64,000 nt of DNA from Planctomycetia bacterium (GTDB lineage Bacteria; Planctomycetota; Planctomycetia; Gemmatales; Gemmataceae), in NCBI GenBank assembly GCA_005808665.1, contig SYLG01000013.1:1-64000 (forward strand). The letters are read 5' to 3'. The position numbers were made by a program, and so were the translations under genes. Under the pieces are notes generated by a model. The model made no database searches. It was not told the origin of the DNA and saw nothing but the letters and a program-made list of their open reading frames with translations. Positions 1 through 64,000 of this stretch are shown piece after piece. Every line of letters starts with the position of its first letter. Positions within the stretch are counted from its first letter, which is position 1.

Positions 1-336
1 ATAAGATTCCACCGCAAGCATCCTCCAGCACACCCTTTCCGGAGGTTTTACTCCTGAAAGGGTTAAGCTCTAATACGGTGGCCCCCTTTTCAACGCTCGC
101 TTCAGCCCTTAACTGGTCCCCTTTTCAACGCTCGTTACCAATCTATTCCCTTAATGCGGATTGATTCATTGCTAACTTTTCAGGTCTCCCAAAGGGGGAG
201 GCCTGATTGGTCTGGTCCACGAAAAATTGGCCATGGGTTAAGATATAAATGGGGTGAAGGCAATTGGGATAAGGTGCAAAGGTCATGAACAAGGTCCGGC
301 GCATTAATACAGGCGAGCAAGCTTGAGGCTATCCGT

Positions 337-663
337 TTGGTTACAAACAAGTGGATGAGCTATCGGGAGGCGGCCCAGAAACTGGGGATTCGGGAAACGC
401 TGATTCGTAATTGGAAAGCCAAGCGGGTCAAACGGGGTGATGAGGCCTTCCCAGGCAATGGCAAGTTGTCTCCCCAGGGTGCCAAATTGGTTCAGGATAC
501 CGTTGCCTTCGTATGGCAAGGGACATTTTAAAAAAGCAATGGCATTCTTCGCAAACCCCACGGGTTGAGATTCCGGTTCATTAAGGCTCACCCTGGAATC
601 TGGCCGGTTAGGTTAATGTGTCAGGTGCTATGGGTATCCCGAGCCGGGTATTACCGCTGGTAA
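337..663 (+). pseudogene. IS3-family transposase remnant (OrfA HTH fragment followed by OrfB N-terminal fragment)
   Basis: 337..531 encodes MSYREAAQKLGIRETLIRNWKAKRVKRGDEAFPGNGKLS (IS3 OrfA-like HTH and AFPGNGKLS motif); 574..660 reads RFIKAHPGIWPVRLMCQVLWVSRAGYYRW followed by stop (IS3 OrfB N-terminus). Confidence 0.75.
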
Positions 664-680
664 TTGGAAACGGAATCGGT

Positions 681-1040
681 CAGTTACCGAAGGCAAAAGG
701 AATTTCTGGAAAAGATTCGGGAAGTTCATTTTAGACAAGGGGTATCGTGGTCACAGGTATTTGGGACTTGGGTTGATTCATATCGTGGGACAGATCCCGA
801 AAATGGCTACCAGGTCATTCAGGAAGATGCTTAAAAGGCGCAGTGCGATCGAACCAACCTCAGTTACCGAAGGCAAAAGGAATTTCTGGAAAAGATTCGG
901 GAAGTTCATTTTAGACAAGGGGTATCGTGGTCACAAGTATTTGGGACTTGGGTTGATTCATATCGTGGGACAGATCCCGAAAATGGCTACCAGGTCATTC
1001 AGGAAGATGCTTAAAAGGCGCAGTGCGATCGAACCAACCA
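681..1040. repeat. 180-bp tandem direct duplication (681..860 and 861..1040), near identical, within IS3 OrfB-like sequence
   Basis: Both copies start cagttaccgaaggcaaaaggaatttctgg and end gaaccaacc(t/a); only 2 differences seen (cacaggtat/cacaagtat and last base). Confidence 0.95.
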
Positions 1041-1187
1041 ATTGGGCACCTCAAAAGTGAACACCGGTTGGAAAGGACCTTTTTGAGGGAAGAATCAGGA
1101 GCAAGGGTGAATGCCCTGATAAGTGCCATTGGTTACAACTTCAACAAGTTGTTGAGGGCTTTGACCTGCCTGCTGTTTTTCAACTAA
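1041..1187 (+). pseudogene. IS5-like transposase C-terminal fragment
   Basis: Frame from 1041 reads IGHLKSEHRLERTFLREESGARVNALISAIGYNFNKLLRALTCLLFFN*, the typical C-terminus of IS5-type transposases. Confidence 0.7.
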
Positions 1188-1374
1188 AGATGGGGATGCC
1201 ATACCGTGGAGCGACAAATTTGGATTTTCAGGGCTCTATGGCAAGGCCAAATCAGGACAGCACGACCCACATCACAACCATAAATCCTTTGGAAGGGTTT
1301 TTCAGGGACGACTGATATAGGCTGTTGGGAATCCCAATTTTCCCTATTATTTGTGGGGCGCTACCATTGTCGAC

Positions 1375-2616
1375 TTATTCGTTGAGGTTTGTGGGACTAT
1401 CCCCGGAATTTCCCAATACACAATCATCACCGTCCAACCCGGCACTTTTGCTGAAATGTCGGTTGAGATAAATATCGTCACCGGTTTGGCCAACATTGCG
1501 CTGATTTCTAAAGCGGACATTCCCTCCGAGAAAAAGGACATTTTGCCCTCGACCGGAATGGTTGGGGCTGTTGTGGCTTGCGCGATGATGCCCCGAATCC
1601 GCCATTAAGGGACGCCTGTCTCCCGCCCGGAGGTCGAAACCACCATGTTGTCCATTGCGCCCCCTGTATCCCAGGGAATAGCTGTAATTTCCCCCCATCC
1701 CTTGCACCACATCGCGCCATTGGGCACGATCGTGTTGATAAAGTTGGTCGAGTGTTTCCAGGGATGGAAAAATGTGGGTGGGATATTTTTCAATGCCTAC
1801 CGGACAGTCCACATGGAGGGTTTCCGGATTGGCAAAGCCGTTTTCCACAAGAAGCGGTGCATAAATCCCGGCAACGGATCGGGGGCCCTTTAATTCCGGT
1901 TTGGGCATTTGATTATTTTTGAAGCTGGCAAAGGAGGCTACACCCCGCCAGATCTGGGCAAGATTGTTTTGACATTCCAGATCCTTCTGGTTTTGTTTTT
2001 GGTGGTGTATTGCCGGCCAAATCACCCCTCCAAACATCATAAGGAGGCCGGCGGCAGCAAACAGGTCCGCCCGCAACCCCCAGGAACGGCGCTTTCCCGG
2101 ATCATATTCTCTCGACAACGGCGGGGCTGCAGGCATGGTCCGACTTACACTTGTTCGCACATGAAGGATCGTTTTCCGGGCCAATCCCCCAGGGGCCCTG
2201 ATCGGTGCCCGGTCGCTTCGCAAGGCCTTTAGGGAGATCGATAATCGTTTGAGAAGGCTTTCCGCAAGCGGATTCTTTTCAAGCTCATTTTTTGCCCTGG
2301 TTAATTCAACTTCCTCAAGAAATTGCAAGGAATAGCCGGCAATATCGGCATCAAGCGCGGATTGGGCCTGTTTTTCACGCACAAGGGCCAATGCTTTCGA
2401 TGCCAATCCAGAGGGAGCTTTCATCGGCAAGCGGTCGGCTTCAAGGGGAGCCAAAAGCCGCCTGGTTCGGCTTAATACGGCCTGAAAATCGGCATCACCT
2501 TCGATTTGGGTGCCCACCTCCCGCGATTCGGATTCTTCGAGGATACCCATGGCAAAGCCAAGAATATCCGGTTTCCTCATCCCGTCAGGCTTGTTCATTT
2601 GGAAAAAATCCGTCAA
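1375..2616 (-). CDS. Predicted transmembrane anti-sigma-like protein with C-terminal DUF1559-like (H-X9-DG-like) domain
   Basis: Immediately downstream of ECF sigma gene; internal repeat LEADRLPMKAPSGLASKA / LRSDRAPIRAPGGLARKT; TM segment LFAAAGLLMMFGGVIWPAI; C-terminal HNSPNHSGRGQNVLFLGGNVRF. Confidence 0.75.
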   Translation of the reverse strand: MTDFFQMNKPDGMRKPDILGFAMGILEESESREVGTQIEGDADFQAVLSRTRRLLAPLEADRLPMKAPSGLASKALALVREKQAQSALDADIAGYSLQFLEEVELTRAKNELEKNPLAESLLKRLSISLKALRSDRAPIRAPGGLARKTILHVRTSVSRTMPAAPPLSREYDPGKRRSWGLRADLFAAAGLLMMFGGVIWPAIHHQKQNQKDLECQNNLAQIWRGVASFASFKNNQMPKPELKGPRSVAGIYAPLLVENGFANPETLHVDCPVGIEKYPTHIFPSLETLDQLYQHDRAQWRDVVQGMGGNYSYSLGYRGRNGQHGGFDLRAGDRRPLMADSGHHRASHNSPNHSGRGQNVLFLGGNVRFRNQRNVGQTGDDIYLNRHFSKSAGLDGDDCVLGNSGDSPTNLNE

Positions 2617-2619
2617 TGG

Positions 2620-3303
2620 TTAAAAATCTTTTTCGGACCGGCCACCTACTTTGGCTTTCGCCAGGCCGGGAAGGTATTCCTGAAGTTTTAATAACGAAGA
2701 ATGAAGGCGGCTCTTGATGGTGCCCACGGGCATATCCAATATTTCTGCAATTTCCCTGTATTTCAAACCCTGATAATAGGCCAGGATCAATACTTCACGA
2801 AAAATCACAGGCAATTGGTCCACTGCGTTTCGCACTGCTTCCTGGGACTCGCTCCAATCCATGCTATCGGCGGGATCCGCCTCCTGGCCTTCCAGCAACT
2901 CCGCCAGGCGGGTCGATTCACCCTCTCCATGCCCAAAACTTCTGGTTTCCTCAAGGCTTAGGTGATTGTGGCGATTTTGCTTACGAAGGGCATCGATGGC
3001 CTGATTGGTTGCAATCATGTAAAGCCACGGTCTGAAGGAGCGACCCTGATCGAACTGCTTGCCTTTGGTCCAGACTTGCAAAAAGGTGTTTTGGAAAACA
3101 TCCTCCGCCAGGGCAGCGTTACGAGTGTATCGTCTCAGGTATCCGAAAAGTTCATCCTCATACCGATGAACAAGCGTATCAAACGCCCCAGAATCGCCCT
3201 GTGCCATACGCAAAGCAAGGTCCTCATCGGAAAACCGTGTGGTTCGTATCCACGAATCCGCCACGAAACCCTCCACTTCCTTCCGTACGAATACGGCACC
3301 CAA
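2620..3303 (-). CDS. RNA polymerase sigma factor, ECF/sigma-70 family
   Basis: YEDELFGYLRRYTRNAALAEDVFQNTFLQVW (region 2) and VILAYYQGLKYREIAEILDMPVGTIKSRLHSSLLKL (region 4). Confidence 0.93.
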   Translation of the reverse strand: MGAVFVRKEVEGFVADSWIRTTRFSDEDLALRMAQGDSGAFDTLVHRYEDELFGYLRRYTRNAALAEDVFQNTFLQVWTKGKQFDQGRSFRPWLYMIATNQAIDALRKQNRHNHLSLEETRSFGHGEGESTRLAELLEGQEADPADSMDWSESQEAVRNAVDQLPVIFREVLILAYYQGLKYREIAEILDMPVGTIKSRLHSSLLKLQEYLPGLAKAKVGGRSEKDF

Positions 3304-3317
3304 AAGGTTCGATGAAA

Positions 3318-4880
3318 TCAGCCCTCATCTTCCGCTATTGCCTGAAGCCGAGGAAAGAGCGGTTTTACCTTCCCATTTTCTGTGGAGGATAAGACACGGA
3401 GTTCCTGCGTCGATTGGGCAAAATGGGAAGCATGGTCAGGGTTTATCGTATCCCAATTTGGTTCAAAACCAAAGCTTTTATAAAGGGTTTTGGCTACTTT
3501 TGGAAGGAAAGGCTTCAAAAGGATGGCTGCCACCCGTATCGGTTCCACAAGGTCCCGCAATACCCTGGCAGCTGCCAATTGGTCTGTCTTTACCAAACTC
3601 CAGGGAGCCATTTTGTCTGCATATTGGTTCGCCGGAACCAATACTTCTGCCCAAATGAGTTGAAGGGCCTGGTTATACCGTAACGATTCCATGTGACCGG
3701 TCCAAATCTTTACAATTTCCTGGCGAGGCAATGGTCCGGGCCAGGCAGGAGGCGTTTCCTGAGGGGGAAGTTTGCCTCCGAAATTCCGGCCAATCAAACC
3801 AACTACCCTGCTATAAAGGTTACCCAGATTGTTTGCCAGGTCTGCGTTATACACTTCGATAAACCGCCGGTAGGAAAAATCCCCATCTCCGGGATAGGGG
3901 CATTCTCTCAGGAAGAAGTAACGAAACGCGTCCGGGCCAACCTCTTTCAACAGGTCCATAGGTTCGACGACATTACCAATGGTTTTAGACATTTTCTCGC
4001 CTTTGTGATGGACGAAACCGTGCCCAAATACCCGTTTGGGAGGGGCAATTCCCCCTGCCATGCACATTGCCGGCCAAAGAGCACAATGAAATCGGGTAAT
4101 GTCTTTGCCGATGACATGGAGGTCAGCGGGCCACCATTTCGAGAATAGCGTTTCATCGGAACCGTAACCGATGGCGGTGATGTAGTTAAGCAAGGCATCA
4201 AACCAGACATAAATGGTAAATTCCGGATCAAAGGGAACCCGGATGCCCCAAGCCTCACCACTTCGGGTAATATTCACATCCTTGAGTTCGGTTTCGACCA
4301 GGTTGATCACCTCGTTGTGGCGACTTTCCGGTTGGATAAAATCAGGGTTTTTCTGGTAAAAATCAAGCAGCTTCTCCCGGAACGCACTAAGGGCAAAGTA
4401 CCAGCATGGTTCCTGCCTACGAACGGCCTTGGCGTTATGGGTCGGGCAGCATTGGTTTTCATCCAGGTCCCGGTCCGACTTGAACGATTCGCACCCATTG
4501 CAATACCACCCCTCATAGCTCCCCTTATAAATGTGGCCATTATCTTTTACTTTCTGGATAAAGGCTTGACACCCTTTATGGTGACGCTCCTCGCTGGTTT
4601 GGATAAAGTCGGTATAGCCAAGGTCAAGTGCTCGCCAAACCTCTTTGAATTGGTCCGCCATCTGGTCGCAATAGGATTTGGGATCCTGGCCAAGTTCTTC
4701 TGCACGCTTGGCAACCTTAACCGTGTTTTCATCGTTTCCCATCAGGAAAAAAACTTCATTTCCAAGCATTCGCTGAAAGCGTGCCTGGGTATCCGCCCCG
4801 ATTTTTTCAAAGGCGGTCCCAATGTGGGGACGACTGTTGGGATAGTCGATGGCGGTGGTGAGGAAAAATTGCTTGGGCAT
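3318..4880 (-). CDS. metG: Methionyl-tRNA synthetase
   Basis: TTAIDYPNSRPHIGTAFEKIGAD (HIGH region), KMSKTIGNVV (KMSKS region). Confidence 0.96.
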   Translation of the reverse strand: MPKQFFLTTAIDYPNSRPHIGTAFEKIGADTQARFQRMLGNEVFFLMGNDENTVKVAKRAEELGQDPKSYCDQMADQFKEVWRALDLGYTDFIQTSEERHHKGCQAFIQKVKDNGHIYKGSYEGWYCNGCESFKSDRDLDENQCCPTHNAKAVRRQEPCWYFALSAFREKLLDFYQKNPDFIQPESRHNEVINLVETELKDVNITRSGEAWGIRVPFDPEFTIYVWFDALLNYITAIGYGSDETLFSKWWPADLHVIGKDITRFHCALWPAMCMAGGIAPPKRVFGHGFVHHKGEKMSKTIGNVVEPMDLLKEVGPDAFRYFFLRECPYPGDGDFSYRRFIEVYNADLANNLGNLYSRVVGLIGRNFGGKLPPQETPPAWPGPLPRQEIVKIWTGHMESLRYNQALQLIWAEVLVPANQYADKMAPWSLVKTDQLAAARVLRDLVEPIRVAAILLKPFLPKVAKTLYKSFGFEPNWDTINPDHASHFAQSTQELRVLSSTENGKVKPLFPRLQAIAEDEG

Positions 4881-5251
4881 CGTTAGCTTCCGGGGAAAAA
4901 ACCTGTTTTTCCTATTCTAGGTGGAATGAATGGCCCGAATAGCAAGGCGAGCCGCAGGTTGTGGACCAAATTTGGTTTGTAACCGGCCAGAATCAGATCA
5001 ATCCGATTTCCTTGCAAAGCCAAAATCAAAATACCCTTGGGAGGAAACCGGTCCCTTCAAGATGCAATAGTCCAATTATAATTCCAATCCCTTGGCAATC
5101 CCCATGGAAACCATTTTTCCCAAATGCCAAATGACCCCAATAAAGTGATTTTTGGTCGGAAAATAAAGGGATTGTCATCCACCGCCCTTAAAACGGCAGG
5201 GCGGCCCCATTACTATCGGGATATGCAGTGCCACTAGGGACAACCGCTTTG

Positions 5252-7057
5252 CTATTTCACATCCAACGCAAACAAGGGTAGTAGCCATATTTTTTCTTTC
5301 CTAAGCAAAAGCAATTGGCCCAAGGCTTTCGCTTCGCTGGAAAGTCCGATCAAGTGCAGTTTTTCCAAAAGGCCCGACTCGGCAGTCATCTGAAGTTTCA
5401 TATCGAGCAAACCATCAAGGATATTTTTGCCCTTGGGAAGGTCCAGGAGTTCCGGTTTTTGATCCTTCGGGAGGTTTGCCTCCCTCACCGCCCAAACGAT
5501 GGCGTCTTCAAGGGTGCCCAGTTGATCAACCAGCCCATTTTCCAGAGCTTGGCGGCCGGTCCAAACCCGGCCCCCTGCCAGTTTGGTCAATTCGTCTTTG
5601 GTCATTTTTTTTCCGGCTCGTTCCCGACCCTTTAGAGCCCTGTCGAGGAATTGTTCATAAATCGACTCGATAACCCTGGTCATGGCCCGTCGTTCGGAAT
5701 CGGTGAAGCCCCTTTCCATGGAGTTGATCCCGGCGTTCGCACCCCTTTTCACCACATCCGTGCGGACCCCAATTTTTTCGTACACCCCTCCTATTGCCAC
5801 CTTGCCCCCAAAAACCCCTATTGACCCCGTTATGGTGGAAGGCTCGGCCATGATCCGTTTTGCCCCCGCTGCAATGTAGTATCCCCCGCTCGCCGCAACA
5901 TCCGACATGGATGCCAGGACTGGTTTCTTGCAACGCAAAAGTTCGGCATGAATCAGGTCACTTGCCAAGGCAGAACCCCCAGGGCTGTCGATCCTAAGGA
6001 TAATGGCCTTAACAGTTGAGTCTGATTCCGCTTTTTGGATCGCTTCTATCAGGGTGGTAGAACCTACGGTTTCGCCACCCGTAAAACCGAACGAACTTTT
6101 GCCTGTTACAATTTCACCAATCGCATGGATGATGGCGATTTTGGGATTCTTTGATTCTTTAGGTTTGGAAGGACTAAGTGCTTTTAACAAGGCGAATGGG
6201 TTCGAAAAATCCAGCTCCTCGTCTTTGGCTTTGGGTTTTCCGTAATTTTTGCCAAGCGTCGCCTCGGGTTTGCCACAGGCTTTTCCCAAAGTTTGGGTGT
6301 AATTCTCGTAATAGTCGAGTTTATCCACAAACCCAAGCTCTTTGGCGACGCCAGCCACAAGGGGTGCTTCGTCAATTGCCTTAACCACTTTGGCTTCATC
6401 GAGTCCCTTGTTTTTGCGAAATCTGGCAATGCGGCCCACCAGCGATTGAGTGTAAAAATCGTCAATCATGGATTCAAGTTGTTTGCGGGCGGGACCGGAA
6501 AGATTGGTCCTCGTGTAGGGCTCGACTGCCGATTTGAAATCCCCCACCTTGAGCATATCCGCCCTGACCCCAATGAAATCAAACAGTTCCTTGTAAAAAG
6601 TAACGGAACTTTGAACCCCAAGGATCATCAAGGACAAAGATTCAGGAACCGCAATTTCATCCGCCATCGCCGCTATGAGGTAGTCCTTTGACTCTTCACT
6701 GGCAGTCCAGGCAAAAATCTTTTTGCCTGACTTCCGGAATTTCTGCAAGGACGATTCCACCTCGTCGAGTTTGCCCCAACCCAGGGTGACCCCTTCCACC
6801 TCCAGAAAAAGGGCCACAACCGCAGGATCCCTGGAGGCCTTGTCAATCCTTTCCTGAATACTCCGGAGAGTGTCGGGTACCCCAACCGCGAAAAGCCCGG
6901 CCGAGTCCGTGGCCCCTTCGGCAAGATCACCTTTTATTTTTATGTGGGCAATCAAAGGTTGGTGAACCTTATCGGATTTCGGGGGCGAGTCCGCCGCATG
7001 ACCGGCCAAACAAACCCCAAAAACGCCAACCAATGCCAAAAAATTGATCCTACCCAT
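5252..7057 (-). CDS. sppA: Signal peptide peptidase SppA (67K type); likely start at 7057 (ORF to 7126)
   Basis: Two S49 peptidase-like halves; RIDSPGGSALASDLI, SDVAASGGYYIAAGA; signal peptide MGRINFLALVGVFGVCLAGHA. Confidence 0.92.
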   Translation of the reverse strand: MGRINFLALVGVFGVCLAGHAADSPPKSDKVHQPLIAHIKIKGDLAEGATDSAGLFAVGVPDTLRSIQERIDKASRDPAVVALFLEVEGVTLGWGKLDEVESSLQKFRKSGKKIFAWTASEESKDYLIAAMADEIAVPESLSLMILGVQSSVTFYKELFDFIGVRADMLKVGDFKSAVEPYTRTNLSGPARKQLESMIDDFYTQSLVGRIARFRKNKGLDEAKVVKAIDEAPLVAGVAKELGFVDKLDYYENYTQTLGKACGKPEATLGKNYGKPKAKDEELDFSNPFALLKALSPSKPKESKNPKIAIIHAIGEIVTGKSSFGFTGGETVGSTTLIEAIQKAESDSTVKAIILRIDSPGGSALASDLIHAELLRCKKPVLASMSDVAASGGYYIAAGAKRIMAEPSTITGSIGVFGGKVAIGGVYEKIGVRTDVVKRGANAGINSMERGFTDSERRAMTRVIESIYEQFLDRALKGRERAGKKMTKDELTKLAGGRVWTGRQALENGLVDQLGTLEDAIVWAVREANLPKDQKPELLDLPKGKNILDGLLDMKLQMTAESGLLEKLHLIGLSSEAKALGQLLLLRKEKIWLLPLFALDVK

Positions 7058-7399
7058 CTTTAACCCCCTCATTTGCGTTTCAGGCCCTGATTGCAAGTCA
7101 TCATCATACCCCTGGAGTGTTTTCAAGGCAAAGGGGACTCTTTTAGGCCCTTCATCAATGATGGCAAATCCTTTTATAGATTGGATTTATAACTTTATCT
7201 TGTCCATTTGGCCTGGCGAACCTGAACAACGAATCCCCTGGACAATTGGCTCCCTCTTCCTGGTCAAGACCAAAGGTTCGACTGAAAAAATCCTGTCGGC
7301 TTTTGGAACTCTGATCTTGAATCAAAAAAGCATTACGGGTAAATGCCCCCTTCCACAGGGATTTTCCCTGCCCGGATTTCCACGGAGTCCCTCAAGGAC

Positions 7400-9784
7400 A
7401 TGACCCGCCATCCACGCAAAATAATTGGAATCATCCGTTTTGCGGGTGTGGTTTTGGCGGGATTGAACCTCTTTGCCCCAAGGGACCTTGTCGCCCAACC
7501 TCCCGTTGCCCCAGCCATTGCACCCCGGGGGGCGAAAGTATTCATTGCCGATGTGGTCATTCAGGGAAATCGGCACCTTAGCACTCAACAAATCATGGCC
7601 CAGTTGGGCACCAAACCCGGAAATGAATACGAACCTCACCAGGTTCAGGAAGATGTTCGAAAATTGATGGCGACCCGCCAGTTCGCCCAGGTGGACCCCC
7701 GTTTTGAAACGCTACCCGAGGGCAAGGTCGTCATTTATTTCCTGATCAAGGACTATCCCAGTGTGGTCCAGAAAGTGGTGTACCAGGGTGCCAAACATTT
7801 AAGCGATGAGGAGCTCAGTGCCCTGACGAGCGTTGTGAAAGGCAAACCCCTTAGCCCCGTGACGAACAAGTTGGGTTGCCAGGCTATTGTCCGCAAATAT
7901 CAGGAAATGGGCCGAATGTGGGCCGGGTGTGAGTTGATCAAAGGGGCCGAACAGGGCGACAGGGAGGTCATTTACAATATCACCGAAGGCCCGATTGTAA
8001 AAGTTCGGAGCATTGCCTTTGAAGGTCAAAAGTTTGTTTCCGCCGGGGTCCTCCAAACCCACATCCAATCAAGCAAACAACTCATTGGCCTGTTTGGTGG
8101 GACCTTTAATCCCCCCATGGCGGACAACGATATTACCAGACTTGAAGAATACTATAAAGGCCATGGCTTCCTGGATGCCCGGGTCAGTCGCGAACTCCGC
8201 TGGACGGGCGACGGCAAGCAGGTAGACCTGGTTTTCCATGTCAACGAGGGGGTTCGGTACCAACTTCAATCCTCACCGCAGGTCGTCAATTCGAAAACGG
8301 TTTCCCCCGAACAGCTCGAACAACTCGCCACCAGCAAGCCCGGGGAATATTTCAACGAGGCCAAGACAAATCAGGACAAAAAGAACATCGAAGATTACAT
8401 CGGATATATGGGCCGTGAAGCCCGGGTGAACACCGTACCCATTTTCAACCCGGATGTTCCAGGCCTGGTCCGTCTTCAATATGAGGTATCCGAAAGGGCC
8501 CCCGCCAGGGTGGGTCAGATTCATGTGGTGGGGAACGAACGAACCAAACAGAATGTGGTTCTAAGGCAAGTCCCGGTTTATCCAGGCCAGGTTTTAAGTT
8601 ATCCCGACCTACGCGTTGCCGAACGCAATTTGGCCCGGATAGATCTTTTTGAAATCAGTCCGGATGGAGCGGTTCGGCCCACGGTAACCGTCATTGATCC
8701 CGATACACCCGGAGAGTACAAGGATCTTTTGGTCCAGGTTAACGAAAAATCCACTGGCAGCCTTTTGTTTGGGGTTGGCGTTAACTCCGACCTGGGCCTT
8801 ACAGGAAGCCTGGTTCTTACCGAGCGGAACTTTGACATTACCCGATTGCCCACGAGCCTTGATGACCTGATCTCGGGAAGCGCCTTTCGTGGTGCGGGGC
8901 AGGAGTTCAAAGCGGAGGCGGTACCAGGAACCCAACTCCAACGCTACTCCATGAGCTGGCGTGAACCGCATCTCTTTGATAGTCAGGTGAGTTTGGGTAC
9001 TCAAGCGTATTATTATTCCAGGGCTTTCAATGAATATACCGAAGGCCGCACCGGGGGCCGGGTTAGTTTGGGTCGGAAAATAAACGATTATTGGTATGGC
9101 AATGTTTCCGCCCGTGCAGAGAATGTTGGGGTCTACAATGTCGCACCTTGGGAGCCAACCGAATACACCTCCGTAATTGGCAATAACTTCCTGTTGGGAC
9201 TCCGGGCCAATGTGACCCGGGACAGTCGGGATTCACCGATGCGTCCCACCGAGGGGTCGGTCATTGATTTTTCTTTTGAGCAACTTTTTGGTTCTTTTTC
9301 GGCACCGCTATTCAGTGCAGAATACAACCAGTACTGGACCACATTCCAAAGGGCGGACAGTTCTGGTCGCCATGTCGTTGCCCTAAGGAGTCAGTTTTCC
9401 TGGGCCGGGGAGAACACCCCGGTTTATGAAAAGTATTTTGCGGGTGGTTTTCGCAGTATGCGCGGTTTTCAATTCCGCGGGGTTGGGCCAAGTCAGAACG
9501 GTTATATGACCGGTGGCGATTTCATGTGGATCAACAGTCTGGAATACCAGCTACCGATCAAAGCCAACGATCAAATCTACCTGGTCGGGTTCTGTGATAC
9601 CGGTACGGTGGAACAGTCGATCAGCCAGATAACCGACTACCGGGTTTCCCTAGGGGTTGGGGTGAGGCTCATGGTCCCCATGATGGGCCAGGTTCCAATC
9701 GCTCTGGATTTTGGTTTCCCGGTGAACAAAGCTCCTGGCGATAAGGAACAGATGTTTAATTTTTGGGTGGGTTTCTTCCGGTAA
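7400..9784 (+). CDS. bamA: Outer membrane assembly factor BamA/Omp85 (POTRA repeats and C-terminal barrel); ORF from 7343
   Basis: POTRA-like repeats (VIQGNRHLSTQQI, VVGNERTKQNVVLRQVPVYPGQ), FAGGFRSMRGFQFRGVGP motif (Omp85 loop 6 region). Confidence 0.92.
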   Translation: MTRHPRKIIGIIRFAGVVLAGLNLFAPRDLVAQPPVAPAIAPRGAKVFIADVVIQGNRHLSTQQIMAQLGTKPGNEYEPHQVQEDVRKLMATRQFAQVDPRFETLPEGKVVIYFLIKDYPSVVQKVVYQGAKHLSDEELSALTSVVKGKPLSPVTNKLGCQAIVRKYQEMGRMWAGCELIKGAEQGDREVIYNITEGPIVKVRSIAFEGQKFVSAGVLQTHIQSSKQLIGLFGGTFNPPMADNDITRLEEYYKGHGFLDARVSRELRWTGDGKQVDLVFHVNEGVRYQLQSSPQVVNSKTVSPEQLEQLATSKPGEYFNEAKTNQDKKNIEDYIGYMGREARVNTVPIFNPDVPGLVRLQYEVSERAPARVGQIHVVGNERTKQNVVLRQVPVYPGQVLSYPDLRVAERNLARIDLFEISPDGAVRPTVTVIDPDTPGEYKDLLVQVNEKSTGSLLFGVGVNSDLGLTGSLVLTERNFDITRLPTSLDDLISGSAFRGAGQEFKAEAVPGTQLQRYSMSWREPHLFDSQVSLGTQAYYYSRAFNEYTEGRTGGRVSLGRKINDYWYGNVSARAENVGVYNVAPWEPTEYTSVIGNNFLLGLRANVTRDSRDSPMRPTEGSVIDFSFEQLFGSFSAPLFSAEYNQYWTTFQRADSSGRHVVALRSQFSWAGENTPVYEKYFAGGFRSMRGFQFRGVGPSQNGYMTGGDFMWINSLEYQLPIKANDQIYLVGFCDTGTVEQSISQITDYRVSLGVGVRLMVPMMGQVPIALDFGFPVNKAPGDKEQMFNFWVGFFR

Positions 9785-9926
9785 TCCCCAAAGCCTGGAC
9801 CGAAAAACAAAAATGCCTTGCCGTTGGACTTGACTTGGTTGTCGGTGGTGGCGGATTCTCCATGGTGCGATCAGGTGTTCCTATGGACAATAGATTCCCA
9901 GGTTGGCAAGGCCGTTTTAGGGTTTC

Positions 9927-12290
9927 ATGACCAACACTTCGCCGATTTCTGTAGCCTCCACCCCCGCTTTGCCCACAAGGCCGGCTTGGGCTGGCCCTTT
10001 GTTCCTTTTGGGATTGGGAGCTTTGATTTGGGTCCTTGTCCAGTTTGGATCCACCGAGGACCGCCGAACCAGGCGGTTTCAGCGCGACCTCGACATGGCT
10101 CGCCACCTATTATTGTCTTCCCCTGAAACCCACGCCGATGAAATTGTCCACCGGGCCCGCCAAGTTTTGAACGAAATGGCACCTGCCCATCCATTGGCGG
10201 GCGAAGCCTGGTTTCTGTCGGGTGCGGCTCTTTTGGAACAGGTAAAAAAAGCCTCTCCCAATCTGAAGGCCGGGTTGCTTTCCGAGGCCATAACCTCTCT
10301 TGAACGAAGCCAGGAGCTTGGGGTCCGTGAGGAAGATAAGCCCGGTCTGACCTGGCAATTGGCAAGGGCCCAATGGGTCCAGGGAAAAGATCCTCGTACA
10401 ACCTTGTTACATTTGGAAAAAGCCGCCCCGGGTGCGGAGGATATCGCTCAGGCTTGGGAGCTTATCGAGGAGGGCTACCTCAAACTCAACCCACCCGATT
10501 TGGCCGGAGCTCTTCGCGCCAATGAACAAATTCGATCCACTCCCCTGATCGCCGAGGACCGGCGGGCCCAAGCCCAGCTTAATGGGGGAGAACTCCTCAT
10601 GAAACTCAATCAGATGGAAGAGGCCCGCCGAACCCTTGAAAAGGTCAGTTTTCGAGCTTCCCCTGCCTCATTCCAAAAAGCTAGGTTGGCACTTGCCAAA
10701 GGATTTCAGGAGGACTCCCGGTGGGGGGAAGCCGCCACACAGTGGCAACGCTTTTTGATGGAAGGGAAACCCGCTACCCCCGATGCCGCAATGGGTTACC
10801 TAATGTTGGGGCAATGCCAGGCAAAAATGGAGCAATTTGCGGATGCGGCCAAATCGTGGCAAGAGGCCCGAAAAATGGACAAGGGCGAGGCAGGCTTGGC
10901 GGCAACCGCTTATTGGGCCGAGTTGCGTTCCATGGATGCTGGTTCCGACCCAAAAGCGGCCACGGCAGCGGCCACCGCATTTGAGGAACTATTGGCGCAA
11001 ACCGGACCAAACCTCCTTTGGAACAATCGTTGGCTTAATGGAAAATCCCTTTCCCTTTTAATGGAAAAATCCATCACAAACTTTCGTGGAGCCGGACAAG
11101 TCGATTTGGCAATCCAGTTGGCAGCGACCCTTGACAAGGTAGCACCACCAGGAACTGCCCTTCATTACAAAGCAGACCTCCTGGCGGAAAAAGCCAAAGC
11201 GATGAATTCCCAGGTTATGGCATCGGATCCTGCCAGCCAAAAAACACGCAATTTGGAAATAGCAAAGCTTTTGAGGGAATCGGCCCTGGCCCTGGAACAG
11301 TCCTCCTTTCAAATCACCGATCCCAGCCAAAAAAGTGACCAAATTTGGAAAGCGGTGATCCGGTCCCGGGAAGCAAACGACAATTTGCTTGCCGAACGGC
11401 TCCTGCAAGGGTTTTTGACCATTATGCCCAAGGGAGAAAAAGCGGGAGAGGCGTGGTATCTCCTGGGGGAATGCCAACGGGAACTAAACAAACCAACCCT
11501 TGCCTCTGCTTCCTATGTCAATTCCACCCAATTCATGACTCCCTTCCAATATCGTTCCAGGCTCCGGTTGGCGCAGGATTTAATGGCAAAGAAAGAAGGG
11601 GACAAGGCTGTCGAAACCTTGGAACAAAACCTTCAACTTTTGCGATTTGACCCGGACATTGAAGCCCAACGCGATTCCCTTTATGTGTTGGGGGGGCTGT
11701 TTGCGGAACAAGGCAAATGGCAAATGGCTACCCGCCGATTGGAAGAGGCCATTGAGCGCTTTCCTGCCACTTCGGGATCAGTTCGGGCAAGGCTACAGTT
11801 GGCGGAGGGCTACCGCCACATCGCCGAGGATCAAAACGCCAATTTCATGCTTGGAGAACGAGTGACTGCGGATACCCGGGCTCATTTCCAGAAAGAATAC
11901 CGGCGTTGGCTCGAAAAGGCTCTTGAAACCTACCTTTTGGTGGAGAAATTGGCCCAAACCCAGGAGGGCAAGTCTCAATTATCCCAGCAGGAGCAGCTAG
12001 CCACACCCTATGCCATAGCCGATTGTCAATTTAACCTGGGGAAATATGTGGACGCACTGGCAGGATATGGCAACCTGGCCAAACGAAATGCCGGGACTCG
12101 CGAAGGCCTCCACGCAATGGGGGGAGTCGTCCGGTGTCATTCGGCCCTATCCCAGTTTGATCAGGTAAAGTCTGGTCTGGAGGAATTGACGCTCGCCATC
12201 CGTAGCGTGGATGAACCCACCCGAAAAGAGTGGGAGGGGTGGATTCGCTTGGCAAGTCGCCCCATTGGCGGAACCGGGGCCAATCGTTAA
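9927..12290 (+). CDS. Membrane-anchored tetratricopeptide repeat protein
   Basis: N-terminal TM (AGPLFLLGLGALIWVLVQFG) followed by repeated TPR-like units. Confidence 0.8.
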   Translation: MTNTSPISVASTPALPTRPAWAGPLFLLGLGALIWVLVQFGSTEDRRTRRFQRDLDMARHLLLSSPETHADEIVHRARQVLNEMAPAHPLAGEAWFLSGAALLEQVKKASPNLKAGLLSEAITSLERSQELGVREEDKPGLTWQLARAQWVQGKDPRTTLLHLEKAAPGAEDIAQAWELIEEGYLKLNPPDLAGALRANEQIRSTPLIAEDRRAQAQLNGGELLMKLNQMEEARRTLEKVSFRASPASFQKARLALAKGFQEDSRWGEAATQWQRFLMEGKPATPDAAMGYLMLGQCQAKMEQFADAAKSWQEARKMDKGEAGLAATAYWAELRSMDAGSDPKAATAAATAFEELLAQTGPNLLWNNRWLNGKSLSLLMEKSITNFRGAGQVDLAIQLAATLDKVAPPGTALHYKADLLAEKAKAMNSQVMASDPASQKTRNLEIAKLLRESALALEQSSFQITDPSQKSDQIWKAVIRSREANDNLLAERLLQGFLTIMPKGEKAGEAWYLLGECQRELNKPTLASASYVNSTQFMTPFQYRSRLRLAQDLMAKKEGDKAVETLEQNLQLLRFDPDIEAQRDSLYVLGGLFAEQGKWQMATRRLEEAIERFPATSGSVRARLQLAEGYRHIAEDQNANFMLGERVTADTRAHFQKEYRRWLEKALETYLLVEKLAQTQEGKSQLSQQEQLATPYAIADCQFNLGKYVDALAGYGNLAKRNAGTREGLHAMGGVVRCHSALSQFDQVKSGLEELTLAIRSVDEPTRKEWEGWIRLASRPIGGTGANR

Positions 12291-12388
12291 TAACGGATCG
12301 GCAAGTTCCTCGATTGCTATTAAAGAACAAGAGGATTGCCCAATTGTTGGGCCCAAACGCCACAATTAAGGCAACCTGAGATATGGCG

Positions 12389-12406
12389 GCCTGTCACCGG
12401 ACAGGC
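12389..12406 (+). terminator. Possible stem-loop terminator after TPR gene
   Basis: GCCTGTC-accg-GACAGGC inverted repeat followed by AT-rich tract. Confidence 0.45.
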
Positions 12407-12472
12407 AATTATTGTTGTAAACTATTTTAAAATAAAGAATTAGGTCGAATTCAATCCCGCATGCGCTGGGAA

Positions 12473-12490
12473 TTGGCATGATGTTTGCAT
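12473..12490 (+). promoter_or_regulatory. Candidate sigma-54 (-24/-12) promoter of amtB
   Basis: TTGGCATGATGTTTGCAT matches YTGGCACGrNNNTTGCW with exact GG..GC spacing and one core mismatch (C to T); 49 bp upstream of the amtB start. Confidence 0.7.
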
Positions 12491-12538
12491 AGTGCCTCTT
12501 GCCTCCATTGATTCACCTCTCTCGAAAGGATCCGCACC

Positions 12539-14698
12539 ATGCAGTGGCTGTTTCGTTTACCAGGCCGTCAAATTTTGACGGGCTTGGTTTTGGCTTTTGG
12601 GCTGAGCATAGGGGTTCAGGCTGTCGATCCCCCGGTTCCCCCCAAGCCAACGGTGGATTCATTAGCCAAAGATTTGGCAGACCTGAAAAAAACCCACGAT
12701 GAGTCAAACACCAAACATTCTGATAATGCGGGCTTGGCACACAATAAAGGCGATAGTGCCTGGATGCTGACCTCCGCGGCCATGGTCAACATAATGTTAC
12801 CTGGCTTGGCCCTTTTTTACGGCGGAATGGTTCGCCGCAAAAATGTCCTTGCCACCATGATGCAAAGCATGGCGGCCCTTTCCGTCGTTGGTCTCTTTTG
12901 GGTGGCATTTGGCTATGGCTTGGCTTTCGGCCCATCGGTTTCATGGATTTCGATACCTGGATTCGATGGAGGAGTTATCGGTTGGAGTTGGGACCTTTTC
13001 TTTCTCCAGGGAATCAAAGCCGACCAGGCCCTCCCAGCGGCCAACATTTCTGTTTATGCTCACATGGTTTTCCAGGGAATGTTTGCCATCATCACCCCGG
13101 CCCTGATTTCCGGAGCCCTTGCCGAACGGATCCGTTTCTGGCCATTTTGCCTTTTCTGTATCCTGTGGGTGGTACTTGTGTACTGTCCTTTGGCTCACAT
13201 GGTTTGGGCCTTTGACTGGTTCTATGCGATCCCTGTCGATTTGGACAAAGGATTGGGTGGCTCCGCCATCGGAATTTTGGGAAAGATGGGGGCCCTTGAC
13301 TTTGCCGGGGGGACGGTGGTTCATATTGCCGCTGGTGCCGCCGCTTTGGCCTGCATTCTCGTGTTAAGGCCCCGCCAAGGATATCCCCAACAACCAATCC
13401 ACCCCAACAGCATGGTTTTAACCCTGGTTGGGGCCGGCCTGCTTTGGTTTGGATGGTTCGGGTTTAACGGTGGATCCGCAACAGCATCAGGAACTTTGGC
13501 CACTTCAGCCTTTGTGGCTACTCAAGTCGCTGCAGCGGCAGCCGGGCTTTCCTGGATCGTGACCGAATGGTTGCTTCGGGGCAAACCCACTGCCCTTGGA
13601 TTAGCCTCGGGAATTGTAGCAGGTTTGGTAGCGGTCACTCCAGCTTCAGGCTTTGTCAATGTTGGTGGTGCGGCGGCCATCGGTATTTTGGCCGGAGTGG
13701 TTTGTTATTATGCCGTGTCCCTGAAATCGGTTTTGGGCTATGACGATAGCCTGGATGCCTTTGGGGTGCACGGGGTAGGCGGATTTCTTGGTGCCGTTTT
13801 AACTGGCGTCTTCTGTTTTACCTCGGTAAACAGTTTGGGAGCGGATGGCTTTTTTGCCTTCAAATTCCGTGCTGACCGGATCACCCAGGTATTGGCCGAG
13901 GTTGGCCCGGCGGTTGCTGGGGCATCCGATAGTGAAAAGGTTGCCTCCCTGGAAAAACTCATCGAAACAAGGCAAGCAACGGTCGATGCCGCTTCTGCCA
14001 AATTGGATGAAGCCAAGGGGAAATTGGACGAGGAAGCCAAAAAAGACAAACCCGAAGCTCTTGATGGACTGAAAAAAGCCCGGGAAATGGCTTTTATGGC
14101 CAAGTATGAAGCGGATGGCAAACTGGCTTTGGTTACCGAACTGAAAGCGTTGCTTGAAACCAAAATCAAGTTCGCCAAGGATGAAAAAACTCCCTTGACC
14201 CAATTGGTGATTCAAACCAAAGCGGCCCTTTTCGCCATGGTTTTTGCCTTTGCACTTAGTTTTGGTTTGGCCCATGTGGTTCAGGCAATTACCCTTGGCA
14301 ACTTTACAACGGATAAGGAATCCGAGGTGATCGGCCTGGATGAAACGGAACATGGAGAAACCGGTTTTGATTTTGGTCCAAGCCTTAATACTGGCTTGGG
14401 AGCAAACCTGGCAACACCCAAGGCAGCGAATTTCCCCCCCAACCGGAAACCCAAGCATTTCACCCTGACGGTTAAGGGTCCCGATGAAAAGGTCCTGCAC
14501 GAAACCTGGTCAAAACTCTGCCAAGGCAACTCCGATTCCAACCCGGACATGAAAAAAGTGTATCCCTTCGTCACCACCCTAACCGGAAACAGCTTCCGTT
14601 TCCGTGACGGGGAACCCAACCAGATGAAGGACGCCCTGGAGCGGGCCCTCAAAACCGACCTCAATGGCTCCCTTACCAAGGTCTTCATCGAGACCTGA
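12539..14698 (+). CDS. amtB: Ammonium transporter (Amt family) with coiled-coil-like insertion and C-terminal extension
   Basis: MVNIMLPGLALFYGGMVRRKNVL, DFAGGTVVHIAAGAAAL, DDSLDAFGVHGVGGFLGAVLTGVF; signal peptide at N-terminus. Confidence 0.95.
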   Translation: MQWLFRLPGRQILTGLVLAFGLSIGVQAVDPPVPPKPTVDSLAKDLADLKKTHDESNTKHSDNAGLAHNKGDSAWMLTSAAMVNIMLPGLALFYGGMVRRKNVLATMMQSMAALSVVGLFWVAFGYGLAFGPSVSWISIPGFDGGVIGWSWDLFFLQGIKADQALPAANISVYAHMVFQGMFAIITPALISGALAERIRFWPFCLFCILWVVLVYCPLAHMVWAFDWFYAIPVDLDKGLGGSAIGILGKMGALDFAGGTVVHIAAGAAALACILVLRPRQGYPQQPIHPNSMVLTLVGAGLLWFGWFGFNGGSATASGTLATSAFVATQVAAAAAGLSWIVTEWLLRGKPTALGLASGIVAGLVAVTPASGFVNVGGAAAIGILAGVVCYYAVSLKSVLGYDDSLDAFGVHGVGGFLGAVLTGVFCFTSVNSLGADGFFAFKFRADRITQVLAEVGPAVAGASDSEKVASLEKLIETRQATVDAASAKLDEAKGKLDEEAKKDKPEALDGLKKAREMAFMAKYEADGKLALVTELKALLETKIKFAKDEKTPLTQLVIQTKAALFAMVFAFALSFGLAHVVQAITLGNFTTDKESEVIGLDETEHGETGFDFGPSLNTGLGANLATPKAANFPPNRKPKHFTLTVKGPDEKVLHETWSKLCQGNSDSNPDMKKVYPFVTTLTGNSFRFRDGEPNQMKDALERALKTDLNGSLTKVFIET

Positions 14699-14762
14699 AC
14701 CCTTCCACCGTTTGCAAAAGGGCAGGTGTGATTCAACCATCCCTACCCTTTCCAGGAGGTAA

Positions 14763-14792
14763 TATCCCGGATTCACTCTTGGCTCCGGGATA
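14763..14792 (+). other. Hairpin between amtB and glnB
   Basis: TATCCCGGA-N12-TCCGGGATA perfect 9-bp inverted repeat. Confidence 0.6.
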
Positions 14793-14848
14793 ACTCTACA
14801 ATTCCAGTTCCCTTTCTCTCCATTCACCTAACCAAAGGATTCCAAACC

Positions 14849-15202
14849 ATGAAACTCATTACGGCAATCATCCGACCGGAAAGACTCGAGGCGGTTCAAC
14901 AGGCACTTACCGCAATTGATGTGTATCTCATGACCGTTACCGATGTTCGCGGTTGCGGCAAACAAAAAGGACATACGGAGTTTTACAGAAACACCGAAAT
15001 CCAGGTTCGACTGTTACCCAAACTCAAAATTGAGATTGCGGTCAACGAACCCTTCGTGGAACCGACGGTCGAAGCGATCGTCCACGCCGCCCGGACCGAA
15101 CCCACAGGGAAAATTGGAGACGGCAAGATTTTCGTGCAACCCTTGGACGATTGTATTCGCATCCGAACAGGCGAAAGGGGGTCCATTGGCATCGGACCCT
15201 GA
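14849..15202 (+). CDS. glnB: P-II family nitrogen regulatory protein
   Basis: MKLITAIIRPERLEAV, RGCGKQKGHTEFYRNTEIQV, TGKIGDGKIFV, RIRTGE. Confidence 0.96.
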   Translation: MKLITAIIRPERLEAVQQALTAIDVYLMTVTDVRGCGKQKGHTEFYRNTEIQVRLLPKLKIEIAVNEPFVEPTVEAIVHAARTEPTGKIGDGKIFVQPLDDCIRIRTGERGSIGIGP

Positions 15203-15239
15203 TGCTCAATTGTCCGAAAAATAAAGGATTTGATCCTGT

Positions 15240-15273
15240 CGGGCCTTGGGGAACTGCCGTTCTCCAAGGCCCG
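15240..15273 (+). terminator. Stem-loop downstream of glnB, probable terminator
   Basis: CGGGCCTTGG...CCAAGGCCCG 10-bp stem followed by attctttgct. Confidence 0.55.
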
Positions 15274-15345
15274 ATTCTTTGCTAGTTACCGGACTTTTCC
15301 TAAAAAAAGGGCAAGAGTCATTTCCCTTCACAAAGCATCCTTTTC

Positions 15346-15963
15346 ATGATTCTTTGGACCATCTACCTGATGCCCTTGGCCTTTTACCTGATCAGCCTCG
15401 GGCAGCAATTCCAACTTGGCCGTCCCAAACTCATTTCCGGGCAGCATGATTTGATCCGGCTGCTTTCAGGCCTTTCCGGTTTGGTCCTTATTGGAGGACC
15501 CCGATTGCTTGGACACCTTCATACCAAATGGTCCATTTGGGCGATGGTGGAAGGGCCAAGGGATCCCTGGTTTTTGGCACCAGATCTTTGGGTTGTCCTA
15601 ATGCTGGGTTATATGGTCGTTGTGATGGGCTTGGTGGGTTGGTTGTGGAAAACAAGAGCCAATTTGTTCCTGATCTGTCCGGCCGATGAAATCCTGGTCA
15701 AGGAAGCAATGGGGAAAGCCTCCGGATGGGATTCCTTCGTCCTTTGGGTGGACAAACCTTTCAGTTGTGTGGAACTCCATTGGACAAAAGGATCAGTGGA
15801 CCAAAGGGACCAGGCAGGAAAGGAAATCCAGAAGGCACTTCTGGAAATGAAAACAAAACCAGGCTGGTTTTGGGTCTTGCCTGTGGGAATCGGCCTTGGA
15901 CTTCTTGGTTTTCTGGCAACCTTGAATTTGTCCACCGCCTGGTGGATCCTGAAGGCGGGATAA
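15346..15963 (+). CDS. Hypothetical membrane protein
   Basis: Open frame with several hydrophobic segments. Confidence 0.6.
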   Translation: MILWTIYLMPLAFYLISLGQQFQLGRPKLISGQHDLIRLLSGLSGLVLIGGPRLLGHLHTKWSIWAMVEGPRDPWFLAPDLWVVLMLGYMVVVMGLVGWLWKTRANLFLICPADEILVKEAMGKASGWDSFVLWVDKPFSCVELHWTKGSVDQRDQAGKEIQKALLEMKTKPGWFWVLPVGIGLGLLGFLATLNLSTAWWILKAG

Positions 15964-15985
15964 GGGCCCATTCCAAAGGAAGCGG

Positions 15986-17893
15986 TCAACCTCCCGAGCG
16001 TTGCATCATCTCTTCCCAATGTTCATAAAACTCCAACAGCCTTTCCCGTTGGCCGTCCAACTCCACCTGAACCGCTTTTACCTTGAGCCCATCCTTGTAA
16101 ACATCGGGGTTGACCAAATCCGCTTCCAGTTCGCTTACCCGGTCCTCGGCAAGTGAAATATCCGCCTCAATTTCATCCACCTTCCTGAAGGAATATTTCC
16201 ATTTCCTTTTACCCGATTGTGCTTGGGGGCCTGGCTTGAAAGCTACCGTTTGAGGGACTTTTGACAGGGTCCCAGCCTCGGCTTTGGACCTGCTATCGAC
16301 CAACCGTTCATACATCTCAAAATTACCATAAACCGCCTCGATTCGACCATTTCCTTCCAGAACCAGCATCTGGTCGGCAACCCGGTTAAGGAACCAGCGG
16401 TCGTGGCTGACCACGATGACCGTCCCCTCAAAACCCAGGAGGGCCTCCTCAAGTGCTTCGCAAGCCCACAGGTCAAGGTGGTTGGTCGGTTCATCGAGGA
16501 TAAGAAGGTTTACCCCCCGAGCGACCAACCTTGCCAAGGCGATCCGACTTTTCTGGCCCCCGGAAAGGTTGTTCACCGTTTGGCCTACTTCTTCTCCTGT
16601 TATGCCAAACCGGCCCAAAAGATCCCTCATTCGCTGTTCGGTCATTTCAGGCTGACCTGGTGGCCACGCTGCCCGGGTGGCCGTTTGGGATTCATCCAAA
16701 AGGGCAAGGTGTTGGTCAAAATAGCCAATTTCAACCTGATGCCCTACCCGGGCGATTCCGGAATCCGCCTTTTCCTCTCCCAACAGGATGCGAAGAAGCG
16801 TTGTTTTACCACTGCCATTGGGGCCTGCTATCCCTAGCCGCTTTCCCCTTTGGAGCTGGAAAGTAAGCTTTTCAAATAGTTTCAATGGTCCGTAGGATTT
16901 GGCAAGCCGGTCACAATCAATGACCACATCACCCGCCCGATTTACTTCCCCAAAGTGCATCCTCGGTGAATCCACCAAAAAGGGTTTTTCGAGCCGATCA
17001 ATCTTGTCGATCTGTTTTTGGCGACTTGCCGCCTGTTTGTGAAGCGTCCCATAGTTTACCCGCCGTATGTAATCCACCTGTTTTTGAATGTATTCCGATT
17101 GGGCCTCCCATGCTTTAAGAGCCATGTCGTGTCGTTCCTGGCGAAGGCGCCAATAGGCACTGAAATTTCCAGGGTAACTTTCAATCCTTTGATTTCCCAT
17201 CTCGAATATCCGGGTGGCCACTCTATCGAGAAACACACGATCATGGCTAACGATCAGCATGGCCTCTGCCTGGCTGGCAAGCCACTTTTCCAGCCACCGG
17301 GTGGTGGGGATGTCCAGGTGATTGCTTGGTTCATCAAGCAGTAGGATATCCGGAGCTGCCAGTAATAGCTTGGCCAACATTAACCGGCTGATTTGCCCAC
17401 CAGAAAAGGTCTCCACGGGCCGATCATAGCCCTCCGCCAGAAATCCCAATCCGTCCATAACCTTTTCCACCCGATGATCAATCTCAAAGGCATCATGGTG
17501 GCGCATGATTTCATGAAGTCGGTCATATTTCTGGGCCAAGGCGGGGTGGTCCTCCCCTGTGGCATGAGCCAAAGCCTCTGCGGCCTGGACCAATTCCTCC
17601 TGGGCCTGGTAAAGGGGTTTTAGGGCCTCCCTGGCCTCCCCGATCAAGGTCCTGCCTGGAACAATATCGTGTTGTTGGGTAAGAAACCCAAGCCTTGCCC
17701 CTGCATGGAGCTTTACCAAACCTGTATCAGGCTGATCCACCCCGGCCAGGATTTTCATCAGGGTGGATTTCCCGCAACCGTTTGGGCCTACCAGACCAAC
17801 CCTTTCCCCCGCATGGAGTTCAAACCCGATGGCTTCGAAAAGGGGATCCCGGTCAAACCCGCGGCTAAGTTCCTGACAACTAAGAATCAGCAT
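15986..17893 (-). CDS. ABC-F family ATP-binding protein (two ABC domains); ORF to 17962
   Basis: GPNGCGKSTLMKILAG, LLLDEPSNHLDIPTTRWLEKWL, GPNGSGKTTLLRILLG, LSGGQKSRIALARLV, LDEPTNHLDLWACEALEEAL. Confidence 0.93.
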   Translation of the reverse strand: MLILSCQELSRGFDRDPLFEAIGFELHAGERVGLVGPNGCGKSTLMKILAGVDQPDTGLVKLHAGARLGFLTQQHDIVPGRTLIGEAREALKPLYQAQEELVQAAEALAHATGEDHPALAQKYDRLHEIMRHHDAFEIDHRVEKVMDGLGFLAEGYDRPVETFSGGQISRLMLAKLLLAAPDILLLDEPSNHLDIPTTRWLEKWLASQAEAMLIVSHDRVFLDRVATRIFEMGNQRIESYPGNFSAYWRLRQERHDMALKAWEAQSEYIQKQVDYIRRVNYGTLHKQAASRQKQIDKIDRLEKPFLVDSPRMHFGEVNRAGDVVIDCDRLAKSYGPLKLFEKLTFQLQRGKRLGIAGPNGSGKTTLLRILLGEEKADSGIARVGHQVEIGYFDQHLALLDESQTATRAAWPPGQPEMTEQRMRDLLGRFGITGEEVGQTVNNLSGGQKSRIALARLVARGVNLLILDEPTNHLDLWACEALEEALLGFEGTVIVVSHDRWFLNRVADQMLVLEGNGRIEAVYGNFEMYERLVDSRSKAEAGTLSKVPQTVAFKPGPQAQSGKRKWKYSFRKVDEIEADISLAEDRVSELEADLVNPDVYKDGLKVKAVQVELDGQRERLLEFYEHWEEMMQRSGG

Positions 17894-18010
17894 GAAATCA
17901 ACCACGGTCCCCGTTGCGGCTAAGGTGGGGACTTCGCCCCCAGATTCGCTCCCCGCATACATTAAGGAATATTAGGTATTTAAAGAGGTTTAGGGCAGTG
18001 GAGAAGCAGG

Positions 18011-18646
18011 ATGAAACGGTTGGTAATAGGGAGTAAAAATCCAAAAAAAAAGCGGGAAATTCTTGAAATCCTGGGTGGTTTACCCTTTGACCTGGTTGAC
18101 CTGACCCAGTGCAAACCCGTCGCGGAGGTGGTCGAGGACAAAGACAGTTTTGAGGAAAACGCAGCCAAAAAAGCATCCCAGGTGGCAAAGGAGTTATCGG
18201 AATGGGTTTTGGGTGAGGATAGCGGCCTTTGCGTCGATTCCCTGGGAGGAGCGCCGGGAATTTTCTCGGCCAGATTTGCCGGGATTCAGGGAGACGATGA
18301 GGCCAACAACGCCAAATTGGTGGCCGCCCTGGCTGGTTTGCCTGGGGAAAAACGCCGGGCCCATTATGTTTGTGCAGCCGCCATTGCCAATCCCCAGGGC
18401 GAAATTGTAGCAACCGCAAGGGGTGAGTGTTATGGCGAAATCCTTCCTGAACGAAAGGGATCAGGAGGATTTGGTTATGATCCTTACTTTTACCTTCCCG
18501 AATACCACAAAACCTTTGGGGAATTGCCCCCTGCGATCAAACAGGCCATTTCCCATCGGGCCCGGGCCCTTGAAAAACTTTTCCAACCCATAAGTCCTGC
18601 AGGGACAAAGGGAAACCATCCCCTTCATGCCCTCATTAAGTCTTAA
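18011..18646 (+). CDS. rdgB: Non-canonical purine NTP pyrophosphatase, RdgB/HAM1 family
   Basis: IGSKNPKKKREILEIL, EDSGLCVDSLGGAPGIFSARFAG, GSGGFGYDPYFYLPEYHKTFGEL, SHRARALEKL. Confidence 0.94.
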   Translation: MKRLVIGSKNPKKKREILEILGGLPFDLVDLTQCKPVAEVVEDKDSFEENAAKKASQVAKELSEWVLGEDSGLCVDSLGGAPGIFSARFAGIQGDDEANNAKLVAALAGLPGEKRRAHYVCAAAIANPQGEIVATARGECYGEILPERKGSGGFGYDPYFYLPEYHKTFGELPPAIKQAISHRARALEKLFQPISPAGTKGNHPLHALIKS

Positions 18647-18775
18647 AAAACCGCAAGAATTGTTCAGTATATATCAATAAATGATCTTGCAAAAGGCTCG
18701 TGGAATTTGGCCTGATTCCCGGGTGGCTCCCAGGTCAAAGAAATTTTTTGTAGGATGAGGCTAAATCTGCCCTAA

Positions 18776-19468
18776 GTGGAGGAAGGCAAAATGTGTCGAT
18801 TTGCATCGTTTTTGGCAATTGGTTTTTTGATGCCAATAGTCTTGATGGCCCAAGAAGCCACCCCTCAAAAAGAGGTTTGGAAATCCCTCTTTGATGGCAA
18901 AACCCTTGAGGGTTGGAAATCTTCCCCATTTGTCGGAGAGGGTAAAGTATTCGTCCGGGGTGGTCTCATCGTCATGGAAAAAGGGGAAAAACTAACCGGG
19001 GTTACTTTTACCAAAGGGGATTTCCCCAAACGGGACTATGAGGTGGAAATCGTGGCCCGAAAGCTTGAGGGGAACGACTTTTTCGCCACCACGACTTTTC
19101 CGGTTGGGGACCAGTTTGCCTCCCTGGTCGTGGGAGGATGGGGTGGGACTCTGGTCGGTATTTCAAGCGTGAATGGGGCGGATGCCTCGGAAAATGGATT
19201 TAGCAAAAACAAGGAATTTGAAGCCAGGAAATGGTACACCATCAAGGTCCGGGTCGGGCAAAAAAGAATCCAGACCCAAATCGACAAGGAACAGTTTCAT
19301 GACCTTGACACCAGCGACGCCCGGCTAAGTGTCCGTTTTGAAGTTCAGCCTTCGCGACCGTTTGGCGTTTCGACCTACGATACGCTCGGGGAGATTCAAT
19401 CGGTCCGGGTGCGACCCCTTAATGAGAAGGAAAAGAAAATCCTTGCGACGCCAGACAAGGTGGATTGA
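18776..19468 (+). CDS. Secreted DUF1080 (3-keto-disaccharide hydrolase-like) protein
   Basis: Signal peptide; WKSLFDGKTLEGWKSSPF motif. Confidence 0.75.
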   Translation: MEEGKMCRFASFLAIGFLMPIVLMAQEATPQKEVWKSLFDGKTLEGWKSSPFVGEGKVFVRGGLIVMEKGEKLTGVTFTKGDFPKRDYEVEIVARKLEGNDFFATTTFPVGDQFASLVVGGWGGTLVGISSVNGADASENGFSKNKEFEARKWYTIKVRVGQKRIQTQIDKEQFHDLDTSDARLSVRFEVQPSRPFGVSTYDTLGEIQSVRVRPLNEKEKKILATPDKVD

Positions 19469-19494
19469 ACAATCTTCCAGGGAACCCCTGCAAC

Positions 19495-21213
19495 CTATTT
19501 TACAATTGTCTTGAACTGGACCACCGCCTGATCCCCGGGTTGCAAGACTCCCTGAACCTCCCAACGCAATTCAACCCCTCCCCCCTGGGAGGTTTGTTGA
19601 AGGAATATCGCATCGCGGGAACATTGGGAAGAACCCTCGACATATTCCAGCCGGGGGTTGAGGGCATCCACCAAGCCAATGTCTTTGATCGGATGACCGC
19701 TTGAGTTTGTAAACCGGAGAGTAAAGGTAAGGACCTCCCCCGGTCGGGCAGATAACTTGTCACAGGATTTCCGAAGCTCCAAAGGCCCTGTGCTGGATTG
19801 TTCCGCACAAATCGCATCGAACGAGGTTTCCCTCGTCGAAAAGCTCGAACTGATGGCATCGGTTCCCGGTCGATCCGCCAAGAGGGCACTCACTCCCGAG
19901 GAGGATACCGCTCCGGAAAGGCCAACCGCCCCATGCACAAAGCGGGTGTTTTCCGTATTGGAGTTGACCTTTAACCCTGCCTCCTTGCCAACCTTTCCCA
20001 GAAGAAGCCTTCCACCTGTTTCCCCAGTGGCCTGCAAGGTATCCTGACCCTCCAGGATCGTAACTTTTCCTATTTTGACAATGCCTTCCTTGGCTACACT
20101 TGCAGAGGCACTGGTGCGGCCCTTGATGTCACCACTTTGTTCTTTGGTCGCAGTCCTCCCGGGCAATTGGGTCATGCTCACTTTGCCCTGATTTAGGGAA
20201 CCGACATCCATGGCCAGGGCCCGGGTGGACTCGAATTTATCAAGGGGATCCGCTTGCACCAACAATTGAAAGCGGGGTGCGACAATGCTCACCCGGTTGG
20301 AATGGACTACCTGGCGGCGGCCTTTGCCATCGGTAAAAGAGGCCAACGAATCCTCGGGATCGACCCCGGCGATTTTTCCTTGGGCATCAATGCCCGCCCG
20401 TTGACCCCGATCACCCCCATCCTGGATGATTTCTTCCCCCATTCCACCGTTGCCGAGGATGGGATCAGGGCCCGCCTGGTAAACCGGAGGGCGAATGTAA
20501 GGAGCAAGGGCCGGGGGTCCAAGTGTTACCTGACCTGGCAATAAAACGGTCCCTGGAATGGCGGTCTGGGCGATTTCACCATCCACCATCGACCGGTTTC
20601 CCAGCCGGACGATCCCCAGCAGCTTGCCACGCTTGGCCGCTTCTCTCGCCAAATTGAGCGTTTGTCCCAAGGGGATTTCGGCATTGGCTTTTTCGTTTTG
20701 AACCTCGTGATTATCAACCGGGTTGGAGAGGAGACAAACCCCCTTGGTAATCAACCGGGGCCTGGTCGGATGAATCAGGTCCTCGGCATGAATCGCCAAG
20801 GGTGCCGGGTGGTTTTCGGGTTTGGCAAACGGGGGCAAGTGGAGGGAATCATGAACTTCAAGCGTAACACATTGCCTGATTCCCTCGGAAGTAACCACCG
20901 CAAATGTGTGAGCGTAACCGGGGCGGAGCAGGATTTTGGCACCCGTTTCCAGTCGCTCCAAAGTGGGCATTTCTCCGTAAGATTTTCGCCAAGGCCAAAT
21001 CGCCATGCAACCCTCTGGAAGGGTCAGTTCAAAAGCCAGCAAAGGAGAAGGACGGATTGCCGGAATAACCAAAGGGGTGGGCTTTGGCGCAAGGTAACCT
21101 TGACTGAAAAGGCTTGGCAGCAGTGGTGGAAAAGCAAATACAGCAACAAGGCAGACAACAAACGGTGAAGTAAGAGAGCGGCTGTTTTTGGGGAAGCCTT
21201 GGGTTTGCAACAT
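19495..21213 (-). CDS. Secreted DUF11-type repeat-domain protein
   Basis: C-terminal DKLSARPGEVLTFTLRFTNSSGHPIKDIGLVDALNPRLEYVEGSSQ...GDQAVVQFKTIVK; N-terminal hydrophobic segment. Confidence 0.75.
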   Translation of the reverse strand: MLQTQGFPKNSRSLTSPFVVCLVAVFAFPPLLPSLFSQGYLAPKPTPLVIPAIRPSPLLAFELTLPEGCMAIWPWRKSYGEMPTLERLETGAKILLRPGYAHTFAVVTSEGIRQCVTLEVHDSLHLPPFAKPENHPAPLAIHAEDLIHPTRPRLITKGVCLLSNPVDNHEVQNEKANAEIPLGQTLNLAREAAKRGKLLGIVRLGNRSMVDGEIAQTAIPGTVLLPGQVTLGPPALAPYIRPPVYQAGPDPILGNGGMGEEIIQDGGDRGQRAGIDAQGKIAGVDPEDSLASFTDGKGRRQVVHSNRVSIVAPRFQLLVQADPLDKFESTRALAMDVGSLNQGKVSMTQLPGRTATKEQSGDIKGRTSASASVAKEGIVKIGKVTILEGQDTLQATGETGGRLLLGKVGKEAGLKVNSNTENTRFVHGAVGLSGAVSSSGVSALLADRPGTDAISSSFSTRETSFDAICAEQSSTGPLELRKSCDKLSARPGEVLTFTLRFTNSSGHPIKDIGLVDALNPRLEYVEGSSQCSRDAIFLQQTSQGGGVELRWEVQGVLQPGDQAVVQFKTIVK

Positions 21214-21326
21214 GGCAGGCTCCAGAATATGTCGGCTTGCAATGGAAGAAAAAAAATTGCCAGGGAAAGGGGTTGGGGACCGGCCTTTCAGGACCGGCCC
21301 CCTTTACCCCGGGTCATCGCAAAGCC

Positions 21327-22799
21327 TTAACGGCTATTGCGGCGGGAACTGGTTACCGAGTTGACCAGGTTGTTCAAATCGGCACTATTTGCCGAGCCAA
21401 CATTGGATCCACCGGTAGGATTTGCAGGGGGAAGCGGTTGTCCTGGAACCGGGCCGGCCGGAATCAGGGGCATGGGCCTGGGTTGGCCATTGGGAACCAC
21501 GACTCCTGGAGGCAGGTTTCCGGGAGGGGCAACCATCATGGGACGGGGGCCACCGGGAAGGGGAGGCAAGGGCTGTCCCATGGCTCCACGGGGGCCAGGC
21601 ATTCCCGCACCTGGGGGCAACATGGGCATCCCCGGAGGGGGAGCGTCCATAGCGGGCGAGTGAGCCAACTCCAGGTCGATCTTGCCAAGCCGGACCACCA
21701 TTAAAATGCTTCCCCGTTTGGCGGCCTCTGCGATCGGATCGACGCCTGGTTCCAATCGGGAAGAGACGATTTCATCCGGGCCACCGGGACCAGCAAGGTC
21801 CTGGTATTGGGCATCCGGGAGGTAGATCACTTTGACCACAAAGTGGCCTGCGGCGATTTGTTGGAAATCTTCCTCGGTGAAGGCAATCGGCACCGAACTA
21901 TGGGCAAGGAAAGCGGCGGACTTGGCATTTCCAGGCAGCACTTCCAGGGTCGGATAGAGGTTCATCTCTGGCCGATTGGGAATGTTGCTCAGCTTGAGGC
22001 GATAGATCGCTCCTTGCAGAAAATTGTACCTTCCGGGAAGGTCAAGGGCTTGGGCGGAAAAACCTGGAGCCCCGTCTTTACCGGGTGCAAACCAGGTTAC
22101 TTTCATCCCTGCCGGATCGTTGAATATGATTTGGGTTCTGCCGGCACCCTGGGGAGCGACCATAGCAGGCCCTGGTCCTGCCGCCATTGCCAACCCACCG
22201 GGAGGCATTGCGCCATGCCCAAATTCACCATTGACTCTGGTGATGGGAGAATTTTTGGCCCCGCCAAGAAAAGCCGATGGGGGGGGTGCCATTCCTGGCA
22301 TACCCGGAGCACCAGGAACCCCAAGAGGTGAGATGCCGCTGGGTGGCTTGAGGGCTCCCATAGGCATCACCCCGGCGGTGTTACCATCGGTGTATTTTAC
22401 TTGCTGGAGAATATCCATCGGCTGGCTGGAAGCGAGCATCGCCCGAGCTGCCGAGGTCCCCGAGGGCGGAGCGGAATTGTAAGGGGCAACCATGGCCACC
22501 GGAGCCCCGTTAGGGCCCTGAACCCCTGGAACATTAGGCACGGAGTAGGCCCTATTACTTGCCCCCTCTATCATCGAGTCATTCGACTCAAGGCGGCTCC
22601 TGTAACGGCCCCCGCCGTTTTCGGTTGTCACACAGCCGCCAAGGGCGGCCACCATTAGCATGGAACCTGTCAATCGCCTCATGGTTCCCCCCAAACAGGC
22701 TGGTCCAAAAACCCAGGCTCCACGGAGCGATCCCAATCCTCTCCCAAGGATCCGGTCACTAGCCCAAGGTCGCCTGAAATACCCTGTGCCACGAAGCAA
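21327..22799 (-). CDS. Pro/Gly-rich putative lipoprotein; probable internal start at MRRLTGSMLMVAALGGC
   Basis: Lipobox-like LGGC; domain shared with 19495..21213 (EAAKRGSILMVVRLGKI). Confidence 0.65.
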   Translation of the reverse strand: MLRGTGYFRRPWASDRILGRGLGSLRGAWVFGPACLGGTMRRLTGSMLMVAALGGCVTTENGGGRYRSRLESNDSMIEGASNRAYSVPNVPGVQGPNGAPVAMVAPYNSAPPSGTSAARAMLASSQPMDILQQVKYTDGNTAGVMPMGALKPPSGISPLGVPGAPGMPGMAPPPSAFLGGAKNSPITRVNGEFGHGAMPPGGLAMAAGPGPAMVAPQGAGRTQIIFNDPAGMKVTWFAPGKDGAPGFSAQALDLPGRYNFLQGAIYRLKLSNIPNRPEMNLYPTLEVLPGNAKSAAFLAHSSVPIAFTEEDFQQIAAGHFVVKVIYLPDAQYQDLAGPGGPDEIVSSRLEPGVDPIAEAAKRGSILMVVRLGKIDLELAHSPAMDAPPPGMPMLPPGAGMPGPRGAMGQPLPPLPGGPRPMMVAPPGNLPPGVVVPNGQPRPMPLIPAGPVPGQPLPPANPTGGSNVGSANSADLNNLVNSVTSSRRNSR

Positions 22800-22986
22800 T
22801 AACGATGCTCCATGGTCCTAGATCGGCAGAATGACCCCGATTCTTTTGACAAAATCGTCGTAGTCGGCAGGTTACTTAGGATTGGGATAACCCGGGTATG
22901 AGAAAAAGTTTGCCTGGTTTGCCTTTCACATGGCACAATATTTCCCCTCCAGGTTTCTGCAAAGGGAAAGGTGGGCAAAAGGGGTT

Positions 22987-23982
22987 TTATTCCGGCCGGG
23001 ATTTTTGGCAAAGATTGGGATTTTGATCCAAACCAGGCCGGGGAGTGGTAAACCGGTTCAGCCAACCCAAGGGTACATAACGAAAAACAATGGCTCCCAA
23101 AATCAACAACCCTCCCCAAAGAGTGTTGGCATCCATGGATTCGGAAGCTGGGCAAACCAGCCAGGCCCAAATGGGATTCAGCATGGGTTCAAGCAACATG
23201 ATGAGGGCGGCCTCCACCGGGCGAAGTTGTTTGAGGCTTTTTGCGGTTAACAGGTACGGGATGCCCAATTGCAGGATTCCATAAAGGAGGATGGTAACCG
23301 TTTGCAGGAAATTAGGGATGGGTAAAGGGCCCAGGAATGGGGTGAGGATCAAGGCCCCAACTCCCATGTTTATTCCCGTCAAAAGCAAGGACGAAACCCC
23401 TCGCATTTGTCTTAGACCCAAAAGCACACCTGCAAAAAAGAAGCCGCTTGCCAAGGCAAGGGCATTTGCTTCCCATCGCCCGAGGTCGCCCTCGGTGGCA
23501 GGGTCAAAAACAATAAGGACCACACCGGAAAAACCCGTCAGCATGGCCAGCAATTCCCTTCCTTTGGGTTTGTCCCCAAAAAGAAAGAATGACCCTAAAA
23601 GGAGCCAAAAAGGAGAAGTATATTGCAACAGGACCGCATTGGCCGCCGAACCCATTACCATTGCGGTGACATAGCTGGCATTCATGAGGGCAAAACAGAT
23701 TGAGGTGGGAACCATGGCCCACCTCCAGGCCAAATCCGCCCGTTTCAGGAAACATCCCAAAAAAAGAGCCCCGGCCGCAGTCCGCCCAAAGGCAATATGA
23801 AGCGGCTCAATGGGAATTTCCGCAAAACCCAGGGAAGCACCGATGGAATCGTCCCTTGTCAGGAGTTTGGTGAACGCTCCACTCAGGCTCCACAACAGGG
23901 CGGCAAGGGCCAAACCCAAATGGGGACCATAGGCTTTAAATGTGGCTTTGAAATGGGACCTCAACGAACACCCTTTTTTCAT
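22987..23982 (-). CDS. EamA/DMT superfamily transporter
   Basis: About 10 hydrophobic segments; LMLLEPMLNPIWAWLV and SGVVLIVFDP motifs. Confidence 0.88.
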   Translation of the reverse strand: MKKGCSLRSHFKATFKAYGPHLGLALAALLWSLSGAFTKLLTRDDSIGASLGFAEIPIEPLHIAFGRTAAGALFLGCFLKRADLAWRWAMVPTSICFALMNASYVTAMVMGSAANAVLLQYTSPFWLLLGSFFLFGDKPKGRELLAMLTGFSGVVLIVFDPATEGDLGRWEANALALASGFFFAGVLLGLRQMRGVSSLLLTGINMGVGALILTPFLGPLPIPNFLQTVTILLYGILQLGIPYLLTAKSLKQLRPVEAALIMLLEPMLNPIWAWLVCPASESMDANTLWGGLLILGAIVFRYVPLGWLNRFTTPRPGLDQNPNLCQKSRPE

Positions 23983-24071
23983 TCCGGAAAGGCCCGGTGA
24001 TCCGGACCCCCTGATTTCGTAAAATATCTTTCCTTGGGTAACCCTGTCTTTGAGAGAAAGTAGCCTTTGCC

Positions 24072-25088
24072 ATGCTAGTGGTCATGCACAAATGTGCGAC
24101 ACCGGAACAACTTGAAAGCGTCCTTTCCATTATCCTTTCCCTCGGCCTAAAAGCCCATCCTTTGCCGGGTTCCACCCGAACCGCCATTGGCATAACGGGC
24201 AACCTTCTTTCCATTCAACCGGATCAGATTGGTGCCCTGCCAGGGGTTATGGAAATCATCAAAGTCACCAAGCCCTATAAACTTGCCAGCCGGGAATTTC
24301 ATGAAGCGGACACCCTTGTAACCGTGGGTGAAAGCCGGATTGGTGCGGGGAACTTTTCGGTTACGGCCGGGCCCTGTTCCGTGGAAAATGAAGTGTTGAT
24401 GATGAAAACAGCCGACTTCATCAGGAGCCTGGGTTTGACACTCATGCGGGCAGGAGCCTTCAAACCCCGCACCAGCCCCTATGCCTTTCAAGGCATGGGC
24501 AGGGAGGGTTTGAAACTTCTTGAGAGGGTGCGACAAAAAACCGGGGTTTTGATCGTCACGGAAGTGATGGAAACCGAGGAGGTGGAAGCGGTGGCAGATT
24601 CGGCAGATATCGTCCAAATTGGTACCAGGAATATGCAAAACTATCCCCTTTTGCGCAAAGTGGGAAAGATTCGAAAACCGATCCTCCTCAAGAGGGGGAT
24701 GGCTTCCACCCTGGAAGAATGGCTCATGGCGGCGGAATATATTTTGGCGGGGGGAAACAGCGAAGTCATCCTGTGTGAACGGGGGGTGCGCACATTCAAC
24801 GATCACAGCCGCAATACTTTGGACTTGTCGGTCATCCCCCCCCTAAAAGCCCTTTGCCACCTCCCCGTGGTGATCGACCCCAGCCACGCCACCGGAAAGA
24901 GGGCCTATGTGCCGCCCATGACCTTGGCGGGTTTGGCCTGTGGGGCCCATGGTGCTGTGATTGAAATCCACCCTGATCCAGACAAAGCCTTGTCCGATGG
25001 CCTTCAAACGATTGATTTTCCTTCTTTTGAAAAACTGATGGATAAACTTCGGGAAATGGCCAAGCCCTTAGGAGTTGTTATTAGCTAA
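24072..25088 (+). CDS. aroF: 3-deoxy-7-phosphoheptulonate (DAHP) synthase
   Basis: TAGPCSVENEVLMMKTA, RAGAFKPRTSPYAFQGMGREGLKLL, GTRNMQNYPLL, DPSHATGKRAYV. Confidence 0.95.
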   Translation: MLVVMHKCATPEQLESVLSIILSLGLKAHPLPGSTRTAIGITGNLLSIQPDQIGALPGVMEIIKVTKPYKLASREFHEADTLVTVGESRIGAGNFSVTAGPCSVENEVLMMKTADFIRSLGLTLMRAGAFKPRTSPYAFQGMGREGLKLLERVRQKTGVLIVTEVMETEEVEAVADSADIVQIGTRNMQNYPLLRKVGKIRKPILLKRGMASTLEEWLMAAEYILAGGNSEVILCERGVRTFNDHSRNTLDLSVIPPLKALCHLPVVIDPSHATGKRAYVPPMTLAGLACGAHGAVIEIHPDPDKALSDGLQTIDFPSFEKLMDKLREMAKPLGVVIS

Positions 25089-25119
25089 GGACTTTTGGGA
25101 ATACCCAAATCACTGGCCT

Positions 25120-26604
25120 TTAGGGAAAACTTGGGTTTCTTATTGGAAAAGATTCCGTTTGTGGTTTGGTTAATGGAACCGCCGTGGCTCCCTGTCGAAG
25201 GAGTTCCTCAAGGGGAGGAAGAAATATCTCCGTCCTAATGGGAAGGAGTCCGGATTTGGGTAGAGCGGCCAATCGCGGATGCAGTTCGTTATATTGTTGA
25301 AGCATCCGGGCCAGGTCTTTTCGTTGATATTGGGAAAGTGCAATGGAATCCCAAGTATCCCCTGCGGAGGAAATGAAGACCTTTTCCGACCAGGAATTTA
25401 CTTTGGGAGCATTGGTTTGCAAGGCACCCGTTCCCAAGGGGGGGAGGGCTTCATTGGCTGACATTCGGAGAATCGGCTTGTCCTGCAAGGATGGAGATGG
25501 ACCGGGAACAAAAGCAAAATTTGGATTGTTGCCAAGGGGGGGTCTCCTTGCCATGTTTCCGGATTTGTCTGATGGTCCAGCAGGGGGAATGGGGACAGGG
25601 GGAACCGGGTTTGGCAAGGCATTCGGGCCAGAGCCTGGAAGGGCAGGAACAAAAGGTGGCGCCATCGGTGCTGAAACAGCTTCGTCCAAAGGGAAAAATT
25701 CGGTTCGTTTAAGAGGCCCGGTGGTGGGCGAAAAGGTGGTTAAAGCAACGGGAGGAATTGCCAAAGCCCCCCTGGCAGCAATCCCAATTGCCCCAGTCCC
25801 AGAATTGGTAAGACCCAAACCGGACAATCCGGGATTCGCAGGTAGCGGCACCCCGATGGGGGGTGTCAATGGGGGAAATCCCGGGGTCCCACCAGGAGAA
25901 AATTCAGATCCGCCCAAACCTCGGGAGGGAACGGCTAACGGCTTAGGGACATCTTTGGCAGATTCCAACGATGGGATGGCAGGCAATCCAAGGGGGGGTA
26001 ACCCTGTTCCCGCAGGAGTTCCAAGCCCGCCAATGGCGGCTGGAGGAGGGACAGGAATGGGGATTGTACCAGGAATGTTGTTCGGGCCATTAATCGGGTT
26101 GGTTTGGGAATTTCCGGTGATAAGGTCCCCGGGAAGGGGTGGAATTGGGCTGGCAGAGCCAACTCCCGTGGGTGGTGGAATAGGCGGAAAAGCCAAAGGG
26201 TCCGGTTTGGAGCCGGAAGAATTATTGTTTTGGGGTGGCACTTCGGTCCCGGGCAAGGGTGGCAATCCGCCGGGCAAAACCTCGGCGGGACCACCCAAGG
26301 GAGGGGGGAATGCGGGACTTGAGGCAGGTTTTACAACTTCGGGACCAGGAGGAATTCCATTGGGTTGGGGAACCTGCGATTGGGTTAGGAGGATTTCGGG
26401 GAAAATATCCTTTTTGTCATTACCCCCCTTGGCTTGTGGGTCAACCTCGGGGCCGGAAGGTAAAGCTTCCGGTTTCCCCTCCGACAAAAGGGAAGCAATT
26501 TTGCCGTTGGGGTCAAAATATTTTTTCCCTACAAACACCCCGGTCAAACCTAAGAATGAGCAGGCAACGAGGATCCCCGCTTTGGTTTCGGTACTCAACT
26601 TCAT
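25120..26604 (-). CDS. Membrane-anchored proline-rich protein with C-terminal LysM-like domain
   Basis: N-terminal TM AGILVACSFLGLTGVFVG; long Pro/Gly-rich linker; C-terminal SAGDTWDSIALSQYQRKDLARMLQQYNELHP..IFLPP; ATGA overlap with rsmH stop. Confidence 0.75.
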   Translation of the reverse strand: MKLSTETKAGILVACSFLGLTGVFVGKKYFDPNGKIASLLSEGKPEALPSGPEVDPQAKGGNDKKDIFPEILLTQSQVPQPNGIPPGPEVVKPASSPAFPPPLGGPAEVLPGGLPPLPGTEVPPQNNNSSGSKPDPLAFPPIPPPTGVGSASPIPPLPGDLITGNSQTNPINGPNNIPGTIPIPVPPPAAIGGLGTPAGTGLPPLGLPAIPSLESAKDVPKPLAVPSRGLGGSEFSPGGTPGFPPLTPPIGVPLPANPGLSGLGLTNSGTGAIGIAARGALAIPPVALTTFSPTTGPLKRTEFFPLDEAVSAPMAPPFVPALPGSGPNALPNPVPPVPIPPAGPSDKSGNMARRPPLGNNPNFAFVPGPSPSLQDKPILRMSANEALPPLGTGALQTNAPKVNSWSEKVFISSAGDTWDSIALSQYQRKDLARMLQQYNELHPRLAALPKSGLLPIRTEIFLPPLEELLRQGATAVPLTKPQTESFPIRNPSFP

Positions 26605-27584
26605 CGGTACTTCCCTCCCTTGTAAATCTTCGGTTGATTGGGATCGACACGCCTGGCCGCACGCAATCTTGCACTGCGGCTGCGTGGATTATTGGCAATT
26701 TCCAATTCCCCTGCCATGACAGGTTTCCTGGTCAGGATTTCCCAGTATTCGGATTGCCGAAAGGTGTTTTTGACCTGCCGGTCCTCCAGGGAATGAAAAC
26801 TGATGATGACCGCCACGCCCCCGGGTTTAACGATTTCGGGCAATTTCCCCAAGAATCCTTCAAGGACGGCAAGTTCCTCGTTTACCGCAATCCGAAGCGC
26901 CTGAAAAGTACGGGTTGCCGGGTGAATGCCTGAAGGGTCTTTTTTGGGAATGGCGCGCCGAACCACAGCGGCCAAATCCGCCGTGTCTTCAAACCGCCGT
27001 TCTCCCCGCCGATGGACAATGTATTTTGCGATTTTGCGGCTAAACCTCTCTTCGCCATAGCGAAAAATAAGGTCGGCCAGATCGTATTCCGAATAATGAT
27101 TTACCATATCGGAGGCGGATTGCCCCCGACTTTGATCCATCCGCATATCCAAAGGACCTGGTCGGGAAAAACTAAACCCGCGGCCCCCATCATCCAGTTG
27201 TTCCGAACAAATACCAAGGTCGGCCAACAGGCCATCGACACCTGGAATTTTTTTCGATTTCAGGATTTCAGGTAGCATATCAAAGCGGGCGTGGACAGCC
27301 TCAAAAGGTAATCCACTCAAACGGGGTAGGGCCCGGGCAATCATGTTTTGATCATGATCAAGTCCAATGACCTGACCTGTGGGGCTGACTGCCCTGGCAA
27401 GGAGCAGGGAATGCCCTCCCACGCCCAGAGTGGCATCGATAATGGTTTGGCCATCCCTCGGATTCAGGTAGCTGATAACCTCATGGGGTAAAACGGAAAC
27501 ATGTCCCGATAGTGAACCTTCTTTCCCCTCAGATCCTTGGACCAATGGGATGGAAGGGGCCGATTGTATTTCGTCTGCGTCCAT
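26601..27584 (-). CDS. rsmH: 16S rRNA (cytosine(1402)-N(4))-methyltransferase; likely start 27584 (ORF to 27737)
   Basis: VLPHEVISYLNPRDGQTIIDATLGVGGHSLLLA, GLLADLGICSEQLDDGGRGFSF, RTFQALRIAVNEEL, HSLEDRQVKNTF. Confidence 0.94.
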   Translation of the reverse strand: MDADEIQSAPSIPLVQGSEGKEGSLSGHVSVLPHEVISYLNPRDGQTIIDATLGVGGHSLLLARAVSPTGQVIGLDHDQNMIARALPRLSGLPFEAVHARFDMLPEILKSKKIPGVDGLLADLGICSEQLDDGGRGFSFSRPGPLDMRMDQSRGQSASDMVNHYSEYDLADLIFRYGEERFSRKIAKYIVHRRGERRFEDTADLAAVVRRAIPKKDPSGIHPATRTFQALRIAVNEELAVLEGFLGKLPEIVKPGGVAVIISFHSLEDRQVKNTFRQSEYWEILTRKPVMAGELEIANNPRSRSARLRAARRVDPNQPKIYKGGKYR

Positions 27585-27641
27585 GCCTTTTCCAGCAATT
27601 TGCCATCCTGGCTGGTTGCTATGGTAAGGGAGAAGGGGTGG

Positions 27642-27682
27642 AAAAAAAAAGCCCTCCTGGCTTCCGGGAAAGCCAGGAGGGA
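27642..27682 (-). terminator. Intrinsic terminator between mraZ and rsmH
   Basis: Minus strand: CCCTCCTGGCTT-tcccgg-AAGCCAGGAGGG perfect 12-bp stem followed by GC and 9 T. Confidence 0.85.
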
Positions 27683-27956
27683 GATGTCGAAACGGACGAA
27701 TTTGGCACTCCCCACCCATCCATGGGATCAAACGCATCCTTGCGTGAGAGTTTCAGGCACCCCATTGGGGACCCAAATGCCAAGCCCAAAGCCGCACGAC
27801 GCCGACAGAATCCTCCAACCAGGGAAAACCCGGTGAAGAATGATTTGTGACTTTGGGGATAATGCCAAAGCCCTTAATCCAAGCCAAAATGGGGGCCTCC
27901 ATGCCCCAAAAACACCCCATCCTGGGGATCCTGGGTCGGGCAACCCCGACCTTTTC

Positions 27957-28406
27957 CTAACCCTTGGGACCATTCATGGCCCCTTCGGCCACGGTGTCAA
28001 ACCGTGGTGAATGTTGGTCCAAATATTTCTTCCAATGGAATAGATTCCATAATTCCAAATGGTCCCTAACACCCAAAAGGACCACTTCCTGACCCAGTTG
28101 GGCAAATTGGCCAAGCCGTTCGGGAACCAAAATACGCCCGGTCCGATCCACATCAACCTGTTCCGTTTGGGCAAAATAGAGCCGCCGAAATACCCTTGCC
28201 TCAGCATCTGCGGCTGGTGCTGCGTCTACCCGGGCTGCCAAGGATTCCAATCCTTCTTTGGTGTAAATCCAAAGACATTCGTCCGGACCAGGTGAAACAA
28301 AAAGACTTTCCGGATCACCTAATTGGTCACGGACACGCCTAGGAAGCGTCAACCGCTTCTTGTCGTCCAAAACCCTTTCATGTGTTCCGGTCAGGAGAAT
28401 TGTCAT
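27957..28406 (-). CDS. mraZ: Transcriptional regulator MraZ
   Basis: GTHERVLDDKKRLTLPRRVRDQLG, LYFAQTEQVDVDRTGRILVPERL; adjacent to rsmH. Confidence 0.93.
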   Translation of the reverse strand: MTILLTGTHERVLDDKKRLTLPRRVRDQLGDPESLFVSPGPDECLWIYTKEGLESLAARVDAAPAADAEARVFRRLYFAQTEQVDVDRTGRILVPERLGQFAQLGQEVVLLGVRDHLELWNLFHWKKYLDQHSPRFDTVAEGAMNGPKG

Positions 28407-28457
28407 TCGGCTTGGCCAACTCCGAAAAAGCTCACCCTTTTAGGAAAATGGGATTCT

Positions 28458-28501
28458 GCCATTTAACCCCACTTCCACCCACTGAATCCCACTTCTACCC
28501 A
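28458..28501 (-). promoter_or_regulatory. MraZ box array: four TGGG repeats (plus degenerate TGGC) at 10-bp period
   Basis: Minus strand TGGGTAGAAG TGGGATTCAG TGGGTGGAAG TGGGGTTAAA TGGC; CCCA on + at 28468, 28478, 28488, 28498. Confidence 0.88.
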
Positions 28502-28550
28502 AACTAACGATACAATCCCTCCATGGCAACCTTTACTTTCCAAACAAAAC

Positions 28551-28597
28551 AAAAAAAAACTCTGCACAGCTCTCAAGTTGGGAGAACTGTTAGAGTT
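28551..28597 (-). terminator. Intrinsic terminator for the minus-strand gene 28663..29205
   Basis: Minus strand AACTCT-A-ACAGTTCTC-CCAACTT-GAGAGCTGT-GC-AGAGTT followed by long T run. Confidence 0.8.
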
Positions 28598-28662
28598 CTG
28601 GCGAAGTTACAAATCGCCAATTTTTTGGATCAACCGATGCACACTGCTTGGGATCGTGGCCT

Positions 28663-29205
28663 TTAGCGGCTTTGGCGAACCTGAATCGCTTTTGCCAGAC
28701 AGCCTTCAATAGCATCAAACTCGGTTGTCCCCGAGCCTTCCACAAGAATCAAGGCTCCCTGGTTGGTATTCAGCTGGCAAGTAAAGCGGTGGCGACCCGG
28801 TTGGTATTCTTCATGTTGAAACGAGCGAATTCCCAATGCCTTGATTCGATTTCGAACCCCCAACCAATCCACCTCATGGGATGGTTGGGAGGGTCTCACC
28901 AATCCAAAGGATTCTGGACCGGGCAAATAAATGGGCGAGCGGGCGGAATGGTTTACCTGGGCCAAAGGGGTTGGCCCAAGATTAAGTGGGGCAACAGGTT
29001 GGTTCCTTTTCAGGGATCCATTCATTGCTCCCCCATTGGTTTGGTCCAATTCTTGCCTAACACCCAAGGGAACCTTGGTGGGTTGGGAAGCGGGAAGGTG
29101 AGCCGCCATGGTTGCCATTACCATGGCCGGGGGAGCAATGTAATTGGCTCCCGGTTGGGTAGGCATACCCGGTTGTTGAAAAGCAGGCGCATTTCCTCCC
29201 CCCAA
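28663..29205 (-). CDS. Hypothetical secreted protein, main open part (see finding on upstream in-frame TGA)
   Basis: Open frame followed by strong terminator; same frame as upstream signal-peptide-like ORF 29377..29646. Confidence 0.5.
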   Translation of the reverse strand: MGGGNAPAFQQPGMPTQPGANYIAPPAMVMATMAAHLPASQPTKVPLGVRQELDQTNGGAMNGSLKRNQPVAPLNLGPTPLAQVNHSARSPIYLPGPESFGLVRPSQPSHEVDWLGVRNRIKALGIRSFQHEEYQPGRHRFTCQLNTNQGALILVEGSGTTEFDAIEGCLAKAIQVRQSR

Positions 29206-29707
29206 AACAATGCGATGGGGAGCAGGTTGGTTTGGCTGGATTGGATTAAACCCTTGGGATACCGAAACCCCTTGGACAGGGCCGTAGTAAGGCCCGGTTC
29301 CTGGTTGGGGAATCAGGTTCGAAAGGTATCCAGGCGAACCGCCTGGTGCCGGTGTCGGACAACCGGCGAGAGGAGGTCAACCCGCCCCTAAACGGGCCGG
29401 TGCCGCGGCAATATGCAAGAAGGAGGGCAACAGAGCGAGTAGCCATTTGCACGCAATTCGCTTCATAAAAGGCATCCTTGCCAACCCATGAATCGCATGC
29501 TTTCCTGGAATCGTTCCGGGAAAGAATTCCCACCCGCACCTTCCTTGGCACAGGCGGAAAACCACGCGTGAGGGATTCGTATAACCAGCCTTGCTGACGC
29601 AATAAAGGCCAAAATCCCAGACCCCCCAGTTTTGCCTATTTTGCAAAAAGGTAAGTAGTTTTTACAAAAACTGATAGGGATACTTGGAACCGGTTTGGGG
29701 GTGATTC

Positions 29708-30940
29708 GTGGCACATGCAGTTGTGGTGGGTGGTGGACTCATTGGCCTGGCCACGGCCCGGGAACTTTTGCAAAGGGGCCTAAAAGTTACTGTGGTGGAA
29801 AAGGAACCTCGCCCCGGAGCCCACCAAAGCTCCCATAATTCGGGTGTCCTTCATTGTGGCCTCTATTATCAACCTGGTTCCCTCAAGGCCAGGATGGCGG
29901 TGGAAGGCATTGCTTCAATGACCCACTACTGTGTCAAAAAAGGAATCCCGCACGAAATATGCGGCAAGCTGGTGGTGGCCGCCGATCCTCCGGAAATCCC
30001 CCGGATGGAAGCACTTCTGGAGAGGGGAAAGGCAAACGGATTGGTGGGGCTGGAATGCCTAACCTCCGAACAGGCCAAACGCATTGAACCCGGAATTCGG
30101 TGTGCTGGAGCCCTTCGGGTGCCTCAGGAAGGTATTGTGGATTATGGCTTGGTGGCCCGAGCCTATGTTCAGGATATTAAAGACCTTGGTGGTAAACTTT
30201 GGTTGGCCTCCAAGGTTTGCTCGCTGGAAAACAACGGGAAAATCTGGCGTATTGGTTTGGCAGCGCCAGGATCACAAGCGGCAAAAGGACAGGAGTCTGA
30301 CGCGATCCTTGCGGACAGCGTTGTGAATTGTGGGGGGCTTCATTGTGACCGGATAGCAATGATGGCAGGGCTTCGACCCGCAAATCGAATTGTCCCTTTT
30401 CGGGGGCAATATTGGAAGCTTCATTCCCGTTGGGAGGGTCGGGTGAAAAACCTGATTTATCCGGTTCCCAACCCGGAACTGCCGTTTCTGGGGGTCCACC
30501 TGACCCGGATGATTCAGGGGGGCATTGAGGTCGGACCCAATGCTTTTCTTGCTTTTGGACGGGAAAGCTACACTTTTTTTCAACCCAATTTGCGGGACCT
30601 CTGGGATGCGATTACTTTCCCTGGCCTTTGGCGTTTCATGGGAAAATATCCCAAAGTGACCTTGCATGAATTGTTTCTTACTTTCTCCCGCAAAGTGTTT
30701 GCCAGGGAGGTATCCCGATTGGTACCGGGGATAACCCCCGGGGACTTGCAACTCGGATTATCAGGCATTCGGGCCCAAGCCATGCGCCCCGATGGTACAT
30801 TGGTTCAGGATTTCGATCTGGCCTACCAACCCGGAATACTCCATGTCCTGAATGCCCCAAGCCCCGGAGCGACGGCAAGTTTGGCGATTGCAAGTCATCT
30901 GGCCCTTGAATCCCAAAAAACCATGGACATGAGCTCCTGA
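29708..30940 (+). CDS. lhgO: L-2-hydroxyglutarate oxidase (FAD-dependent)
   Basis: VVVGGGLIGLATARELLQRG, HQSSHNSGVLHCGLYYQPGSLKA, GIRAQAM. Confidence 0.92.
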   Translation: MAHAVVVGGGLIGLATARELLQRGLKVTVVEKEPRPGAHQSSHNSGVLHCGLYYQPGSLKARMAVEGIASMTHYCVKKGIPHEICGKLVVAADPPEIPRMEALLERGKANGLVGLECLTSEQAKRIEPGIRCAGALRVPQEGIVDYGLVARAYVQDIKDLGGKLWLASKVCSLENNGKIWRIGLAAPGSQAAKGQESDAILADSVVNCGGLHCDRIAMMAGLRPANRIVPFRGQYWKLHSRWEGRVKNLIYPVPNPELPFLGVHLTRMIQGGIEVGPNAFLAFGRESYTFFQPNLRDLWDAITFPGLWRFMGKYPKVTLHELFLTFSRKVFAREVSRLVPGITPGDLQLGLSGIRAQAMRPDGTLVQDFDLAYQPGILHVLNAPSPGATASLAIASHLALESQKTMDMSS

Positions 30941-31518
30941 TGGAAGCCAACCGCCAAAACAGGGCTGTTTTTCTTGACAAGGACGGCACGCTTATGGAGG
31001 ATATTCCTTACAATAGCGATCCAAAAAGGTTTGTTTTTTCGCCAGGCGTGGTGGATGGGCTTGGACTCCTGGCCCAAGCGGGCTTCCGATTGGTTATTGT
31101 CAGCAATCAATCAGGCGTAGCCCGGGGCCACTTTGATGTTTCCGCCCTCTTACCCATGGAGGAACGGTTAAGAGAAATGTTTTCCGCGGAAGGACTTGTG
31201 CTTGATGGGATTTATTGGTGTCCCCATTTTCCAGGGGGTGCAAATCCCCAATTTGGGATACCATGTTCGTGTCGCAAACCCGCACCCGGGATGATTTTCA
31301 AAGCAGGAACAGATTTATGCCTTGATTTGAAGGGTTCCTGGATGATTGGTGACCGGGAATCGGATGTCCAATCCGCTCACAACGCCGGGTGCCATTCCGC
31401 CTTTTTGCACAATATCGTAGACAAAGAAATTGACCCACTACCGGACCTGGTTAGTACAACTTTTTTGGATTTGGCCCGGAAAATCGTTTCCCACACCATT
31501 GAGACACTCCCTTTATGA
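30940..31518 (+). CDS. gmhB: HAD-IIIA phosphatase, GmhB-like (D-glycero-D-manno-heptose 1,7-bisphosphate 7-phosphatase)
   Basis: AVFLDKDGTLMEDIPYNSDP, SNQSGVARG, CPHFPG...CSCRKPAPGM, MIGDRESDVQSA. Confidence 0.85.
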   Translation: MEANRQNRAVFLDKDGTLMEDIPYNSDPKRFVFSPGVVDGLGLLAQAGFRLVIVSNQSGVARGHFDVSALLPMEERLREMFSAEGLVLDGIYWCPHFPGGANPQFGIPCSCRKPAPGMIFKAGTDLCLDLKGSWMIGDRESDVQSAHNAGCHSAFLHNIVDKEIDPLPDLVSTTFLDLARKIVSHTIETLPL

Positions 31519-32240
31519 CCGCTAAACTCCCACCAAACCATTCAGAAAATGGAGGTTCCCCAAAAACCAAACCACGCCGATTACTGCTTTTTTTGTTTGG
31601 CTTCGTTTTGGTTACCGGGGCCTTGGCCTTGTTTCATGCTCCCTTGCTGCGTTTGGCGGCATCGTCGTTTGTGTGCCATGATTCCTTGCCAAAAGGCGAA
31701 TTTGGCACCCTTTTGTTGGAATTTCCCCAATGGTCGAAATCCTATGACCAAATACGGGATATAACGGGCCCAAAGGGGGTTGTTGTCCTTGTAAAAGGGA
31801 AACCAACCCGCCTCATGCGGTTAGGCCTGGAGGGGCCATGGTGGGAAACTGATATAACCCAACTCAAAAAACGGAACATTACGAACCTTGCCTTTTTAGA
31901 CGCCCCCAAGGCGAAATATTCTTATCAATTTGTTCCCTTCGTTGCCCAATGGCTCGATGAGCACCCAAACCATTCGCTTGTAGTTTGCCATAGCCGTTTT
32001 TTTGGATATATTTTATCTCGAATTTTGTCAAGGCATTTAAGCATTTCCCAATTTCAACGCCTGGCAATGGTCCCGGTCGATGACCCGGATTACGATCCCA
32101 ACTTTTGGTGGCAAAAGAAAGAAGGTCAAGGTGCGATTATTGGCGCATTTACCGAATTGGCTTTTGATATCCTTTTGGGAGATGGGGTCGCCCCAGGGCC
32201 AGACTGGGACCCCAAAGCCTATGAGGAGTCCTTGCCATGA
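31515..32240 (+). CDS. Membrane-anchored hypothetical protein, divergent relative of the next YdcF/DUF218-like protein
   Basis: ATGA overlap on both sides; similar C-terminal layout to 32237..32848 (WLDEHPNHSLVVCHSRF...WWQKKEGQGAIIGAFTELAFDI). Confidence 0.6.
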   Translation: MTAKLPPNHSENGGSPKTKPRRLLLFLFGFVLVTGALALFHAPLLRLAASSFVCHDSLPKGEFGTLLLEFPQWSKSYDQIRDITGPKGVVVLVKGKPTRLMRLGLEGPWWETDITQLKKRNITNLAFLDAPKAKYSYQFVPFVAQWLDEHPNHSLVVCHSRFFGYILSRILSRHLSISQFQRLAMVPVDDPDYDPNFWWQKKEGQGAIIGAFTELAFDILLGDGVAPGPDWDPKAYEESLP

Positions 32241-32848
32241 AGGGCCTCTTCAGATGGGGAATTCGCTTTACTCTCGGTTTTTTTCTTCTGGTCATTGGCC
32301 TAACTGCCGCATTCCTTCAAACACCCCGGTGGTTGAATGTTTCTGAGCCTGTGCAGAAGGTAAGTGCGGTCCTGGCCCTTGGTGGCGGTGCCGAACAAAG
32401 GCCCTTTGCCGCTGCCGCAATCCATAAAAAAGGCCTTACAGGGATCCTTTTGGTTCCTCAAACGAAAGACAAAACTGCCCAACTCGAAGGCTTGGGTGAA
32501 AACGAAGCGGTTCGCTATCGCCGTATTTGGAAAAGCTTGGGCGTTCCGGATACGAATATCGAGGCTTTGCCCGGGTCTGCCGACAGCACCCGCGATGAAG
32601 CCAGATTGTTAAAAACCTGGCTTGGGGAACATCCTGGGGACACCGTAGGTATCATCACCCACACCTCCCACACCCGCCGCACCCGCCTCTTATTCACCCG
32701 CATTTTGGGTCCTGATGCAGAAAGGGTCCACTTTTTTGGGATAGAATCCGACGGTTTCCGGGAAGACGGTTGGTGGAAAGTTCCCGATTTTGCCCAAATG
32801 TATTTTTTTGAATGTCTCAAACTTATGACCCAAGCCATAACCGGATGA
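32237..32848 (+). CDS. YdcF/DUF218 (ElyC/SanA)-like membrane-anchored protein
   Basis: SAVLALGGGAEQRPFAAAAIHKKG, STRDEARLLKTWLGEHPGDTVGIITHTSHTRRTRLLF. Confidence 0.78.
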   Translation: MKGLFRWGIRFTLGFFLLVIGLTAAFLQTPRWLNVSEPVQKVSAVLALGGGAEQRPFAAAAIHKKGLTGILLVPQTKDKTAQLEGLGENEAVRYRRIWKSLGVPDTNIEALPGSADSTRDEARLLKTWLGEHPGDTVGIITHTSHTRRTRLLFTRILGPDAERVHFFGIESDGFREDGWWKVPDFAQMYFFECLKLMTQAITG

Positions 32849-32874
32849 TTTTTGGGAATAGGAAACTTTAGTTC

Positions 32875-34122
32875 ATGTCCAAGCAAATCCAGAAGGAGAA
32901 ACCTGCAAACATGGAGCGCGAGTTTGCCGTGGAGGTTGTGAAAAAACTTGTCGAAAAAGGTCACACCGCCTTTTTCGCCGGAGGCTGTGTTCGCGATGAA
33001 CTTTTGGGTTTGGTTCCTTTTGACTTTGATGTGGCCTCCTCGGCATCCCCAGATCAGGTCCGCATAATTTTCCCCAGAAGCTTGCCCGTGGGGGTAGCCT
33101 TTGGTGTTGTCGATGTCCTTGGGCCCAAGGTGGCCGGTCGCACGATTCATGTTCAGGTTTCCACTTTTCGAAGCGACGGGGCTTACATCAACGGGAGGCA
33201 TCCGGAATCGGTTCATTTTGGCTCGGCGGAAGAGGATGCCCAAAGGCGGGATTTCACTATCAATGGCTTGTATTGCGATCCCATCAACCTCCAGATAATT
33301 GATTATGTGGGAGGACGAAAGGACCTTGATCAACGGATTTTGCGGGCGATTGGGAATGCGACGGACCGTTTTCGGGAAGATCGCCTTCGCCTCCTAAGGG
33401 CCGCCCGTATGGCCGCCCGATTTACCCTGGATGTTGATCAGAATACAGAAGATGCCATTCGGGAAAATGCCCCCGGGATTACCCTTGTCTCCCCCGAAAG
33501 GATTGCCGATGAACTGAGGCGAATGCTGGGCCACCCATCCAGGGCACAGGCCCTATCGCTTCTCTGTCGATGGAACCTATTTCAAACCATTTTTCCGTCG
33601 TTTTCCATCCCTAACGAGGAGACCTTTGCCAGCGTCACCCGCCTTCAACCTCATGCGACCTTTGTCAGTGTCATTGCCTTGTTGTTGCCGAATGTAAATG
33701 AAGCCAAGCAAATAGGCATCGGTCTCCGGTTATCCAATTCGGAAGTGCGAGATATCGTTTGGTTGGTTTCCAATCTGGATTTGGTTGGCAAGGCCAACCG
33801 CCTTCCCAATCATCAACTATTTCCCATTCTGGACCATCCCCTTTGCGAAATCCTTTTGGACCTGGAAAAAGCCCGGTTTCCAAATGGGGCCGAAGGTGTG
33901 GGGCTAAATTGGTGCCTTAGCCTTTTGAAAAATCCCCCGGTGGGAGGCTTTTCTCCTCCACCTTTTGTAAATGGAAGTCAACTCATCCAAATCGGTTTGA
34001 AACCTGGACCCGCTTTTTCCTTTGTGTTGGAAGAGGTAAGAAATGCCCAATTGGATGGCCTGGTTACCCAACCGCATGAAGCATTAAAAATGGCCACAAG
34101 TATATATAAAAGATTGACTTAA
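32875..34122 (+). CDS. cca: CCA tRNA nucleotidyltransferase / poly(A) polymerase family protein
   Basis: AFFAGGCVRDELLGLVPFDFDVASSASPDQV, AEEDAQRRDFTINGLYCDP, RFREDRLRLLRAARMAARF. Confidence 0.92.
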   Translation: MSKQIQKEKPANMEREFAVEVVKKLVEKGHTAFFAGGCVRDELLGLVPFDFDVASSASPDQVRIIFPRSLPVGVAFGVVDVLGPKVAGRTIHVQVSTFRSDGAYINGRHPESVHFGSAEEDAQRRDFTINGLYCDPINLQIIDYVGGRKDLDQRILRAIGNATDRFREDRLRLLRAARMAARFTLDVDQNTEDAIRENAPGITLVSPERIADELRRMLGHPSRAQALSLLCRWNLFQTIFPSFSIPNEETFASVTRLQPHATFVSVIALLLPNVNEAKQIGIGLRLSNSEVRDIVWLVSNLDLVGKANRLPNHQLFPILDHPLCEILLDLEKARFPNGAEGVGLNWCLSLLKNPPVGGFSPPPFVNGSQLIQIGLKPGPAFSFVLEEVRNAQLDGLVTQPHEALKMATSIYKRLT

Positions 34123-34221
34123 GGAAATATTTATGAATTACCTTGCGTTCGACCGATCACAGGATAGGATGACATCCGTACACTATATTTGCTCCGACCC
34201 CAAAAGATGAGGATTCCCGCC

Positions 34222-35310
34222 ATGGCAGACCCAGCCCAAGACCGCGAATTGAAAACCGCTCTTTCCCAAATTGAAAAGCAATTTGGCAAAGGGTCGATTA
34301 TGCAGCTTGGAGGAAGTGCCAACGCCCATGAAATTACAGGCATCTCGACCGGAGCCCTTTCGCTGGATATTGCCTTGGGGGGCAAAGGTTTTCCCCGGGG
34401 AAGGATTGTGGAAATTTTTGGACCCGAGGCCTCCGGCAAAACTACGGTTGCCCTTCATGCGGTTGCGGAGGCCCAAAAAGGCGGAGGTGTAGCCGCCTTC
34501 ATTGATGCGGAACATGCTTTGGATCCAAGTTGGGCCCGTAGGATCGGGGTTGACCTTGAGTCCCTTTTGGTCAGCCAACCCTCCAATGCAGAGGAAGCAC
34601 TAAAAATTGCCGAAATGCTGATCAAATCCAATGCCGTGGATCTGATTGTGATCGACTCTGTGGCGGCCCTCGTCCCCAAATCCGAAGTCGAAGGGGAAAT
34701 CGGTGATTCTCATGTGGGCCTCCAGGCACGGCTAATGAGTCAGGCCATGCGCATCCTCACTCCTACCATTAGCCGTTCGAAATGCACCCTCATCTTTATC
34801 AACCAGATCCGGCAAAAAATTGGGGTAATGTTTGGCAGCCCTGAAACCACCTCGGGGGGTTTGGCTTTGAAGTTTTACGCCTCGGTCCGGCTTGACATTC
34901 GAAAAATTACCTCGATCAAAGATGGCGATGAAACCACCGGCAGCCGCGTTCGTGCCAGGGTGGTAAAGAATAAAGTGGCTCCCCCCTTCCGGGTGGCCGA
35001 ATTTGATTTGATGCACGATTGTGGCATTAGTCGGGAAGGAGATTTGATCGACCTTGCCATTGAGGAAAAACTGGTTGACAAATCGGGTGCCTGGATCAAC
35101 TATGGGGATACCCGGTTGGGACAGGGGCGCGAAAACTCCAAACAATTCCTTCGTGACAATCCCAAGCTTTACGAAGAAATCCGGCGCAAGATTCTGATGA
35201 AAAAGGACCTCTTGTCCGCTCCTGTTTCCACGGAACGGGCCGACTCCAGGCAAGATTTCTCCAAACCGGAAAAAGGAGAAAAAACCGAGGTTACCCCAAA
35301 AAAGAAATAG
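34222..35310 (+). CDS. recA: Recombinase RecA; likely start 34222 (ORF from 34189)
   Basis: [60 protein letters not shown]. Confidence 0.98.
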
Positions 35311-35353
35311 GATAAAAGGAGTTCTTCCCGGGCCAATCCGGAGATTCCCCCGT

Positions 35354-36181
35354 ATGACCTTTCCCTATGCCATTTGCAATGAAACCTTTGACGGTTGGGA
35401 CCATGTTCGTTCCTGTGAGGTTGCCGCAAAAGTAGGATATAAGGCCCTTGAGGTGGCCCCTTTCACCTTGGCACCCCTCATTACCCAATGGGATTCCAGG
35501 GAACGGTCCGAGTATCGCCAATTGGTGGAATCAAACGGCCTTGAGGTCATCGGACTGCATTGGTTATTGGCGAAAACCCAAGGATTTCAGGTAACCAGTC
35601 CCAACCCCGATGTTCGTCAAAAAACGGCCCAATATATCGGTGAACTTGCGAAGGCTTGTCAAGATTTGGGGGGCCAAATGATGGTCTTTGGCTCACCCCT
35701 TCAGCGCAAAATTCCCGAAGGTTACACGGCTTCCGAGGCGCGGGAGTTTTTTGTGGATACCCTCGAACGAATCCTGCCTTTGTTGGAAAAAACCGAAATC
35801 TCTTTCCTCCTCGAACCCTTATCCAAAGAAGAAACCGATTTCCTCCTTACCGCGGAGGAGGCCTGCTCCATTCTTGATGATTTTAACCATCCCCTTTTGG
35901 GGCTGCACCTGGATGTGAAAGCAATGTCTTCCGAGGTGTCCACCATTCCGGAGATAATCGAGAAATCCTGGAGGCACCTTCGCCATTTTCACGCCAACGA
36001 CCCCAATCGCCGAGGTCCAGGATTTGGTAAAGTGGATTTTCGGCCTATCTTCGAAGCCCTTTACAAAATCCATTATCCCGGTTGGGTTTCCGTGGAAGTA
36101 TTTGATTATTTGCCCGATCCGGAAACCATTGCCCGGGAAAGTTTGTCCTACATGAGGCGTTGCGAACCTGTCTCGCCTTAA
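35354..36181 (+). CDS. Sugar phosphate isomerase/epimerase (xylose isomerase-like TIM barrel)
   Basis: TIM-barrel AP_endonuc_2-like sequence; HLDVKAMS, WRHLRHFHANDPNRRGPGFGKVDF, YPGWVSVEVF. Confidence 0.85.
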   Translation: MTFPYAICNETFDGWDHVRSCEVAAKVGYKALEVAPFTLAPLITQWDSRERSEYRQLVESNGLEVIGLHWLLAKTQGFQVTSPNPDVRQKTAQYIGELAKACQDLGGQMMVFGSPLQRKIPEGYTASEAREFFVDTLERILPLLEKTEISFLLEPLSKEETDFLLTAEEACSILDDFNHPLLGLHLDVKAMSSEVSTIPEIIEKSWRHLRHFHANDPNRRGPGFGKVDFRPIFEALYKIHYPGWVSVEVFDYLPDPETIARESLSYMRRCEPVSP

Positions 36182-36222
36182 CCCGTTTTTAGCTTATCGA
36201 TCCCTTTTTTCAGGAGTGGTTC

Positions 36223-36918
36223 ATGCGATTTATTGCCTCACTTGGCTATTGTTGCTTATTTGTTTCACTGTGCCAAGCTACTTCCTTGGCGGCGGATGAA
36301 TCCAAAGAGGCCCTGCAAAAATTACAGGAATTTGTGGGCCAATGGAAAGCATCCGGTGGCCCGGACGGTCGCAGTAAATCCGTACCCATTTGGTCGGAAA
36401 CCATCGAATGGGGTTGGAAATTCAAGAGCGAGGATGTTTCCCTGGTGATGAAAATCACCGGTGGAAAATACCTAAAGGGTGGAGAGCTTCGCTATATATC
36501 CGATAAAAAAATCTATCAACTCGATGCAGTTGATATTAAAGGCAATAAATTGGTTTTCACCGGGAAATTTGCCAAAGACATTCTAACTTTGGAAAGGTTA
36601 GATAAAAAATCGGATGAACGACAACAGTTGATTATGAATACTGCCGCCGAAGGTATCCGCTTTCTCTATCGCTTTAAAAAAGCAGAAGAGGGAAGAACTC
36701 TTTTTACCGGGGTGTACATCGTTCAGGCTACCAAAGAAGGGGAGAGCCTGGGGGCTGCCCAGAAAAAGAATGAATGTGTTGTTTCGGGTGGAGCGGGCAC
36801 CATGACCGTGAGCTTTAAAGGCGAAACTTTTTATGTTTGCTGTTCTGGTTGTGCTGACGCTTTCAAGGAAACCCCGGAAAAATACATTGCTGAATTCAAA
36901 GCCAAAAAGAAAAAATAA
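36223..36918 (+). CDS. Secreted protein with C-terminal YHS/TRASH-like metal-binding domain
   Basis: C-terminal CVVSGGAGTMTVSFKGETFYVCCSGCADAFKETPEKYIAEF; signal peptide. Confidence 0.75.
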   Translation: MRFIASLGYCCLFVSLCQATSLAADESKEALQKLQEFVGQWKASGGPDGRSKSVPIWSETIEWGWKFKSEDVSLVMKITGGKYLKGGELRYISDKKIYQLDAVDIKGNKLVFTGKFAKDILTLERLDKKSDERQQLIMNTAAEGIRFLYRFKKAEEGRTLFTGVYIVQATKEGESLGAAQKKNECVVSGGAGTMTVSFKGETFYVCCSGCADAFKETPEKYIAEFKAKKKK

Positions 36919-37079
36919 ACCTCCGTTTGTCCCAGGGAACAAATCCTTGATCTGACCCTTCGAATTGCATAGAATAACAAGGAAGATTTGGGGTGGTGTT
37001 GTCACCCCTCCCACCTTGGTGAGAATGACTGGGGATGACGATTGGAATCCCTGAATCGGTGTCCATTTAGGAGCTATAT

Positions 37080-37682
37080 ATGAGGTTTTCCCCCCGCTGG
37101 TTGCTAACCGGCCTGACAGGATCAGCTTTTTTACTTTCGTTTGGAATTCAATGGGTTCCACAGGCTCAAGCCCAGGACAAAAAGGAAATTGCCAAAAAAA
37201 TTCAGGCAACCGTTATCGCAACAGGCGAATCACTGGCTTCCGGTGACGCTTCCAAAGTCAAGGAACTTGAAAAATACGACCTCGATCCAATTATGCACTC
37301 CTTCAAACCGAGGGCCCGGGGAGGCATCGGATTTGGCCCCATGGCGGGCCTGGTTCCCCCCAATGAAGACGGATTGGAATCCAAACTGATTTCTTTGGCC
37401 AAGAAGCCTTTGAGCCCTGCGGATGCGGCCAAGTTTGAGAGTGCGATCAGCGTTGCCGCCCACCAGATCCTTGCCATCGGTTTGGTAAGTGACACCAAGT
37501 GGCCGGAAAACAAGGACAAATCCAAATCCAAAGAAAAATGGAGCGAATTCAACACCATAATGAAGGACAGTGCCAAGGACTTGGCTGCTGCCGCAAAGTC
37601 CAAGAACTCCGCCAAAATCAAGTCTTCGGCCTCGAGTCTCAATCGCTCGTGCAACGAATGCCACACCGCATTTCGGGATTAA
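37080..37682 (+). CDS. Secreted cytochrome c-prime-like protein (CxxCH at C-terminus)
   Basis: Signal peptide; helical body; C-terminal SLNRSCNECHTAFRD. Confidence 0.72.
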   Translation: MRFSPRWLLTGLTGSAFLLSFGIQWVPQAQAQDKKEIAKKIQATVIATGESLASGDASKVKELEKYDLDPIMHSFKPRARGGIGFGPMAGLVPPNEDGLESKLISLAKKPLSPADAAKFESAISVAAHQILAIGLVSDTKWPENKDKSKSKEKWSEFNTIMKDSAKDLAAAAKSKNSAKIKSSASSLNRSCNECHTAFRD

Positions 37683-37708
37683 ATTATTAACGGTGGTTAA
37701 ACATTGAG

Positions 37709-37743
37709 AAAGGCCCCTTGGGAAAATCCTGGGGCCTTTTTCA
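37709..37743. terminator. Bidirectional terminator between convergent cytochrome-like gene and accC
   Basis: GAAAGGCCCC...GGGGCCTTTTTC. Confidence 0.8.
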
Positions 37744-37752
37744 TTGGGAATA

Positions 37753-39102
37753 TTATCCCTTGTTGTAATAGGTTCGTTCGATAAAGGTGGTGTCCACCAA
37801 CCCCTCCACAAATGCCATGTTTTGGAAAATGTCCCGAAGCAGGGGCAGTGTGGTTGCAATTCCCTCCACTTGAAACTCAGCCAAGGCCCGACGCATTCGA
37901 GCCACCGCCTGAGGTCGATCAGGGGCGTGCACCAACAACTTGGCAACCATGGAATCGTAATTCGAGGGAACCGTGTACCCAGCCGTGGCATGTGTGTCCA
38001 CCCGGACACCGGGTCCACCGGGCAATTGCCATTTTGTGATTTTTCCAGGCGATGGCCGGAAATTGTGGGCAGGATCCTCCGCGTTTATTCGCACCTCAAA
38101 CGATGCACCCCGATGAACAATTTCCTTTTGCGTGAAGGAAAGTTTTTCTCCGGCAGCGACCCGAATCATTTCTTTGATCAGGTCGACCCCTGTTACCAGT
38201 TCAGTAACCGGATGTTCCACCTGGATTCGGGTGTTGACTTCAATGAAGTAAAAATGGTTGTTTTTATCGACAAGGAATTCCACTGTTCCGGCGGAATAAT
38301 AGTTGGCCGCCTTGACTAACTTTATGGCGGCAGCACAAATCGCCTCCCGAACCGAGGTAGGCAAATGGGGGGCAGGAGATTCCTCCACCAGTTTTTGATG
38401 CCGTCGCTGAAGGCTACAATCCCTTTCCCAAAGGTGAACCAAATTACCATGTTGGTCACCTATTACCTGAACCTCGACATGGCGAGGTTGTTCTATGTAT
38501 TTTTCCATATAGACCGAACCGTCTTTGAAGGCACTCTCCGCCTCCTGGCTTGCGGAGGCCAAACCGGTCTTAAGGGCGATGTCATTATGGGCCACTCGCA
38601 TCCCGCGGCCTCCACCACCTGCAGAGGCCTTAATCAATACGGGATACCCCATTTGACCTGCCAATGCCACCGCTTCCTCCTCGGAGGCAATTAGGCCCTC
38701 CGAACCCGGAACGACTTTAACCCCCGAATTCATGGCCAACTTGCGAGCCTGGTTTTTGCTGCCAAGCTGACGCATGGCTTCATGGGGGGGGCCAATGAAT
38801 TCGATTTTGCAGGACCTACAAACCTCGGCAAAATGGGCATTTTCCGAGAGAAAACCGTATCCAGGATGAATCGCCTGAACATCCGCAATTTCGGCTGCAC
38901 TAATCAACCTGGGAATATTAAGGTAACTTTCAGACGCAAGGGCAGGACCAATACAAATGGCCTGATTCGCTAGGGAAAGATAGGGGGCTCCCCGATCCGC
39001 CTCCGAATAGACAGCAACCACCTCGATTCCCATTTCGCGGCAGGCCCGAATGATCCGAAGGGCTATTTCGCCGCGGTTGGCGACCATAATGCGCTGAAAC
39101 AT
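37753..39102 (-). CDS. accC: Acetyl-CoA carboxylase, biotin carboxylase subunit
   Basis: [58 protein letters not shown]. Confidence 0.97.
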
Positions 39103-39170
39103 GAAGCCTACCTACGGGTAAAAGGGCCAATATAAAGCAAATCTTGTTGGGGACTTTGGAATGGCAACTT

Positions 39171-39707
39171 CTAAGAAGGGTCTACACGGAATAATACTTG
39201 GCCGTATTCCACAGGTTGTTTATTCTCCACCAGGATTTCAACAATTGTACCCGTAATTTCCGCTTGGATTTCGTTAAAAATTTTCATGGCCTCGATTACG
39301 CAAACAACGCTATTTGGGGTGATCTTGGTACCCACCTCCGCATAGGGTTTGGAACCGGGTTTTTCTTGGGAATAATAGGTTCCCGGAGTCGGACTTTTGA
39401 TTTCAAGAAGTTTTTTGGAGGGTGCCGCAGGTTCCCTTGGCGGTATGGGGGATTCTTTTGCGGCGGAATGGGAAACAGGGACCGAAATCACCGGAGCATG
39501 GCCACTAGGTGCCCCCCGCCTTAATTTGAGGCTTCGTCCCTCATCCCCAAGTTCAATTTCCCAAAGCTCGTGCTCCTTCATCAGATTGACCAAATTGCGG
39601 ACCGTGTCCAAATCGAAAGGCCCGGCGGCCAAGGTCGGTTTTTTGCTCTCCGTCACGGCTTCCTTCTCCTGGTTTTTGGATTGCCGACTGGGGTTTCGTG
39701 CCATTGG
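39171..39707 (-). CDS. accB: Acetyl-CoA carboxylase biotin carboxyl carrier protein (ORF to 39773)
   Basis: VVCVIEAMKIFNEIQAEITGTIVEILVENKQPVEYGQVLFRV. Confidence 0.95.
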   Translation of the reverse strand, partial: PMARNPSRQSKNQEKEAVTESKKPTLAAGPFDLDTVRNLVNLMKEHELWEIELGDEGRSLKLRRGAPSGHAPVISVPVSHSAAKESPIPPREPAAPSKKLLEIKSPTPGTYYSQEKPGSKPYAEVGTKITPNSVVCVIEAMKIFNEIQAEITGTIVEILVENKQPVEYGQVLFRVDPS

Positions 39708-39939
39708 TTTTGGTCCCTGCTTATTAACTGTTAATGTTAAGAAATTCCTGATCTTTGGGCAGGGTATCGCCAAGGGGTAAGGGCAGGTTCTTTCCTGAAT
39801 AAACGAAAAAGCGCCCTGTTACCTCTACATGCGTTTACAAAAAATGGTGATGATGCGTTTTCCATTTTAAACGAAAACAGTGTTCCATTAGCATTCAGAA
39901 GGTAGGCCGGACCAAAAGGAAAGCATCCTAACGCCCTTC

Positions 39940-41196
39940 CTATTTGGATGGCGGCAAGGCGGAAACTGGTCCAACCGGAGCGGGACCATTGAATACCGGA
40001 GCGGGACCATTGAATCCTGCGGGATCATAGGGATCCTTGGGATCCTTGGGATCCTTGGGAAGAACAGTGGCAGGGCCGGTTTTGGTTTCCCCCGAAACCG
40101 GGTTTTCTGGTTTGGGCAAAGGGGAAACCGCAAACCCGGTAGTCCGAATATTGGATGGATTTATCAAACCCGGAGGAACCACTGCCTGGATCATTGTGCC
40201 TGAACCAAACCCTCCCGCAAGAGTAGTTTGGCCGAATTCATTTGGGGTACTGTAAATCGTGGCACGGATCCAATCCTCTAGCATTTTGAAGGCAGGAGTA
40301 CCCCGGTTGTGCAAGGGTGCCTGGGTTAAATCCCCGTGAACGCTTACCGATTTGACAAGGATGGGGCTGGCCCCAATTTGTTGGGGGGATACCTGACTTA
40401 AAACGGCAGCAAGGTTGTTTTGAAGAACCCGTTTGTTGGAACTGGAACCGCCATAAACCCGAACGAGTTTGAAGCTTCCACCCTTGCCTGTGGCATGACA
40501 GGAGGCACAACTATTCATTAGGAGTGGCTGTACTTTTTGACAAAACACCCCCAATGCCTCCGTAGAAACCTCGAAAGGAAGCGGGGCAATGCTTTCACTT
40601 GACGCCAAGGCAATGGGCTTTTCAGGAAAGAGCCGTTTCTCCTTCTCACGCCGTTCCATCTGTTCAATTACCATTTTGAGGCGCTTGCTGGCATCATGGT
40701 TAGGGCGAAGAACCAATGCCTCCTGAATCTGGATATGGGCTTCCGAAAGGAGGCCCCGGACTTGGGCCCATTGGGCCAATTTGAATCGTTCATCAGGGTC
40801 CTGAAGGTTTGTGCGCCGACTTAGGAATTCAAAAGCCTCCTTTTGATCCGCACAAAGGGCTAAAACCTGATGGATTGGGATTTGGGTTTCACCCACAGAG
40901 CGCCTGACTCTGTAAAAATCGGCGAATTTGTCAACCTCCCCCTCAATGGTTCGCTCGTTTTCCAAAAGGAGAACTTTGCCCGAACGAATGGGTTGGGCCA
41001 CTTGGACCGCCCCTTGGGCAGGGATCAAAATCGTGAGCATGAGTAGTGCGTTCATAGTGGCGTTCCTCATACCCTTTGAAACCATGGTGTCAAGACCAAA
41101 TGACCAAGATTTAAAAAAAATCGTTCGGATGGGACATCTGATACCGGGAATGCTTTGGTGCCGAAAAAGGAATGTGGTTTTTGGCCTTGAGTTCAA
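39940..41196 (-). CDS. Hypothetical secreted protein with a CxxCH (SCASCH) motif and C-terminal short repeats
   Basis: CQKVQPLLMNSCASCHATGKGGSFKLVRVYGG; (KDP)n and (FNGPAPV)2 near the C-terminus. Confidence 0.75.
   Translation of the reverse strand: MNSRPKTTFLFRHQSIPGIRCPIRTIFFKSWSFGLDTMVSKGMRNATMNALLMLTILIPAQGAVQVAQPIRSGKVLLLENERTIEGEVDKFADFYRVRRSVGETQIPIHQVLALCADQKEAFEFLSRRTNLQDPDERFKLAQWAQVRGLLSEAHIQIQEALVLRPNHDASKRLKMVIEQMERREKEKRLFPEKPIALASSESIAPLPFEVSTEALGVFCQKVQPLLMNSCASCHATGKGGSFKLVRVYGGSSSNKRVLQNNLAAVLSQVSPQQIGASPILVKSVSVHGDLTQAPLHNRGTPAFKMLEDWIRATIYSTPNEFGQTTLAGGFGSGTMIQAVVPPGLINPSNIRTTGFAVSPLPKPENPVSGETKTGPATVLPKDPKDPKDPYDPAGFNGPAPVFNGPAPVGPVSALPPSK
39974..40056. repeat. Short coding tandem repeats: 21 bp x2 (39974..40015) and 9 bp x4 (40021..40056)
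   Basis: accggagcgggaccattgaat x2 exact; gggatcata followed by gggatcctt x3. Confidence 0.9.
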
Positions 41197-41243
41197 GGTC
41201 CTCTGCAGGCTAAGAGCCCATTGAGGATCAGTCGAGAGGTTTC

Positions 41244-41528
41244 ATGGCAATCAAATGGACCAAATTTGGCATGAATTTTGGGCTTTGGACCCTTTGTTTG
41301 GTAATGTTTTGGGGCTGTTCCAGCCATAAGGATTACCTCAAGCCACCTCCCCAGCCGGAGGAATTTCGTTCTCCTCCTACCGAGGAAGCCCGTTTTAGCC
41401 GTCCGGTGGAATATCCCAGGGAACTTCTCAACGAAGATGCTTTGGCAAAAAAAGCAACCAAAATCCCTATTGGCGCCCTTCAGGGCGGCAAAGGTGGGTC
41501 GGCAGCCCCGGGTGGCATGTCTAACTAA
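41244..41528 (+). CDS. Small putative lipoprotein
   Basis: Signal peptide with MFWGC lipobox; PPPQPEEFRSPPTEEARFSRPVEYPRELLNED. Confidence 0.7.
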   Translation: MAIKWTKFGMNFGLWTLCLVMFWGCSSHKDYLKPPPQPEEFRSPPTEEARFSRPVEYPRELLNEDALAKKATKIPIGALQGGKGGSAAPGGMSN

Positions 41529-41737
41529 TTTGGCGGAAAAAGGTATTTGCTCAATGTTGATTGGGTATTTATCCCACGGTCCGTTTCGAAATTAACCCTT
41601 TCCCCCTAACCCGGTATTTGACTTGGCCTTTGCCAAGCTCCCTCCCTTTGGGATTAGGTGGCATCATCCTGCCAATTCTTGTAGTCTTTCATGAATTGTT
41701 ATTATATCGCCCTTTACCTCTTTCAGGATGACCCACC

Positions 41738-42559
41738 ATGAAGCTTGGACTGATCAATTCCGCCTGGGCCCAATCGGGGCTTGGTACCTCTTTTGGTATC
41801 CGAAAAACCAAGGAAATCGGTTTCGACACAATCGACATTTTTGCTGATCCGCTCGATATGGATGTCCGGGAAAAGTGTTTAATCAAACGCGAATGTGATC
41901 GTTTTGGCCTACCCATTGTCAGTATTTGTTGTGTTGCCGTTGGATTGATTGATTTTAATCCGTCGGTTTCCCGATTTCATCTCGACCGTGTGCTGAAATA
42001 TTTGGATTTGGCGTACGAATGGGATGCCCAAAACATTCTTCTTGTCCTCGGTGAATACATTTGGGAAAAACAGGTTATTTCGCCCAGGGAACAGTGGGAT
42101 TTGGCGGTGAAGCAAGTACGAATTATTGGGGAATATGCTGGAACCTTGGATCGTTCCATTGTGCTTGAATTGGAACCATTCAAGCTTTCGCTGATTCGGA
42201 ATGTAGACTCCATGTTGCAATTTCTGGAGGAGGTCAACCACCCGTGTGTCCGAGCCAATTTGGATATTTCGCATTTGTGCCTAAGCAAGGTGGCTCCAGC
42301 CGAAATTCGAAAATTAAAGAATCGGGTGGGCCATGTCCACATCAGCGACTGCAACGGATTGGTGCATGGAGATTTACCCCCTGGTAAGGGGATAGTGGAC
42401 TTTCAGGGTTACCTGGGCGAATTGAAAAACCTGCAAGTGGAGGGAGTGATCAGCATCGAATTGGAGTATTCTCCAGAACCTGAAAAAATTGTCGAATGGG
42501 TCACCGAAGCTTATACCTCAACCGACCAACTCATGCGGCTCCACGGGCTACGGGACTAG
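41738..42559 (+). CDS. Sugar phosphate isomerase/epimerase (TIM barrel)
   Basis: LISLRNVDSMLQFLEEV-type layout, ANLDISHLCLSKVAPAEIRKL, VGHVHISDCNG, VEGVISIELEY. Confidence 0.85.
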   Translation: MKLGLINSAWAQSGLGTSFGIRKTKEIGFDTIDIFADPLDMDVREKCLIKRECDRFGLPIVSICCVAVGLIDFNPSVSRFHLDRVLKYLDLAYEWDAQNILLVLGEYIWEKQVISPREQWDLAVKQVRIIGEYAGTLDRSIVLELEPFKLSLIRNVDSMLQFLEEVNHPCVRANLDISHLCLSKVAPAEIRKLKNRVGHVHISDCNGLVHGDLPPGKGIVDFQGYLGELKNLQVEGVISIELEYSPEPEKIVEWVTEAYTSTDQLMRLHGLRD

Positions 42560-42666
42560 GGAGGATATGAGGGAAAAATCCCTGCCATTGGAGCGGCAAT
42601 AAACTGTTCAATTCCTAAACTTATGTATGAACACCCCCCTTGTTTCCCCTTTCCCCCAGGAATACC

Positions 42667-43554
42667 ATGTTTGCGAAATTGGGACGATTCACACCACTCA
42701 TTGTCCTTCTTGTTTGTAGCCAATCCAGCTTTGCGGCGGAGAAAATCCGGGTCCTTTTGGTCGATGGCCAAAACAACCACAATTGGCGATCAACCTCGCC
42801 CATTATCAAAGCGTCCCTGGAAACAACCGGGAAATTCACCGTGGATGTTACCTCAAACCTTTCTGAAAAAGAGAAGGACAAACCGGGTTCCATCAGCCCA
42901 AAGATTGCCTTCCCACCCCTTTTGGAAAACTATGATGTTGTGGTGAGTAATTACAATGGGGCCTCGTGGCCCAATTCCTTTAATACGGATCTTGAAAGCC
43001 GCCTTAAGGAAGGAAAAATTGGCCTGGTTATCATACATGCCGCCAACAATGCCTTTGGCGGATGGAAAGAATACAACCAGATGATCGGTATGGGGTGGCG
43101 GGACAAGGGTTTTGGAAAAAGGGTTAAAGTGGATGATCAGGGCCAGGCCGAGGTCATACCCAAAGGACAAGGGGATAGTACAGGTCACCGGTATACAGGC
43201 GTTTTTACCGTGGTGGTTCGGGATACGGAGCATCCCATTACCAAGGGTATGCCCAAGGAATGGGCTCATCCAAGGGATGAACTCTATGATAATCTGCGAG
43301 GACCTGCCGAAAATCTGAATATCCTTGCAACATCCTTTTCCCCCGGAACCAAAACCCATGAACCGATGATCTTCACTATTTCCTATGGCAAAGGGCGTGT
43401 ATTTCACACGCCGTTAGGTCACGATGCCGGAGCCATGGGATGTGCTGGATTTCAGGCCACTGTGGAACGAGGAACCGAATGGGCTGCCACGGGAAAAGTT
43501 AGCCAGAAACTCCCTTCCGATTTCCCAACGGAAAAAGTTTCACTCCGGAAATAG
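42667..43554 (+). CDS. ThuA domain-containing secreted protein (ORF from 42640)
   Basis: RVLLVDGQNNHNWRSTSPIIKASLE, GLVIIHAANNAFGGWKEYNQMIGMGWR, YGKGRVFHTPLGHD. Confidence 0.88.
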   Translation: MFAKLGRFTPLIVLLVCSQSSFAAEKIRVLLVDGQNNHNWRSTSPIIKASLETTGKFTVDVTSNLSEKEKDKPGSISPKIAFPPLLENYDVVVSNYNGASWPNSFNTDLESRLKEGKIGLVIIHAANNAFGGWKEYNQMIGMGWRDKGFGKRVKVDDQGQAEVIPKGQGDSTGHRYTGVFTVVVRDTEHPITKGMPKEWAHPRDELYDNLRGPAENLNILATSFSPGTKTHEPMIFTISYGKGRVFHTPLGHDAGAMGCAGFQATVERGTEWAATGKVSQKLPSDFPTEKVSLRK

Positions 43555-43563
43555 GATTTCCAA

Positions 43564-43615
43564 TAACATTAATGGCCAGGAATTGGGAACTTTCAATTCC
43601 TGGCCATTAATGTTA
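43564..43615. repeat. Perfect 22-bp inverted repeat with 8-nt loop
   Basis: taacattaatggccaggaattg-ggaacttt-caattcctggccattaatgtta, 10 nt after the ThuA stop. Confidence 0.97.
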
Positions 43616-43966
43616 ACCCAGGGTACGGAAGTTATTACCCTTTTAATACTTCAGCAAACTATACATGACCCCAAAACCAAAAGTCCTTTGAAAAGCAGTC
43701 GGACCCAGTCGCCGATCCTTTTTGAGCGGGGCCATATCTTGTGAGGCATGTGGTGAGGGCTCATTGGCCTTTTCGACAGGATGATCAGGAATTCCTGCTC
43801 AAATAGCATACCTCAAAAAAATGGTCCACTCGATTCCATTGCCATAAAATTTTTTTGGACAGGTTTGGTATAGGCCAACTACTCCAAACCGGCCGGGATT
43901 CGCTTTCAGGACTTAATTCTGATTTGGGTTTTCTTTCCAAAGTTCAACCCGCATCGATCCCTTGGC

Positions 43967-45598
43967 TTGAAATGGCTCCCTTGGGAGGTGATTATGAATT
44001 CCTATGTGGTTTTTCTTGGCTTAGCTTTTGTATTCACCTCACCGAATGTCCAAGGCCAAACGGAAGACCGTTGGAAAGGAGATGGGGGTAAAACCATTTC
44101 AAAAACCAATCCAACAGTACAAACCGGATTCCAATTACGATCAGCTTTTAATAATGATGTCCTTTTTGCAGGAGTTGCAAAGGTTGAAATAACCAACAAG
44201 GATGCCCTAAAAATAAACGATCCACTTTTTGTAAAGGCCCTTGTCCTTAAAAAGCGTGATATCCATGTCGTTTTAGTAACAGTAGATGCCGTTGCTATTG
44301 GCGGCATTGGTTCCATTGGCAATGACTTCCTCGCCAAGGTTCGGACTAAAATCCAAAGGGAATTGGGCATTCCTCCCTTGCAGGTGGTAGTAAATGCCAG
44401 CCACTGTCATGGCGTGGTATGTAATGATGTGGACTTGAAGACCTTTGAGGCCGTTAAAAAAGCTTCAGAAAATATGGTCCCGGTAATGGTGGGCGTTGGT
44501 TCGGGCCAAGAAACCAGGGTAAGTGAAAACCGACGCCTTCGGCTAAAAAATGGCATGGAAACCGATGTTCGCCATGCCTACTCCCTGCCGCCCGATGAGG
44601 ATGTAGCCGGGATCGGATTGGTGGATCCTGAGATAGGAATTTTGCGGCTCGACACCGCCAATGGCCAGACACTGGCGGTTGTTTACAACTTTGCCTGCCA
44701 TCCCATAATGGGGGTCCCGTCCGGAGAAAATACTGCGGATATTGTTGGTTTTGCATCGGCGGTGATCGAAAACAGCCTGGGCCCCAAAACAATGGCATTT
44801 TTTACTCAGGGGTGTGCGGGTGACATCAATCCTGTTCAATATAAAGAGGTCGACCAACCCCGAAATGCGGAACCCCTAGGCAATAAGTTGGGCCTTAGTG
44901 TGGTGCGAGCGGCCAGGAGTATCATCTGTACTCCCAATCCCCAATTACGCATTCGATGTGAATCAATTCAACTTCCAAGGGCGGATTTAACTGAGCCCAT
45001 TGAAGCCTTGGTTTTGGAACAAAATCGACTTTTGAATTCACTTCAGGGAACGAGTCTGAATCTCAAAACTTTTATGCCATTGATGGTGAAATACCAACTT
45101 TCCCCACTATATCCTTCCTCCTATTCCCATCGTTATATGCTTGAAAAAGAATGGGGTAATAGTGACCTTGGCAAATTGGACGAAACCAATCGCCAAAACA
45201 TGAAACTCTACATTCAAAATATCCTTACGATGGAGCAGCTAACCCGTTTGCAAACCAATTTGGCCCTTTTGAGAAAACATAATGCAAGCAATTTGGCAGC
45301 GGCACGCAAACCCCTCGAAGCGGAAATGGTGGCTTTGCGCATAGGAAAATTTGTTTTGGTAACATTTCCCGGGGAACTTACGGTGGAAATTGGCTTAAAC
45401 ATCAAAAAAAAATCGCCCTACCCAAAAACCTTCGTAGCCGGTTACACGAACGGGTATATTTTCTACACACCCACGGCAAAACAGCTTAAAAATAGAGGCA
45501 ATGCACAGGAGGATAGCGATTGCCTTCTTGCTCCTGAATGGCAAAATATGTTTGAGGAAAAGGTTGCCACGATGCTCAAGCAACTGGGAAATGAATAA
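43967..45598 (+). CDS. Neutral/alkaline ceramidase N-terminal domain-like protein
   Basis: VFAGVAKVEITNKD, VVVNASHCHGVV, VVYNFACHPIMGVP, FTQGCAGDINPVQY. Confidence 0.78.
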   Translation: MKWLPWEVIMNSYVVFLGLAFVFTSPNVQGQTEDRWKGDGGKTISKTNPTVQTGFQLRSAFNNDVLFAGVAKVEITNKDALKINDPLFVKALVLKKRDIHVVLVTVDAVAIGGIGSIGNDFLAKVRTKIQRELGIPPLQVVVNASHCHGVVCNDVDLKTFEAVKKASENMVPVMVGVGSGQETRVSENRRLRLKNGMETDVRHAYSLPPDEDVAGIGLVDPEIGILRLDTANGQTLAVVYNFACHPIMGVPSGENTADIVGFASAVIENSLGPKTMAFFTQGCAGDINPVQYKEVDQPRNAEPLGNKLGLSVVRAARSIICTPNPQLRIRCESIQLPRADLTEPIEALVLEQNRLLNSLQGTSLNLKTFMPLMVKYQLSPLYPSSYSHRYMLEKEWGNSDLGKLDETNRQNMKLYIQNILTMEQLTRLQTNLALLRKHNASNLAAARKPLEAEMVALRIGKFVLVTFPGELTVEIGLNIKKKSPYPKTFVAGYTNGYIFYTPTAKQLKNRGNAQEDSDCLLAPEWQNMFEEKVATMLKQLGNE

Positions 45599-45729
45599 TT
45601 ACTGATTGAGGGTGGCCCCTTGAAAAACAGACATTTGGCGACCTGCCACCTTATGGCAAGGGTCCATGACAACTCTGTTAGGTCCCACTTGGTATCAATA
45701 AAACCAAACCCCATTTATATCGGGCTGAA

Positions 45730-47151
45730 ATGATCACTCAGGTGAAAACTCAAAATATAATGGAGCCTCCATGGTGGTTGGCCATGATCCTTTGTGCCAT
45801 GGCAGGCGGCATGGGATGGGGAATTCGTGGGCAATACGGGCATGAAACCGGAGCGATGATTGCCGGAATGCTTGTGTCCGCCGTGGTTGCCTTGCTCTTT
45901 TGCCGTGATTTCGGGGGACTTGCCACAACCAGAGCAATGGCTTATTGCACCATTGGGATAGGAATAGGTGGATCCATGACCTATGCCCAAATTGTGGGCC
46001 AAACCCAAAAACTTCCAAATATCGGTAACTGGGTCCAATGGCGGTTGGGAATGGTTGGACTTGCCGTTACAGGGGGTATCTGGATTGGTTTTGCGGGACT
46101 ATTCCTTGGTATGGGTCTTGGCGGGGTTCGTTATTCCCGTTTGGAAATACTTTTGATTATGGTTGGTTTGCCTTTCCTATATTTTGCCGGTGTTTTGGTG
46201 TTCAATTCCCCGTTTGATCCCCAAAATGGCAAGCTTCCATCGATTTATTTTTCAAACTCCGTCGATAAACCCAGGTTTGAATGTTGGGGGGGCCTGCTTT
46301 TTGCTTTAATCGGGTTAGTCCTATATGTTGGCCTCATTCGAAACGATGCCCTGGCTTGGCGATTGGCTTTCATTGGAATCCTGGGTGGAGTGATTGGTTT
46401 TCCCGGAGGCCAATGCTTGCAATCCTGGCATGCCTGGAATATCGATGGATTTCGGGGTGGTGAATGGGCCAAATGGGACCCAATAATCAATTGGTGGAAT
46501 CTCATGGAAACCACCTTTGGCTTGATTATGGGAGCTGTTATTGGCCTTGGTGTTTGGTTTAACCGGGCTTTGATCCGACCTGAATACCCAAAAGAAGCTA
46601 ATTTCCAACCTTTTTTATGGGATGCCATCCTATTCCTGACCCACTTTATCCTGTTAGGATTATCGGAATTTTTTTCTGTCCCCTATGTAAGGGAGTTTTA
46701 TGGTCTGGGATTGGGAATGGCGATCCTGCCGATGGTAGCATGCACCCAATCCCGCCTTTGGCCGACCTTGTTGCTTGGGCCAATTCTTGTCATGCCGATT
46801 GCGGGAAAAACACTTCGGAGGCTAACTTTTGAAGGTGGAGGTTCCATCCCGGAGGGTTGGACCCTCTATTTTGGTTTGCCTATGGCCCTTTCATTCCTTT
46901 TTTGTGGGTTGCTTGGATTATCCCTGAAACGGGGTTGGAGGGGTGACAAAGCAGGGGCCTTCACCTTGCTTTTTGGTTCATGGATCTTTTTTGTACTAAA
47001 CTTTGCCTTTTTTGAAACCCCTTGGCCATGGAAAAACTGGACCTACCGAACCCCAAGTGCCCTTGTTTTTTTCTTCTGCCTGACATGCCTTTCTGGAGCT
47101 TGTTTGCTGGTGGGAAACTTGAAACAAACCAAAAGCCAACCGGAGGAGTAG
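45730..47151 (+). CDS. Conserved multi-pass membrane protein of unknown function
   Basis: About 12 hydrophobic segments; Gly-rich MAGGMGWGIRGQYGHETGAMIAG N-terminus. Confidence 0.75.
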   Translation: MITQVKTQNIMEPPWWLAMILCAMAGGMGWGIRGQYGHETGAMIAGMLVSAVVALLFCRDFGGLATTRAMAYCTIGIGIGGSMTYAQIVGQTQKLPNIGNWVQWRLGMVGLAVTGGIWIGFAGLFLGMGLGGVRYSRLEILLIMVGLPFLYFAGVLVFNSPFDPQNGKLPSIYFSNSVDKPRFECWGGLLFALIGLVLYVGLIRNDALAWRLAFIGILGGVIGFPGGQCLQSWHAWNIDGFRGGEWAKWDPIINWWNLMETTFGLIMGAVIGLGVWFNRALIRPEYPKEANFQPFLWDAILFLTHFILLGLSEFFSVPYVREFYGLGLGMAILPMVACTQSRLWPTLLLGPILVMPIAGKTLRRLTFEGGGSIPEGWTLYFGLPMALSFLFCGLLGLSLKRGWRGDKAGAFTLLFGSWIFFVLNFAFFETPWPWKNWTYRTPSALVFFFCLTCLSGACLLVGNLKQTKSQPEE

Positions 47152-47175
47152 TTGGCCTAAGGATTGGATGGGTCC

Positions 47176-48075
47176 TTATTTGACAGGGACCCATTTTTTC
47201 ACAAAGTTAACACAATCGGTGATTTCAGGCAACGACTTTTCCCAATTGTGTTCATACTCGATAGAAACCGGGCCATCCATTCCTTGTGCCCTATATTCCG
47301 CAAGGATTCCTGCAATATCCGCATTGCCGTTACCAAAGGGCATATCGTGAAGTTTTTCACCCAAATCCTTGAGGTGGCTGGAGACCACCCGGCCATTTAA
47401 AATTTTTATGCAATCGACGGGTTTTAACCCGGAGCGGATCCAATGCCCAGTATCGGCACAGGCACCAATCCTCTTGTCCCGTCCCCTTACCATTTCCAAA
47501 ACCCAGTTGGGGTCCCAATGTTTATAGTTGGGATTATTGGCCCGCCTTGGATGATTATGCAGCCCTACCTTGATGTCATATTCCTTTACCAGTTTTTCAA
47601 TGGTATCAAAGGCATCCGGGGCCCCTTCCGTATTGATAACCCGTATCCCCATGTCCTTGGCAAAATCAAAAACCTTGCGACTCTCTTTTTCGTTTGCTGG
47701 CAATCCGACAACGCCATAGGCCACAACCAAAAGGCCATTCTTTTTCAGTTGTTCTTTGATGTAAACCCGATCCTCCAAAGGGGAATCATGGCTAAACCCT
47801 TTGGGGTTGGCCTTGGATAACTTTTGCCCAGGATAAAACTCAATAACCTTGGCGCCGGACGCTGCGGTTTTCTCTATCGCCTCGGATAAAGAAAAAAGAC
47901 GAAAGGAATACGCCTGGCATCCAAGCGCAACTCCATTGATCCGGTTGGAATCAGGAACAGGGTCGGCGGCAAGGGAGGCCGAGGCCCCAAGAATAAAAGT
48001 CGCTAGGGATAGTAAAAAACGCATTACAGGAAACTCCAGGGGTGTTTGCGTGCCGGGGAGATTGGCTTGGCACAT
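47176..48075 (-). CDS. Secreted sugar phosphate isomerase/epimerase-like TIM barrel protein
   Basis: Signal peptide; GCQAYSFRLFSLSEAIEKTAASGAKVIEFYPGQ, GLHNHPRRANNPNYKHWDP, SHLKDLGEK. Confidence 0.85.
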   Translation of the reverse strand: MCQANLPGTQTPLEFPVMRFLLSLATFILGASASLAADPVPDSNRINGVALGCQAYSFRLFSLSEAIEKTAASGAKVIEFYPGQKLSKANPKGFSHDSPLEDRVYIKEQLKKNGLLVVAYGVVGLPANEKESRKVFDFAKDMGIRVINTEGAPDAFDTIEKLVKEYDIKVGLHNHPRRANNPNYKHWDPNWVLEMVRGRDKRIGACADTGHWIRSGLKPVDCIKILNGRVVSSHLKDLGEKLHDMPFGNGNADIAGILAEYRAQGMDGPVSIEYEHNWEKSLPEITDCVNFVKKWVPVK

Positions 48076-48349
48076 ATTCTATTTTGGGAAACTTTGCGAC
48101 AATTAAAAGGTAATGGCCAGTGAGTCAGCCACCCGAATTTTGTTAAATGGTTCTCGAACTTTTCCTGAAAGACCGGGAAAAGCCCCGAATCGGCACTTAA
48201 GGTCAGATTGACCGGAATGCCTTTTCGTACCAGTCCCCCCCCAGTATTGGGCAATCCCATAAAAATTCGCAACCTTTCCCAAGACATTTAATCCGTAAAC
48301 ATCCAATGATTACACTTTGTTCGTTTCCAATTGTTACCAATCCATCCCC

Positions 48350-50716
48350 TTACCATTTCGTTTGAGTCATTTTTGACTTAAGCAATCCCAATCGTAGTTT
48401 ATTCTCTTTTTCAAGAGCATTTCTGGGAAGATTACCAAATCGGGAATTTTGGTAATTATCAACCAATTGTTTTGGAAACGGGGCAAAGGACTGAAGGGTT
48501 TGGGATTGTTCCATCCGGGTGGTGATAACATCCGCAAATTCCGCCGGGGTTTGGCCAGGCTGGGGATGAAGGCCTTTGCTTCCGACAATGCGCAACAACA
48601 AATCCCAGGGATCCTCGCAAAGGCGTTGCTGTTTTGCCTCCGACCAGCGGATCCAACCTTTTCGGAAGGCGATCAGGGCGGCGATCAATAATACAACCAC
48701 CCAGGCGGCAATCATTAGAATCAAGGAACGGCGCAAGGGCCCCCGGTTCCAAATGTGGAGGAGCTGCTCCAAAGCAGACTCCGCATTGTAGTCGATGAAA
48801 AGGGTCCGCCAGAGTTTTTCAGCAGCCTCCTGGGTTTCCTGTAGCAAGCGAGCCAAAATATCTGTCGTATCACTTTCCAAATCGGCTCCCATGGATTCCG
48901 GGGTGGGATCAAGGGAAACCCAATCCAAAAGAGGATTTGAATCCCTATCCAACAGTGTTGCCCCGTTGGCGGCCAGCCTTGGGACCAAAACCTCCACCCA
49001 GGCATGGGCGTTTTTTTGCCGAACGGAATAAAACCCATTCTCCTCATAATCTGCACCCTTGTAGCCAACCACCATCCGTGAAGGAATTCCAAGGGAACGA
49101 AGCATTAAAATCAACGAAGATGCAAAAAGTTCGCAATGCCCAGACCTGGTATTCTTGAGGAAGTCCTCGGTAGGATTCAAGGAATGATCCATTCGTTTCA
49201 CGGACAAGGAATAGCTATATTTCCCGGAATAAGCCAAATAATTACATAAGGATCGGGCGACTGCTTCCCGGTATTTCAGGGGGGTCGTCCAATTGAGTGC
49301 GGTTACCAAAGTTTCTGCGATCGGTCCAATACTTCCCAAATCTTTTAGGGAATCAGTCCGGATTTCACCAATGATATCCAAGGCCTGTTTGGCAAGTGCC
49401 GGAATTTTGGGCTCAAGCAAATCGGTCAGATGATTGATCGTGGAATCCCCAAGTGCCGATTGCCTATCCATATCGGGTCGTTTCAGGAGAACTTGCTGGT
49501 AAATAACCTCAGATTTCACTTTCGAAACCAGGGGGTGCGGAAAAATAGTGAGGCCATTTACCAAAAAGGTGGGAATATTGGCATCCTCTTTTTGAACAAT
49601 GACAGGGAAATATAGATCAGATCCAACCACTCTAAGATCGATTGGATCGGCAAGAAACACTCCACCCACCTTGTTTGGGTTAACATGAAAGGTCAAATTC
49701 GTTTGCCCGGGTTGGATATAGGTATTGCGCGATTGCAAAGGTAGCGGCGTGCCTCGACGAAAGACTTTTTGGGTCCAATATCCTTTTTCGTAATGGTCCA
49801 GAAACATTCCCCGAAAGAGCTGACCTGGTGGCACTTGACCGGGGCCATTGGTCCCTTTGGCTTCAAAGGTGAAGGCGAGCATATCTGATAGGGCAATATC
49901 CCCTTCAAGGTTGGTGTTAACTTCATGTGCAAAACCTGAATTGGAGCGTTTGGAGGGACTAAAGCGTTCCAAAGGATCCCATGAGGGAATGTCAAAACGA
50001 GGGAGGAAAAAAAAGAGAGCCAAACTGAACAGGAACGACCACCCAAACCAGCGAGTGATCCGGGGAGTCCAGGATTGATTCCCAATGGAAAGACCCCTAT
50101 TTCTATCGGCATTGGCCAAATCATGAAAGGAATTATCAAAATCCGTATCAAACCCTGCTTTGGATCTCCAATAGGCCTGTTCCCTCAAGGCAAATGCAGT
50201 CATGGAAACAATGAAATACACCATCAACAAAATGCCAAAGGAAATGTCCGAACAGAGCATGCAGGAGATGGAAACCATGGAGAGGGCCATGGCCTGTTCC
50301 ACCCAAAAATCCCGGGGAAGTTGGCGAACCGACAATTTAATTATCAAAAGGGGAGGTAAAAGCGGACCCACACAAGGGATGATTGCAAGTTGTACAGGTA
50401 TGATGGATAAATCATCCCGGGGAATCAGCCAAAGAGGCAGGGCAAGGCGGGATCCGGGGTTTAACCTAAGGAGAATCCACGCTAAACCAAAAACGGCAAC
50501 CAACCCCCCAAAAGTATAACCCAAGGGGTTTGAAATGCCATTTTTTGCCGGATAAAACAGCATTTTGACAAGGATTAACAGGGACCCTCCCATTAATCCA
50601 AATCCGGCCGGACCTCCCAAAAAAGAGGACTCCGCCATTGCCAAAAGGGCGACCGAAAGTGTCATGGAAAAAAGATGGAAAAAACGGGCAGGATCTTTCA
50701 TTTTGGGAAGTGTCAT
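48350..50716 (-). CDS. Transglutaminase-like (TgpA/DUF3488-type) membrane protein; start overlaps DUF58 stop (ATGA)
   Basis: SGHCELFASSLILMLRSLGIPSRMVVGYKG, NAHAWVEVLVP, multiple TM segments. Confidence 0.88.
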   Translation of the reverse strand: MTLPKMKDPARFFHLFSMTLSVALLAMAESSFLGGPAGFGLMGGSLLILVKMLFYPAKNGISNPLGYTFGGLVAVFGLAWILLRLNPGSRLALPLWLIPRDDLSIIPVQLAIIPCVGPLLPPLLIIKLSVRQLPRDFWVEQAMALSMVSISCMLCSDISFGILLMVYFIVSMTAFALREQAYWRSKAGFDTDFDNSFHDLANADRNRGLSIGNQSWTPRITRWFGWSFLFSLALFFFLPRFDIPSWDPLERFSPSKRSNSGFAHEVNTNLEGDIALSDMLAFTFEAKGTNGPGQVPPGQLFRGMFLDHYEKGYWTQKVFRRGTPLPLQSRNTYIQPGQTNLTFHVNPNKVGGVFLADPIDLRVVGSDLYFPVIVQKEDANIPTFLVNGLTIFPHPLVSKVKSEVIYQQVLLKRPDMDRQSALGDSTINHLTDLLEPKIPALAKQALDIIGEIRTDSLKDLGSIGPIAETLVTALNWTTPLKYREAVARSLCNYLAYSGKYSYSLSVKRMDHSLNPTEDFLKNTRSGHCELFASSLILMLRSLGIPSRMVVGYKGADYEENGFYSVRQKNAHAWVEVLVPRLAANGATLLDRDSNPLLDWVSLDPTPESMGADLESDTTDILARLLQETQEAAEKLWRTLFIDYNAESALEQLLHIWNRGPLRRSLILMIAAWVVVLLIAALIAFRKGWIRWSEAKQQRLCEDPWDLLLRIVGSKGLHPQPGQTPAEFADVITTRMEQSQTLQSFAPFPKQLVDNYQNSRFGNLPRNALEKENKLRLGLLKSKMTQTKW

Positions 50717-51849
50717 GAGCTGCTTCCCACACTTTCCATGTTCCAAAAACCAATTGTCTCCGGACGGGAAAAATCAAGGATCAAAGTTTCCGCTTGGTTG
50801 GATGGGACAAAAGCAGGGTCAAAATTGGTACCAATGCGAAGGACGGGTGGGCCTTCCGTTTCATGACTTTGAATGGTGGGCCAAAGTTGTTGGCCAGGGG
50901 TCCATTCCGCCAACCAATCCAAAACAAGGTTTACCGTTCCCAAATCAGGTATACCGGCAAGACCAAGGGGTGAATTGCCACAAAGGCGGATGCCTAGCCT
51001 TCCATGTCCCTGTTGAAACCAACCATGGAGGAAACTGGCAACAAAGGAGATGGCGGATTCACGGTACGGTTCGGGAGTTTCAAGCGGGTCAAACTCCAGC
51101 ACCAATTCACGGTTGGGAGGATCCTCAAATTCGCGAACGATAAGCAAACCTTTACGGGCACTTGTTCGCCAATGGACAAGCCGTGGGCTGTCTCCTGGCC
51201 GGAAGTTCCGCATCGCATGAAATTCTTCCTGGGCAAAGGGTCGGGGCCTTGCCACCCTTGAACCCACCATTTGTTGCCTACGATTCTTTGAACTCCAGGG
51301 AATTGCCTTCAAAAGGGAATCCCACTGGATGAGGGCCGTCGCGGGGTGTACCAGAACGAATGCCCCTTGGGCAAGGCACATGGTGGCCCTTGCCAAACCA
51401 AATGGATAGCGGGAAAGTGCCTCCAGGGGTCCGAGTGCAACCCAACCCCTTTTGGTGGGATTCCAAAATCCATGAATATAACCTGGCCCGGGTGGCAGGC
51501 CATTTACATGCCAAAGGGTTGCCTGATTTCCAAGACTATCGTCCAGGCGGATTTGAAACGGATATTTTATGGTTTTTTCGGGGTGAAGAAAAATTTCAAC
51601 CGGGTGCCGAATGCCAACCACCGGCGTCCCCGCCACCCGAATGGTAGAAAAGGATAAACGCGACCTCCATAGGGGCAATAGAAGGTTCAATCCAAGGAGG
51701 CAGGCCATCATGCAGCCTAATAGGCTCAACAGATTGATGTTCTTGGAAACGCCAACCGCCAAAAGAGCCATGGATGACACCAACCACACCATCCCCTCAC
51801 CGGATAGGGAAACCTGTCTACCAGAGGGTGGCTTGGTTACCTGGGACAT
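50713..51849 (-). CDS. DUF58 domain-containing protein
   Basis: QEEFHAMRNFRPGDSPRLVHWRTSARKGLLIVREFEDPPNRELVLEFD. Confidence 0.9.
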   Translation of the reverse strand: MSQVTKPPSGRQVSLSGEGMVWLVSSMALLAVGVSKNINLLSLLGCMMACLLGLNLLLPLWRSRLSFSTIRVAGTPVVGIRHPVEIFLHPEKTIKYPFQIRLDDSLGNQATLWHVNGLPPGPGYIHGFWNPTKRGWVALGPLEALSRYPFGLARATMCLAQGAFVLVHPATALIQWDSLLKAIPWSSKNRRQQMVGSRVARPRPFAQEEFHAMRNFRPGDSPRLVHWRTSARKGLLIVREFEDPPNRELVLEFDPLETPEPYRESAISFVASFLHGWFQQGHGRLGIRLCGNSPLGLAGIPDLGTVNLVLDWLAEWTPGQQLWPTIQSHETEGPPVLRIGTNFDPAFVPSNQAETLILDFSRPETIGFWNMESVGSSS

Positions 51850-52802
51850 GGTGTTTTTTCAAGAATGTCAGCAACCACCTCCTCTGCCGCGCGAATGGCC
51901 TCTGAACCCTGGCCGCGACGGGGATGAATGCGATGGGAAAGAACAGGGCAAGCCAGTTGTTTGATATCATCCGGCAAAACAAAAGATCGTTTTGCAAGAA
52001 ACGCCTTGGCCTGGGCCGCCCGATAAAGTCCAAGCGAACTGCGCATACTGGCACCCAACCTCAGGGCGGGATGGCGCCTCGTAGCCCGCACAATCTCGAT
52101 CAGGTAGTCCTCAAGGCTTGTCTCCAAGGGTATTTCGCGAACTGCGCCCTGTATCCGGAACAAATCCGTCGTGCTTAAAACTGCCTTGAGATCATCCACC
52201 GGTTCGCCATTGCGATGCTCCCTAAGGATGCGCTTTTCTGCCTGGGCATCTGCATAGCCAATGGAGGTGCGAATGAGAAATCGGTCAAGCTGGCTTTCCG
52301 GTAAGGGATAGGTCCCTTCGAATTCAAAGGGATTCTGGGTGGCAATCACAAAAAAAGGTGGGCCAAGCTCCCGGGTTACCCCATCAACAGTTACCCGCCT
52401 GTCACCCATTGCTTCAAGCAATGCGGATTGGGTGCGGGGTGTGGCCCGGTTGATCTCATCCGCCAAAACCACCTGCCCAAATATGGGGCCTTTTTGAAAT
52501 GTAAACTCCCCCCGTTTTTGATCGAAAACCGATGTACCGATCAGGTCACTGGGAAGAAGGTCAGGGGTAAATTGAATGCGATGGAAAACAGCTTCGATCG
52601 ATTTTGCAATGGCTTTGCCCAGGAGGGATTTACCAGTTCCAGGGACATCCTCCAGAAGCAAATGGCCCTCTGCAAGCAACCCGACCAGTACCAAATCAAC
52701 GATTTCACTTTTTCCAAGAAAAACCGAATTGAGATTGGCCGCAAGCCGTTGGACCCCGGTGTTGAGATTTGGGTTTACTGGGTGGGTCAAAGCAGTGGTC
52801 AT
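51837..52802 (-). CDS. MoxR-type AAA ATPase
   Basis: GHLLLEDVPGTGKSLLGKAIAKSI, RIQFTPDLLPSDLIG, VVLADEINRATPRTQSALLEAMGDRRVTVDG. Confidence 0.95.
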   Translation of the reverse strand: MTTALTHPVNPNLNTGVQRLAANLNSVFLGKSEIVDLVLVGLLAEGHLLLEDVPGTGKSLLGKAIAKSIEAVFHRIQFTPDLLPSDLIGTSVFDQKRGEFTFQKGPIFGQVVLADEINRATPRTQSALLEAMGDRRVTVDGVTRELGPPFFVIATQNPFEFEGTYPLPESQLDRFLIRTSIGYADAQAEKRILREHRNGEPVDDLKAVLSTTDLFRIQGAVREIPLETSLEDYLIEIVRATRRHPALRLGASMRSSLGLYRAAQAKAFLAKRSFVLPDDIKQLACPVLSHRIHPRRGQGSEAIRAAEEVVADILEKTPCPR

Positions 52803-52909
52803 GTGGCCTTCTCATGGTGCAAAACGGAAAGGTTAACATTATGATAGGTTGCGATCCCCCGCACTCCATCGGAAAAAAACCGTTTCTTTCGCCCCAATCC
52901 GGGTCCATG

Positions 52910-54211
<1,302 letters not shown>

Positions 54212-54303
54212 AAGGGGGGGACCTCAAATGCAAAGAATTGAAAAGGCGAAATACCTATGAAATCATAATAGTAATAAGGAAGCAAGGGTAGGTTCCCAAG
54301 GGG

Positions 54304-55254
54304 ATGATTATGGCAGGCCCGGTACTTTCGGTTTCCGGCCTTACCAAGCGATTCCGGAAATTTGAAGCCCTTGTTGGGGTAAACCTGTCCGTGGAACCTG
54401 GGACCGTTTTCTCCTTGCTAGGCCAAAATGGGGCAGGCAAAACCACCCTGATCAAGGTACTATTGGGTATTCTCAAACCCTCCGAGGGGACTGCCCGGGT
54501 TTTGGGATATCCGGTGGGAAGCGTCCAAGCCAGAAGAAAAATCGGTTACCTCCCAGAAGATCATCGTTTCCCGGAATATCACACCGGCCCCAGTTTGCTC
54601 GAGTTTTATGGTGGACTCCAAGGCATTCCCAGGCACGAACGACGCAAACGGATTGGTTTTTGGCTTGACAGGGTTGGGTTGGGAGGTCGCGAATCTGTTC
54701 GAATTCGGGGATATTCCAAAGGGATGAAACAACGGATTGGCCTGGCCCAAGCTCTTATCCATGATCCGGATTTGGTTTTTCTGGATGAACCTACCGATGG
54801 GGTTGACCCTGTAGGTCGCCGGGAAATCCGTGACCTGATGTTGGACCTTAAAAGGATGGGAAAGACTTTGTTTCTCAACAGCCACCTTTTGGGAGAGGTC
54901 GAACTGGTTTCCGATCGCGTTGCCATTCTTAACAAGGGAAAAATGGTCCGTGAAGGATCATTGACCGAATTAACCGGGGGTCGTCCCTCCTGGATTTTTG
55001 GATTTGCCAAGGACCCAACCACCTTCCGGAAAACCCTGATGACATTGGGGGTGCCAAACACCTATTTGGATAGCAACCAAGCTTCGCCTTTCCATCAATG
55101 GGAAGTTTTTCCCAAATCGGAACAGGTCCTTGGGGAGTTGGTTAAACTGGCCGGAGAGGATCCTGGCGGCCTTAGGTTTTTGCATCCACGCCGCGAAAGT
55201 CTTGAGGATGTCTATCTGGATAGTTTGGGAAAGAAGGAGGCGGCTTCCACCTAA
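54304..55254 (+). CDS. ABC transporter ATP-binding protein
   Basis: GQNGAGKTTLIKVLLG, YSKGMKQRIGLAQALIHDPDLVFLDEPTDGVDP. Confidence 0.93.
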   Translation: MIMAGPVLSVSGLTKRFRKFEALVGVNLSVEPGTVFSLLGQNGAGKTTLIKVLLGILKPSEGTARVLGYPVGSVQARRKIGYLPEDHRFPEYHTGPSLLEFYGGLQGIPRHERRKRIGFWLDRVGLGGRESVRIRGYSKGMKQRIGLAQALIHDPDLVFLDEPTDGVDPVGRREIRDLMLDLKRMGKTLFLNSHLLGEVELVSDRVAILNKGKMVREGSLTELTGGRPSWIFGFAKDPTTFRKTLMTLGVPNTYLDSNQASPFHQWEVFPKSEQVLGELVKLAGEDPGGLRFLHPRRESLEDVYLDSLGKKEAAST

Positions 55255-55281
55255 GTCAGTGGGTGGACAACCGGGGCCTTT

Positions 55282-56661
55282 ATGCAATTCATCGCCATTC
55301 TCAAAGACAGCGTCCGGGAGGCACTCGACGCAAGAATTTTTTGGATCATAGGAATCGTAGCTGGCATTTTAGTCCTTTTGGGGTTGACAATGTCTTTTGA
55401 ACCACTTCCCATGGGTAAAGTGGTCATAGGCTCCTTGATCACGGGCCTAACTTCAAACGAAAACAAACAGGGACCCCGAAGGGCTGTTTTGGGACCAAGG
55501 TCCGGGGGAGGCGGCCTGTTTGATGCCTTTCAGGGAATTTTTCGTCAAAGTAATGCGAAAATCAACCTTCTTGAAGCCGAACCCGTCAATGGCCTGAACT
55601 TGCCCTCCGCAGAATGGAAACTCCGGCTGGAATTGCCCAGGGAAATTGCCAAAAAACAGGGTGCGGTGGATTCTGCGACATTCCTGAGGGACAACTTCGG
55701 CAGGATTGCCAACACCCCGGTGGTTGCCATAAAATCCGTAAAACTTGTGTCGGGAAGCGGATCGGCCCAGTCGGATCTATTTGATTTGGAAATAGTTCCC
55801 TTGGACGGATTCCTCCGCATTTGGCCCCATAAATGGTCCATGTTTTTTGGTGGTTTAACCATTCTGGATTGTTCCACCAGGCCAATGACCTCCTTTGATG
55901 TTTTGGGCAACCAGATTCTGCTCCTGGAAAGCATTTTGGTTGCCGGGATTGGCACCTGGGTTGCCCTTATGCTTAGCGTGGCTCTTACCAGTTTTTTTAT
56001 TCCTGCCATGCTCAAAAAAGGAACCGTGGAAACCCTTCTGGTCCGTCCCATTTCACGATGGAGGCTGTTGACCTATAAATATTGCGGCGGATTGCTATTT
56101 ATTGGCTTTGGAACCACCGTTATCCTTGGGGCCGTTTGGGTTACCGTTTCCTTCAAAGCAGGCGTTTGGTCGCAAGCATTACTTTGGATGATTCCTGTAA
56201 TCGTATTCTACTATGCGTTTCTTCACAGTATTTCCACATTAGGCTCGGTGGTGACCCGCTCTGCCGTGTTTGGTTTAATAGCCGCATGCCTTGTTTGGTT
56301 TAGCCTGTTTTTGCTTAATGTGGCCAAAGAAAGCATTCTCATGATGGACCAGGTTGCCCCGATTGTTGCGGGAATCCCGAATCCCCAAAGAAGCGGAACA
56401 GTGGAGCCCGGTCCAAAAATTGCGGACTCAACTTTTGGCAAAGTGATAATGGGGACCCATCGATGGTTGCCCAGGCCGTCAGAAATTGACAGTTTTGTCC
56501 GATCCAAATTGCAGGAAGATTTGCTTTTGGGTCGCGAGGTGGAAAAATCCCCATTCTCCCCGGAAATATTGGATTGGAAAGAAAGCGCTGGTATCACACT
56601 AGGACACACTATTCTGGCTCTCCTTCTGGCATGCCTGGTTTTTTCATATCGCGATCCATAA
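55282..56661 (+). CDS. ABC transporter permease (ABC-2 type-like)
   Basis: Adjacent to ATPase; multiple TM segments; GTVETLLVRPISRWRLLTYKYCGGLLFIGF. Confidence 0.82.
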   Translation: MQFIAILKDSVREALDARIFWIIGIVAGILVLLGLTMSFEPLPMGKVVIGSLITGLTSNENKQGPRRAVLGPRSGGGGLFDAFQGIFRQSNAKINLLEAEPVNGLNLPSAEWKLRLELPREIAKKQGAVDSATFLRDNFGRIANTPVVAIKSVKLVSGSGSAQSDLFDLEIVPLDGFLRIWPHKWSMFFGGLTILDCSTRPMTSFDVLGNQILLLESILVAGIGTWVALMLSVALTSFFIPAMLKKGTVETLLVRPISRWRLLTYKYCGGLLFIGFGTTVILGAVWVTVSFKAGVWSQALLWMIPVIVFYYAFLHSISTLGSVVTRSAVFGLIAACLVWFSLFLLNVAKESILMMDQVAPIVAGIPNPQRSGTVEPGPKIADSTFGKVIMGTHRWLPRPSEIDSFVRSKLQEDLLLGREVEKSPFSPEILDWKESAGITLGHTILALLLACLVFSYRDP

Positions 56662-56714
56662 ATATTTTGGCTTTATTATTTTATGGATAGGTGATTAAAA
56701 GGCGGACCGCAAAA

Positions 56715-58115
56715 ATGTCAGTTAATGAATTGGTTTATCAGAAATGTATCCGGCCTGAATGTGGTTTCACCCAATCCCATGACGATACCAGCTTTGCCTG
56801 TTCCAAGTGCAAAGGGCTTATGGATGTCCTGTACGATTGGGATAGGATTCCCGTTCCAAAGTCTCTTAAAGAGTTTGAAAAAGCTTGGCAAACAAGGTCA
56901 AATCCCCTGGATTTCAGCGGGGTTTGGCGTTTCCGGAAACTCTTGCCCTTTGTACCGGACGAAAAAATCCTCACGATTGGCGAAGGTCAGACCCTTTTGC
57001 AAAAAGCGGATGCTATTGGCAACAGGATTGGAATGAACCAGGGTGGTTTGTTCCTTCAATACGAGGGCATGAACCCATCGGGCAGCTTCAAGGACAACGG
57101 CATGACTGCCGCTTTTTCCCATGCCAGGATGACCGGTGCCACCAGGGCGGCATGTGCCAGTACCGGGAACACCTCGGCAAGCCTTGCCATTTATTGTTCC
57201 GCAACCAGCCAAATGAAGGGAATTGTTTTTGTCGGGTCCGGAAAAATCAGTTACGGAAAGTTGGCTCAAGCCCTTGACCATGGGGCATTGACCATTCAAA
57301 TTGAGGGTGACTTTGACGATGCCATGCACCAGGTCCAGCAAATGGCAAAGAGATTAGGTGTATATCTTGTTAACAGCATCAATCCCTTCCGTTTGGAGGG
57401 CCAAAAAACGATTATGTTTCGTGTCCTCGAATCCCTCAATTGGGAGGTTCCCGACTGGATCGTGGTTCCCGGTGGAAATCTTGGCAATAGCTCGGCATTT
57501 GGCAAGGCATTCATGGAACTTAAGGCCCTTGGCCTGGTGAACCGACTTCCCCGGTTGGCCATCATTAACGCGGCAGGTGCCGATACCTGTTTCCAGTTAT
57601 TCAACCAGGACGGTTTGCGCTGGAATGGTGGAGCCTGGGATAAATCCATTGTAGATCGCTATTATCGTCAACTCGACGATTCCAATCGCCGGGCCAACAC
57701 CCTTGCCAGTGCCATCGAAATCAACCGGCCTGTAAACCTTCCCAAAGCATTACGGGCCCTGGATGCCATGGAGGGTGTGGTCCGCCAAACCACCGACCAG
57801 GAAATCCTCGACGCCAAAGCCATGGTTGGGGCTGGCGGACTGGGGTGTGAACCAGCTTCTGCGGCAAGCCTGGCTGGATTGATCCAACTTCGCCAGGAAG
57901 GTGTCATTGCTCCCTCCGATAGGGTAGTGTGCATTCTTACCGCCCACCAAATGAAAGATTCAGCGGCCACTGTCGCCTACCATGGATCGGATCCGAAATC
58001 CTTCCAGGAAGTGCTGGGAGTAAGAGGTGTTCGCCGGGCCAATTATGCAAATCGGCCGGTTCAGGTTTCAAACGACCTTGAAGCCATCGTTCGCTCCATC
58101 GAAATCTACAGCTAA
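56715..58115 (+). CDS. thrC: Threonine synthase (ORF from 56691)
   Basis: [51 protein letters not shown]. Confidence 0.94.
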
Positions 58116-58140
58116 TTGAAATAGGCAATGGTAACCCATC

Positions 58141-58455
58141 ATGGACACGGATCGCAAAAAACAACTTCAAGCCCTCCTATTGGAATTCCCGGGGGATCCC
58201 TTCCTTAGATATGGCCTGGCCATGGAGGAATCCTCGGCAGGAAACATGGCGGATGCCTCCCATTCTTTCGAACAACTGATTGCCGACCATCCGGAATATG
58301 TTCCGGCCTATCTCCAGGCAGGCCAAATTGCCGCCCGGATGGATAATACCTCCCTTGCCCGGAAAATTTATTCCCAAGGAATCGTGGTTGCCAAAAAGGC
58401 CAAAGATTTCAAAGCTTCAGGAGAAATGGAACAGTTCATGGATGCATTGGATTAG
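58141..58455 (+). CDS. Small TPR-type protein
   Basis: LRYGLAMEESSAGNMADASHSFEQLIADHPEYVPAYLQAGQIAARMDNTSLARKIYSQGI. Confidence 0.78.
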   Translation: MDTDRKKQLQALLLEFPGDPFLRYGLAMEESSAGNMADASHSFEQLIADHPEYVPAYLQAGQIAARMDNTSLARKIYSQGIVVAKKAKDFKASGEMEQFMDALD

Positions 58456-58500
58456 ACCGCTTGCCTGCTTTGTTCTGCCAGGCCCTAATCAATTATGGAT

Positions 58501-59364
58501 TCAACGGGTTACCTGATGCGTGTCCCTTGAAATCGTCAGGCAAAGCTGCTCAAGGGGTAAATCATTGGGATCGGTACCAAATGGCGCTTCGGTTTCGACC
58601 CCAGCTTCCTCAATTCCAAGCATACCCAGGGAAACAACGGCAACAATAATCGGCCCGGCAAGCCCCATTTTTTCCAAAAGAACAAAAGGAAGTGTAAACA
58701 GGTAAACCAAAAGTATCTGTTTGATAAGTGTCGCATAAACAAATGGCAAGGGAGTTTTGGAGATTTTTTCACACCCCCCCTGGCTGTCAACCATTTTGGT
58801 TAATAGTTCTTCCATGGATTGAGCCATGCGAAAGTCAAGTTTTCCCTCAGCCTGGCGGCGAAAAATCCATTCACTAATCCCTTTGGCTATGATCGTTGGC
58901 GGATTTCCCGACCGGGTCGCTTTTTCAAAGATGTTGGCGGGAACCAGGTGACTTATTTCGTCCAGATCGATGTCATTTCGAAGGGTTTGTTTGACGGCCA
59001 GGACATATCCACTGATAAGATTGGCCAGATCCTCAGCCTGGCCACCGGCATAAACATGACCCATCCTTGCCAAAGTCCGGCAACTGTTAATCATGATTCC
59101 CCAATGGGACCTCGCTTCCCAATATCGGGCGTTTGACGCATTGGTTCGAAACACAATCAACAAACCGATCGTTGACCCTAAAATGGTGTGTCCCAAAGGG
59201 TCCAAATGCAGGGCAGTCCAATTGGCTGGGAGCACCTCCTTGAGGGTGTGCAACAAAAGGCTCAACGAGGTAATCAAGGCAACCCGACCAAGAATGGCGG
59301 GAATGACTGTTCCCTTGTAACTAAACGCCAATTTCGTCCAGGCATTACGATTATAGATGATCAT
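58501..59364 (-). CDS. Bestrophin family (UPF0187) membrane protein
   Basis: LGSTIGLLIVFRTNASNARYWEARSHWGIMINSCRTLAR. Confidence 0.9.
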   Translation of the reverse strand: MIIYNRNAWTKLAFSYKGTVIPAILGRVALITSLSLLLHTLKEVLPANWTALHLDPLGHTILGSTIGLLIVFRTNASNARYWEARSHWGIMINSCRTLARMGHVYAGGQAEDLANLISGYVLAVKQTLRNDIDLDEISHLVPANIFEKATRSGNPPTIIAKGISEWIFRRQAEGKLDFRMAQSMEELLTKMVDSQGGCEKISKTPLPFVYATLIKQILLVYLFTLPFVLLEKMGLAGPIIVAVVSLGMLGIEEAGVETEAPFGTDPNDLPLEQLCLTISRDTHQVTR

Positions 59365-59390
59365 TTAAAAACCCTTTGAACGAAATTTGT

Positions 59391-62084
59391 CTACTTAATC
59401 TGTTGCCACCAGGATTTTGGAAACAGATTTAATGGTTTTGGGTTGGTATTATTTTCCCATTCCGAGTAGGGATCATTTTCCTGGAACCCGGCTTCCAAAA
59501 GGCGGGTCATGGTGAGCCATCGATCCATGGCGGTGATTTGCTGGTCTTTCGACCGCTGGGGCTGGTGAACAAAATGCGGAAAAATATCAGGAGGGATGTG
59601 GTTGGTTTCATCCGTAACAACCAGGCCCTGGTCCCGGATTTGGGCAATACGCACCCGGAATTGGGTGTAGTTGTTTGGGAGGATATGGGCAATTCCAACC
59701 GGGCTTTCCCATGCTTCCTCGTGAAGGGAATGGAGGACCAAATCAACATCAAAACTTTTGGCCTTTTGCACAGCCTGAATCCAAAGGTTTATCGCAATGA
59801 ATGCCTTGACCATGGAATCAGAAACCAATATTTTTTCTCCCATTTGTTTACGAATGAGGGTCAGGAATTCGGCATTGGCACGAGTACGAAGGTTCATGAA
59901 ATAATTGGCAACAGCATAATCCCCCTTGAGGAGACCTTGATGTTCCTTCTGGATTGCATCCAGTTTAACCTCATCCAAAACCAGATGAATCATGGGAAGT
60001 TTTTCACTGGTAAACCCTTTTTTACGCATTTCGCCAACCAATGCGGCAATTGCCCCGGGATGGGCAATAGTGGATACAATGAAATCGGGATTTGCCGCGG
60101 TTAGGGCATCTGCGATTTTTTCAACATGGCTAAAAGGGGGAAGCAAAGGCAAAAAATCATACCCAACCAAGGTGTGCGTATTGGCATAGTTTTTTTCCAT
60201 AATCATTTTTGTGTATTGAACAATCGATCGTGAACCTACATCATCCGTTCCCACCATGAAAATTTTGCGCTCCAAACCATTTTTTGATCCAAATTTAAGG
60301 CTTAATTCCAAGGCTGGTTCGAGCAATTGATTGGGAATTGGGCCCATGTGAATGACCCCGGGAAAATTGTCCATTCCCTCGCCGATACTGGGATAAAAAA
60401 GGAGTCCATGGTAATTAAGCAGAATCTCTGCCGATCGCCTCCGAAAGGGTGGGGTGGAGCAGCCAAAAATGGCCGCAACTTTTTCTGTATCCAGCAGATG
60501 AGCCGTTTCCTTTGCATTCTCCGATGGGGAGGATTTCGCATCCCGTTCCACAAGGGTAAGTTGATTTCCAAGCAGGGTGTTATCGGGAACCAGAATCTCC
60601 AGGGCAGCCCTGCATATGTTCAGAAGTGGTTCGTCCATGGCTGCCATATTCCCGGTTTTGGAGAATAACAAACCAATTTTTACTTCGGGGAGGGCCTCAA
60701 TGGTGGGGGGATTAGCCCATTTGATAATTAGGGTGATAATGGGATAGGTCGCCGCAAGGATCATGATCAAAATGCTTGCGCCAAGGGCCAAAAATCGCTT
60801 GGGGGGACGCCTGTTTTCCTCGAATTCCTTAACCCCTGAAGGTTGGGAAATACCCACTTTGGATTCAGAAAATTTATGGCCATTACTTTCACGATCGCCG
60901 AGGATCTGATCAATCCTCGAAATCACACTTTTTGCGTTGGGAAGCCTTTTGTCAGGGTCTTTTGCCAAAAGATCCTCGAGCAATTTCAGGATGTTCCGAG
61001 GAAGCGTTTTACCAGCAACCTCTAAATCCGGAGCTTCTGCCTCAACAGTGGCCCTGAGCACGGCCATAGTATTTTCACCCTCAAAGGGTGTTTTTCCACA
61101 AAGACACTTGAATAATAGGCAACCCAAACCGTAAAGATCGGTTCGTTGGTCACAAGGCAACCCATAAATTTGTTCGGGTGCCATATAACTTGGCGTCCCC
61201 ACCACCATTCCGTGGTGGGTAAGGGAGGAATCCTGATTGACAGGCTTGGCTAGTCCAAAGTCGAGGATTTTTACCCGGCGAAATTCCCCGGTATTCGGGT
61301 TAATTTCTATCCAAATGTTGGCTGGTTTTATGTCCCGGTGGATCAGGTTACTTTGGTGGGCATCATTTAATCCCTCCGCAACTTGCCTGATGTAACCCAA
61401 CGCTTCCCGGCTTGGAAGGAAGGTACTACGGCCAAGTTTTGCCTCCAGGGTTTCACCATGAAGGAATTCCATCGACAAAAAAGGAACCGTTTGTGCATCA
61501 GGGCCTGTCCATTCCCCGACCCGGAAAACCGTAACGATATGTTCGCTTTGCAAATTGCCAGCAAGCCTGGCTTCTTGCAAAAACCGTTGTTTGTAACTTT
61601 CGTCAACTAATTCGGTCCTCAAAATCTTAAGAGCAATGCGCCTTTTTAAATCTTTGTCCTCCGCTTCGAAAACAACACCCATACCGCCAGTGCCAATGAC
61701 CCGAAAAAGCCGATAATTGGAAATCCACCCCATCTCCCCTTCGGCTTCTGGTGGATCCATAAAAGGATAGGGATTGTCAGGGTCGACAATTTTTGCTGCC
61801 GGTGCCGCCATGTCAGCCGATTCTTTTACGGAATTATCTTTGGATGGTTCCTCCCCATCCTGATTTTTTCCTGCCAAAGCCGATTGGGATTCCTGGTTGG
61901 GAATGGGGTCCTTGTTTTCCTCTTTGACCTGCTTGATCAGCAATTCCCGCAGGATTCGTTGGCAGGCCTTGCACCCGCCAAGGTGTTTTTGCATTTCCTC
62001 ACGGAAAGATGGGTCAAGGGTGGGATCCAGCTTTATCCGGGAAAGGTTTTCGGGAAGCGGACAGCCAGATTTTTCCGCCATCAT
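59391..62084 (-). CDS. Membrane Ser/Thr protein kinase with zf-HC2-like N-terminus and C-terminal UrtA-like (Peripla_BP_6) sensor domain
   Basis: EEMQKHLGGCKACQRIL (H-x3-C-x2-C); kinase VIGTGGMGVVFEAEDK, LIHRDIKPANIWIE, ILDFGLAK, SYMAPEQ; TM LGASILIMILAATYPIITLII; VKIGLLFSKTGNMA...VAAIFGCSTPPFRRRSAEILLNYHGLLFYPSIGEG. Confidence 0.9.
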   Translation of the reverse strand: MMAEKSGCPLPENLSRIKLDPTLDPSFREEMQKHLGGCKACQRILRELLIKQVKEENKDPIPNQESQSALAGKNQDGEEPSKDNSVKESADMAAPAAKIVDPDNPYPFMDPPEAEGEMGWISNYRLFRVIGTGGMGVVFEAEDKDLKRRIALKILRTELVDESYKQRFLQEARLAGNLQSEHIVTVFRVGEWTGPDAQTVPFLSMEFLHGETLEAKLGRSTFLPSREALGYIRQVAEGLNDAHQSNLIHRDIKPANIWIEINPNTGEFRRVKILDFGLAKPVNQDSSLTHHGMVVGTPSYMAPEQIYGLPCDQRTDLYGLGCLLFKCLCGKTPFEGENTMAVLRATVEAEAPDLEVAGKTLPRNILKLLEDLLAKDPDKRLPNAKSVISRIDQILGDRESNGHKFSESKVGISQPSGVKEFEENRRPPKRFLALGASILIMILAATYPIITLIIKWANPPTIEALPEVKIGLLFSKTGNMAAMDEPLLNICRAALEILVPDNTLLGNQLTLVERDAKSSPSENAKETAHLLDTEKVAAIFGCSTPPFRRRSAEILLNYHGLLFYPSIGEGMDNFPGVIHMGPIPNQLLEPALELSLKFGSKNGLERKIFMVGTDDVGSRSIVQYTKMIMEKNYANTHTLVGYDFLPLLPPFSHVEKIADALTAANPDFIVSTIAHPGAIAALVGEMRKKGFTSEKLPMIHLVLDEVKLDAIQKEHQGLLKGDYAVANYFMNLRTRANAEFLTLIRKQMGEKILVSDSMVKAFIAINLWIQAVQKAKSFDVDLVLHSLHEEAWESPVGIAHILPNNYTQFRVRIAQIRDQGLVVTDETNHIPPDIFPHFVHQPQRSKDQQITAMDRWLTMTRLLEAGFQENDPYSEWENNTNPKPLNLFPKSWWQQIK

Positions 62085-62241
62085 TACGCCCTATGGATTA
62101 TGGTTATCTCTATGATAATGTGCTAGGATAAACCGAGGTAAACGGGAAGGGAGCTACAAAGTTCCCCAGGTTGGTTCCATTTGGTACTTTGGCGAGCTGC
62201 CCCGTTTTGCAAAGCCATGAAAATGAAAAGGATAACGGCGC

Positions 62242-62946
62242 ATGACTCGGATTATCAAGGGCGTTTTCGACTTCCAGAAGAATGTCCATGGGACCCGTGA
62301 ACAGCTTTTCAAAAATTTGGGCTCTGGACAAAAACCGCTAGCCCTTTTCATCACCTGTTCCGACTCGCGCATTAGTCCCGATATGCTCACCCAAACCCAA
62401 CCGGGTGAGTTGTTCATCATGCGAAATGCGGGTAATATTGTCAGCCCATATTCATGGGATCATGCATCAGGGGAGGCTGCCACTCTTGAATATGCGGTTA
62501 AACAACTTAAGGTTCGTGAAGTGATTATTTGTGGCCATGCAAAATGTGGGGCCATTCACGGGCTATTGAACATGGACAAACTGGATGCACTTCCCGAGGT
62601 AAAACGGTGGCTCCAATTTTCCGAGCCTGTTTTGGCTGCGCTGAAACGGGATACAGAAGGGATGTCACAAGAAGAAATTTTGGCCATTGGGATTGAACGA
62701 AATGTCCTTCAACAGCTTGAAAATGTAAAATCGTATCCCTTTGTCCGCGAAGCAGTTGATCGTGGGGAGTTAAGGCTTCATGCTTGGGTTTACCATTTTG
62801 AAACAGGAACCGTCCTTGCTCACGATCAAACGAAAAAACGGTTTGTTTCGTTAAGTGACGCCACCAAACCCAAATTCAACGCAACCAAAGAAGAGATTGA
62901 ATCCTATATCAAATCCCATCAAGGTGGCATGGATTTAACCATCTAG
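62242..62946 (+). CDS. can: Beta-carbonic anhydrase
   Basis: FITCSDSRISPDMLTQTQPGELFIMRNAGNIV, VIICGHAKCGAIHG. Confidence 0.95.
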   Translation: MTRIIKGVFDFQKNVHGTREQLFKNLGSGQKPLALFITCSDSRISPDMLTQTQPGELFIMRNAGNIVSPYSWDHASGEAATLEYAVKQLKVREVIICGHAKCGAIHGLLNMDKLDALPEVKRWLQFSEPVLAALKRDTEGMSQEEILAIGIERNVLQQLENVKSYPFVREAVDRGELRLHAWVYHFETGTVLAHDQTKKRFVSLSDATKPKFNATKEEIESYIKSHQGGMDLTI

Positions 62947-63058
62947 AAGGAATTTAATGGTTTCGGACTTGATTGCAAAGCCCGACCTCCCAATCTTAAT
63001 CTCTTTGAATGACATGGGGCCTTCCCCTGCTTGCTTATCACGAAGGAGTCAAAGTCGA

Positions 63059-64000
63059 ATGGTCAAAAATGCCGAGCCCGAAGTCCCCAGTCAAACATGG
63101 CAAATACCGGAAGCTTCTGATACTTATGGCGTTCATAACTGGGGAAAGGGTTACTTCGGCATCAACTCTTTGGGGCATGTTACTGTTATGCCTGCCAAGG
63201 ATCCTGCCTTGGCTATCGACCTCAAAGACCTGGTGGAGCAACTCCGGGCCAGGGGGATTCAACTTCCCATCCTGCTTCGCTTCACGGACATCCTGAGACA
63301 TCGGGTAGGGGACCTCCACGAAGCTTTTCGAAAAGCCATCGCCGAATCCGAATACGGTGGCAACTACCTTTGCGTTTACCCCATCAAGGTCAACCAACAA
63401 AGGCAGGTTGTCGAAGAAATCCTCGATTTCGGCCGTCCCTTCGGTTTCGGCCTTGAAGCAGGTTCCAAGCCGGAATTGCTAGCGGTCCTTTCGTTAACCA
63501 ATGACAACGAAACTCCCATTATTTGCAATGGCTTCAAGGATGATGAGTTTATCCGGATGACCATGATGGCCCGGAAATTGGGCAAGCAGATCATTCCCGT
63601 TGTGGAAAAATTTACCGAATTGGAACTCATTCTTCGTCATGCCAAGGAACAGGGGGTGCGCCCTGCCATTGGTGTCCGGGTCAAGTTGGCAGCCAAGGGG
63701 GCAGGCCGATGGCGATCTTCCGCAGGGTATCGGTCGAAATTCGGCCTTACCCTTTCGGAAGTATGTGAGGCCCTGGAACTCCTCAAGACCTATGGGATGG
63801 AGGATTGCCTCCAACTCGTTCATTTCCATTTGGGTAGTCAGATCACCAACATCCGGAGTATCAAAAACGCTCTCAACGAAGCGGCCAGGGTCTATTGCGA
63901 ACTGGCATTGTCCGGTGCGGGGCTCAAATTTCTCGATGTTGGGGGTGGCTTGGGAATTGACTACGATGGTTCCCAAACCGATTTTGAATCCAGTACCAAT
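63059..64000 (+). CDS. speA: Biosynthetic arginine decarboxylase, 5' part, truncated by the window end (not in supplied ORF track)
   Basis: Frame from ATG 63059 (AGGAGT upstream) reads MVKNAEPEVPSQTWQIPEASDTYGVHNWGKGYFGINSLGHVTV...GGNYLCVYPIKVNQQRQVVEEIL...HFHLGSQITN...LDVGGGLGIDYDGSQTDFESST. Confidence 0.94.
   Translation, partial: MVKNAEPEVPSQTWQIPEASDTYGVHNWGKGYFGINSLGHVTVMPAKDPALAIDLKDLVEQLRARGIQLPILLRFTDILRHRVGDLHEAFRKAIAESEYGGNYLCVYPIKVNQQRQVVEEILDFGRPFGFGLEAGSKPELLAVLSLTNDNETPIICNGFKDDEFIRMTMMARKLGKQIIPVVEKFTELELILRHAKEQGVRPAIGVRVKLAAKGAGRWRSSAGYRSKFGLTLSEVCEALELLKTYGMEDCLQLVHFHLGSQITNIRSIKNALNEAARVYCELALSGAGLKFLDVGGGLGIDYDGSQTDFESSTN

Follow-up and report, generated by a model that had tools for sequence, protein, structure and literature searches.

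The window, by which we mean the whole 64,000-nucleotide stretch of contig SYLG01000013.1 analysed here, carries close to one end a gene for a receptor Ser/Thr kinase, set between a bestrophin gene and a beta-carbonic anhydrase gene. The bestrophin gene lies 26 bases past the kinase stop codon on the same strand. On the other side, the anhydrase gene stands head-to-head with the kinase gene, divergent from it and not co-transcribed, and beyond the anhydrase is a gene for a SpeA-like arginine decarboxylase. Coordinates and supporting scores are collected in Table 1.

Table 1 Features of the kinase locus, in positions of the window
Feature	Position	Strand	Evidence
Bestrophin gene	58501..59364	-	Bestrophin_2 (PF25539) 251.2 bits, cut-off 27
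Receptor Ser/Thr kinase gene, 897 codons plus stop	59391..62084	-	Single open frame; orthologues L004/L033, L005/L034
Conserved C-terminal tail (WEN...P...WW), residues 840-897	59394..59567	-	Alignment; modelled helix 846-870
UrtA/AmiC-type ectodomain, residues 468-839	59568..60683	-	Peripla_BP_5 (PF13433) 204.2 bits, cut-off 27, profile positions 1-361 of 363
Transmembrane (TM) helix, residues 432-457	60714..60791	-	Full-length model and hydropathy peak
Kinase domain, residues 124-382	60939..61715	-	Pkinase 166.8 bits, cut-off 31.7 (Pfam profile search)
zf-HC2-like segment, C8...H34-x3-C38-x2-C41	61962..62063	-	zf-HC2 (PF13490) 19.5 bits, cut-off 22.2
Beta-carbonic anhydrase gene, divergent from kinase	62242..62946	+	Pro_CA (PF00484) 161.5 bits, cut-off 25.7
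SpeA-like arginine decarboxylase gene, cut by window end	62957..64000	+	Orn_Arg_deC_N 123.5 bits

An earlier note, made from the letters of this DNA, had described one 897-residue frame joining an N-terminal zinc-finger-like segment, a complete PknB-type kinase, one TM segment and a C-terminal UrtA-like domain. The single frame is borne out, as is the completeness of the kinase: the motifs HRDIKPAN (residues 249-256), DFGLAK (275-280) and MAPEQ (301-305) are all present, and K153, E171, D251, N256 and D275 are invariant among 13 aligned sequences. On its motifs this is a Hanks-type (PknB-like) Ser/Thr kinase, predicted to be active. The match to the PASTA receptor kinase model NF033483 (250.2 bits) falls below the cut-off of 450 and ends after the kinase, and a profile search of the protein found no PASTA repeats. 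In the zinc-finger-like segment the Cys-His-Cys-Cys pattern is there and a homologue from another family (L236) scores 31.0 bits at the same position, above the cut-off, but the score of the window protein itself is slightly too low; the model places two short helices in this part (25-37 and 39-56). In the full-length model (mean pLDDT 76.6), disordered linkers flank the kinase on both sides and a helix preceded by the basic stretch RRPPKR fits the single TM segment.

Both stretches that had been quoted as UrtA-like lie inside the binding-protein domain, which also gives a weaker, overlapping Pfam match to Peripla_BP_6 (138.6 bits). The score against TIGR03407, the UrtA model, is 179 bits against a curated cut-off of 492.75, and the protein is therefore not UrtA itself. 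A model of the ectodomain reached a mean pLDDT of 94.3 and a pTM of 0.93, and its best Foldseek matches in the PDB were urea-binding proteins and AmiC (8tg1, E 1e-32; 8hic, 1.9e-29; AmiC 1pea, 7.4e-26, with a TM-score of 0.89 by target length). The structural comparison with UrtA and AmiC thus supports a predicted type-1 periplasmic-binding fold that is nearest to these two proteins. As a whole, the protein reads as a single-pass membrane receptor kinase, with the zf-HC2-like N-terminus and the kinase inside and a two-lobed UrtA/AmiC-type domain outside.

Two further MAGs of the genus encode the same domain order; their ectodomains share 83% and 57% identity with that of the window protein. 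Going by named records, the protein belongs to Gemmataceae-type MAGs, the nearest record being 'Gemmataceae bacterium isolate Baikal-deep-G173'. Compared with the 83% orthologue, the kinase has a dN/dS of 0.026 and the ectodomain one of 0.093, with 0.056 in its N-terminal part; the C-terminal tail (841-897) stands at 0.054, the linkers at 0.29-0.51 and the bestrophin at 0.024. With dS at about 1, these values are rough. Purifying selection on both kinase and ectodomain is nonetheless clear from these alignments. The earlier note had raised the prospect that a sequencing frameshift had fused two genes, and we consider a frameshift or assembly artefact practically inconceivable, because the layout is shared by same-genus orthologues from independent MAGs and both parts are under purifying selection.

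What the earlier note missed is the conserved order of carbonic anhydrase, kinase and bestrophin, and this is the stronger finding. Nine proteins, including that of the window, make up a subfamily sharing the WW-ending tail (the others being L033, L034, L036, L043, L044, L045, L050 and L055). This subfamily was gathered via its ectodomain and not via its neighbours; bestrophin lies directly downstream in every one of the nine, and the divergent carbonic anhydrase is present wherever the contig is long enough. A bestrophin-first search of 95 family genomes added further cases. Two kinases with another type of ectodomain (L146, L189) keep the same three-gene order, as do six short kinases with no ectodomain at all (L186, L187, L188, L195, L196, L205), which have 453-472 codons and end just after the TM helix; having come from the bestrophin search, the short kinases are not an independent test of linkage. 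Carbonic anhydrase was not found beside the bestrophin-linked kinases L235 and L236. In 19 other kinase-UrtA fusions (17 loci) neither bestrophin nor carbonic anhydrase was seen in the flanks, some of which end with the contig. Kinase-free pairs of adjacent bestrophin and carbonic anhydrase genes on one strand also occur in other genera or families of the class, in L238, L239, L241 (Pfam), L202, L203, L242, L243 (the last two by similarity), and in the other families such adjacency is frequent. We found no description of the kinase/bestrophin/carbonic anhydrase gene set in the literature searched.

The SpeA-like gene is kept in the WW-tail subfamily and is also seen past the anhydrase in L033, L036, L044 and L055/L145. 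It is an associate of this ectodomain subfamily, and as a part of the module it is unproven. Decarboxylation frees CO2 and uses up a proton, which would be in keeping with a role in pH or CO2 balance.

The fifteen kinases of the three-gene module form one clade (support 99/95) in a 53-row tree of kinase domains. When two bestrophin-linked kinases from other families are included, all 17 group with weaker support (87/82); the fifteen are again a clade (97/82), with the two added sequences branching just outside. Other kinase-UrtA fusions also branch just outside the module clade, so the simplest history would be that the short-kinase branch lost its ectodomain. Module members are scattered in the ectodomain tree. 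This scatter fits either fast divergence or replacement, with long branches making placement unsure; the stem of the window's genus measures 2.51 changes per column in this tree versus 0.32 in the kinase tree. Through replacement and loss of the ectodomain, the gene order persists in at least three families and several genera.

In UrtA, nine residues surround urea, S122, Q144, Y190 and N246 hydrogen-bond to it, and the W120A substitution abolishes binding (PMC10392092). With this residue list, pocket positions were read off a MAFFT alignment that included the 8hic sequence. At the nine positions the residues of the window protein are S, P, Y, I, E, D, G, A and V, which leaves two of the nine urea residues and none of the four that form hydrogen bonds; W120, S122, Q144, Y190, F192, N246 and S274 are all replaced. 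Nearly all homologues keep S122; the three members of the genus all have proline there and an acidic residue (D, D, E) at position 190. The genome yielded no urease alpha subunit, no free-standing Peripla_BP_5 protein (UrtA) and no UrtB above cut-off. Owing to the lost pocket residues and to a genome in which urease, UrtB and free-standing UrtA were not found, urea is an unlikely ligand for the window protein. Of the one-protein sensor that the earlier note had proposed, the receptor Ser/Thr kinase with a UrtA/AmiC fold stands, and the urea or amide ligand is unsupported. The pocket has probably switched or lost its job, in a domain that is still under purifying selection.

Two other ligands were considered. 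Agmatine or another polyamine, prompted by the SpeA neighbour and the acidic position 190, is kept merely as speculation, since SpeA was not seen beside the short-kinase modules. Bicarbonate is an attractive candidate in being planar like urea, but the acidic residue 190 does not favour an anion.

Pockets elsewhere in the family are better preserved. The bestrophin-linked relatives L036, L199 and L022 keep eight of the nine urea residues and all four hydrogen-bonding ones. Across the bestrophin-linked kinases, then, the pocket is changed in several and the ectodomain lost in one branch, and the neighbours stay constant. All nine urea residues are kept in several other kinase-UrtA fusions and free-standing proteins, and also in a paralogue in the same genome (C155:44827-45906, L001; L136 5110-7491), a kinase-TM-UrtA fusion of 793 aa. 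Its intact pocket makes this paralogue a good candidate urea-sensing Ser/Thr kinase.

About 30 UrtA-type receptor kinases were found, recurring across Planctomycetia. In 57 related genomes and a sample of the phylum, many UrtA-type domains shared their frame, 790-960 codons long, with a kinase. A scan of named genomes, patterned on five subfamily sequences and non-exhaustive, returned kinase fusions from planctomycete records in every case; outside Planctomycetota, just free-standing or other forms were met within the scans made. No plasmid record covers 80% of any kinase-UrtA fusion. The earlier note had called such an ectodomain unusual, and the word is a relative one: the combination of kinase and Peripla_BP_5 is not rare within its group. 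The NCBI pipeline has a product name for fusions of a kinase with an ABC substrate-binding domain. In the main-text passages searched of a survey of accessory domains on planctomycete kinases (PMC11032199), the UrtA-type domain is unnamed, and the supplements of that survey may list the architecture.

Tandem pairs of kinase-UrtA fusions occur at single loci in two genomes (L140 and L144; G010 and G029), and their urea pockets differ. Elsewhere in Planctomycetia, three proteins (L153 6686-9526, L024 and L135) start with a UrtA-type domain followed by what, read by eye, appears to be a hybrid histidine kinase with H-box, HATPase and receiver domains; neither a signal peptide nor a TM helix is obvious in them. 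Two of them (L153 and L135) carry WTSAS...YPVQYEG...SDYVFPR, as urea binders have. Proteins of this type are possibly cytoplasmic urea sensors.

Because the output side is constant while the input side varies, the kinase of the window most likely serves the bestrophin/carbonic anhydrase pair. We infer that this planctomycete set handles inorganic carbon, anions or pH, and that the receptor kinase tunes the set in response to a signal from outside. The ectodomain would read an extracytoplasmic cue other than urea, and lobe closure or a change in dimerisation would be relayed through the TM helix to the kinase. Phosphorylation of either neighbour, bestrophin or anhydrase, or of a partner common to both would then tune bicarbonate or anion flux and the CO2-HCO3- or pH balance. 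Bicarbonate as the ion of these bacterial bestrophins is borrowed by analogy from algal relatives, BST1-3, which have been proposed to transport it along with thylakoid carbonic anhydrases (PMC6708349). The ectodomain-less branch cannot sense by the same route. Taken whole, the reading that an input-swappable receptor kinase controls inorganic-carbon or anion flux, rather than sensing urea, seems to us evenly poised between right and wrong. A more specific form of it is rather doubtful: here the receptor kinase would gate a bestrophin bicarbonate or anion channel by phosphorylation, together with the anhydrase, its sensor being swapped, re-tuned or dropped as the output stays constant, and the genus of the window would have turned a urea receptor to another small molecule.

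Other explanations differ over the ectodomain or over the target of the kinase. Urea-binding proteins and AmiC are the closest matches by fold and by sequence, and bestrophin-linked relatives with near-complete urea sites exist; both points favour a domain that recognises urea or a short amide and signals this to the kinase. We hold this view to be very improbable, however, given the stripped pocket, the proline in place of S122 in all three members of the genus, the loss of urea binding in UrtA from the W120A change alone and a genome in which urease, UrtB and free-standing UrtA were not found. A cleft that binds no small molecule is harder to dismiss. The domain might instead be a structural or protein-binding module, acting in dimerisation or on a periplasmic partner, with crowding or that partner driving the kinase; the very long stem of the genus in the ectodomain tree would agree with this, as would the branch that manages without any ectodomain and the precedent of AmiC, which acts via protein contact with AmiR (structure 1qo0). 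Yet purifying selection on the domain is clear, most of all in its N-terminal part, and the shared acidic position 190 looks as if a new ligand had been chosen, which leaves this explanation a tentative one, possible and on the unlikely side.

The kinase could also be merely co-transcribed with the bestrophin, the gene order reflecting shared expression and the true targets being unrelated, for example global regulators. Hanks kinases of bacteria commonly act on many substrates, 28 kinase matches in the genome exceed the Pfam cut-off, and a shared operon is by itself no proof that a kinase phosphorylates its neighbours. Against this, the order has outlasted both replacement and loss of the ectodomain, it extends over at least three families and several genera, and similar fusions exist without it; we regard mere co-transcription as unlikely.

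The gene order offers a concrete candidate pathway for a planctomycete receptor kinase, in which carbonic anhydrase and bestrophin would be the outputs. It also suggests a role for bacterial bestrophins in inorganic-carbon or pH control. With urea pockets that are intact in some relatives, altered in others and absent in the rest, beside constant neighbours, the family amounts to a natural experiment in which the input changes and the output is kept. Sister fusions with complete urea sites, one of them in the same genome, could be genuine urea-sensing Ser/Thr kinases.

Among known systems, the urea-binding UrtA/Peripla_BP_5 proteins (8tg1, 8hic, 7s6e, 7s6f) resemble the ectodomain in fold, length and overall sequence. 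Unlike them, the window domain is tethered to a kinase, has lost the urea residues and scores far below the TIGR03407 cut-off, in a genome with no UrtB above cut-off, and its neighbours are bestrophin and carbonic anhydrase. AmiC of Pseudomonas aeruginosa (1pea, 1qnl, 1qo0) likewise uses a UrtA-like fold for regulation and not for transport, but is a separate protein that binds AmiR, whereas the window domain is fused across the membrane to its kinase. PknB-type receptor kinases with PASTA or other ectodomains also have a kinase inside, one TM helix and a C-terminal ectodomain; the window protein differs from them in its type-1 periplasmic-binding ectodomain and zf-HC2-like N-terminus. Other planctomycete kinase-UrtA fusions (such as L001) have the same order of kinase, TM helix and Peripla_BP_5, but many retain the urea pocket, and neither bestrophin nor carbonic anhydrase was seen next to the ones that fall outside the module clade. 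A further likeness is to GlnH-GlnX-PknG of Actinobacteria, mentioned in the kinase survey (PMC11032199), where a binding protein informs a Ser/Thr kinase about a nutrient. That system comprises three proteins and a binding protein of another family, whereas the window system is one polypeptide. We know of no receptor kinase fused or linked to the algal BST1-3. In Chlamydomonas, BST1-3 (PMC6708349) are a comparable but algal case, bestrophin-type channels proposed to work with thylakoid carbonic anhydrase in bicarbonate handling.
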